Shown here piece by piece: positions 1 through 38,836 of a stretch of 38,836 nt of DNA. Each line of letters opens with the position of its first letter. Positions within the stretch are counted from its first letter, which is position 1. Location: positions 1 through 38,836 of the forward strand of contig CAIUPE010000147.1 in the NCBI GenBank assembly GCA_903900975.1. The letters run 5' to 3'. Made by a program: the position numbers and the translations under genes. Under the pieces are notes generated by a model. That model was not told where the DNA came from, ran no database searches, and saw nothing but the letters and a program-made list of their open reading frames with translations. This DNA comes from an uncultured Hyphomicrobiales bacterium. Its GTDB lineage: Bacteria > Pseudomonadota > Alphaproteobacteria > Rhizobiales > Beijerinckiaceae.

Positions 1-67
1 CAGCCAGACCACGACTGATCGCTTCTCTTTCCTCGATACCGAGGCGACTATACTGCTTCTGTTTCAT
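1..67 (-). CDS. IS30-family transposase, N-terminal fragment cut by window edge
   Basis: Read on the minus strand from the ATG at 67, the 22 complete codons begin MKQKQYSRLGIEEREAIS, the form of the short N-terminal helix-turn-helix segment of IS30-family transposases (a tyrosine, a leucine, then an EER motif). These enzymes carry a DDE catalytic core further on, which lies outside the window. The reading frame is open to the window edge, so whether the gene is intact is unknown. The assignment rests on a short segment, so the family is likely but not certain. Confidence 0.7.
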   Translation of the reverse strand, partial: MKQKQYSRLGIEEREAISRGLA

Positions 68-110
68 GCGGAGCCCATATTAGCCCCGTTGCGTTAGATT
101 CCTGAAACCG
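1..110 (-). mobile_element. Probable end of an IS30-type insertion sequence
   Basis: The 40-odd bases upstream of the transposase start contain GTTGCGTTAGATTCCTGAAA at 88-107 (plus strand). Its reverse complement carries an AACGCAAC core like the one found in the terminal inverted repeats of IS30 elements. The outer boundary is inferred to lie at about 105-112, because sequence composition changes there to an AT-rich stretch. The second inverted repeat is outside the window, so the exact boundary and target duplication cannot be given. Confidence 0.45.
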
Positions 111-210
111 CCACATATGAAAAGTTGAATATTTTTTGAATTGCAACTAAAAATATAAAATAACCCTCGTGTTTTTTGAGTGTTATGATTTTCGATAAAT
201 TTATTTGTAG
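111..210. other. AT-rich non-coding stretch between IS end and nadA promoter region
   Basis: About 100 bases that are clearly more AT-rich than the rest of the window, including an 8-bp inverted repeat (ATATTTTT at 130-137, AAAAATAT at 150-157). No credible gene was found. It may be the flank into which the insertion sequence moved, or an upstream promoter element; neither is shown. Confidence 0.4.
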
Positions 211-260
211 ACCCTCACCTGTCGCCCCTACGGGCGACGTCCTCTCCCATCCAGGAGAGG
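211..260. repeat. REP-like double-hairpin intergenic repeat, copy 1
   Basis: Two hairpins in tandem: GTCGCCC/GGGCGAC (221-227 with 232-238) and CCTCTCC/GGAGAGG (241-247 with 254-260), introduced by ACCCTCACC. The order CCCTCACC, GC hairpin, CCTCTCC hairpin recurs between nadB and nadC at about 3125-3173, so this is a dispersed repeat family and not a unique terminator. No T-run follows. Confidence 0.6.
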
Positions 261-325
261 AAAGCGGCCCAAACAATTCCCCCCACCTCCGCATTTTCCA
301 TCTATCCAAGCACCCCCATCAGGCG

Positions 326-331
326 TATAAT
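326..331 (+). promoter_or_regulatory. Candidate -10 box of the nadA promoter
   Basis: A perfect TATAAT lies at 326-331. No convincing -35 hexamer is seen 16-18 bases upstream. Transcription would start at about 338, inside the first ATGCTC dyad (336-352), the arrangement expected of a repressor-controlled promoter. Assigned from sequence only. Confidence 0.4.
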
Positions 332-335
332 TCTT

Positions 336-352
336 ATGCTCTAAATGAGCAT
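336..352. promoter_or_regulatory. Candidate NAD-responsive operator 1 (ATGCTC-N5-GAGCAT)
   Basis: A perfect 6-bp dyad, ATGCTC-TAAAT-GAGCAT, directly downstream of the TATAAT at 326-331 and 86 bases before the nadA start at 438. A second, nearly identical dyad lies 72 bases downstream (centre to centre). The pair in front of nadABC, with a nadQ-type regulator gene at 26894-27877, makes these the best candidates for NadQ binding sites. That pairing is inference. Confidence 0.55.
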
Positions 353-407
353 TTATACCCTCGGGGAGGCAGACTGGCGACATCGCCGGTTTCTTTATCC
401 CGCTATT

Positions 408-424
408 ATGCTCCTAAAGAGTAT
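408..424. promoter_or_regulatory. Candidate NAD-responsive operator 2 (ATGCTC-N5-GAGTAT)
   Basis: ATGCTC-CTAAA-GAGTAT repeats operator 1 with a single change in the right arm and the same 5-base spacer; both copies are preceded by TT. It ends 3 bases before the nadA ribosome-binding site (GGAG, 428-431), so a bound repressor could block elongation or loop to operator 1; both sites would be occupied by the same protein. Confidence 0.5.
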
Positions 425-437
425 AACGGAGATGACC

Positions 438-1529
438 ATGAGCGCTTTGTCGACGACCGCCTCAATCCCATCAAGCATCGTGCCCCCTAGCGCGCCCTCC
501 GCGCTCGTCCAGCGGCTAGGCATCCTACCCATGCCGAACCTCGCTTGGACGCCGGAAGTCGAGCGCGAGACGGCCGAGATTTACGCTCGCGTGCAGCACG
601 TCATCCCTTCCGTCGAATGGCCCTTCCACGCGCCCTATATCGCCGCGATCAATCGCCTCAAAAAAGAGCGCAACGCGGTGATCTTGGCGCATAATTACCA
701 GACGCCGGAAATCTTCCACGGCGTGGCCGATATCGTCGGCGACTCGCTGCAATTAGCCCGCAAGGCGACAGAGGTTGATGCCGATATCATCGTGCAATGC
801 GGCGTGCATTTCATGGCGGAGACATCAAAGCTCCTGAACCCTGAAAAAACCATCCTCATCCCCGACACCCGCGCCGGATGCTCGCTCGCCGCCTCCATCA
901 CAGGCGCCGATGTCCGCTTGCTGAAACAGCGCTACCCCGGCGTGCCGGTTGTTACATACGTCAACTCCTCAGCGGATGTAAAAGCCGAAACCGATGTCTG
1001 CTGCACCTCGTCCAACGCCGTGCAGATTGTGGAGAGCTTGGGCGTCGACCGCGTTATCTTTTTGCCCGATGAATATTTGGGCAAATATGTCGCCTCCAAA
1101 ACGCACGTCAAACTCATCCTCTGGAAGGGCCATTGCGAAGTGCATGAGCGCTTCTCGGGCGAGGAACTCCGCGCCTATCGTGAAGCTGACCCGAGCATCG
1201 AAATCATCGCGCATCCCGAATGCCCGCCAGACGTGTTGGCGGAGGCCGATTTCACCGGCTCAACCGCGCATATGATCGACTGGGTCAAGACCGGCACCCA
1301 CAAGCGCGTGTTGATGGTCACCGAATGCTCGATGGCGTCGAATGTCGCGGCCGAAGCTCCGGAGGTGGATTTCATCCGCCCCTGCAATCTCTGCCCGCAT
1401 ATGAAGCGCATCACGCTGCCAAAAATCTTGGATAGCCTGGTATACCTCCGCGATGAGGTAATCGTTGATCCAGTCATTGCCGATAAAGCCCGTGCCTCGG
1501 TTGAACGCATGATTGCGTTGGGCCGATAG
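438..1529 (+). CDS. nadA: Quinolinate synthase NadA
   Basis: Condenses iminoaspartate with dihydroxyacetone phosphate to quinolinate in de novo NAD synthesis, using a [4Fe-4S] cluster. From the ATG at 438 the protein has 363 residues. The cluster ligands fit the family pattern: C121 in CGVHFMAE, C233 in GHCEVHE and C319 in NLCPHMK; substrate motifs AHNYQ (84-88) and GDSLQLA (101-107) are present. The start at 438 is preferred because GGAG at 428-431 sits 6 bases upstream; in-frame starts at 345, 408 and 432 would include or crowd the operator region. The stop overlaps the nadB start by one base, so nadA and nadB are translationally coupled. Two ATGCTC dyads upstream suggest NAD-dependent repression. 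Confidence 0.95.
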
Positions 1530-3052
1530 TGTCCTCCTCCGTTGTCATTGTCGGAGGCGGATTAGCAGGCCTGTTCTGCGCGCTAAAACTCGCACCGCGC
1601 CCCGTCACGGTACTCGCCACTTCACCACTCGGCGAAGGCGCATCCTCCGCTTGGGCGCAAGGCGGCATTGCAGCGGCGATGGCGGAAGGCGATACGCCTG
1701 AAAAGCACACGGCCGATACGCTCGCCGCTGGCGGCGGCATTGTCGATGAAGCCATCACGCTCAGTATGGCGCGTGAAGCGGGGGATCGCGTGCGCGATCT
1801 CTTAAGTTTTGGTGTGCCGTTCGACAAAGACCTCGCAGGCCATCTCGTGCAATCCCGCGAAGCCGCGCATTCCGAGCGTCGCATCGTACGCGTGCGGGGT
1901 GATATGGCAGGGGCCGCCATCATGCAGGCGCTGATTGCAGCCGTCCGCACAACACCTTCCATCACCGTATTAGAAGGCATCACCGCCGAGCAACTTTTAA
2001 CCGAAGGCGGAAAAGTAACAGGCGTTGCCGCGCGCGATGAAAGTGACAGGCTAACCCATTACCATGCCAGCGATGTGGTGCTCGCCACAGGCGGCATCGG
2101 CCATCTTTATGCGATGACGACAAACCCGAAAGAAGCCTGCGGCAACGGCATCAGCATGGCAGCGCTCGCGGGTGCCGTCATTGCCGACGCCGAGTTCGTG
2201 CAATTCCACCCCACCGCCATCGCGATTGGTCGCGATCCCGCCCCGCTCGCTACCGAGGCACTGCGCGGCGAAGGCGCAACGCTCGTCAACAAAGCGGGCA
2301 AGCGTTTTATGCTCGCTTTGCACAAAGACGCCGAGCTCGCCCCGCGCGACATTGTGGCAAGAGGCGTTTTCGCGGAGATCCAAGCCGGCCGTGGTGCGTT
2401 TTTGGATTGCCGCACCGCCATCGGCGAACGCTTCGCAGAAGCCTTCCCCACCGTCTACGCCACCTGCCAATCCGCCGGCATCGACCCCACAAAAGATTTG
2501 ATCCCCATAGCCCCCGCCGAGCACTACCACATGGGCGGCGTAATAACCTCCTCGCAGGGCCGTAGCACCTGCGAAGGCCTGTGGGCCATCGGCGAAGTCG
2601 CCTCCACGGGCGTGCATGGCGCAAACCGTCTCGCCTCGAACTCATTGCTTGAAGCCATCGTGTTTGCCGCCCGCGTGGCCGATGCTCTGCCCGCCGCGTT
2701 AAGCCCGGTGCAGGTAACCGAAAAAGGCAAAGCGCCCGCCATTCCTTTTGATCCCGACCTTGTCGACATGCTCCGCCAAACCATGACCGACCATGTCGGC
2801 GTCATCCGCACCAAAACAGGCCTGATGACCGCCATCTGGACGCTCGCCGACATAGAGGCCACGGGAGAGGCCCCAGAAGTCACCGCCATGGCAAGATCAG
2901 CGCTTTTTATCGCCACAGCCGCCTATGCAAGGCTAGAAAGCCGCGGCGGGCATTACCGCTCCGATTATCCCGAAACCAACCCCGCGCTGGCGCATCGCTC
3001 CAAGGTGACGCTCGATGAGGTGCGCGCGATTGTGGCGGGGGTGTTGGGGTGA
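1529..3052 (+). CDS. nadB: L-aspartate oxidase NadB
   Basis: Flavoenzyme oxidising L-aspartate to iminoaspartate, the substrate NadA uses. The 507-residue length is normal. The N-terminal FAD-binding dinucleotide fold shows GGGLAG (9-14); further family marks are [12 protein letters not shown] near 40-51, REAAHSERR near 110-118, EHYHMGGV near 331-338 and [14 protein letters not shown] near 361-374, the last two lining flavin and substrate. Translation starts at a GTG whose first base is the last base of the nadA TAG stop, so expression probably depends on coupling; no strong ribosome-binding site is seen. It is followed by a 165-base gap holding repeats before nadC. Confidence 0.95.
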
Positions 3053-3071
3053 AGGTAAAAATTCGCTAGGC

Positions 3072-3176
3072 TTCCCTCTCCCCTCGCGGCAGAAGGTGTC
3101 ATGCGGTGCATGACGGATGAGGGCCCCTCACCCGACCCGCTTCGCGGGCCACCCTCTCCCGCAAGGGGAAAGGGAA
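3072..3176. repeat. Composite palindromic repeat between nadB and nadC (REP-like, copy 2)
   Basis: Three hairpin-forming units fill this gap: GTCATGC-GGT-GCATGAC (3098-3114), CCCGC-TTC-GCGGG (3136-3148) and CCCTCTCCC/GGGAAAGGG (3152-3160 with 3165-3173, one mismatch). The last two, with the CCCTCACC lead-in, match the layout of the repeat at 211-260. A CCCTCTCCCC at 3074-3083 could compete for the last arm. No U-run follows, so this is a repeat inserted within an operon and not a standard terminator; it could act on mRNA processing or stability between nadB and nadC. Confidence 0.65.
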
Positions 3177-3217
3177 GGACATTTTAATTACGACACCACA
3201 CGTTAGGACTCGCCCCC

Positions 3218-4060
3218 ATGCTCAACCCGCTCGCTATTGAAGACGCCGTCAAAGGCGCCCTCCTCGAAGACCTCGGCCGCGCGGGCGACATCACCACGCT
3301 TGCCACCATCCCCGCCTCCGCCCGCGCCCGCGCGGTGCTCGCGGCGCGTCAAGAAGGTGTCATTGCCGGCAGCAAAATTGCGATTGTCGCCTTCCGCATG
3401 ATGGATGCATCCGTGCGCTTCGACACTCACCTCGCCGATGGCTCAACGGTTAAGAAAGGCGATGTCGTGCTCGCTGTCGAAGGCCCCGCCCGCGCCATTC
3501 TCTCGGCGGAGCGTGTAGCGCTGAATTATATGGGCCGCCTTTCCGGCATCGCCTCGCTCACGGCCTTGTATGTAAAGGCCGTCGCCCACACCAAAGCGCG
3601 GATCGTCTGCACCCGCAAAACCACGCCGGGTCTGCGCGCGTTTGAAAAATACGCCGTGCGCTGCGGCGGAGGCTTCAACCACCGCTTCGGGCTGGATGAC
3701 GCCATCCTCATCAAAGACAACCACATCGCAGTCGCAGGCGGCATTGTACCCGCACTTCGCGCGGTAAAAGCCAGCATCGGCCATCTCGTCAAAATCGAAA
3801 TCGAAGTCGACACGCTCGACCAGCTCAACGAGGTATTGAAAGAGGGCGCCGACGTGGTGCTGCTCGACAATATGACGCCAGCGCAACTCCGCGAAGCCGT
3901 CACCCGCGTAAGTGGCCAAATGCTCACCGAAGCCTCCGGCGGCGTAAACCTCGAAACGGTCGCGGCCATTGCGGAGAGCGGCGTGGATATGATCTCCGTC
4001 GGCGCGCTAACGCACTCCGCCAAGGTGCTGGATTTGGGGTTGGATATCGGCGTGAATTAA
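3218..4060 (+). CDS. nadC: Nicotinate-nucleotide pyrophosphorylase (carboxylating) NadC
   Basis: Quinolinate phosphoribosyltransferase, third step of de novo NAD synthesis, giving nicotinate mononucleotide. The 280 residues are the usual length. Typical motifs: [12 protein letters not shown] (15-26), [18 protein letters not shown] (96-113), the substrate-binding TRKTTPGLR (132-140), H155-R156, KDNH (166-169), and the barrel-closing VEVDTL and LLDNM segments. Separated from nadB by a repeat-filled gap, so it may be cotranscribed with nadAB but have its own level. The TAA stop is one base from the nrsF stop on the other strand. Confidence 0.95.
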
Positions 4061-4061
4061 A

Positions 4062-4700
4062 TCACCACCGCAGCCATTTCGCTCCCATCGCCGCGCCAAT
4101 CCCGGTCGTTATAGCAATGGCCAAAGAATACCAGAGCGCGACAAACAACGCGCTGTCATCCGGGCAATGCAGCGCATAGATGAAGGCCGCCATGCCGCCT
4201 GCAACACAGCCTGCCACCGCCCCCGAAAACACGGGGCGTGTCGGCGCTCCATTATGCAGAAAAACCATCAAGACAACGAGCGGCCCCATGGCAAGCGCCG
4301 GTATGCTTCGCAAACAAGCAATTGGATAACGGCCCATCATTCCGGATACCCAAAAATCAACGGGACTTGTCGCGAGTTGAAACGCAATGCCGCAGGCTAA
4401 AACAAGCGCCGGAATCAAAAGATAAAACAAGGGCGAAACTATGTTGGCTTCAGGCCGCAGCAAGGCCTTAACCAAAGGCAACAGCGATCCGAACAAGGAA
4501 GCGGCGAAGACAAATTTAAACACCAAATGTGGATCAGCGACCACATGGGCAAAATCAGCGCGGATGCCGAGAAAGGCTAAAAATATCGCGAGCGAAAACG
4601 CCAGTCCAAACGCAACAACGATTCCCATGGCAAAGCGGCTCACGCCCGGGCGGGTGGCGTGATCTTCCACCAATGCATTGATGAAATCATCGTTCTTCAT
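4062..4700 (-). CDS. nrsF: NrsF-type membrane anti-sigma factor (DUF1109)
   Basis: Multi-pass inner-membrane protein of 212 residues whose family (NrsF, DUF1109) holds the SigF-type ECF sigma factor inactive at the membrane until metal or oxidative stress. Six hydrophobic stretches are visible, at roughly 23-44, 60-80, 88-110, 128-148, 156-176 and 184-204. Two cysteines fall where the family has conserved ones: C129 in CLRSIP and C179 in HCPDDS; in the Caulobacter protein such cysteines are needed for response. The start ATG overlaps the sigF stop as ATGA, so the pair is cotranslated. Whether this protein senses copper, chromate or another signal is not shown by sequence. Confidence 0.85.
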   Translation of the reverse strand: MKNDDFINALVEDHATRPGVSRFAMGIVVAFGLAFSLAIFLAFLGIRADFAHVVADPHLVFKFVFAASLFGSLLPLVKALLRPEANIVSPLFYLLIPALVLACGIAFQLATSPVDFWVSGMMGRYPIACLRSIPALAMGPLVVLMVFLHNGAPTRPVFSGAVAGCVAGGMAAFIYALHCPDDSALFVALWYSLAIAITTGIGAAMGAKWLRW

Positions 4701-5257
4701 AGTGCAAGCCTCCGATACGCTTCAGCCATTGCCTTTAATCCTCGATGCAAGGCCACTCGTACTGCACCCTCAGTCATATTCATCGTTACCGCCACCTCAC
4801 GAATGGACGCACCTTTGATCGATATGGAGCGCACGACCTTCTGTTGCGTTTCACTCACACTCTCCATAAGCCGCCCGATTTCATGATCGGCAAGTGCTGG
4901 CTCCTCCGGCTCAGGTGCCGCCAGTTCAAACGTCTCGTCTAGTTCAATCTCTTTCCGACGCCCATATTTGCGCGCCAGATCAATTAGCTTGTAACGCGTG
5001 ATCGCTGCAATCCATGGGCCAATCGGTTGATCCTCGCGCCACGTATGGCGTTTCAAATGCACCGCCAGCAAAGTCTCCTGCACGGCATCTTCTAGATCGG
5101 CTAAAGGCGTGCCGATCCGACCAATTCCGCCACGCGCCATACCCCGCACGAGAGGGGCCAAATGCTCCAAAAACGAACGATAGGCCAGCGCATCTCCTGC
5201 ATTTGCTCGTTGCAGCAGCACACCCAAAGCCTTGGTCTTCGTGTCAAAATCATTCAT
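4697..5257 (-). CDS. sigF: ECF sigma factor of the SigF / ECF16 type
   Basis: Small alternative sigma factor of 186 residues from the ATG at 5257. Region 2 spans about 54-101, with DLEDAVQETLLAVH followed by W81 and the DLARKYGRR -10-recognition helix; region 4 helix-turn-helix spans about 127-180 (REVAVTMNMTEGAVRVALHRG). It overlaps nrsF, its likely anti-sigma, and is divergent from the bufferin operon, as in Caulobacter. An in-frame TTG at 5278 would add seven residues, but a possible SigF-type -10 (CGAA, 5273-5270) would then lie inside the gene, so ATG 5257 is preferred. No strong ribosome-binding site is seen for either start. Confidence 0.88.
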   Translation of the reverse strand: MNDFDTKTKALGVLLQRANAGDALAYRSFLEHLAPLVRGMARGGIGRIGTPLADLEDAVQETLLAVHLKRHTWREDQPIGPWIAAITRYKLIDLARKYGRRKEIELDETFELAAPEPEEPALADHEIGRLMESVSETQQKVVRSISIKGASIREVAVTMNMTEGAVRVALHRGLKAMAEAYRRLAL

Positions 5258-5269
5258 CGGTTCAATGTC

Positions 5270-5294
5270 TTCGCTCAAACAGAGAAAGTGTTAC
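5270..5294 (-). promoter_or_regulatory. Candidate SigF-type promoter for sigF-nrsF (autoregulation)
   Basis: On the minus strand GTAACA (5294-5289) is followed after 15 bases by CGAA (5273-5270). This resembles the divergent promoter at 5329-5354 but with one base less spacing. It would give an almost leaderless sigF mRNA starting near the ATG at 5257. Autoregulation is therefore possible, not established. Confidence 0.35.
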
Positions 5295-5328
5295 AAAACC
5301 AACCGCAAAAAAAAATTATTTTCCCAAC

Positions 5329-5354
5329 GTAACATATCCGAACAGTGCGACGAA
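5329..5354 (+). promoter_or_regulatory. SigF-dependent promoter of the bufferin operon
   Basis: GTAACA at 5329-5334 and CGAA at 5351-5354, exactly 16 bases apart, match the GTAACC-N16-CGAA form known for Caulobacter SigF promoters. It lies 53 bases before the start of the DUF2282 gene and reads towards it. The match is seen in sequence; dependence on the sigF product encoded next door is inferred. Confidence 0.65.
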
Positions 5355-5407
5355 AAGGTTGATACGGGGCCACTGACGGACCCGCTCAACCCTTCAGGAG
5401 ATCTCTC

Positions 5408-5728
5408 ATGACCCGCACGTCTTCCCTCGTTCTCGCCGCTTCGCTCGCTTCCGCACTTGGCGCGTTTGTCATTCCTGCTTCTGCCGATGACATGATGTTC
5501 TCGGCCAAGGCTGGCGAAAAAATTGAAGCCATGAAGGCTGGCACGGAAAAATGCTTCGGCGTTGCCTTGAAGGGACAAAACAATTGCGCAGCGGGCGCAG
5601 GTACCACCTGCGCTGGCACGTCAAAGGTTGATTACCAGGGCAATGCGTGGCGCCTCGTGCCAGCAGGCACCTGCACCACGATGATGACGCCAAAGGGCCA
5701 CGGCTCGCTTACCGAAATCAAGGCATAA
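5408..5728 (+). CDS. bufA: Bufferin-type RiPP precursor (DUF2282, four cysteines)
   Basis: Secreted 106-residue precursor peptide. Residues 1-26 form a signal peptide (TRTSS, hydrophobic core, cleavage after VIPASA). The mature part has four cysteines, C49 in [11 protein letters not shown]60 in QNNC, C68 in TTCAGTS and C89 in AGTCTT, with the family stretch [13 protein letters not shown] between the last two. In characterised bufferins the neighbouring MNIO enzyme turns such cysteines into thiooxazoles that bind copper, protecting the periplasm. AGGAG at 5396-5400 supports the start. It is the first gene after the SigF promoter and is followed 80 bases later by the MNIO gene. Confidence 0.88.
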
Positions 5729-5808
5729 GTTCCGTTTTCTCCCCGCCAAACTCGGGCGCGCAGTTCCGCTGCGCGCCCCTTTTCCAGCACCACGTGGAGT
5801 CGTCTGCC

Positions 5809-6663
5809 ATGATCCCTTCAGCCCTCTCGCCCACTGTCGGCGTTGGCTTTAAGCCCGAGCATTATGAAGGCATTGCAGCAGCCCCCGGCCCCTTAGGCTT
5901 TATCGAAATCCACGCCGAAAACTATATGGGCGAAGGCGGCATGCCGCATGCGATGCTCGAGCGTTTACGCCCCGATTACGCGCTGTCGATCCATGGCGTC
6001 GGCCTTTCCATCGGTGGTGCTGGCCCACTTGATCAAGACCATCTTCAGCGGCTCAAAATCCTCTGTGACCGCTATCAGCCCCAAAGCTTCTCCGAGCATC
6101 TGGCTTGGTCCACCCATGCGGGTGCCTTTCTCAACGACCTTTTGCCGCTGCCTTATACGGAAGAGACGCTCAGCCACATCATCCGCCATATTGACGAGGT
6201 GCAGACGGTGCTTAACCGCCAAATGCTGCTCGAAAATCCATCGACCTATTTGCGCTTTGACGAAAGCACGATTCCGGAAACAGAATTTTTGAACCTGATT
6301 GCCCAGCGCACCGGTTGCGGGTTGCTGCTCGACATCAACAATGTGTTCGTCTCTTCGACCAACCACCAGCTTGATCCGCGCGCCTATCTCACCGCATTCC
6401 CGCTCTCATATGTTGGCGAAATTCATCTCGGCGGACACAATGAAGACACCGACGACGAGGGTGCGGTGCTGCTGATTGATGCGCATGGTTCGCCCACCGC
6501 CGATTCGGTCTGGGCACTTTACGCCGAGACGCTTGCCAAAACCGGTCCCATCGCCACGCTGATTGAATGGGACAATGAGGTTCCAGCTTGGCCTGTGTTG
6601 CGCGCGGAAGTTGAGCGGGCCAATGCCCTCCTCGCCCCGTCGCTTGCTCAACACGCCGCGTGA
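5809..6663 (+). CDS. bufB: MNIO-family peptide-modifying enzyme (DUF692)
   Basis: Multinuclear non-haem iron oxygenase-like enzyme (DUF692, relative of MbnB) expected to oxidise cysteines of the upstream precursor. From ATG 5809 it has 284 residues, the family size; GGAG at 5796-5799 supports this start over an in-frame one at 5647 inside the precursor gene. Metal-site motifs of the TIM barrel are intact: EIHAENY (33-39), [11 protein letters not shown] (60-70), SEHLAWS (95-101), ENPSTYL (142-148), [11 protein letters not shown] (172-182), GEIHLGGH (203-210), LIDAHG (222-227) and IEWDNEVP (252-259). The stop overlaps the next gene by four bases, so enzyme and partner are made together. Confidence 0.9.
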
Positions 6664-7400
6664 AAGCCATGCATCAAGCCTTTGAAACCCGCTTCGCGCA
6701 CAACCTCTTGGCCGCTAAACCACCAACGCCCTCCAAACGCTTCGCGGTATACCGCAACAATGTGTTTGTGGGCTTGGTTGAAGCCCTCAGGCTTCGCTTT
6801 CCGGCCGTGCAAAATGCGGTCGGTGCTGACTTTTTCTTGGCGCTTGCGCGTGACTATGCGGGCGGAAACCCGCCGAGCTCGCCCTTGATGATGCAGTATG
6901 GCGATCAGTTCCCGACCTTCATTGAAGGCTTTCCGCCGCTTGCCGATTTTCCTTGGCTGGCCGATCTTGCGCGGCTCGAAGTCGCGATAACACAGAGCTA
7001 CCATGCAGCCGATGCTGCCGCGCTCGGCCCGCACGATTTTGCTCGCATCGCGCCAGAGGATTTAAGCCGGCTTCGCATGACGTTGCATCCCGCCATGAGG
7101 CTCATTGTGTCGCGCTTTCCGGTGACGACCCTGTGGCGGATGAACCGGGGCGAGGCACCCTTGGCGACGATTGAGGCATGGTCCGCCGAGACCGCTTTGA
7201 TCTACCGCCCGCACTTCACGGTCGCGGTGGATGCGTTGAGCCCGGCCAGTGGCACCTTTCTCACATCCCTCTACGCGGGCGACACGCTGGCCGACGCCGT
7301 CGAACAGGCGGCCCTGATCGACGACCACTTCGACCTCACCACCCAATGGCAGTGCCTGATCAACAACGGGCTTGTCACCACCCTTACCCTTGATGATTAG
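6660..7400 (+). CDS. bufC: DUF2063 partner protein of the MNIO enzyme
   Basis: About 246 residues. The N-terminal DUF2063 domain carries the family mark RFAVYRNNV near 26-34 and [14 protein letters not shown] near 77-90. DUF2063 proteins are the MbnC-like partners of DUF692 enzymes, bind the precursor and are needed for modification. The frame opens with GTG at 6660, forming a GTGA overlap with the MNIO stop; ATG at 6669 is an alternative start and neither has a good ribosome-binding site, so translation is probably coupled. No membrane segment or signal peptide, consistent with action in the cytoplasm before export of the peptide. Confidence 0.85.
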
Positions 7401-7414
7401 AACCGGAGCACCCC

Positions 7415-7873
7415 ATGAAAACTGCCCTCACCCAAGCCAAAACCCTGATCCAAACGCTGTTTACCCAGTTTGAGAAACTCCCCTATTCCCTTATCGCCCT
7501 GCTTGCGCATGTCTCCATTGGCGGCGTGTTTTGGATGTCAGGCCAAACCAAAGTCTCCGGCTTTCATTTGGCTGAGGGCACCGTTGACCTCTTCCGCGAC
7601 GAGTACCATCTCCCTTTGATCGACCCGACGCTCGCCGCCATCTTGGCCGCCATCAGTGAGCATCTTTTCTCAGCCCTCCTCATCGTCGGGCTGGCCAGCC
7701 GCTTCTCGGCCTTAGCGCTCCTCGGCATGACGCTGGTGATCGAAATCTTCGTCTACCCTGACGCCTGGGCAACGCACGGCACCTGGGCCACCTGCTTCCT
7801 GCTCATCATCACCAAAGGCCCGGGCATTGTTTCGCTCGATTGGATCTGGTTCGGGAAACGGATGCGGGGGTGA
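7415..7873 (+). CDS. DoxX-family membrane protein of the bufferin operon
   Basis: A 152-residue inner-membrane protein with four hydrophobic stretches near 24-42, 68-90, 95-112 and 118-136, and the DoxX marks GGVFWMSGQTKV (36-47) and SEHLFSALLIVGLASR (80-95). GGAG at 7405-7408 precedes the ATG. It follows the DUF2063 gene by 14 bases and closes the operon. DoxX proteins commonly accompany DUF692/DUF2063/DUF2282 genes; a role in redox or metal handling at the membrane is assumed from association only. Confidence 0.85.
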   Translation: MKTALTQAKTLIQTLFTQFEKLPYSLIALLAHVSIGGVFWMSGQTKVSGFHLAEGTVDLFRDEYHLPLIDPTLAAILAAISEHLFSALLIVGLASRFSALALLGMTLVIEIFVYPDAWATHGTWATCFLLIITKGPGIVSLDWIWFGKRMRG

Positions 7874-7979
7874 GGAGCGGATTGCAAAGCAAACGCAAAG
7901 TTCCAGAACCCAAGCGAACGGCCGGGCTCGAACTGCCGCGCGCCAAACGAAAACCAAAAAGCCCGGCAATCGCCATCAA

Positions 7980-8099
7980 CCGTCATTGCGAGCGAACGCG
8001 AAGCAACGCAGTTGATGGTGAACGCCAAAGCGCATGGGCACCACCGCACCCTCCAAATTTCCGCTCGCTGGATTGCTTCGCTCTCGCTCGCAACGACGG
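7980..8099. repeat. Long imperfect inverted repeat (GTCATTGCGAGCGAA type)
   Basis: Two 32-base arms, 7980-8011 and 8068-8099, are inverted copies matching at 27 of 32 positions (left arm core GTCATTGCGAGCGAA, right arm core TTCGCTCTCGCTCGCAACGAC), separated by 56 bases. The sequence type is a widespread dispersed palindromic element of alphaproteobacterial genomes. The rest of the 7874-8431 gap holds another hairpin (8185-8202) and no credible gene; long open frames across it lack coding character. Confidence 0.65.
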
Positions 8100-8184
8100 G
8101 AAACGTCGACTTTGGTTCCCTATCCGCGTGCAAGCGAGGGGTTCCCCCAATCAACGGACCGCGCGCCTCCCAGCGCGCAAGAAG

Positions 8185-8202
8185 GCGAGGCAGGAGCCTC
8201 GC
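8185..8202. repeat. GC-rich hairpin in the DoxX-sleB gap
   Basis: GCGAGGC-AGGA-GCCTCGC, a perfect 7-bp stem with a 4-base loop, inside a repeat-like stretch of about 8160-8230. No T-run follows on either strand, so it is probably part of a dispersed repeat and not a terminator, although it is the strongest stem between the two convergent genes. Confidence 0.4.
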
Positions 8203-8431
8203 AGTCCCATCCTGCCTGATGCTGAGTTGGAACGAGAGGCGAGCCTAAGAAGAGCACTTTCTCCCGCAATGGGTGAAATTCGGAAACTTCACAATCCTAA
8301 GCTGCAATTCCCCGCGCCGCCGCAGACGAAATCGTTCGTTCAATAACCCCAATCCGTCCCGCCACTACCTCAACGGCATCCGTACTTACCTCAACCCCTA
8401 GAACCAATCACCTCAAAGGGAGCCAAAGGCC

Positions 8432-9550
8432 CTACCCCGCCGCCTTCGCCAACAGACACCCCGGACACACCCCGCCTGGCAGGCCGGGTTTAAGGCTATA
8501 AAAAATATGCCGCCCGATGACGTCGCGTTTTTCCAGCGCGTTAGCCCAATAGGGGCGGACATAATCGGCATGATAATGCGTTGAATCGCCCACATCTGGG
8601 TTATAAATCGCCCCTTCCATCACCTGTCGCGCCAGCCTTACGGCCACCGACCAGCTCTCCGGCTCGGTCACCACTAGGGACTTTCCTTCGCAGGTAAAGG
8701 TGAATTCGCAGCCCAAAAATCGCTCTTGATTTTGGTAGACGACTTCGCAGATGGTTTTGGGATAATACTTACTTTTCAAGCGGTTAAGTACCACTTGGGC
8801 CACCGCCGCCTGCCCCTGTTCGGGCTCGCTGCGGGCTTCAAAATACACCGCTTCGGCCAAGCAACGTTGTTCCTTGTCCAGTTCGGCGGTCGTCAGCAAC
8901 GACGCTATATTCGGATGCGGATCGGCAGGTCTAACCGGCGGCACTATTTTCGCCAGAACGGAACTGGCGGCCAACCGCCGTTCATTTGCGGCCATGGTTT
9001 GAGAAAAATCATGTAAAATCAATGCTATAGCCAGAGTATTGGCGCTATTGTCCGGGGAAGTTATCGCAGCCGGTTCGGCCCGTGGCATCAATCCAGCTGG
9101 CTCCGCTTTTGCAAAAGGCTGGGGTGGCACTGTCCGATCAATCATAGGTTCGTTAGACATAACCATGGCGGCCGACTGGGATGGACCCGGCGTTTCTTCA
9201 CCCGCACCGCGAACCAGCGCCGGCAATGGATCGCCTTTCCCAAGCGTATTAACCCTAGGCTCCAAAATTACGCCCGTTTTGGCCTGATATCGAGGGGAAG
9301 TGCTGCCATCTCGTGAAAATTCTGGCCCTAACCCGATTTGACCCGGAATAATGATAAGCGGCACATCTTCTGTTTCGGTCTGATCCGGATTGAGCGATGT
9401 GATTCGAGGTAACGGCGGGCGGTACGTTGCAATCGAAAAGCCCCGCGTGGCATCGACACTCGCACTCGCTGTGAAAGATACAAGCAGGCATCCGCCCAGC
9501 ATGCAGCGGTTCAGGACCGATAACAATCGATAAACGTCCAAACGACGCAT
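8432..9550 (-). CDS. SleB-like cell-wall hydrolase (Hydrolase_2)
   Basis: Exported 372-residue protein predicted to cleave peptidoglycan. The N-terminus (MRRLDVYRLLSVLNR then a hydrophobic run ending SFTASA) looks like a signal peptide; a long proline- and alanine-rich, probably unstructured linker covers about 35-225; the C-terminal domain holds CLAEAVYFEARSEPEQGQ, AQVVLNRL, CEVVY, CEFTFTC and the GDSTHYHADYVRPYW block of the SleB/CwlJ fold. ATG 9550 is chosen over ATG 9619 because it places the signal peptide at the N-terminus. Presence next to ppdK is a familiar Hyphomicrobiales arrangement. The true peptidoglycan bond cut is not known. Confidence 0.85.
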   Translation of the reverse strand: MRRLDVYRLLSVLNRCMLGGCLLVSFTASASVDATRGFSIATYRPPLPRITSLNPDQTETEDVPLIIIPGQIGLGPEFSRDGSTSPRYQAKTGVILEPRVNTLGKGDPLPALVRGAGEETPGPSQSAAMVMSNEPMIDRTVPPQPFAKAEPAGLMPRAEPAAITSPDNSANTLAIALILHDFSQTMAANERRLAASSVLAKIVPPVRPADPHPNIASLLTTAELDKEQRCLAEAVYFEARSEPEQGQAAVAQVVLNRLKSKYYPKTICEVVYQNQERFLGCEFTFTCEGKSLVVTEPESWSVAVRLARQVMEGAIYNPDVGDSTHYHADYVRPYWANALEKRDVIGRHIFYSLKPGLPGGVCPGCLLAKAAG

Positions 9551-9680
9551 CAAACCCGCCCGTACCCTTTTCTCTAGGTCGGCAGCGCCCGAATCAGACC
9601 CCACCAACCCCTGACACATTTATCGGGCGTTAAGGTTGATGGGGTGTTAATCGATATGGTTTACAAGGAGTTAACCCTCG

Positions 9681-12359
9681 TCAGGCTTGGCTTACGACCT
9701 TCGAGCCAAGTGCGGCTTGGGCAGCCGCCAGACGGGCAATTGGCACCCGATAAGGCGAGCAGGAAATGTAATCGAGCCCCGCGCCTTCACAAAAAGTGAT
9801 CGAAGCAGGATCGCCGCCATGCTCGCCACAAATGCCAAGCTTGATCGACGGTCGCGTCTGACGCCCTCGTTCGGCGGCCAACTTGACCAATTCGCCAACG
9901 CCCTCTTGATCCAGCGTCACAAACGGATCAGCAGGCAAGACGCCTGCCGCCGTGTAAGACCCGAGGAATGACGCGGCATCGTCGCGACTGATACCCAGCG
10001 TTGTTTGGGTTAAATCATTCGTACCAAAAGAGAAAAATTCAGCTGATTGAGCAATTTCTGCTGCCCGCAAAGCCGCGCGCGGCAATTCGATCATGGTGCC
10101 GACTTGATAGGTGAAGCGGGCCCCGGTTTCATCCTGTACCGCTTTTGCCATCGCGTCGATCCGCGCTTTAACAAAATCAAGCTCTGGCTTGGCCATCACC
10201 AGTGGAACCATCACTTCAGGTATGACCGCTTGGCCGGTGAGTTTAGCCGCCTCGACGGCCGCTTCAAAAATAGCCCGCGCCTGCATTTCCGCGATTTCCG
10301 GGTAAGCCACCGCCAAACGACAGCCCCGGAAACCGAGCATCGGATTGAATTCATGCAACTCAAGCGCCCGCGCCCGAAGTTTTTCAGGGCTAGCGCCCAT
10401 CGCTTTGGCTACTTCGGCAATTTCTTCATCCGAATGGGGCAAGAATTCATGAAGCGGTGGATCGAGCAATCGGATCGTTACAGGCAACCCTTGCATAATG
10501 GTAAAAAGCTCAACAAAATCAGCTCGTTGCATGGGCAAAAGCTTGGCCAGTGCAACCCTTCGTCCCGCCACATCGTCGGCCAAAATCATCTCACGCACAG
10601 CGATAATACGCTCGCCTTCAAAGAACATGTGCTCCGTTCGGCATAGACCAATCCCTTCCGCGCCAAAATTACGCGCGGTACGTGCATCCAACGGCGTTTC
10701 GGCATTGGCCCGCACTTTCATACGGCGCACGCCATCGGCCCAGCCCATGAGTGTACTGAATTCGCCCGAGAGCTCTGGCTCAATCATTCTGATCTGGCCA
10801 ATGAGTACCTGCCCCGTCGAGCCGTCAATCGTTATAAAATCACCTTTTTTAAGCGTTACACCTGCCGCACTTACGGTACCGGCCGCCATATCGACTTTGA
10901 GCATTCCCGCACCCGAGACACAGGGCTTGCCCATACCGCGGGCAACGACAGCGGCGTGCGATGTCATGCCACCCCGCGCCGTCAAAATGCCCTCGGCGGC
11001 ATGCATCCCATGAATATCCTCGGGCGAAGTTTCAACGCGAACCAAAATGACCTTACGGCCAGCAGCTTTTGCTGCCTCAGCCTCATCGGAATCCAGCACA
11101 ATTTCACCTGTTGCCGCGCCGGGCGAAGCCGGCAAGCCCGATGCCATCACACGCCGCTCCGCTTTAGGATCAATGGTTGGGTGCAACAATTGATCAAGCG
11201 AGGAAGGCTCGATCCGGCCAACAGCTTCATCACGTGTGATCAATCCCTCAGCCGCCAGATCAACAGCGATTTTAAGCGCTGCTTTAGCCGTCCGTTTGCC
11301 GTTTCGCGTCTGGAGCATCCAAAGCTTCCCACGCTCGATCGTAAATTCGACGTCCTGAATATCGCGGTAATGTTTTTCGAGCAGATGGCAAATGCGCAGG
11401 AATTCCTTAAACGCGTCCGGCATTGCCTTTTCGAGAGAAGGTCGATCCGAGCCTGCAGCAATCCTTGCAGCTTCGGTAATATCTTGTGGTGTTCGAATAC
11501 CGGCGACAACGTCCTCGCCTTGAGCATTGATTAAAAACTCGCCGTAGAGCTCTTTCGCACCCGTAGACGGATTGCGGGTAAAGGCGACACCGGTGGCAGA
11601 CGTCTCACCTAGATTGCCAAAAACCATCGCCTGCACATTAACAGCGGTACCCCAACTGGCAGGTATGGCATGTAATTCTCGGTATTTATTCGCCCGTGCG
11701 TTCATCCAGGAGCCAAAAACGGCACCAATAGCGCCCCAAAGCTGCTCTTTAGGGTCTTGAGGAAAAGGTTTGCCGAGTTCCTGCTCAACGACGGCCTTAT
11801 ATTCGGTAACAATCGCTTTCCATTCTTCGGTCGAAAGTTCGGTGTCCAGCGAATAGCCACGCCGTTCCTTTGCCGTCTCAAGAATGTCTTCGAAATGATA
11901 ATGATCTACGCCTAAAACGACATCGGAATACATCTGGATGAACCGGCGATAGGAATCCCAAGCAAAGCGCGCATCGCCCGAGCCTTTTGCAACGGCTTCA
12001 ACCGTAACATCGTTCAAGCCCAAATTAAGGACGGTATCCATCATGCCCGGCATAGACGCCCTCGCACCGGAGCGAACTGATACCAATAATGGATTGGAAC
12101 TGTCACCAAAGGTTTTGTTGGTTATGACGCCAATTTGCGCCAACGCTGCTTCAACAGCCGCTGCAAGCTCTGCCGGATACGTGTTCCCGTGGTCGTAATA
12201 ATAGGTGCAAACTTCGGTGGATATCGTGAAGCCTGGAGGCACGGGTAAGCCCAAATTACTCATTTCGGCGAGGTTTGCACCTTTACCGCCGAGCAAATTA
12301 CGCATACTGGACGTGCCCTCGGCCTGTCCGTCCCCAAACGTATAAACCCATTTGGTCAT
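9681..12359 (-). CDS. ppdK: Pyruvate phosphate dikinase
   Basis: Interconverts pyruvate, ATP and phosphate with phosphoenolpyruvate, AMP and diphosphate; cytosolic. The 892 residues match the family. The N-terminal ATP-grasp domain begins VYTFGDG and GGKGANLAEM; the swivelling domain carries the phospho-histidine loop GGMTSHAAVVARGMGKPCVSG near 460; the C-terminal barrel has AEGIGLCRTEHMFF and the proton-donor cysteine in LGICGEHGGD. ATG 12359 is supported by GGAG 7 bases upstream and by homology of the N-terminus; an open extension to 12491 is not needed. Divergent from an MFS gene, with a 9-bp dyad between the two. Confidence 0.96.
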   Translation of the reverse strand: MTKWVYTFGDGQAEGTSSMRNLLGGKGANLAEMSNLGLPVPPGFTISTEVCTYYYDHGNTYPAELAAAVEAALAQIGVITNKTFGDSSNPLLVSVRSGARASMPGMMDTVLNLGLNDVTVEAVAKGSGDARFAWDSYRRFIQMYSDVVLGVDHYHFEDILETAKERRGYSLDTELSTEEWKAIVTEYKAVVEQELGKPFPQDPKEQLWGAIGAVFGSWMNARANKYRELHAIPASWGTAVNVQAMVFGNLGETSATGVAFTRNPSTGAKELYGEFLINAQGEDVVAGIRTPQDITEAARIAAGSDRPSLEKAMPDAFKEFLRICHLLEKHYRDIQDVEFTIERGKLWMLQTRNGKRTAKAALKIAVDLAAEGLITRDEAVGRIEPSSLDQLLHPTIDPKAERRVMASGLPASPGAATGEIVLDSDEAEAAKAAGRKVILVRVETSPEDIHGMHAAEGILTARGGMTSHAAVVARGMGKPCVSGAGMLKVDMAAGTVSAAGVTLKKGDFITIDGSTGQVLIGQIRMIEPELSGEFSTLMGWADGVRRMKVRANAETPLDARTARNFGAEGIGLCRTEHMFFEGERIIAVREMILADDVAGRRVALAKLLPMQRADFVELFTIMQGLPVTIRLLDPPLHEFLPHSDEEIAEVAKAMGASPEKLRARALELHEFNPMLGFRGCRLAVAYPEIAEMQARAIFEAAVEAAKLTGQAVIPEVMVPLVMAKPELDFVKARIDAMAKAVQDETGARFTYQVGTMIELPRAALRAAEIAQSAEFFSFGTNDLTQTTLGISRDDAASFLGSYTAAGVLPADPFVTLDQEGVGELVKLAAERGRQTRPSIKLGICGEHGGDPASITFCEGAGLDYISCSPYRVPIARLAAAQAALGSKVVSQA

Positions 12360-12496
12360 CGCTACGCTCCATTTCGCACTTGCGAGAAGCCCGTGCTTCG
12401 CTGATCTGTCATCAAAAAGCAATCCCGACCAAAGCCCTACCCATCGGGTTTTCTGTACAAAATTGGGGCTGAAGTCCGGACGAAATGGCACCTTCG

Positions 12497-12522
12497 TGAT
12501 GGCGATCTGCCCCTCGCCATCA
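12497..12522. promoter_or_regulatory. Perfect 9-bp dyad in the ppdK-MFS divergent promoter region
   Basis: TGATGGCGA (12497-12505) and TCGCCATCA (12514-12522) form a perfect inverted repeat around an 8-base centre, 42 bases before the MFS start. Such dyads in divergent regions are often operators, but it could also be an RNA hairpin in the MFS leader. No T-run follows. No regulator in the window is obviously linked to it. Confidence 0.4.
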
Positions 12523-12563
12523 GCTGTCCTGACCGCTATAGAATGCGCTGCATGGAGAATGAA

Positions 12564-13796
12564 ATGTCCAAGATTCGAGCCGCGAGCCCCCGCTCTTTCA
12601 CACCCGAAGTCATCCTGATCTGTGGCTGCCTAATTGGCTTTGTTACGTTTGGACCGCGTGCATCGGCAGGCCTATTTCAATTGCCAATGTCGCACGAACT
12701 CGGCTGGGGCCGCGAAATCTTTTCCTTCTCAATCGCAATTCAAAACCTCCTTTGGGGCGTAGGGCAACCTTTTGCTGGAGCGCTCGCCGATCGGTTTGGA
12801 ACGATCAAGATGCTTTGTCTCGGTGCCCTCCTTTATGCGGTAGGGCTTTTGGTGATGGCCTATTCGACAACGCCCGGCATGTTAACGCTTGGCGCAGGTA
12901 TGCTGGTTGGCATTGGTCTATCGGGTTGCTCATTTAACCTTGTCATCGGAGCCTTCGGTAAGCTGATGCCAGAGAAATGGCGTGGTATCGCCTTTGGCGC
13001 GGGAACGGCTGCAGGGTCTTTTGGGCAATTTGTATTCCCGCCCATAGGGAGTACCCTAATCGATACGTTGGGATGGCACGAAACGTTAATGTTCTTCGCA
13101 GCCAGCATTTTATTTGTTTTGCCGCTGTCTATTCCGCTTGCCACCCGCGCTTTGGCTTCAGGAGACACGAACAAGCGGCCTAAACAATCCGTCAAGGCCG
13201 CCATTGCCGAAGCTATACGGCATCCAAGCTATGTCATGCTTGTGATAGGCTTTTTTACCTGCGGTTTCCAATTAGCCTTTATCACCGCCCATCTTCCCGC
13301 CTATCTCAACGATATTGGCATGCCTGCGTGGGTAGGCGGCTGGACACTAGCCGTTATTGGGTTAGCCAATGCGGTTGGGTCGCTGACGGCTGGCTGGTTA
13401 TCGGGTCGAATGCCAAAACGATGGATTTTATCGGCTATTTATTTGGGCCGCTCGTTAGCGGTACTTTGCTTCATTTTAGCGCCCGCGACACCTCAGAATG
13501 CCTTGATCTTCGGCCTCTCCATGGGCTTTTTATGGCTATCGACAGTACCGCCTACGTCAAGCCTGATTGCGGTCATGTTCGGAACACGATATCTCGCCAT
13601 GCTCTACGGATTTGCCTTCTTTTCCCATCAATTAGGCGGTTTTCTTGGTGTTTGGTTAGGTGGCATTTTATATGAGAAGACCGGATCTTACATGGGCGTC
13701 TGGTGGATTTCGATCGCGCTTGGCATTGCTTCAGCCCTGATCAACCTTCCAATCCGTGAACACGCCGTACAACGAGAAGAACCACTTTTGGCCTAA
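12564..13796 (+). CDS. MFS transporter (monocarboxylate / oxalate-formate antiporter type)
   Basis: Inner-membrane carrier of 410 residues with twelve hydrophobic segments in two halves and the loop 2-3 signature GALADRFGTIKML, repeated in weaker form as GWLSGRMPKRW in the second half. Best fit is the monocarboxylate-like branch of the major facilitator superfamily; the substrate cannot be read from sequence. ATG 12564 has GGAG at 12554-12557 with 6-base spacing, preferred over ATG 12543. It is followed after 32 bases by an AcuI-type reductase, which suggests uptake of an organic acid metabolised through an acyl-CoA; this is inference. Confidence 0.82.
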   Translation: MSKIRAASPRSFTPEVILICGCLIGFVTFGPRASAGLFQLPMSHELGWGREIFSFSIAIQNLLWGVGQPFAGALADRFGTIKMLCLGALLYAVGLLVMAYSTTPGMLTLGAGMLVGIGLSGCSFNLVIGAFGKLMPEKWRGIAFGAGTAAGSFGQFVFPPIGSTLIDTLGWHETLMFFAASILFVLPLSIPLATRALASGDTNKRPKQSVKAAIAEAIRHPSYVMLVIGFFTCGFQLAFITAHLPAYLNDIGMPAWVGGWTLAVIGLANAVGSLTAGWLSGRMPKRWILSAIYLGRSLAVLCFILAPATPQNALIFGLSMGFLWLSTVPPTSSLIAVMFGTRYLAMLYGFAFFSHQLGGFLGVWLGGILYEKTGSYMGVWWISIALGIASALINLPIREHAVQREEPLLA

Positions 13797-13828
13797 TTTT
13801 TCAGACAAACAAACCGGAGCCCCATGAC

Positions 13829-14818
13829 ATGAGCACATTTAAAGCCCTGATGGTAACGAAGGATGAAGCCGGTCTCCAGCATGTCGGTTGGAGCCAGTTG
13901 ACCGAAGCCGATCTGATGGATGGCGATGTTACGGTCCGCGTCACGCATTCAACAATCAATTATAAGGACGGCCTGGTGCTCTCGGGTAAGTCGGCGGTAC
14001 CGCGGAAATTTCCGATGGTCGCCGGCATCGATTTTGCCGGTATCGTCGAGACGTCCGGCCATTCAAATTTCAAATCAGGCGATGCCGTTTTGCTCAACGG
14101 TTTTGGTCTCTCGGAAACTCATTTTGGTGGATTTGCCGAGAAAGCCCGGGTAAGAGGTGATTGGTTGATAAAATTACCCAATGGCATCGACGCCCATCAC
14201 GCGATGGCCATTGGAACAGCCGGATACACGGCCATGTTATCGGTTCTCGCCCTCGAAAAACATGGCATGAAGCCGTCCGACGGTCCAGCACTTGTAACGG
14301 GTGCAGCAGGAGGAGTTGGATCTGTCGCGATTGCACTACTGGCAAAACTTGGCTGGCATGTGATTGCATCCACTGGCCGGACGGAAGAAGCGGATTATCT
14401 CAAATCGCTCGGAGCCACTGAAATCATCGAGCGTAAGGAACTCTCGGAGCCTGGCCGCCCACTGGGCAAGGAAAGATGGGCCGCAGGCGTCGACTCGGTC
14501 GGCTCGCATACACTCGTTAACGCGCTTGGCATGACAAAGGCGCATGGTGCCATCGCGTGTTGCGGCTTGGCTCAAGGAATGGACTTGCCTGGAAATGTGG
14601 CGCCGTTCATCTTACGCGGCGTTGCCTTGCTGGGGATCGATAGCGTGATGTGCCCTATGCCACACCGGATCGAAGCTTGGAACCGGCTCGCCCGTGATCT
14701 TGATTTAAAGCTTCTCGATTCGATGACCAAGACGATACGTCTCGATAATGTGGTCGAAGAAGCGGCGACTATATTGAAGGGCGGCATTCGGGGCCGCGTT
14801 GTCGTAACCGTCGCCTAG
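13829..14818 (+). CDS. acuI: AcuI/YhdH-type NADPH-dependent acryloyl-CoA reductase
   Basis: Zinc-free medium-chain oxidoreductase of 329 residues. Members reduce toxic acryloyl-CoA to propionyl-CoA. Visible marks: NYKDGL (44-49), the GIDFAG segment (66-71), NGFG (90-93), the NADPH loop GAAGGVGS (158-165) and STGR (181-184). No zinc-binding cysteines, as expected for the YhdH branch. GGAG precedes the start and an ATGACATG overlap of two possible ATGs is present. Probably cotranscribed with the MFS gene. Its TAG stop shares the palindrome CTAG with the TAG stop of the LysR gene on the other strand. Confidence 0.85.
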   Translation: MSTFKALMVTKDEAGLQHVGWSQLTEADLMDGDVTVRVTHSTINYKDGLVLSGKSAVPRKFPMVAGIDFAGIVETSGHSNFKSGDAVLLNGFGLSETHFGGFAEKARVRGDWLIKLPNGIDAHHAMAIGTAGYTAMLSVLALEKHGMKPSDGPALVTGAAGGVGSVAIALLAKLGWHVIASTGRTEEADYLKSLGATEIIERKELSEPGRPLGKERWAAGVDSVGSHTLVNALGMTKAHGAIACCGLAQGMDLPGNVAPFILRGVALLGIDSVMCPMPHRIEAWNRLARDLDLKLLDSMTKTIRLDNVVEEAATILKGGIRGRVVVTVA

Positions 14819-15750
14819 GCAGGAAGTGTTGCGCGGGGGACGAAGGCCGTTCCCTCAATTAGCGTCTTCCGCTTGCTCAATTCATTGGCGGCCAAATCCA
14901 AAAAGGCGCGAACACGCGGCGATGCTTTCAGATCGGGATGAGTGAGAAGCCATAAGCCCGTAGCAAAATCAGGGTTCGGCTCGGTGAGGCGAACCAATTT
15001 TGGCCTTTGATCGGCTATCAGACACGGCAAAGGGCCAATGCCTATCCCTTCTTCAACGGCTTCGGTTAAACCAAGCACCGTATTGATTTTGATCGCGATT
15101 TGAGCTTCCGGTACCCGCTCGTGGACGTAGCGAACCGCCCGAATATGGCCCAGCTGATCGCCAAGGGATACCCACAACCGGGAGGCTAAACCATCAAGGT
15201 CAGGATAGTGCCCTTCACTAACCTCTGGAAATTCATTTCGTAAGCCATAAATTGCCCAATTGAGACCACAAATTCGCCGTCCCACCAGTGTTTCGGGTGG
15301 TGCATCGGTCGCCCGAATGGCAATATCGGCATCTCGCTTTGACAGATTTAGCGGCTGGTTGGTTAAAACGACGTCGAGATTAATGGTTGGATAAGCCCGT
15401 CGAAAGGCGGCAAAGACCGGCATAAGCAAATAGACGAGCAAAGTATCGTTGGTCGTTACCCGTAGTTCCCCTGTCGGAATCAGGCTTTGTCCAACGAGTT
15501 TGCGGGTAAAGGCTTCAACATCATCGTCCATACGGGAAGCAAGCTGCGCCATTTCCTCGCCCGCTGGCGTCAGCGCGTAGCCGGAGCGATGCCGCTCAAA
15601 CAGCATCGTACCAATCCGCTTTTCAAGGTCGGATAAACGCCGAAAAACCGTTGAATGGTTGATCCCGAGAATATCGGCGGCACCATTGAGCGACTTCGTA
15701 TCTGCGATGGCTTTGACGAGGCGGAAATCATCCCACGGAATTCGATTCAT
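14815..15750 (-). CDS. LysR-family transcriptional regulator
   Basis: DNA-binding regulator of 311 residues. The winged helix-turn-helix is at 4-62 (FRLVKAIADTKSLNGAADILGINHSTVFRRLSDLE region), with the effector-binding domain from about 90 to the end. The HTH variant with NHSTVFRRL fits a broad proteobacterial LysR subgroup. A GTG at 15756 would add two residues; ATG 15750 is preferred. It converges on acuI and lies just downstream of sua5 on the same strand; a target is not evident, but the MFS-acuI pair and its own promoter are the natural candidates. The palindrome at 15765-15780 may be an autoregulatory site. Confidence 0.88.
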   Translation of the reverse strand: MNRIPWDDFRLVKAIADTKSLNGAADILGINHSTVFRRLSDLEKRIGTMLFERHRSGYALTPAGEEMAQLASRMDDDVEAFTRKLVGQSLIPTGELRVTTNDTLLVYLLMPVFAAFRRAYPTINLDVVLTNQPLNLSKRDADIAIRATDAPPETLVGRRICGLNWAIYGLRNEFPEVSEGHYPDLDGLASRLWVSLGDQLGHIRAVRYVHERVPEAQIAIKINTVLGLTEAVEEGIGIGPLPCLIADQRPKLVRLTEPNPDFATGLWLLTHPDLKASPRVRAFLDLAANELSKRKTLIEGTAFVPRATLPA

Positions 15751-15764
15751 TTGCACACCCGCAA

Positions 15765-15780
15765 AATTATATTCATAATT
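15765..15780. promoter_or_regulatory. Dyad and -10-like sequence upstream of the LysR gene
   Basis: AATTAT-ATTC-ATAATT is a perfect 6-bp dyad 15 bases before the LysR start. Its minus-strand reading contains TATAAT, a good -10 hexamer, so the dyad overlaps the probable promoter. Typical of autoregulated LysR genes; binding is not shown. Confidence 0.4.
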
Positions 15781-15819
15781 CGGAAAAATAACGTGCAGTT
15801 TTGAAAACGCAAGCCAAAG

Positions 15820-16812
15820 CTATTCGCGGGGTGCGGCAGCCCGTCGTAACCGATCATTGATCGCTTCGCCAAGGCCCGACTCAGGGATGGGCGCAACCGC
15901 GATTGAAGGCGCACCCGACGCATCCAGCGTCCGAAGGGCATCGAAGAGATGGGCGGCCGCTTCCACCACATCGCCTGTCGGGCTGAGATTAAGCGTAACG
16001 GCTGCGTACTCGGACCCCGTTAGCCCCGAGGGTCCAAACAAGAGCCCAGCCTCCCCCGGCCGAAGATCAGTCGCGTTTAACCGCACCATCGCGCGCGGCG
16101 CATAATGCGACAGCAACATGCCGGGCGCACGCGGCGCATCGCCCGCATCTTGAGCCTCGGGCGCATCGTCGAGCCTATGGCCAAGCACCTGCTCGATCGC
16201 TGCCCGCGATACACCGCCGGGTCGCAACATCACGGTCTTCCAGTCAAGGCACGCGACAATGGTTGATTCAACGCCAATTTCCGCCTGTTCTCCGATCACA
16301 ATGCCATCAATCAACCCATCAAGGTCTTCCAGCACATGCTCGGCGGTCGTCGGGCTCACGCGTCCTGAACGGTTGGCCGACGGCGCCGCAATGGGCCTGC
16401 CAGCGGCCACCAATACCGCGCGTGCATCAGGGGAAGCGGGAATGCGGATGGCGATGCTATCCAACCCAGCAAGCGCAAGCTCACTCACCGGACATTCGGG
16501 TAGGCGCGGTGCCACAAGGGTCAAAGGGCCGGGCCAAAAGGCTTTGGCGAGCACCAATGCCTCATCATTAAACCGCGCCAGCGCCTGCGCCTCCGCCAAC
16601 GAGCTGACATGAACAATCAGCGGATTAAAGCTCGGGCGTCCCTTGGCCTTATAAATACCGGCAACCGCCATGCCATTCGTCGCATCGGCTCCCAAACCGT
16701 AAACGGTCTCGGTGGGGAAGGCCAAAAGTCCGCCCGCGCGCAAAATCTCGCCCGCCTCGGTCAAACCCGAGGCATCTTTGGTAAGGCGGCGTGTGGTCTT
16801 CACGGTATTCAT
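15820..16812 (-). CDS. tsaC: L-threonylcarbamoyladenylate synthase (Sua5 type)
   Basis: Makes threonylcarbamoyl-AMP from threonine, bicarbonate and ATP for the t6A37 modification of tRNAs reading ANN codons. The N-terminal YrdC domain (about 12-205) shows GGLLAFPTETVYGLGADA, KGRPSFNPLIVHV, FWPGPLTLV and PSANRSGRVSPT; a C-terminal Sua5 domain (about 230-325) makes this the long, two-domain Sua5 form (330 residues) and not the short TsaC form, joined by the linker containing APGMLLSHYAP. Start ATG at 16812. Divergent from the acyl-CoA dehydrogenase gene. Confidence 0.93.
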   Translation of the reverse strand: MNTVKTTRRLTKDASGLTEAGEILRAGGLLAFPTETVYGLGADATNGMAVAGIYKAKGRPSFNPLIVHVSSLAEAQALARFNDEALVLAKAFWPGPLTLVAPRLPECPVSELALAGLDSIAIRIPASPDARAVLVAAGRPIAAPSANRSGRVSPTTAEHVLEDLDGLIDGIVIGEQAEIGVESTIVACLDWKTVMLRPGGVSRAAIEQVLGHRLDDAPEAQDAGDAPRAPGMLLSHYAPRAMVRLNATDLRPGEAGLLFGPSGLTGSEYAAVTLNLSPTGDVVEAAAHLFDALRTLDASGAPSIAVAPIPESGLGEAINDRLRRAAAPRE

Positions 16813-16930
16813 TGGCGAGATAGGCTCCTTATGCCTCCTTTAACCCTATGTATGATGCAGCGCCAAGGTGCAATTCGCCGCCGGATCGCTTATCGTCGTC
16901 GCATCATCATCGTTTCCTTCCGAGGCCACC

Positions 16931-18703
16931 ATGTCCTACCGCGCGCCAGTCTCCGAAATCACCTTCATGGCCAAAGCCTTTGGTCTCACCTCATTGTTCG
17001 AAGACGGGCTTGCGCCAGAACTCGGCGACGATTTGGCCGATGCGGTGTTGGAAGAAGCCGGAAAATTCGCAACTGATCGCATCGCGCCGCTTAACCAGAT
17101 CGGCGACCAGATCGGCGCGCGTTTTAACGAGGGCGTGGTCACAACCCCACAGGGCTGGAAAGAAACCTATACCGATTGGGCGGCTGGCGGTTGGAATGGA
17201 TTGACCGCGCCAGAACACCATGGCGGGCAAGGCCTGCCGCAGCTCCTCCAAACCGCGTGTAGCGAAATGTGGACCTCGGCTTCGATGGCCTTCATGCTCG
17301 GACCAATGCTGACCACCGGTGCCGTCGACGCCTTGGAAGCGCACGGATCCGATGCGCTAAAATCCGTCTATCTCGCCAAACTGGTTGCGGGCGAATGGAT
17401 GGGAACGATGAATTTGACGGAACCGCAAGCGGGCTCCGATGTCGGTGCGCTCAAAACCCGCGCCGAGCGCGCGCCCGATGGCAGCTACCGGATTACGGGG
17501 CAAAAGATCTACATCACCTATGGCGAACATGATCTGACGCCCAACATTATCCATCTCGTCCTCGCCCGCCTGCCCGACGCGCCCGCTGGTACGCGCGGCA
17601 TTTCTCTGTTTCTCGTGCCAAAATTTCTTGTCAATGCCGATGGTACGCTTGGCGACCGTAACGATGTGCGGTGCAGCGGTCTTGAGCACAAACTCGGCAT
17701 TCATGCCTCACCAACCTGCACGATGATTTATGGCGATCAGGGTGGCGCGATTGGCTATCTGATCGGCGAAGAAAACCGCGGGCTCAACTGCATGTTCACC
17801 ATGATGAACAATGCCCGCCTTGGCGTGGGCTTGCAGGGCGTGGCGATTGCCGAACGCGCCTATCAACTTGCACTGGCTTATGCATCGGAACGCAAACAAG
17901 GCCGTGCACTGTCGGATGCGCCCGGCACCATGAGCCCGATCATCGCCCATCCAGATGTCAAACGCATGCTGATGCTGATGCGCAGCCGCACCGATGCCGC
18001 GCGCGCGATCTGCTATATGACGGCCTCAGCCATGGACCGCTCGCATCGCGAGACAGACCCTATAAAGCGCAAAGCGGCGGAAGATCGTGCGGCATTGCTC
18101 ACGCCAATTGCCAAAGCATGGTCCACCGATATCGGAATTGAGGTTGCCTCCTTGGGCATTCAAGTGCACGGCGGCATGGGCTTTATTGAGGGCTCGGGTG
18201 CTGCCCAGCACCTGCGCGATGCGCGGATCGCGGCGATTTATGAGGGCACCAATGGCATTCAAGCAATTGATCTCGTCACCCGCAAATTGCCGCTTTCAAA
18301 CGGCGATACCGTTAAGGCTTTGCTTGTCGAAATGCACGAAACCCTCGAAGCGCTAAAAGCCAGCAACCATCCGGGCTTCGGTGCCAGCACCGAGCGCCTC
18401 TCGGAGGCCTTGGCTGCGTTGGAGCATGCCACGCGCTGGATGGCAGACGCCTTAATAAACCGCCATGAAGAAGCGCTCGCCTCAGCAACGCCTTATCAAA
18501 CGCTTTTCGGTACCACTTTGGGCGGTTTGGCCCTCGTCCGTCTGGCCTTGGTCGATGCGACGACGCCTAAAGTAGAAAAGCGGGTGGCTACAGCCCGCTT
18601 CTTCGCCGAGCAGATTTCCACCGAAGTTCCCTCGCTCGCGCGTACAGTAACCGAGGGTGCATCCGCGCTTTCCGGCATTGATCGCGTTTTACAAGGCTCT
18701 TAA
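16931..18703 (+). CDS. Acyl-CoA dehydrogenase, long form with C-terminal extension (DmdC-like)
   Basis: FAD enzyme of 590 residues that oxidises an acyl-CoA to the 2-enoyl-CoA. It has the extra N-terminal helix (MSYRAPVSEITFMAKAFGL), flavin-contact MNLTEPQAGSDVGALKT, the IYEGTNGIQAIDLVTRKL segment around the catalytic region, and a C-terminal extension found in the subgroup that includes 3-methylmercaptopropionyl-CoA dehydrogenase DmdC. Most members have unknown substrates, so DMSP use is not claimed. GAGG at 16922-16925 precedes ATG 16931; an in-frame start at 16868 is not supported. The SRAP gene starts 9 bases after its stop. Confidence 0.9.
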   Translation: MSYRAPVSEITFMAKAFGLTSLFEDGLAPELGDDLADAVLEEAGKFATDRIAPLNQIGDQIGARFNEGVVTTPQGWKETYTDWAAGGWNGLTAPEHHGGQGLPQLLQTACSEMWTSASMAFMLGPMLTTGAVDALEAHGSDALKSVYLAKLVAGEWMGTMNLTEPQAGSDVGALKTRAERAPDGSYRITGQKIYITYGEHDLTPNIIHLVLARLPDAPAGTRGISLFLVPKFLVNADGTLGDRNDVRCSGLEHKLGIHASPTCTMIYGDQGGAIGYLIGEENRGLNCMFTMMNNARLGVGLQGVAIAERAYQLALAYASERKQGRALSDAPGTMSPIIAHPDVKRMLMLMRSRTDAARAICYMTASAMDRSHRETDPIKRKAAEDRAALLTPIAKAWSTDIGIEVASLGIQVHGGMGFIEGSGAAQHLRDARIAAIYEGTNGIQAIDLVTRKLPLSNGDTVKALLVEMHETLEALKASNHPGFGASTERLSEALAALEHATRWMADALINRHEEALASATPYQTLFGTTLGGLALVRLALVDATTPKVEKRVATARFFAEQISTEVPSLARTVTEGASALSGIDRVLQGS

Positions 18704-18712
18704 GCTCACCCG

Positions 18713-19399
18713 ATGTGCGGACGCTTTGCCCTGAGTGCAACACCGGCTGAAGTGCAGGCGTTGTTCGGCTATGAGGAAACACCTAATTTTCCGCCGCGCG
18801 GCAATATCTCGCCGACGGAGCCGATTGCAGTTATCACGCAGGAAGGCATCAACCGGCATTTCCGTTTGATGCGCTGGGGCTTTTTGCCGGGCTGGTTGAA
18901 AGATCCCGAAGGGTTTCCGGTGCTCTTCAACGCGCGCGGCGAAACCATCGCGTCAAAGCCCACCTTTAAAGCCGCGAGCCGCCATCGCCGCTGCTTGATA
19001 CCCGCTGACGCCTTTTATGAATGGGCGCATGTGAACAAGAAAAAAATACCCTACCGCATCAGCAAGCCCGATCACGGGCTTTTCGCCATGGCCGGAGTGT
19101 GGGAACCCTACGCACACGCCAATGGCTCGGAAATCGACACCACCGCCATCGTTACAACGGACGCCAATGGGCTAGTATCCTCGCTGCATAACCGGATGCC
19201 CGTTATGATTCCGGAAAGCCAATTCGCCATCTGGCTGGAAGCTGAAAAATACCCACTCGACGAGGCGATGAAATTGGTTCGCCCAGCCCCCGATGATCTC
19301 CTGATCATGGAGCCGTTTGATCCGCGCACCGGACCGATCAAGCACGTCGAAGCGCCACCGGAAAAGCCCAAAAAGCCGGAGCAGCAGAGCCTGTTCTAA
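18713..19399 (+). CDS. SRAP-domain abasic-site processing protein (YedK/HMCES type)
   Basis: Binds and covalently traps abasic sites in single-stranded DNA through its N-terminal cysteine after removal of Met1. The 228 residues contain the family catalytic set in the expected order and spacing: C2, N73 in LFNARGE, E103 in ADAFYEW and H159 in LHNRMPV. A lysine- and proline-rich tail covers about 211-225. It follows the acyl-CoA dehydrogenase by 9 bases, so it probably shares its transcript, although a functional link is not evident. Its stop interlocks with that of the D-2-hydroxyacid dehydrogenase on the other strand. Confidence 0.92.
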   Translation: MCGRFALSATPAEVQALFGYEETPNFPPRGNISPTEPIAVITQEGINRHFRLMRWGFLPGWLKDPEGFPVLFNARGETIASKPTFKAASRHRRCLIPADAFYEWAHVNKKKIPYRISKPDHGLFAMAGVWEPYAHANGSEIDTTAIVTTDANGLVSSLHNRMPVMIPESQFAIWLEAEKYPLDEAMKLVRPAPDDLLIMEPFDPRTGPIKHVEAPPEKPKKPEQQSLF

Positions 19400-20820
19400 A
19401 TCACCTTGCCCGGGTTAAGCCGCCCATCAGGATCAAGCGCCGCCTTCAGCTTCCGCATCATATCGAGCCCAACAGGATCTTTGGTCGCAGCCAATTGCGC
19501 GCGCTTAACTTGCCCTATGCCATGCTCGGCAGAAATAGAGCCCTTCATCGCCAAGACATACCGATAAACCATCGCATGCAAGGCGCCCGCATGGGCCTTT
19601 AAATCCGAGCCATCGGTGCCTTCCGGCGATTGAAAATTGAAGTGCAGATTACCGTCGCCCAAATGACCGAAAGGCAACGGCCTTATTCCTTCAATCATGG
19701 TTTGTGCTTCGGCAGAAACTGCGGCAATCAAATCGGCCAGACAATCAAGTGGCACAGAAATATCGTGTTTGACCGAGTAGCCTTCGCGCGTCTGCGCTTC
19801 GGGAAGCGATTCACGCAAGCGCCAGAAATCATCGCGCTGCTCCAAAGAGACCGCAAACACGCCATCCTCGACATAGGCTTTATCGACCGCCTCCATCATA
19901 ACGGCTTGCGCCAAGGCATCGGCCCCATCGGTCGATTGGGAGGAGAACTCAAGCAACACATACCAAGCGTGCTCTTCAAAAATCGGATCACGCGTATTCG
20001 GGATATGCTTCAACACCAGATCAAGGCCAAGCCTCGGAATAAGCTCGAAAGTTGTCAGCGACGTACCTGCTGCGGCTTTGGCAATCTGTAAAAAAGCCAA
20101 AGCGTCATCGGGCGACGCCAAGCCGCAAACGCAGGTTGCGCGCGATTTTGGCGCCGGGAACAGTTTCACCACGGCCGCCGTGACGATGCCGAGCGTGCCT
20201 TCCGAGCCGATAAACATATTCCTGAGGTCGTAACCCGCATTGTCTTTCCGCAGCTTGCCCAGCCCGTTCCAGATGCGCCCATCGGCCAACACCACCTCAA
20301 GCCCCAGCACGAGATCGCGCATATTGCCGTAAGCCAGCACCGCCGTGCCGCCCGCATTGGTGCCAATCACGCCGCCAATCGTCGCAGTGCCTTCAGACGC
20401 CAGCGAGAGCGGAAAAAGTCGATCCGCTGTTTCGGCCGCCTGTTGAACGGCGGCAAGGGTGACGCCCGCCTCAACCACCATCACATCTGAACGGGGATCC
20501 ACTTCCCTTATGGTGTTCATGCGCGCGAGCGATAAAATGATTTCATCGCCCCGACCGAGCGGCACACTACCACCCACTAATCCGGTATTGCCGCCCTGCG
20601 GCACAATCGCCAAACCATGTTGGGCTACAAACTGCACAACGGACGAAACTTCAGCCGTCGAACCCGGCCTCACAACGCAAAGCGCTGAGCCGGTAAACCG
20701 CTTGCGCCAATCCGTCAGATAGGGCGACATCTCGTCTGCCCGATCCAACACATGGGCGTCACCCATCAGGCCACGCAATCCCAAAATAACCGCGTCTGCT
20801 GGCGCGTGGTTTTCCGTCAT
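19396..20820 (-). CDS. FAD-linked D-2-hydroxyacid dehydrogenase (D-2-hydroxyglutarate / D-lactate type)
   Basis: Vanillyl-alcohol-oxidase-fold flavoprotein of 474 residues. The PCMH FAD-binding domain (about 45-225) shows PQGGNTGLVGGSVP and IGGVIGTNAGG; the C-terminal oxidase domain has FGHLGDGNLHFN and SAEHGIGQVKR. Overall similarity is to D-2-hydroxyglutarate dehydrogenase, which removes the by-product of serine synthesis, but D-lactate or glycolate subunit roles are possible. Starts 4 bases after the rlmD-like stop, so it is likely the last gene of that operon. Confidence 0.88.
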   Translation of the reverse strand: MTENHAPADAVILGLRGLMGDAHVLDRADEMSPYLTDWRKRFTGSALCVVRPGSTAEVSSVVQFVAQHGLAIVPQGGNTGLVGGSVPLGRGDEIILSLARMNTIREVDPRSDVMVVEAGVTLAAVQQAAETADRLFPLSLASEGTATIGGVIGTNAGGTAVLAYGNMRDLVLGLEVVLADGRIWNGLGKLRKDNAGYDLRNMFIGSEGTLGIVTAAVVKLFPAPKSRATCVCGLASPDDALAFLQIAKAAAGTSLTTFELIPRLGLDLVLKHIPNTRDPIFEEHAWYVLLEFSSQSTDGADALAQAVMMEAVDKAYVEDGVFAVSLEQRDDFWRLRESLPEAQTREGYSVKHDISVPLDCLADLIAAVSAEAQTMIEGIRPLPFGHLGDGNLHFNFQSPEGTDGSDLKAHAGALHAMVYRYVLAMKGSISAEHGIGQVKRAQLAATKDPVGLDMMRKLKAALDPDGRLNPGKVI

Positions 20821-20824
20821 CGGT

Positions 20825-22093
20825 TTATCCCAGTAATTTCCTTGGACGCTTTAGGGAGGAGGCCGCACGCTCGAACACACCAACCAACTCAATATGCGAC
20901 GAATGCCGAAACTGGTCCACCGGCGTTATCGATTTCAAGGTAAACCCGCCGCGCACCAGAATTTCCGCATCGCGTGCAAACGTGCCTAAATGGCACGACA
21001 CCGACACAACCAGCGGAACCTTGGAAGCAGCAAGCGCGCGCATTTGCGCCTCAGCACCGCCGCGTGGCGGATCCAGCACAACGGCGTCAAATTTATTGAG
21101 TTCAGGAGCCAAAAGCGGGCGGCGATAAAGATCACGGGGCTCGACGGTCAATGGCTTCAAGCCTTGCGTTTCACGGATCGCGCGCTGCAACGCGTTGACC
21201 GCTGGCAGATTGGATTCAACCGCATGAACCGCGCTTTTCTCAGCAATCCTGAGCGCAAACGTGCCAATGCCAGAGAAGAAGTCAACCACGCGTGCCGATT
21301 TGCCCAAGGCCTTGGTGACAAGCCCCGCCAAAGTCTCTTCGCCGCTTTGGGTGGCTTGCAAAAAACCACCGGGTGGCAAAATCACGCGCGCGCGGCCAAT
21401 GGCAATCTCCGCGCTACGCCGCTCGACAATCACATCGCCATGCATCGACAAGCGGGCAAGATCATAAAACTCGGCATCCAGCGACAGTGTGCGGCGAAGC
21501 TGCGATCCCGCAGGACCATGCCCTCGCAAATCCACATCTAATCCGCCAAGCGTCTCGGTAATCGCAATATCGAGCGGCTTGCCGGATTCAGCCAAGCGAA
21601 CCGCCAAGGGCTGCGCAATTTCGGCAGCGCGCGACAGGCCCGGCGATAAAAGGGGGCAAGCATCAATCGGCACCAGATCATGCGAGCGGGCCTTCATAAA
21701 GCCGACATCGACCCCGTTTTCCGAGCGCCGCGCATGGAACGTCACGCGCCTCCGGCCCAAACCATGCGCCGGAACGATCGGCAATACGAGATCGCCCGCC
21801 TTCAACGGCGCCATCGCCTCGACAACCAAACCACGTTTCCAGTCGGAATAGGTCGCCTCGTCCGCTTCCTGCATCAAACAGCCGCCACAGGTGCCAAACA
21901 ATTTACAAAAGGGCGCAATCCGATGCGAAGATGCCGTCTCGACGCTGACAATTTCGGGCTCTCCATAGGCCGTATCGACCAGCACCCGATCACCGGGTAT
22001 CGCGCGCGGAACATAGACAGGCCCATTCGGCCCTTCGGCTACGCCATCGCCTTTGGCACCTAAACGGACAATATCAAGGCTTAATTGGGTCAA
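20825..22093 (-). CDS. TrmA/RlmD-family rRNA or tRNA (uracil-5) methyltransferase
   Basis: RNA m5U methyltransferase of 422 residues. An N-terminal TRAM domain (about 5-58) is followed by an iron-sulphur cysteine set, C63, C69 and C72 in FCKLFGTCGGC with a fourth in IDACPLL; then a SAM-binding fold with VVDFFSGIGTFAL, LDPPRGG and the catalytic cysteine in VSCHLGTFARD. The cluster points to RlmD or a related enzyme. It overlaps tlyA by 4 bases, so two RNA methyltransferases are translated together. The exact target uridine is not known. Confidence 0.88.
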   Translation of the reverse strand: MTQLSLDIVRLGAKGDGVAEGPNGPVYVPRAIPGDRVLVDTAYGEPEIVSVETASSHRIAPFCKLFGTCGGCLMQEADEATYSDWKRGLVVEAMAPLKAGDLVLPIVPAHGLGRRRVTFHARRSENGVDVGFMKARSHDLVPIDACPLLSPGLSRAAEIAQPLAVRLAESGKPLDIAITETLGGLDVDLRGHGPAGSQLRRTLSLDAEFYDLARLSMHGDVIVERRSAEIAIGRARVILPPGGFLQATQSGEETLAGLVTKALGKSARVVDFFSGIGTFALRIAEKSAVHAVESNLPAVNALQRAIRETQGLKPLTVEPRDLYRRPLLAPELNKFDAVVLDPPRGGAEAQMRALAASKVPLVVSVSCHLGTFARDAEILVRGGFTLKSITPVDQFRHSSHIELVGVFERAASSLKRPRKLLG

Positions 22094-22824
22094 CCGATCT
22101 TCTCCGCTGCGATCAAAAATTCAACATTACCGTCGCCACCCTCAATGGGTGAAGGCATGATGCCGAAACTCCGCCAGCCCAGTGAGACAATCAACGCCTC
22201 AATCCTGACCACCGCTTCGTCGCGCGCTACATCGTCTTTCACCAGACCTTTTTTGAGAAAGGCTCGGCCTACTTCAAATTGAGGCTTGATCAACGCCACA
22301 AGCGTTGCACCCATGGGAGCCAGCCCTAACACAGGCGGCAGCACAAGCGTTAAAGAGATAAAGCTGACATCAAACACAATGAGGCTCGGCGGCTCGGCTA
22401 AATCGCTCGCCGTCAATGTGCGTGCGTCAAAGCCTTCCAACAGCGTAATCCGGCGGTTGCCCTCAAGCTTCTCATGAAATTGCGCATGTCCGACATCAAT
22501 GGCTACCACATGCCGCGCGCCGCGCTTCAATAATACATCGGTAAAGCCGCCAGTGGAGGCGCCAATATCAAGGCAAAAGCGGTCTGCCGGGTGGATATCA
22601 AAATGGTCCAGCGCCGCAGCAAGCTTCACCCCGCCACGCGATACCCAAGGGTGCTCGGCCCCCGCTACAATCTTGGCATTCGACAGAACCGTCGACGAGG
22701 CTTTGGCGACCACCGCGCCATCCGCCGTCACAAGTCCCGCCGCAATCGCCGATTGGGCGCGCGCGCGGCTTTCGTAAAAGCCACGTTCAACAAGCAGGAG
22801 ATCGGCGCGAATGCGTGAAACCAT
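22090..22824 (-). CDS. tlyA: TlyA-family RNA methyltransferase (hemolysin A homologue)
   Basis: A 244-residue protein with an N-terminal S4 RNA-binding domain (RADLLLVERGFYESRARAQ) and a C-terminal FtsJ-like SAM-dependent methyltransferase: LDIGASTGGFTDVLL (84-98), then the D-K-E type residues in VFDVSFIS and LIKPQFEVG. The family 2'-O-methylates rRNA cytidines. It is usually encoded next to xseB and dxs in alphaproteobacteria; here xseB is upstream with a pirin gene between, and no dxs is present in the window. The start ATG lies 45 bases after the pirin stop. Confidence 0.9.
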   Translation of the reverse strand: MVSRIRADLLLVERGFYESRARAQSAIAAGLVTADGAVVAKASSTVLSNAKIVAGAEHPWVSRGGVKLAAALDHFDIHPADRFCLDIGASTGGFTDVLLKRGARHVVAIDVGHAQFHEKLEGNRRITLLEGFDARTLTASDLAEPPSLIVFDVSFISLTLVLPPVLGLAPMGATLVALIKPQFEVGRAFLKKGLVKDDVARDEAVVRIEALIVSLGWRSFGIMPSPIEGGDGNVEFLIAAEKIG

Positions 22825-22869
22825 AGCCGGGGTTAAAGCAATTCCCGGCGCTTAAGTCCAATCGACACT

Positions 22870-23784
22870 TTAATCCGGCAGCGGAATAAACTCATCTTCG
22901 CCCGGCACCGTGTCAAAACGGCCCGACTTCCACTCCGCTTTGGCCTGCTCGATGCGCTCTTTGCGGGAGGATACAAAGTTCCACCAGATATGGCGCGGCC
23001 CATCCATCGGCTCGCCACCCAAGAGCATCAAGCGGGCATTGGAAAGCGCCAGCACCGAGATCCGATCCCCCGGCTTGAACACCAGCAATTGACCGGCACC
23101 GAATGTATCGCCCGCAATATCAATCTCGCCTGACACGACATAAATCGCGCGCTCGTCATGGGTCGGGTCAAGCGGCAACACCGCGCCCGGCGCCAAAACG
23201 GCCTCGGCGTAGAATACATCCCACGGGAAGGGCACGGGCGAGGTTTCGCCATAAAGCGAACCCATAATTAACCTGACGCGCTTCCCCTCACCCGTTATCC
23301 GCGGCAGGTCAGCCTCGGCAAAATGGGAGAAGTCCGGCATGGCTTCTTCATGGGAGGCCGGCAAAGCGGCCCAGGTTTGAATGCCAAACAGTTTTGGGGC
23401 TTTCACCCGCTCTTCCGGCGCCGTCCGCTCCGAATGAACAATGCCGCGCCCCGCCGTCATCACATTAACCGCGCCCGGACGAATCGGCTGCACCACGCCC
23501 AACGAGTCGCGATGCATGATTTCGCCATCAAACAGATAGGTCACGGTAGAAAGGCCAATATGCGGATGCGGCCGGACATCAAGCCCTTGGCCGAGCAGAA
23601 ACTCGGCGGGTCCCATTTGATCAAAAAAGATAAACGGACCAACCATCTGCTTGCGTGCCGAAGGCAGCGCGCGGCGAACCGAAAATCCACCCAGATCACG
23701 CGCACGCGGCACGATCACGGTTTCAATCGCGTCACAGCTCCAGGCATTTCCAGCAATCGGGTCGTCATGATCGGGTGCGGACAT
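22870..23784 (-). CDS. Pirin-family protein
   Basis: Bicupin iron protein of 304 residues. The N-terminal cupin shows the metal-site blocks [26 protein letters not shown] (about 74-99) and GRGIVHSER (117-125), the C-terminal cupin spans about 175-285. Pirins are variably quercetinases or redox-linked regulators; no specific role can be assigned. ATG 23784 has AGGAG at 23791-23795 on the minus strand and is preferred over an in-frame start at 23835. It lies between xseB and tlyA, a slot often filled by dxs. Confidence 0.88.
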
Positions 23785-23868
23785 CGTCGTCTCCTTGGTT
23801 GAGACATATCTCGCTTTCCTTGCACCCGCCTTCAAGGGGCAGGATGCAAGAGGCCGCTTGCGCGGATG

Positions 23869-24120
23869 CTACTCATTGTCGAGCGGCAGCGTTCCCGTTG
23901 GCTTACCTTGTGCGTCGAGCGCAATTTTTTCGATCCGCGCTTCTGCCTTTTTCAAAAGCACCTCGCATTGCGCGCGTAACGCATCGCCGCGAGCATAAAG
24001 CGCAATCGAATCTTCCAAAGGCACATCGCCCTTCTCCAATCGTCCGACAATGGTTTCAAGCTCGGCCAGCGCTTTTTCAAACGGCAAAGCGGCGATATCG
24101 GCGGGAATGGACTGCGTCAC
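23869..24120 (-). CDS. xseB: Exodeoxyribonuclease VII small subunit XseB
   Basis: Small subunit of 83 residues of exonuclease VII, which degrades single-stranded DNA. Family marks FEKALAELETIVGRLEKGDVPLEDSIALYARG cover about 14-45 in the helical hairpin, followed by a charged tail. The large subunit gene xseA is not in the window. It is probably cotranscribed with the pirin gene 84 bases downstream. Confidence 0.9.
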   Translation of the reverse strand: MTQSIPADIAALPFEKALAELETIVGRLEKGDVPLEDSIALYARGDALRAQCEVLLKKAEARIEKIALDAQGKPTGTLPLDNE

Positions 24121-24185
24121 GGGACTGATTCTCTCATATTTGGATGAGGCTGATTATCGGCCAGCCTTAACGGCCTTGCAACCCG

Positions 24186-24647
24186 CTAAACAGGCAACGC
24201 CGTTGTGCGCTTGACGGTTCGAAGCGCCAAGGTCGATTGAACCCGCACCACACCCGGCAAGCGCGTGACAATATTGCGGTGTATCCGCTCAAAATCGGCC
24301 GTATCAGCGTAAACCACCCTAAGAAGATAATCCGCCGTGCCCGCAAGCAAATAGCATTCGAGAATTTCGGGATGGTCGCCAACCGCCACCTCAAATTCAT
24401 CCAGGCTGTTGCGCCCCTGTTGGTCGAGCGTCACGAATACGAAGGCGGTGCCGGAAAGTCCCGCCGCCTTCTCGTCCAACAGCATCACCGTGCCACGCAC
24501 AAGCCCGCGCTCATGCAGCATGTTCACGCGCCTGAGGCAGGCCGATTGCGATAAATTGACCTGCTCCGCCAATTCCGCATTGGTGATACCCGCATTGAAC
24601 TGAAGCAGCCGGAGGATCGCACGATCACGCGCATCGAGTTCAATCAT
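24186..24647 (-). CDS. Lrp/AsnC-family transcriptional regulator
   Basis: A 153-residue feast/famine regulator. N-terminal HTH (LDARDRAILRLLQFNAGITNAELAEQVNLSQSACLRRVNML, about 4-45) and C-terminal RAM ligand domain (about 66-145). It is transcribed divergently from alanine dehydrogenase, 135 bases away. This matches the Lrp-type AldR/Ald pairs in which alanine switches on its own catabolism. The ATTAT-TCC-ATAAT dyad lies directly before its start. Confidence 0.9.
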   Translation of the reverse strand: MIELDARDRAILRLLQFNAGITNAELAEQVNLSQSACLRRVNMLHERGLVRGTVMLLDEKAAGLSGTAFVFVTLDQQGRNSLDEFEVAVGDHPEILECYLLAGTADYLLRVVYADTADFERIHRNIVTRLPGVVRVQSTLALRTVKRTTALPV

Positions 24648-24653
24648 TCGCAG

Positions 24654-24666
24654 ATTATTCCATAAT
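24654..24666. promoter_or_regulatory. Candidate Lrp-type operator in the lrp-ald promoter region
   Basis: ATTAT-TCC-ATAAT is a perfect short dyad 6 bases from the regulator start; an AT-rich second half-site-like stretch, CATATTCATCGCATAAT, follows at 24671-24687. Lrp-family proteins bind arrays of such degenerate AT-rich sites. Probably shared control of the divergent genes; not demonstrated. Confidence 0.4.
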
Positions 24667-24782
24667 TTAGCATATTCATCGCATAATCTTCTAAAACACT
24701 ACCGTGTTTATACCATCTTTCGCAAGCGCCTTCATCGAGAGTGGGGCATCCTGATGTTCTCAATCACACTTGGGAGGGTGTT

Positions 24783-25901
24783 ATGCTTATTGGCGTTCCA
24801 AAAGAAATTAAGAACAACGAATTCCGCGTTGGCCTCGTGCCTTCATCGGTCGCTGAATTGGCCCATCATGGCCATCAGATTATCGTCGAAGCCGGTGCAG
24901 GCTTGGGCGCAGGTGCAACGGATGCCGATTATGTCGCAGCAGGCGCAACGCTGGTTGCCACCGCCGACGAGATTTTTGCCCGCGCCGATATGGTCGTTAA
25001 AGTCAAAGAACCGCTCGCCTCCGAGCGCAAGAAGCTGCGCAAGGGTCAGGTTCTCTTCACCTATCTCCATTTGGCACCAGACCCCGAGCAAACCAAAGAC
25101 CTTCTCGCATCCGGTGCAACCTGCATCGCCTATGAAACCGTCACTTCTGCCACTGGCGGACTGCCGCTTCTGACCCCGATGTCGGAAGTTGCCGGTCGTC
25201 TCGCGCCACAAGTTGGCGCCCATTGCCTCGAGAAGGCGCAAGGCGGCATGGGCGTACTGATCAGCGGCGTCCCCGGCGTGCCTGCGGCCAATGTTGTCAT
25301 TCTCGGCGGCGGCGTATCGGGCACCCACGCAGCCACCATCGCGGTCGGCATGGGCGCGAATGTCACGGTTGTGGATCGTTCAGCCGATGTGCTGCGCCGG
25401 ATTTCGGCGCAGTTCAACGGTGCCGTGCGTACCGTGTTCTCGACACGTAACGCCGTCAATGAACTCGTCACCACCGCCGACATGGTCATCGGTTGCGTCC
25501 TGATTCCGGGTGCGGAAGCTCCCAAACTGATCACACGCGCGATGCTAAAAACCATGAAACCGGGCTCGGTGATCGTCGACGTCGCCATTGATCAGGGCGG
25601 TTGCTGCGAAACATCGAAAGCCACCACCCATGCCGAGCCAACCTATGTGGTTGACGGCGTGATCCATTATTGCGTTGCCAACATGCCGGGAGCCGTAGCG
25701 CGCACCTCGACCTTCGCGCTCAACAACAGCACACTGCCCTTCGCTCTCGCTTTGGCTAATAAGGGCTGGAAGCAGGCGCTTATCGATGACAAGCATCTGA
25801 GAAACGGCCTCAACGTGCATGATGGCAAGCTGACCTATAAGGCCGTCGCCGATGTGCAGGACTTGGCTTACACCAGTGCCGAGAGCCTATTGGGGCTTTA
25901 A
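24783..25901 (+). CDS. ald: Alanine dehydrogenase
   Basis: NAD-dependent, reversible oxidative deamination of L-alanine to pyruvate and ammonia; cytosolic hexamer in the family. From ATG 24783 it has 372 residues and opens MLIGVPKEIKNNEFRVGLVP. Catalytic residues fall at the family positions: K75 in VVKVKEPL and H96 in FTYLHLA; the Rossmann loop is VILGGGVSGTHAA near 172-184. The start at 24783 has a strong GGGAGG at 24772-24777 and is preferred over ATG 24741. A rho-independent terminator follows, so it is a single-gene unit controlled by the divergent Lrp-type gene. Confidence 0.95.
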   Translation: MLIGVPKEIKNNEFRVGLVPSSVAELAHHGHQIIVEAGAGLGAGATDADYVAAGATLVATADEIFARADMVVKVKEPLASERKKLRKGQVLFTYLHLAPDPEQTKDLLASGATCIAYETVTSATGGLPLLTPMSEVAGRLAPQVGAHCLEKAQGGMGVLISGVPGVPAANVVILGGGVSGTHAATIAVGMGANVTVVDRSADVLRRISAQFNGAVRTVFSTRNAVNELVTTADMVIGCVLIPGAEAPKLITRAMLKTMKPGSVIVDVAIDQGGCCETSKATTHAEPTYVVDGVIHYCVANMPGAVARTSTFALNNSTLPFALALANKGWKQALIDDKHLRNGLNVHDGKLTYKAVADVQDLAYTSAESLLGL

Positions 25902-25933
25902 AAAAAGCTGGGTTAGCGCTTTAAAAAGAGTTG

Positions 25934-25969
25934 ATACCCCTTCCAATTTGGAGGGGGTATTTTTCTTTT
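25934..25969 (+). terminator. Rho-independent terminator after ald
   Basis: Stem ATACCCCTTCCA (25934-25945) with TGGAGGGGGTAT (25949-25960), a single T-G wobble, a 3-base ATT loop, and a following T-rich run TTTTCTTTT. It closes the ald transcript 33 bases after the stop and separates it from the toxin-antitoxin promoter. This is the clearest intrinsic terminator in the window. Confidence 0.85.
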
Positions 25970-26008
25970 AATTCCTATAGCGATAACAGAAATCAGCCAT
26001 TGTTTGCA

Positions 26009-26029
26009 TATACGGCAAATTGCCGTATA
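26009..26029. promoter_or_regulatory. Palindromic operator of the toxin-antitoxin operon
   Basis: A perfect 10-bp inverted repeat, TATACGGCAA / TTGCCGTATA, around a single A, 25 bases before the antitoxin ATG. It covers the likely promoter (a TATAAA overlaps its right edge at 26026-26031). Ribbon-helix-helix antitoxins of the DUF1778/TacA type bind such palindromes, so this is the probable autorepression site. Confidence 0.7.
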
Positions 26030-26053
26030 AATTGCTCCATTCAGGAGTTGCCG

Positions 26054-26344
26054 ATGTCCAAGCCGCTTGCAGAAATTGAAACCGCCCGTTTGGAAGCGCG
26101 TATTCCCTTGCACATCTATGACCAGATGCAACGGGCGGCGCGGCTTCGCGGTATGACGTTGACCGGATATTTGATTGCAACGGCAGGCGAAGATGCCCGC
26201 CGTGTCGTTCAAGAAACCGACATGATGCGTCTCATGCGCGAAGATCAAATCCGCTTTGCAGAAGCCCTGCTTCATCCACCCAAGCCGACGGATAAGTTGG
26301 TTCGTGCCGCCAAACGCCACGCCGAATTGATCCAACCCAAGTAA
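26054..26344 (+). CDS. DUF1778 antitoxin (TacA-like, ribbon-helix-helix)
   Basis: A 96-residue protein. The N-terminal ribbon-helix-helix (ETARLEARIPLHIYDQMQRAARLRGMTLTGYLI, about 9-41) binds DNA; the C-terminal part (about 50-96), rich in charged residues, would wrap and block the toxin. AGGAG at 26043-26047 supports ATG 26054; an in-frame start at 25931 lies in the ald terminator and is rejected. The GNAT gene follows after 10 bases. Confidence 0.87.
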   Translation: MSKPLAEIETARLEARIPLHIYDQMQRAARLRGMTLTGYLIATAGEDARRVVQETDMMRLMREDQIRFAEALLHPPKPTDKLVRAAKRHAELIQPK

Positions 26345-26354
26345 GCATTGCCAA

Positions 26355-26855
26355 GTGAGCGTTCGTTTCATCATCGAGCCACTTTCAAAGGCCCATAAGC
26401 GATCTGATTTTACGTGCAGCAACGAGCCAATTGATCGCTATTTCACGGAAATTGTCTCGCAAGATATAAAGCGGAATTACGCGAGGTGCTTTGTCGCTCT
26501 AGAAATCGGAACAAACCGAATAGCTGGATTTTATACCTTGTCTTCGAGCAATGTACCGCTCAACGAAGTGCCCGAACCGCTCGCCAAAAAACTACCAAGA
26601 TATCCGACGGTTCCAGCCGTTCTGATCGGATGGCTTGGTCGCCATACTGATTTTCAAGGACTCGGCTTAGGCACAGCTTTGCTGTTTGATGCGGTCAAAA
26701 TGGTCATAACTGCCCCCATCGGGTCTCACGCCATTTTTGCCGACGCAATCGATGACAAAGCCGCCGATTTTTACGCGTCTTTCGGGTTCCTACCCCTCAT
26801 CCACCGCCCGTATACATTTTACCTACCCACTGCAACGGCAGCCGGATTGCTCTAG
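26355..26855 (+). CDS. GNAT-family acetyltransferase toxin (TacT-like)
   Basis: A 166-residue GNAT enzyme paired with a DUF1778 antitoxin, the layout of TacAT/AtaRT modules whose toxins acetylate the amino acid on charged tRNAs and stop translation. The acetyl-CoA loop is QGLGLG (101-106), the C-terminal ADFYASFGF segment contains Y140 at the position of the catalytic tyrosine of TacT. It starts with GTG and no clear ribosome-binding site, so translation probably follows that of the antitoxin. A non-toxic protein acetyltransferase is the alternative. Confidence 0.82.
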   Translation: MSVRFIIEPLSKAHKRSDFTCSNEPIDRYFTEIVSQDIKRNYARCFVALEIGTNRIAGFYTLSSSNVPLNEVPEPLAKKLPRYPTVPAVLIGWLGRHTDFQGLGLGTALLFDAVKMVITAPIGSHAIFADAIDDKAADFYASFGFLPLIHRPYTFYLPTATAAGLL

Positions 26856-26893
26856 CGCTTAGCGCTTTGATAGGGAACAAAATCGCGCGCCCA

Positions 26894-27877
26894 TCACCCC
26901 CGCTTACCCACCCTCAACCCCGGCGCAGGTCTTTCCTGCAAAACATCTCGCCTGAAACGGAAGAGGGCTGCGGGTCTGCCGCGGGTTGTCGTCCGGCTTC
27001 CTGTCGGCTCGACAAGCGCGGTTGTCTCAACCAATCGTCTGAAATTTTGCTTATGGAGGTGGCGGCCCGAGATCGCTTCCACCGTTCTTTGCAAGGCCGT
27101 CAGCGTAAAGCTTGGCGGCATTAGCTCGAACACCACGGGGCGATATTTCAGCTTGGCGCGTAACCGCCCCATTGCGGTGGCAAGAATGCGGCGATGATCG
27201 TGCAGCATAGGCTCGCCAAACCGCCGTGCGGATGCGGCATCAATCGCGCCGGAGCGGCCATCGCGCCCCGCTTCAAACACTAGCCCTGCTTCATAGAGCA
27301 GCTCGTACCGGTCGAGCACTTTTTCCTCATCCCACGGGCCGGAATCCGTGCCAAAGCAAAAGCGCAAACGCTCCACCCGCGATAAGGGCCTCAACCGCGC
27401 TTCGGCCTTTTCGCCCTCCGTATCGGCAGCCCAAGCATTCAAACGCGGCAGAATTTCCCGATCCACGATTGAAGGGCGACCCCCGCGCCAATCTTCCCAT
27501 GGAAAAAAGCGATACCAAGGTTGAAACGACGCCGATTTCGGCAGCTCATCGGTCTTCAACGCCACGCGCGTCAGGGCCAGATAACCGATCGAGACCACAT
27601 GCGGCGCACCATCATTAGGCCTTGCATGCCGCCCGCGATCCGCAAACGTATAAAGTTGCTCGACATAGCCTAACGACAGGCCCGATTGATCAGCCACAAA
27701 AGCGCGCAATGCAATTTCAAGCGTGCGATGCGACAGAGGATCGAAACTGCCATAGGGCAGACCGTCATCGCCCCCCTCGCTGCGCGCCACTAAAATCTGT
27801 GGCGTATCGCCCTCCACCGCCACAATGGCGGCGGCAAGGCCAATTTCAATCGGCGTTTCGATCTGGCGTTCGTTCAT
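26894..27877 (-). CDS. nadQ: NadQ-type NAD-biosynthesis regulator (Nudix-like domain plus winged HTH)
   Basis: A 327-residue protein with an N-terminal Nudix-fold domain (about 10-140) that has lost the catalytic box: the helix reads LEIALRAFVADQSGL with no REXXEE. It ends in an NrtR-like winged helix domain (about 238-320: LKYRPVVFELMPPSFTLTAL, HKQNFRRLVE, GRPAALFRF). This combination (COG4111) is the alphaproteobacterial NadQ family, predicted repressors of NAD synthesis genes. The window also contains nadABC, with two ATGCTC dyads in front, which would be its targets. It is the last gene of a five-gene minus-strand operon, 5 bases after the tyrosine phosphatase, and converges on the toxin gene. 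Confidence 0.85.
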   Translation of the reverse strand: MNERQIETPIEIGLAAAIVAVEGDTPQILVARSEGGDDGLPYGSFDPLSHRTLEIALRAFVADQSGLSLGYVEQLYTFADRGRHARPNDGAPHVVSIGYLALTRVALKTDELPKSASFQPWYRFFPWEDWRGGRPSIVDREILPRLNAWAADTEGEKAEARLRPLSRVERLRFCFGTDSGPWDEEKVLDRYELLYEAGLVFEAGRDGRSGAIDAASARRFGEPMLHDHRRILATAMGRLRAKLKYRPVVFELMPPSFTLTALQRTVEAISGRHLHKQNFRRLVETTALVEPTGSRTTTRGRPAALFRFRRDVLQERPAPGLRVGKRG

Positions 27878-27882
27878 GATGT

Positions 27883-28395
27883 TTAATCATACACGAGTTC
27901 GAACGGCGTGCCTTCAAACGCATCCGCACCCCGCCCGATATCGGCAATCGCCATAATCATCCGCCCTTCGCGCCCTAACATCGGATCCGCCAAGGCAATC
28001 AGACGGGGATTCGGCGTGGCGCTTGGTGAGGAAGCCCGCAAACGCCTTGCGAGATGCTGCTCATCAAGGTTGGGATTAAGAACGCTCGCCGCAATATAGG
28101 CGGCTGCCGTCGAGCGGCTGATCCCGGCCCAGCAATGGATGACCATGGGTGCCGCGCGGTCCCAGTCTTTCACAAAAGCGATCAGGCTTTCGACATGCTC
28201 AGTACCGGGTAGAATATGCCCTTCAAGCGGCGTCGGAATATCATTGGCGATCAGCTTTAAATGCCGCTCGGGCGCTATGCCTTCAGGGGTGGCTGCATCC
28301 ATTGTCGGTCCAAGCAAGGTCACGAGATGGCGCGCGCCTACTTGTTCGACCGTTTCATTGAGCCGCGAGAGGGAACACACATGCAAACTCGCCAT
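27883..28395 (-). CDS. Protein-tyrosine/dual-specificity phosphatase-like protein
   Basis: A 170-residue protein with the cysteine phosphatase P-loop HCWAGISRS (88-96), that is C89-X5-R95, and a candidate general acid D53 in ANDIP. Small phosphatases of this kind are conserved in alphaproteobacteria next to nadQ-type genes, but the substrate is unknown. The ATG at 28395 shares its A with the TGA stop of the HD gene (TGATG); a GTG at 28398 is an alternative start. The nadQ gene follows after 5 bases. Confidence 0.85.
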   Translation of the reverse strand: MASLHVCSLSRLNETVEQVGARHLVTLLGPTMDAATPEGIAPERHLKLIANDIPTPLEGHILPGTEHVESLIAFVKDWDRAAPMVIHCWAGISRSTAAAYIAASVLNPNLDEQHLARRLRASSPSATPNPRLIALADPMLGREGRMIMAIADIGRGADAFEGTPFELVYD

Positions 28396-29015
28396 CACCG
28401 CGTCTCCAAACTTGAAAAACGTTCCATCATCCGCTGCTTGGCTTCCTCAGCCGTCCACGGCTCAAGAAGCGTCTGATAAGCCGATAGCGTGACCGGCGGA
28501 TGACCAAACAACCGCTTGGCCTCCTCTACTTTAAAGCCTGCAAGAGTAATGGCCTCCAAATAGGCCGCAATTTGATCCGCCGTCTTAATCCGCTTCGTTA
28601 GGGCCTCGGCCAGGGTTGCAGGCAAACCGAACCGCAAATGGATAGCCGCCAAAAGCCGATGTTCAACGGCTTTATAATCGCCACCGATTACCGCTTTAAA
28701 GGGCGAGATCATATCGCCCACAACATATTCGGGCGCATCATGCAGCAGTGCCGCCAAGCGCTCGGCCTTCGGCAGCCCTGCTTCCATCGTGCTAAAAACC
28801 GCCTCCACCAGCACCGAATGCTGGGCGACAGAAAAAATCGCAGGCCCAATCGTTTGGCCATTCCAACGCGCCACACGCGCTAGCCCGTGCGCGATATCCT
28901 CTATCTCGATATCAAGCGGCGACGGATCCAGAAGATCAAGCCTCCGCCCCGACAACATGCGTTGCCAAGCCCTTGGCGGCGTCACATCAGACCGATCATC
29001 CTTGCGCGGTGGCAT
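28395..29015 (-). CDS. HD-domain phosphohydrolase (YfbR-like)
   Basis: A 206-residue metal-dependent phosphohydrolase; HD residues are visible as AQHSVLVE (H66) and ALLHDAPEYVVGD (H92-D93), with a further D in the KTADQIAAYLE helix. Closest general pattern is YfbR/YwfF-type 5'-deoxyribonucleotidase-like HD proteins, but the substrate is not set by sequence. Its ATG shares the A of the tag TGA stop (TGATG), and its own TGA overlaps the phosphatase ATG the same way, so the three genes are translated as a chain. Confidence 0.82.
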   Translation of the reverse strand: MPPRKDDRSDVTPPRAWQRMLSGRRLDLLDPSPLDIEIEDIAHGLARVARWNGQTIGPAIFSVAQHSVLVEAVFSTMEAGLPKAERLAALLHDAPEYVVGDMISPFKAVIGGDYKAVEHRLLAAIHLRFGLPATLAEALTKRIKTADQIAAYLEAITLAGFKVEEAKRLFGHPPVTLSAYQTLLEPWTAEEAKQRMMERFSSLETR

Positions 29016-29623
29016 CAGCGCTTACGCTCCAAAAGCTTTACTTCCTCGTGACGAAAGCACCCAATGAGATGGTCATTCACCATGCCAACCGCCTGCATAA
29101 AGGCGTGAATAATCGTCGGCCCACAGAAATTAAAACCCTTCGCTTTCAAATCCTTCGACATGCGTTTCGAGAGGTCCGTTTCGGTTTTGATATCGGCCAT
29201 GCTGCGCGGCGTGTTTTGAATGACGCGCCCATCGGTGAAATCCCAGAGATAATTGGCAAAGCCCTGCTTGGCTTGAATATCGAGATAGACGCGCGCACTT
29301 TTCACCGTGCTTTCGATCTTGCCACGGTGGCGGATAATGCCCGCATCCAAAACGAGGCTTTCGATTTTTTCAGGCGCATACCGCGCAATCTGTTCCGCAT
29401 CGAACCGATCAAAAGAAGCCCTGAAATTCTCACGCTTCCGTAAAATCGTGATCCAGCTCAACCCGGCCTGAAACCCGTCAAGAATGAGCTTCTCAAACAG
29501 TGCCCGATCATCATATTCCGGCACACCCCAATCGGTATCATGATAGGCGACATAAAGCGGGTCCACCCCCGGCCATGGGCAACGGCTTTTGCCGTCTGAA
29601 TGTTCGATCAAGCCTTTGGTCAT
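29015..29623 (-). CDS. tag: DNA-3-methyladenine glycosylase I
   Basis: Removes 3-methyladenine from alkylated DNA, leaving an abasic site. The 202 residues carry the zinc ligands C15, H28, H185 and C189, with the same 13- and 4-residue spacings as E. coli Tag (C4, H17, H175, C179), and the motif RCPWPGVDPLYVAYHDTDWGVP around the first pair (12-33). The start overlaps the ygfZ stop as ATGA. An SRAP abasic-site protein is encoded 10 kb away, but no direct link is implied. Confidence 0.93.
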   Translation of the reverse strand: MTKGLIEHSDGKSRCPWPGVDPLYVAYHDTDWGVPEYDDRALFEKLILDGFQAGLSWITILRKRENFRASFDRFDAEQIARYAPEKIESLVLDAGIIRHRGKIESTVKSARVYLDIQAKQGFANYLWDFTDGRVIQNTPRSMADIKTETDLSKRMSKDLKAKGFNFCGPTIIHAFMQAVGMVNDHLIGCFRHEEVKLLERKR

Positions 29624-30474
29624 AACGTCCCCGGAAGTTCAAATTGGATCCAATCGCGGCGCTCAAGCTTAAAGGCCAAGCCTCCAGCCGTCAGCGGCTC
29701 GCCTGCAGTCTCAGCATCGCTCACACGGTCCAACCGCAACAGCGCCAAAGCCTGCCCATTTGCGCCCGTTGAGCCAATGCGGCCCAAAACTTTGCCACCC
29801 GATACCGCTTCGGTTCCCTCAGGCACCGCCACACCGTCGACAAAGCGCACGGGCACCACCCGCGTTCGCGCAATCGCACGGTGCTGCATCCGCGAGACAA
29901 CCTCTTGGCCGACATAGCAGCCTTTATGGAAATCGACGCCATGAAGCTGATCCATATCCGCCTCATGCGGAAAGGCATCACCATAGGCAAAATCACGCCC
30001 GCCTTCCGGCACACCGAGGGCGACGCGATGGGCAACATACATCACATGAGTTTCAGCATGATCAGGCATCGCATCCGAGGACATGATCAACCGTTCGCCA
30101 AGCCTATCCAGCCTTGGATCGTTGAAAACAACGCCCGCGCCCCTAGGCGCGTCGGCATCACCCCAATAGGTCAAAACTGCATAGTCCTCGCTCCGGTCGG
30201 CTACGTCGACTTTCGCGCGCAATTTATAAAATCCCAACCGCCGCGCCAAATCCTGTGCCAAAGCGCGCGGGCAGTCGATCAGAAAGCCTTCATTCGCTTT
30301 CACCACAAAGCCATCAACGATGATTTTACCCTGCGGTGTCAAAAGCGCGCCAAAACGAGCCTCGCCTTCGGCAAGTTTTTCGACGGAAACCGTCAAAAGA
30401 TTGTCCAAGAAGGTTTCCGAATCAGGTCCCGATACGCTGACAATGCCACGATCGGGGAGAAGACAGGCAGGCAT
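29620..30474 (-). CDS. ygfZ: Folate-binding YgfZ/IbaG-type iron-sulphur assembly protein
   Basis: A 284-residue GcvT-fold protein that binds tetrahydrofolate and helps maturation of some [4Fe-4S] enzymes. The family signature KGCYVGQEVV is at 184-193 with C186, and LTPQGKIIVDG at 46-56 fits the N-terminal folate fold. First gene of the operon ygfZ-tag-HD-phosphatase-nadQ; the tag ATG overlaps its stop. Divergent from the dihydroorotase-type gene, 93 bases away. NadA and the rlmD-like enzyme in this window are [4Fe-4S] proteins and could depend on it; this is inference. Confidence 0.9.
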   Translation of the reverse strand: MPACLLPDRGIVSVSGPDSETFLDNLLTVSVEKLAEGEARFGALLTPQGKIIVDGFVVKANEGFLIDCPRALAQDLARRLGFYKLRAKVDVADRSEDYAVLTYWGDADAPRGAGVVFNDPRLDRLGERLIMSSDAMPDHAETHVMYVAHRVALGVPEGGRDFAYGDAFPHEADMDQLHGVDFHKGCYVGQEVVSRMQHRAIARTRVVPVRFVDGVAVPEGTEAVSGGKVLGRIGSTGANGQALALLRLDRVSDAETAGEPLTAGGLAFKLERRDWIQFELPGTL

Positions 30475-30567
30475 TTGATTTCAACTTTCTTGCTTTGGCT
30501 GGATTCGATACGTAGGACAGTTAAACGACCTTCTCAAGCCGTCGCGGCGATTACGGAGTACGATACA

Positions 30568-31896
30568 ATGCCCATCACCTTCGACACCCTTTTCAAAGGC
30601 GGCACCGTCGTCAACCAAGACGGCATTGGGAAAGCCGATCTTGGGGTGAAGAATGGCAAAATCATTGCCCTTGGTGCGTTAGATCCGAAGGCCGCTGGCG
30701 AGGTGATTGATTGCACGGGCCTGCATATTCTACCCGGCGTGATCGATACCCAGGTGCATTTCCGTGAACCCGGCCTTACCAACAAGGAAGATTTGGAGAC
30801 CGGCTCCCGTGCAGCCGTCATGGGCGGGGTGACTGCGGTTTTCGAGATGCCCAATACCGACCCGCAAACCACCACTCCGGAAGCTCTGGCCGACAAAGTA
30901 AGACGCGGCACGCATCGCATGCATTGCGATTTCGCCTTCTGGGTGGGCGGCACGCATGAGAATGCCAAACACGTTGCAGAGCTAGAGCGGCTTCCGGGAG
31001 CCGCAGGCATTAAAGTGTTTATGGGCTCCTCCACCGGCTCTCTACTCGTCGAAGATGATGAGGGCGTGGCGAATATTTTGCGCAACACGCGCCGTCGCTC
31101 GGCCTTCCACTCCGAAGACGAGATGATGCTGCGCGAGCGTAAAGATTTGCGCGTTGAGGGCGATCCCTCCTCGCATCCCATCTGGCGTTCGCCTGAAGTC
31201 GCTTTGCGCTGCACCGAGCGGCTCGTTCGCATCGCCCATGAAGCGGGTGCCAACATCCATGTTCTGCATATTTCGACAGCGGAAGAAATCGCCTTTCTGG
31301 CCAACCATAAGGATGTCGCAAGCTGCGAGGTAACGCCTCATCATCTCACCATCGATGGTGATGAGGCCTATCAGCGGCTTGGCACGCTCATTCAGATGAA
31401 CCCGCCCGTACGCGGCGCATCTGTACGCGATGCGCTCTGGCAGGGCGTAGCGCAAGGCGTCGCCGATGTGTTGGGATCAGACCACGCCCCGCATACGCTT
31501 GAAGAAAAGGCCAAACCCTACCCCGCTTCGCCGTCGGGTATGACGGGTGTGCAGACTTTGGTGCCGATGATGCTCGATCACGTCAATAAAGGGCATCTCA
31601 GCCTGCAGCGTTTCGTCGATATGACAAGCGCAGGCCCGTTACGCCTTTTCGGTATCGCAGGCAAAGGCCGCATCGCCAAGGGCTATGAAGCTGATTTCAC
31701 CATTGTCGATATGCAGCGCCGCGAAACCATCACCAATAAATGGATCGCCTCACGCTGCGGCTGGACGCCTTATGATGGCGTCTCCGTTCAAGGCTGGCCC
31801 ATCGGCACCATTGTGCGCGGCCACCGCGTAATGTGGGAAGGCGAGCTGATGACGCCCGCGCAAGGTGAAGCGGTGCGGTTTAACGGGACGCTCTAA
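30568..31896 (+). CDS. Dihydroorotase-family amidohydrolase
   Basis: Cyclic amidohydrolase of 442 residues: dihydroorotase-type (class I), cleaving or forming cyclic ureides in pyrimidine synthesis. Metal and substrate residues: DTQVHFREPG (60-69), carboxylated lysine K149 in AGIKVFMG, H181 in AFHSEDE, H234 in HVLHIS and D305 in GSDHAPH. The first metal ligand, normally the first His of an HxH motif, is glutamine (Q62), as in a Hyphomicrobiales subgroup. ATG 30568 has ACGGAG at 30553-30558; the reading frame is open to 29881 by chance on the strand opposite ygfZ. Terminal stop interlocks with the NUDIX stop. Confidence 0.85.
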   Translation: MPITFDTLFKGGTVVNQDGIGKADLGVKNGKIIALGALDPKAAGEVIDCTGLHILPGVIDTQVHFREPGLTNKEDLETGSRAAVMGGVTAVFEMPNTDPQTTTPEALADKVRRGTHRMHCDFAFWVGGTHENAKHVAELERLPGAAGIKVFMGSSTGSLLVEDDEGVANILRNTRRRSAFHSEDEMMLRERKDLRVEGDPSSHPIWRSPEVALRCTERLVRIAHEAGANIHVLHISTAEEIAFLANHKDVASCEVTPHHLTIDGDEAYQRLGTLIQMNPPVRGASVRDALWQGVAQGVADVLGSDHAPHTLEEKAKPYPASPSGMTGVQTLVPMMLDHVNKGHLSLQRFVDMTSAGPLRLFGIAGKGRIAKGYEADFTIVDMQRRETITNKWIASRCGWTPYDGVSVQGWPIGTIVRGHRVMWEGELMTPAQGEAVRFNGTL

Positions 31897-32324
31897 AGCG
31901 CCAAAGCCGCAGCCTTGGCTAAAATGGCTGGAAGCCCTTTGGTCACAGCCAAGCCGCCAAGCGCGTGTGGTTCGACCCATCGAATATGGGGCGCTTCCGG
32001 ACCTGTTACCGGTTCGCCCTCAAGCCATTCACCGGCAAAGGCATTAACGACAAAATGCCGCCGGATTTTGCCGTCAGCGTCGCGGTCGATCACTTCAACA
32101 TGACCCGCAAAGCCGATAATGCGGGCTTTCACGCCCACTTCTTCCATCACTTCGCGAAGAGCCGCTTCTTCCAACGTCTCGCCGATTTCCACCAGCCCGC
32201 CGGGCAAGGAGTAGATCGGCGCATCGGCTGTATTTACCCGCGCCGCCAATAAAACCTTGCCATCGCGAAACACCGCAACGCTCGCCCCAACCAAGGGACG
32301 GGCTGGGTAGAGGCGGTCACTCAT
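31893..32324 (-). CDS. NUDIX hydrolase
   Basis: A 143-residue NUDIX enzyme with an intact box GGLVEIGETLEEAALREVMEEVG (42-64), the Mg-binding REVMEE glutamates being present, so unlike the nadQ Nudix domain it should hydrolyse a nucleoside diphosphate derivative. The substrate is unknown; ADP-ribose or oxidised nucleotides are possible. The ATG overlaps the stop of the SDR gene by 4 bases, and its stop overlaps that of the dihydroorotase-type gene on the other strand. Confidence 0.87.
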   Translation of the reverse strand: MSDRLYPARPLVGASVAVFRDGKVLLAARVNTADAPIYSLPGGLVEIGETLEEAALREVMEEVGVKARIIGFAGHVEVIDRDADGKIRRHFVVNAFAGEWLEGEPVTGPEAPHIRWVEPHALGGLAVTKGLPAILAKAAALAL

Positions 32325-33073
32325 ACGTGCTGACCACCGTTGATATGGATTTCAGCGCCATGCACGTAGCTTGATTGATCAGTGCAGAGAAAATAGATCG
32401 CTTTCGCCACTTCCTCGGGCGTTCCTAACCGGCGCAGGGGGATTTGTTCGACAATCTTGTCCGTTCCCGGCGATAAAATCGAGGTATCGATTTCACCCGG
32501 CGAGATTGAATTGACGCGAATACCCAGTGGGCCAAAATCGGATGCCATTTCGCGGGTTAACCCTGCCAACGCCGCTTTGGAAGTCGCATAGGCCGAGCCC
32601 GCAAACGGATGCACGCGCGACCCTGCGATCGAGGTGACATTGACCACCGAACCTTTGGCCGCGTGCAACTCTTTCAAAAGCCCACGCGCCAACATCATGG
32701 GGGCGAAAAAATTGACCTGAAAAACCTGCTGCCAATCGGCAAGCTCGGTATTCAGCGTGCCGAGCCGCGCGCCATCTTTCCCCTTGGGCGAAATGCCAGC
32801 ATTGTTCACAAGCGCGTCGAGCTGGCCATCTTCCAGCCGATGGCGGATTTCATCAATCGCCTCGCGCGTATTGGCGGCATCGGCAAGATCGACCTGAATA
32901 TGATCCTGCTCGCCCATTTCCCACGGGCAATTTTCTGGAAACGCATGACGTGAGCAGCTGATCACGCGCCAGCCCGCGGCTGAAAAACGCTTCACCGTCG
33001 CATGGCCGATGCCACGGCTGGCGCCCGTCAACAACATGGTCCGGCGTCTCGGGGCTTCATTGGCTTGCGGCAT
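32321..33073 (-). CDS. Short-chain dehydrogenase/reductase
   Basis: Classical SDR of 250 residues: cofactor loop TGASRGIG (16-23), NNAG (90-93), catalytic S148, Y162 and K166 (YATSK). The substrate is not identifiable. ATG 33073 has GGGAGAG 5 bases upstream on the minus strand; a TTG at 33091 is less likely. It lies between pdxH (54-base gap) and the NUDIX gene (4-base overlap), so the three are likely one transcription unit. Confidence 0.87.
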   Translation of the reverse strand: MPQANEAPRRRTMLLTGASRGIGHATVKRFSAAGWRVISCSRHAFPENCPWEMGEQDHIQVDLADAANTREAIDEIRHRLEDGQLDALVNNAGISPKGKDGARLGTLNTELADWQQVFQVNFFAPMMLARGLLKELHAAKGSVVNVTSIAGSRVHPFAGSAYATSKAALAGLTREMASDFGPLGIRVNSISPGEIDTSILSPGTDKIVEQIPLRRLGTPEEVAKAIYFLCTDQSSYVHGAEIHINGGQHV

Positions 33074-33127
33074 TTGTTCTCTCCCTACCAACAGGCGGCG
33101 AACTCACGCCCGCCTGCCACTCCATTA

Positions 33128-33742
33128 TCACGGATAAAGCCGCGTCTTTGTCCAGTCACCCGAAGGCATATCACGCCGAAACACGACACGATCATGTAAA
33201 CGAAATGGCCGATCATGCCAGAATTCCATTTCAACGGGTAGAATCCGGAAACCCGTCCAATGCTGCGGACGGGGCACCTCCCCTATCGCATATTTTGCAG
33301 CATTAACCGCAACCGCCTTCTCCAACGCAAATCGTCCTTCGAGGGGACGTGATTGCTGGCTGGCCCATGCCCCGATCCGGCTATCGCGCGGGCGGGACTG
33401 AAAATAGGCATCAGCCTCGGCATCCGTTACCTGTTCAATAAGGCCACGCACGCGCACCTGCCGCCGCAGCGTCTTCCAATGGAACACAAGCGCGGCCTTG
33501 AGCGCTCCTAAAATCTCGCGTCCTTTGGCTGATTCGGTGTTGGTGTAGAATACAAACCCTGCTTCATCCCAGCCTTTCATGAGCACCATGCGGACATTTG
33601 GCATCCCGGAACCATCTACGGTTGCAAGCGCCATTGCGTTGGGATCATTGGGTTCTGAGCCTTTAGCGTCCTCGAACCATTGCGCAAAAAGCGAAAACGG
33701 CTCCCCCGCTTCGGTAAAGTCACTGTCTGTTAAACTTTTCAC
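33128..33742 (-). CDS. pdxH: Pyridoxamine/pyridoxine 5'-phosphate oxidase
   Basis: FMN enzyme of 204 residues making pyridoxal phosphate. Family marks: [23 protein letters not shown] (35-57), [13 protein letters not shown] (65-77), the FMN-contact [11 protein letters not shown] (120-130) and the C-terminal block [19 protein letters not shown]. The start is GTG at 33742 with GGGAG about 11 bases upstream. Divergent from the lipoprotein gene; this arrangement next to dnaJ and fabI is typical of Hyphomicrobiales. Confidence 0.94.
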
Positions 33743-33827
33743 GATTCTATCGCTCCCACCTTACCATTTTGTTGGATTCGACTTACTTCGAAATGCCATC
33801 GATGGTTTTTGTGAATGGATCGGGCAT

Positions 33828-34286
33828 ATGTCAATCATAACACGCACAATACCTAAAGCGCGACATATATGCCTTTTTATATGCCTCATGGGATTAGGAG
33901 GATGTGCGAATTCCATACCCATTTTCTCCGAAATGATGCCGGACGACGGCCCCAAAACGACGGGATCCATTTTTTTCCCTTCAACATCATTGTCGACCGA
34001 ACTCACCGCGAGCGACTGGAAAAAAGCAAATGAAGCCCTCGATTCGACACTAAAACCCGAAAATGCAAGCCTATCGGCTGAGTGGGATAATCCGGCAACC
34101 GGCACGCACGGCACATTCAAACCTGTCGGCGAAGCTGTCGTCCGGGATGGTGATTTTTGTCGCAGTTTTATTGCGCAAATCATAGTAAAAAATAGCGTGA
34201 AACCACCGATGCAGGGAACCGCGTGCCGCACTGCAGCTGGTGAATGGCAGATTGCCGATGTCAATCGCGCGCTCGGGCAACACTAA
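33828..34286 (+). CDS. Small lipoprotein, RT0821/Lpp0805 surface-protein type
   Basis: A 152-residue exported lipoprotein: signal sequence with basic start, hydrophobic core and lipobox LGGC with the lipidated cysteine at C26. The C-terminal half (about 75-150) has the family pattern WDNPATGTHGTF, DGDFCRSF, GTACRTAAGEWQIADV of the 17-kDa surface-antigen group. Function unknown; probably anchored to the outer membrane. ATG 33828 gives the correct signal peptide, unlike the longer frame opening at 33579, which lies opposite pdxH. Confidence 0.8.
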   Translation: MSIITRTIPKARHICLFICLMGLGGCANSIPIFSEMMPDDGPKTTGSIFFPSTSLSTELTASDWKKANEALDSTLKPENASLSAEWDNPATGTHGTFKPVGEAVVRDGDFCRSFIAQIIVKNSVKPPMQGTACRTAAGEWQIADVNRALGQH

Positions 34287-34396
34287 ATTCACCCGCACTA
34301 CGAGGTTGCGTAAGGACGCGTGCGACCTTACATCTTGGCTTTGATCAATGATGGGCCGCCCCGATCATAGCTCTGACAAGTCAGGATTTAACTGGA

Positions 34397-35302
34397 ATGC
34401 GAGATCCTTATACCATCCTCGGCGTCGATAAATCGGCCAGCGAAGACGATATCAAAAAAGCCTATCGCAAACACGCGAAGGTCTTGCACCCCGACCGTAA
34501 TGTGACCGATCCCAAGGCGAAGGATAAATTCGCCGAGCTCAATTCGGCCTATGAGATTTTGGGCGACGCCAAAAAACGGAAACAATTTGACAGCGGCGAG
34601 ATAGATGCCGAAGGAAAACCTCGCTTTCAGGGCTTTCCCGGTGGCGGGGCGGGTGGCCCGGGCTTTGGCGGCGCGCGCGGCGGCGGCGGCCCCTTTGGCG
34701 GCTCCAGCTTCGATGCATCCGATATTTTTGCCGAATTTTTCCGTGGTGGTATGGGCGGGGCCGATGCCCGCACGGGGCGTCGACGCACACCCGCACCCGG
34801 CGCTGATCTTAAAGTCGTTACAACGGTCAGCCTTGCCGATTCGATCAAAGGCACCACAGCCCGTGTCTCTTTACCCGGCGGACGAACGCTAGAAGTCTCC
34901 ATTCCGGCAGGCGTTACCGATGGCAAAGTCATCAGGCTGAAGCGTCAAGGCCAACCCAGCGCCGAGGGTGGCATTCCAGGCGACGCGCTTATCACCATCC
35001 GCGTGACGCAGGACAACCGCTTCACGATCGACGGTAAAAATATGCGCACCCGCGTGCCGATCCCGTTGGAAGATGCCGTACTTGGTGGCACCGTCCGCGT
35101 GCCGACGCTGGACGGCGTTGTAGAACTCTCCATCCCGCCCTACAGCAATAGCGGCCAAACCTTGCGGCTGAAAGGCAAGGGCCTGCCCGCCGCTGAAGGC
35201 GCGGGCGATCTGTTTGCCACGCTCGAACTGACAATCCCGAAAGAGCCCGATCTGGAGCTTGAAATGCTGATGAAGCGTTGGCGCGACCGCAAACCTCGGT
35301 AA
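34397..35302 (+). CDS. DnaJ-family co-chaperone without zinc fingers (CbpA-like)
   Basis: A 301-residue type II J-protein. N-terminal J domain (5-65) with the HPD motif in KVLHPDRN (31-33), a glycine-rich stretch (79-103), then the two substrate-binding beta domains (about 125-295). The zinc finger of DnaJ is absent. It stimulates a DnaK-type ATPase. Preceded by a 110-base gap with a weak hairpin (34310-34331) and followed by a MOSC gene. Its place between pdxH and fabI is common in Hyphomicrobiales. Confidence 0.92.
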   Translation: MRDPYTILGVDKSASEDDIKKAYRKHAKVLHPDRNVTDPKAKDKFAELNSAYEILGDAKKRKQFDSGEIDAEGKPRFQGFPGGGAGGPGFGGARGGGGPFGGSSFDASDIFAEFFRGGMGGADARTGRRRTPAPGADLKVVTTVSLADSIKGTTARVSLPGGRTLEVSIPAGVTDGKVIRLKRQGQPSAEGGIPGDALITIRVTQDNRFTIDGKNMRTRVPIPLEDAVLGGTVRVPTLDGVVELSIPPYSNSGQTLRLKGKGLPAAEGAGDLFATLELTIPKEPDLELEMLMKRWRDRKPR

Positions 35303-35369
35303 CGCTTTAAGTCTTCCGCGAATCGCGCCGCGCTGCAATTCTCGTTACTCCTCTTCAAAGGAGCGTGAC

Positions 35370-35948
35370 GTGGCTTGTGTCAAAGAAATCGGCATTGTCG
35401 GCAAGGTTGAGGCCTGCTTACGCAACCCCGACCGGAAAGCCGGCCTCGAAAAGGCTACGACCAACGAATTGACAATGGTGTTTGACGGCATCGTCGGCGA
35501 TTGCCATTCGGGGCCGACCATGCTGTCGGATGCAAGGACGTTGAAGCAATATCCGCGCGGTGTTCCGCTCAAAAATCGCCGTCAGGTCTCGCTCGTCTCC
35601 ATCGAAGAGATGGCGGAAGTGGCTGAAAAGCTCGGCATTCCGGCTTTGCCGCCCGAATGGGTCGGCGCCAATCTGCTCGTTTCCGGCATTCCCGATTTCA
35701 CGCTTTTGCCTCCAGCAACCCGCCTGATGTTCTCATCAGGGGCCACCTTGATCATCGACCTCGAAAACGACCCGTGCCGGTATCCGGCCGACGTGATTGA
35801 GAAGCATCACCCGGGCCATGGCCTGGCTTTCCCTAAGGTGGCGCAGCACAAACGCGGTCTTGTTGCGTGGGTGGAGCGCGAGGGCGCGATCAAAGCCGGC
35901 GATTCCATTCGCCTTTTTCTGCCTCCGCAGCGGATTTGGGGCCATTGA
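35370..35948 (+). CDS. MOSC-domain protein
   Basis: A 192-residue single MOSC domain, a molybdenum-cofactor sulphurase C-terminal fold. Visible: FDGIVGDCHSG (38-48), the NRRQVSLVSIEEM block (69-81), and the conserved cysteine in ENDPCRYP (132-139). Such stand-alone proteins are thought to handle sulphur or molybdenum cofactor; specific role unknown. The start is GTG at 35370 with GGAG 6 bases upstream. Gap to fabI holds a leader ORF. Confidence 0.85.
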   Translation: MACVKEIGIVGKVEACLRNPDRKAGLEKATTNELTMVFDGIVGDCHSGPTMLSDARTLKQYPRGVPLKNRRQVSLVSIEEMAEVAEKLGIPALPPEWVGANLLVSGIPDFTLLPPATRLMFSSGATLIIDLENDPCRYPADVIEKHHPGHGLAFPKVAQHKRGLVAWVEREGAIKAGDSIRLFLPPQRIWGH

Positions 35949-36060
35949 GCTCCGAATTACCGGCCGACTGTCACATTTCGTCAACAGAATTGAGGCGAGT
36001 TTTAAAATCCCGTCCCGTTGAAGCTTCCTTCATCCGAAGCATTCGGTTAAGGAGAAGCAC

Positions 36061-36117
36061 GTGCCACTGCTTGGCCACCCGTCTCAAACGTTAGAAGCGC
36101 GCCTGTATGACCACTGA
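36061..36117 (+). CDS. Leader ORF overlapping the fabI start (18 codons)
   Basis: GTG at 36061 with a strong AAGGAG (36049-36054), 6 bases upstream, begins MPLLGHPSQTLEARLYDH and stops with TGA at 36115-36117, 8 bases past the fabI ATG and in another frame. The fabI ATG itself has only a weak GAAG. Ribosomes loaded on the leader would terminate on the fabI start, so reinitiation or coupling is plausible. It could also be a chance frame; a downstream fabI start is a further option. No similarity is known to me. Confidence 0.4.
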   Translation: MPLLGHPSQTLEARLYDH

Positions 36118-36937
36118 ACCGCATACGACCTCCTCGATCCTGAAGGGCAAACGCGGCCTCATCATGGGGCTGGCCAATAACAAATCCATCGCGTGGGGCA
36201 TTGCCAAATCAGCCCATGACCATGGCGCCGAACTCGCTTTCACCTATCAGGGTGACGCTTTGGAAAAGCGGGTTCGTCCGCTCGCAGCCGAACTCGGCGG
36301 CCTTGTCGTTGGCCATTGCGATGTGACTGATTCGGCCTCCATCGACGCGGTGTTCGCGGAAGTCGAGAAGGCGTGGGGCAAGATCGATTTTCTCGTCCAT
36401 TGCATCGCGTTCTCGGACAAAGACGAGCTGACCGGCCGTTACCTTGAAACATCGGAAGCCAATTTCACGAAATCCCTGCTGATTTCCTGCTACTCCTTTA
36501 CCGCTGTGGCCCAACGCGCCGAAAAGCTGATGAAGGATGGCGGCTCGATGCTGACGCTGACCTATTACGGTGCCGAAAAATGGATGCCGCATTATAATGT
36601 TATGGGCGTCGCCAAAGCCGCTTTGGAAGCCTCGGTACGTTATCTCGCCGCCGATCTCGGCCCGAGCAATATCCGCGTCAACGCGATCTCGGCAGGACCA
36701 ATCAAGACGCTGGCCGCCTCAGGCATCGGCGATTTCCGCTATATTTTGAAGTGGAACGAGCTGAACTCGCCGCTTCGCCGCACGGTTACGATTGAAGAAG
36801 TGGGTGACGCTGCCACCTTCCTACTCTCCGATATGGGCCGCGGCGTGACCGGCGAAATCCAGCATGTCGATGCGGGCTATCACGTCGTCGGAATGAAAAA
36901 CCCCGAAGCGCCCGATATCACGCTCGACAAAGGCTGA
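36107..36937 (+). CDS. fabI: Enoyl-[acyl-carrier-protein] reductase FabI
   Basis: NADH-dependent last step of each fatty-acid elongation cycle. The 276 residues show the cofactor motif GLANNKSIAWGIA (21-33), the catalytic Y163-X6-K170 in HYNVMGVAK, and the C-terminal VTGEIQHVDAGYHVVGM segment. The ATG at 36107 has only a weak ribosome-binding site and lies inside the overlap with the leader ORF at 36061-36117. Followed after 4 bases by the histidine phosphatase gene. Confidence 0.95.
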   Translation: MTTEPHTTSSILKGKRGLIMGLANNKSIAWGIAKSAHDHGAELAFTYQGDALEKRVRPLAAELGGLVVGHCDVTDSASIDAVFAEVEKAWGKIDFLVHCIAFSDKDELTGRYLETSEANFTKSLLISCYSFTAVAQRAEKLMKDGGSMLTLTYYGAEKWMPHYNVMGVAKAALEASVRYLAADLGPSNIRVNAISAGPIKTLAASGIGDFRYILKWNELNSPLRRTVTIEEVGDAATFLLSDMGRGVTGEIQHVDAGYHVVGMKNPEAPDITLDKG

Positions 36938-36941
36938 TCGG

Positions 36942-37529
36942 ATGGCCTTGCTACCTCGCGTGCTGTTCGTCAGGCATGGCGAGACCGATTGGAATGTGGA
37001 AGGCCGCCTTCAGGGGCAGACCGATATTCCGCTGAATGCGCTCGGGCGTTATCAATCCGAAGATGTCGCCCGCAGGCTGACCAAGCTCCTTGTTGATCCA
37101 GCGAAATCGCGTTGGGTTGTCTCGCCTTTGGGCAGGACCCGTGAAACCACCGAAATCGCCCGCTTGGCCCTTGGCCTTGAGCCAAAATCTTATGAGACCG
37201 ATCAGCGCTTGAAGGAAATCACCTTCGGCCTGTGGGAAGGCCATACTTGGGCCGAATTGCGCAGCAAATTTCCGGATGCGGAACGGGCGCGTGACGCCGA
37301 CAAATGGGACTACGTGCCGCCAAACGGCGAAAGTTACGCCATGTTGGTGGACCGTTTACGGCCATGGCTCGAAAGCATAACCGAGGAAACGGTCGTGGTC
37401 TCCCATGGGGGTGTCGCCCGCGCGCTAATGGCCATGATCGCCGATGTGCCATCGCACGAAGCGCCGCGCCACGATATCCATCAAGGCCGCGTTCTGGTTT
37501 TCGAGAATAGCCGCTTCAAATGGCATTAA
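36942..37529 (+). CDS. Histidine phosphatase (phosphoglycerate-mutase-like)
   Basis: A 195-residue histidine phosphatase superfamily member: catalytic RHGETDWN (11-18) with the phospho-histidine, VSPLGRTRET (60-69), the acid E in LKEITFGLWEGHTW and a second histidine in VVSHGGVAR (148-156). Whether it acts on phosphoglycerate or another phosphoester cannot be told. It is the middle gene of a likely fabI-phosphatase-aroC unit. Confidence 0.87.
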   Translation: MALLPRVLFVRHGETDWNVEGRLQGQTDIPLNALGRYQSEDVARRLTKLLVDPAKSRWVVSPLGRTRETTEIARLALGLEPKSYETDQRLKEITFGLWEGHTWAELRSKFPDAERARDADKWDYVPPNGESYAMLVDRLRPWLESITEETVVVSHGGVARALMAMIADVPSHEAPRHDIHQGRVLVFENSRFKWH

Positions 37530-37598
37530 TGCCAGCACGATTTGACCCGTAGCCTTAGCGCTTCTAAAAGAAACGCGTCATAACAAGGCGGACATTCC

Positions 37599-38687
37599 AT
37601 GTCTTATAACAGTTTCGGCCATCTATTCCGCGTCACAACCTTTGGCGAGAGCCACGGGGTGGCGATTGGCTGTGTGGTCGATGGTTGCCCACCGCTGATC
37701 CCGCTGACCGAAGCCGATATTCAGATCGAGCTTGATCGCCGCAAACCCGGCCAATCGCGCTTCACCACCCAGCGCCGCGAGCCGGATCAGGTCAAAATCC
37801 TCTCCGGCGTCTTCTCTGATGACCGCACGCCCGAGCAAGTGACCACCGGCACCTCGATTGCGCTGATGATCGAAAACACCGATCAGCGCTCGAAAGATTA
37901 CGGCGATATCCGCGACGCCTATCGTCCGGGCCATGCCGATTTCACCTATGACGCCAAATATGGCATCCGCGATTACCGCGGCGGTGGAAGATCGTCCGCG
38001 CGCGAAACCGCAGCTCGCGTCGCTGCCGGTGCGATTGCGCGCAAAATCATCCCGAATGTGCTCATTCGCGGCGCGCTCGTGCAAATGGGCCCGCATAAAG
38101 TGGATCGCTCGCGTTGGGATTGGGCCGAAGTGCACAACAACCCGTTTTTCTGCCCCGACGCGGAAATGGCTAAATTCTACGAGGATTATCTCGACGGTAT
38201 CCGCAAATCCGGCTCGTCGGTCGGCGCGGTGATCGAAATTGTTGCCGAACACGTTCCAGCGGGCTGGGGCGCGCCCATCTATGGCAAATTGGACGCAGAT
38301 TTAGCTTCCGCCTTTATGGGCATCAATGCCGTGAAAGGCGTGGAAATCGGCGACGGCTTTGCCTCGGCCACGCTAACCGGCGAAGAAAACGCCGATGAAA
38401 TGCGGATCGGGCCGGATGGAAAACCACTCTTTTTGGCCAACCATGCCGGTGGCATTTTGGGTGGGCTGTCGACCGGCCAGCCGATTGTCGCGCGCTTTGC
38501 GGTAAAGCCAACCTCGTCGATCCTCACACCGCGCCAGACGATCGATAAAGCTGGCCATGAAACGGATATCCTAACCAAAGGGCGGCATGATCCGTGCGTG
38601 GGTATTCGCGCCGTGCCGGTAGGCGAAGCGATGATGGCGTGTGTGCTGGCGGATCACTTTTTGCGGCATCGCGGGCAGGTGGGGTGA
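37599..38687 (+). CDS. aroC: Chorismate synthase
   Basis: Last step of the shikimate pathway, converting EPSP to chorismate with reduced FMN. The 362 residues span the family length. Motifs: FGESHG (15-20), [17 protein letters not shown] (47-63), [18 protein letters not shown] and the C-terminal [35 protein letters not shown] before the ATG. An IS110-type transposase ends only 15 bases after its stop, so the insertion is immediately downstream without touching the coding region. Confidence 0.95.
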
Positions 38688-38702
38688 TCCCTTACCCGTC
38701 AT

Positions 38703-38836
<134 letters not shown>

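Follow-up and report, generated by a model that had tools for sequence, protein, structure and literature searches.

In the leader of nadA we found a GC hairpin followed by a T-tract (374-396), lying between two predicted operators for the repressor NadQ, O1 at the promoter and O2 in the transcribed leader. This element is new relative to the original prediction for this DNA, which did not mention it. Where such a hairpin occurs in other genomes, it nearly always ends 15-19 nt before O2, and O2 and the hairpin are probably coupled in function. We give an even chance to the view that O1 blocks initiation while NadQ, once bound to O2, detains RNA polymerase at the T-tract, which would make the leader a repressor-gated terminator. 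The features lie in the window, i.e., the whole stretch of 38,836 nucleotides that was analysed:

326-331, plus strand: -10 box TATAAT of the nadA promoter, with a weak -35 box (genus alignment)
336-352, no strand: O1, predicted NadQ operator just 3' of the -10 box, ATGCTC-TAAAT-GAGCAT, kept across the genus
374-389, plus strand: GC hairpin of the nadA leader, CTGGCG, loop ACAT, CGCCGG (strict scan)
390-396, plus strand: T-tract TTTCTTT behind the hairpin (window sequence)
408-424, no strand: O2, predicted NadQ operator in the transcribed leader, ATGCTC-CTAAA-GAGTAT
438-1529, plus strand: nadA, quinolinate synthase (PF02445, 1.8e-114)
1529-3052, plus strand: nadB, L-aspartate oxidase (NCBIfam NF005701, above cut-off)
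3218-4060, plus strand: nadC, quinolinate phosphoribosyltransferase (TIGR00078, above cut-off)
26894-27877, minus strand: nadQ, COG4111-type repressor with an NrtR-type winged helix (PDB 7q91, PF21906)

On sequence grounds, O1 and O2 are almost certainly NadQ operators of the known kind. The two dyads are placed and built as originally predicted, with these arms, 5-base spacers and a leading TT, and their starts are 72 bases apart. They stand in front of nadA, nadB and nadC, in this order, the genes of NAD (vitamin B3) synthesis, as had also been claimed. O2 ends at 424 and is followed by GGAG at 428-431 and the nadA ATG at 438. The TATAAT box is present where it was expected. It is invariant in all nine of the nine aligned genus members, and its distance to O1 is constant in them, which indicates that O1 goes with the promoter. 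An automated promoter scan of window positions 150-460 returned no full sigma-70 promoter. In two genomes (G005 and G011; loci L054 and L116), a third dyad precedes the next dyad by 24 nt on the upstream side, and the right half of this third dyad, GAGTATAAT, includes the -10 box.

The regulator itself is encoded in the window, and its claimed identity was borne out: the product of 26894-27877 (minus strand) is similar over its full length to the solved NadQ structure 7q91 (residues 14-322, E 7.1e-78). The protein had been described as a Nudix/winged-HTH member of COG4111. The winged helix was found at the C-terminus (NrtR type, PF21906, 1.1e-20, above cut-off), and the Nudix part is only loosely right, as a Pfam search of the protein gave no hit to a Nudix family at E<=1. 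The title of a 2022 paper by Minazzato et al. is said to call NadQ Nudix-like, and it reportedly names ATP as the effector. Against the NCBIfam model of ADPR-responsive NrtR-like repressors, the window protein scored 63.7 bits and did not reach the cut-off of 400. In the accessible part of Leyn et al. 2016 (PMC5343134), the NadQ consensus is given as ttATRCTCannntGAGYATaa, the core regulon is nadABC with 67 sites in 30 genomes, and the N-terminal domain is termed unlike that of NrtR. The arms and the leading TT of both dyads fit this palindrome, while the spacer and the trailing AA fit it partially. The window thus shares regulator family, palindrome and nadABC target with that regulon; the same part of the paper mentions neither a leader hairpin nor a fixed distance between hairpin and site.

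Many chance copies of the dyad across the genome had likewise been named as evidence against the assignment, and such copies are few. O1 and O2 are the sole exact matches to ATGCTCN5GAGYAT in the window and in its own genome (2,907,443 bases in 153 contigs). With ATRCTCN5GAGYAT there are two places in this genome and none for the reversed control; dyads with one mismatch occur at 10 further places.

Furthermore, the dyad and NadQ occur together. We scanned up to 500 nt before nadA for the site, allowing up to one mismatch. With both sets pooled, 131 of the 134 alphaproteobacterial genomes that have NadQ carry the site, as against 1 of the 46 rows that lack NadQ; relatedness among the genomes means that these counts, like the hairpin counts below, are not independent. 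Dyads missing from relatives that have nadQ had been named as evidence against the assignment, and the relatives have them. The searches covered 60 relatives, with a NadQ match in 45 (two weak ones uncounted) and a nadA match in 45, and 144 members of the class, with a NadQ match in 39 (one weak one uncounted) and a nadA match in 60. The weak or partial NadQ matches (G017, G034 and G115), all in genomes with no nadA match, were not counted as NadQ, and G008, whose nadA is cut at a contig end, and a 3' nadA fragment of G005 were omitted from the upstream scans. In the first set, 73 of the 74 genomes that have NadQ carried the site (exception G056), against 1 of 29 rows without NadQ (28 genomes; exception G049), and shuffled upstream sequences gave a site in a mean of 0.23 of 74. 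The second set consisted of 92 new genomes among the nadA matches listed (161 genomes with nadA), and 58 of them had a site. NadQ was searched in 77 of the 92, the other 15 being without a site; 58 of 60 genomes with NadQ had the site (exceptions G251 and G374), against none of the 17 without. G049 (L071) carries two dyads upstream of nadA, and neither of two queries matched a NadQ in it; since this assembly is in about 430 contigs, the absence is possibly a gap. Three genomes (G006, G010 and G053) have NadQ and show neither a nadA match nor an exact dyad.

The window hairpin with its flanks (366-400) folds with -15.4 kcal/mol (z -4.1). The first base of O2 follows the final base of the stem by 19 nt, with 18 nt in between. 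In eight genus members, both partners have changed in three of the six pairs, and 97.9% of the cells are paired. The covariation score of this alignment is 0.464, versus 0.248 for shuffled alignments, and 1 of 500 shuffles reached it; the number of pairs changed on both sides was not above the shuffles, as 118 of 500 reached it. An automated terminator scan of window positions 150-460 reported no terminator, whereas our strict scan picks up the hairpin with TTTCTTT behind it. The automated scan may have passed over this element because the maximal stem extends into the T-tract. The idea that a second promoter has its -35 box within the hairpin was considered and rejected by eye.

In the leaders of many lineages, the stretch between O1 and O2 was seen to hold a GC hairpin and a T-tract. 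The strict scan was applied to the 70 nt that precede the last site and called a hairpin with at least 5 pairs, at least 4 GC pairs, a loop of 3-10 nt and at least 5 T in 8. In the first set, 38 of 74 genomes had the hairpin and T-tract, where about 2 were expected from shuffles, and in 36 of these 38 the stem ended 15-19 nt before O2 (the other two at 21 and 43). Among the genomes fetched after this rule had been seen, some of which share a genus or family with the first set, the hairpin was present in 16 of the 58 that have a site (1.1 expected); 15 of the 16 were 17-19 nt before O2 and one at 49. Eighty named loci, counted irrespective of NadQ and overlapping the other sets in part (apparently at least four: L305, L330, L332 and L336), gave 50 with a site and 19 with a hairpin, of which 18 were at 15-19 nt and one at 43; Rhizobium herbae, Chelatococcus composti and a Phenylobacterium are among them. 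The 51 hairpins at 15-19 nt in the first two sets carry 27 family labels by hand count. When the wider region from -170 to -30 relative to the nadA match was scanned, the hairpin was present in 35 of 74 genomes with NadQ and in 2 of 29 without.

The hairpin was not found at every operator spacing, which counts against the gated terminator. In the first set, it was found at 25 of 31 loci with sites 40-90 apart, at none of 13 with sites less than 40 apart, at 10 of 25 with one site and at 3 of 5 where the distance exceeds 90; in the second set, a hand count gave 12 of 22 long-spaced, 4 of 22 single and none of 14 short-spaced loci. The hairpin sequence and the spacing of O1 and O2 vary while the distance from the hairpin to O2 stays. 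Relative to O2, the 51 loci are T-rich from -18 to -12 and C-rich from about -8 to -5. The gap from O1 to the hairpin ranges from 2 to 157 nt (40 loci with O1), so that the hairpin is locked to O2 and not to O1. Also against it, inspection by eye of Bradyrhizobium, Afipia and Rhodopseudomonas loci showed a hairpin in roughly this position whose T-tract is poor; such a hairpin may require NadQ, or may not be a terminator. No literature report of a coupling between hairpin and operator was found in sources outside Minazzato et al. 2022 and most subscription journals.

The best-surviving alternative, which we consider unlikely, is that O1 and O2 are ordinary operators, O2 being a plain roadblock or a spare, and that the role of the hairpin is limited to halting read-through from the preceding gene or to shaping the end of the mRNA. 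This alternative is favoured by a co-directional ORF (glyS-like by eye) with its end some 97, 197 and 344 nt before O1 in three genus members, by the position of nadQ itself just upstream of nadA in some genomes, and by the many genomes that have NadQ without the hairpin. However, a mere insulator would not stay 15-19 nt from O2. Moreover, among the 51 hairpin loci, O1 is upstream of the hairpin in 40 and a promoter-like element in 46 (the latter count being without a shuffle control), and nadA transcripts would therefore have to pass the hairpin.

The coupling of O2 and hairpin can be pictured as follows. NadQ on O1, at the promoter, should hinder initiation. The hairpin and T-tract resemble an intrinsic terminator, and O2 stands at a fixed distance behind it. 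NadQ on O2 would act as a roadblock, at which a polymerase that has passed O1 is slowed or halted while its active centre is close to the T-tract, and the hairpin would then release the polymerase stalled there. When NadQ leaves the DNA (the effector being, according to a title, reportedly ATP), both brakes would lift and nadABC would be read. In the window, the point 15 bp before O2 (the distance at which a roadblock stops Pol I, see below) is within the T-tract, and the bacterial release point is 10-11 nt before O2. Polymerase near this release point should therefore meet bound NadQ, and the simplest outcome would be a delay at the T-tract that favours release. The geometry is observed, and from it we infer the mechanism; that NadQ on O2 promotes termination, including the roadblock, its sign and the response to ligand, is in our estimate a proposition with equal weight for and against.

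The sign could also be the opposite: NadQ on O2 would keep polymerase off the release point, and the result would be a stall without release, or less termination. Blocking the forward movement of polymerase has reportedly lowered intrinsic termination, which counts for this reading, and at the bacterial release point O2 is only 10-11 nt ahead, inside the polymerase footprint. The hairpin, however, would then oppose repression or be useless, and yet its register is fixed; we regard this reading as quite improbable.

That O2 acts as RNA, with the O2 stem or the C-rich linker trapping the ribosome-binding site, is very hard to uphold. The window leader does fold well (z -3.3), and the RNA of O2 is paired beside the ribosome-binding site. 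Against this, positions 3 and 15 vary independently in 68 exact sites: the combination of A and C, a mismatch in RNA, occurs 10 times and about 11 are expected. The dyads were therefore rejected as an RNA stem, since their two halves vary independently. Trapping by the C-rich linker (5-8 nt before O2, 51 loci) was rejected as well, as its pairing with the SD was not above that of shuffled linkers (1.14 versus 1.11; above the shuffles in 17 of 47). No Rfam family was found at gathering score in the window, and at E<=10 the only match in 300-470 was mir-16, below its cut-off.

The original prediction had also proposed that NadQ on O1 and O2 forms a DNA loop through their near-integral helical spacing; at least two sites (at most one mismatch) are indeed present in 48 of 74 genomes with NadQ, but looping is highly improbable and the spacing argument did not hold, because the last two sites are 22 to 212 apart (median 59, first set) with no preferred helical phase (p 0.2 to 0.8 at 10, 10.5 and 11 bp) and the genus members with at least two sites are unequally spaced (55, 71, 72 or 74; G002 has a single site).

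Terminators in which hairpin and roadblock cooperate are known from RNA polymerase I. According to the accessible part of PMC12366685, roadblock, T-rich stretch and RNA hairpin jointly release Pol I, and the roadblock alone does not; the roadblock stop is 15 bp before the site and the hairpin 20 nt before the RNA end. For bacteria, the same part puts the point of release some 8 nt beyond the hairpin, and it reports poor or slow hairpin-dependent release at LexA or Lac repressor roadblocks where backtracking is needed. The Pol I terminator (Reb1/Nsi1/TTF1) and the nadA leader thus have a hairpin, a T-rich stretch and a roadblock site in the same order. In contrast to the nadA leader, the Pol I terminator as described there (PMC12366685) is eukaryotic, is located at gene ends and is without ligand control, and hairpin and site are about 35 nt apart (20+15) versus 18 in the window. 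Because of this difference in spacing, we set our confidence in termination, in the coupling and in a gated terminator slightly lower. We consider possible, at a little under even chances, a general alphaproteobacterial device in which a ligand-responsive repressor, bound a fixed 15-19 nt behind the hairpin of a leader, turns on a weak intrinsic terminator; it would parallel the Pol I terminator in kind, with a different exact spacing.

Bacterial roadblocks by LacI, PurR, GalR, ArsR, CcpA and CodY, as treated in the accessible part of PMC10310618, are alike in that a repressor downstream of the start site hinders elongation, as is proposed for O2. They differ in that the release described there is by Mfd or possibly Rho and not by a built-in hairpin at a set distance. 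NrtR (COG1051 plus winged helix; eLife 2019, PMC6800001), in what is accessible of that paper, has a related C-terminal winged helix and NAD gene targets, and differs from NadQ in its N-terminal domain and palindrome.

With the operators alone, the window adds one member to a known regulon. Were the coupling real, initiation at this operon and its conditional terminator would be under the control of a single repressor, and polymerase geometry, not looping, would explain the second site of a double operator. The leader would then be a compact and widespread natural system for studying how a roadblock and an RNA hairpin cooperate, and the rule of an operator 15-19 nt after the stem could be searched for at other repressors.

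Sites away from nadA were also considered. NadQ autoregulation was rejected, as no site with one mismatch or fewer was present within 500 nt upstream of nadQ in any of the 42 genomes scanned; G053 has a single two-mismatch site. In the window's own genome, one of the 10 one-mismatch places was checked for a wider regulon: at C7:12706 (L004 1501-1517), a dyad with spacer TAAAT, ATGCTCTAAATAAGTAT, lies ahead of an ORF that is Omp-like by eye. It is not conserved in the genus, since the 11 other members match this DNA only up to query base 54 and the dyad is at 162-178. Of the exact sites away from nadA in relatives, five (L131-L135) were examined for ORFs: four are within a large ORF, and that of L134 is upstream of one.

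Downstream of nadC, window positions 4062-7873 hold a bufferin-type RiPP cluster. It contains HvfC-like and HvfX-like proteins below their NCBIfam cut-offs and an MNIO bufferin maturase above its own, together with an NrsF anti-sigma factor, an ECF sigma factor and a small, Cys-containing, secreted-looking ORF at 5408-5728.
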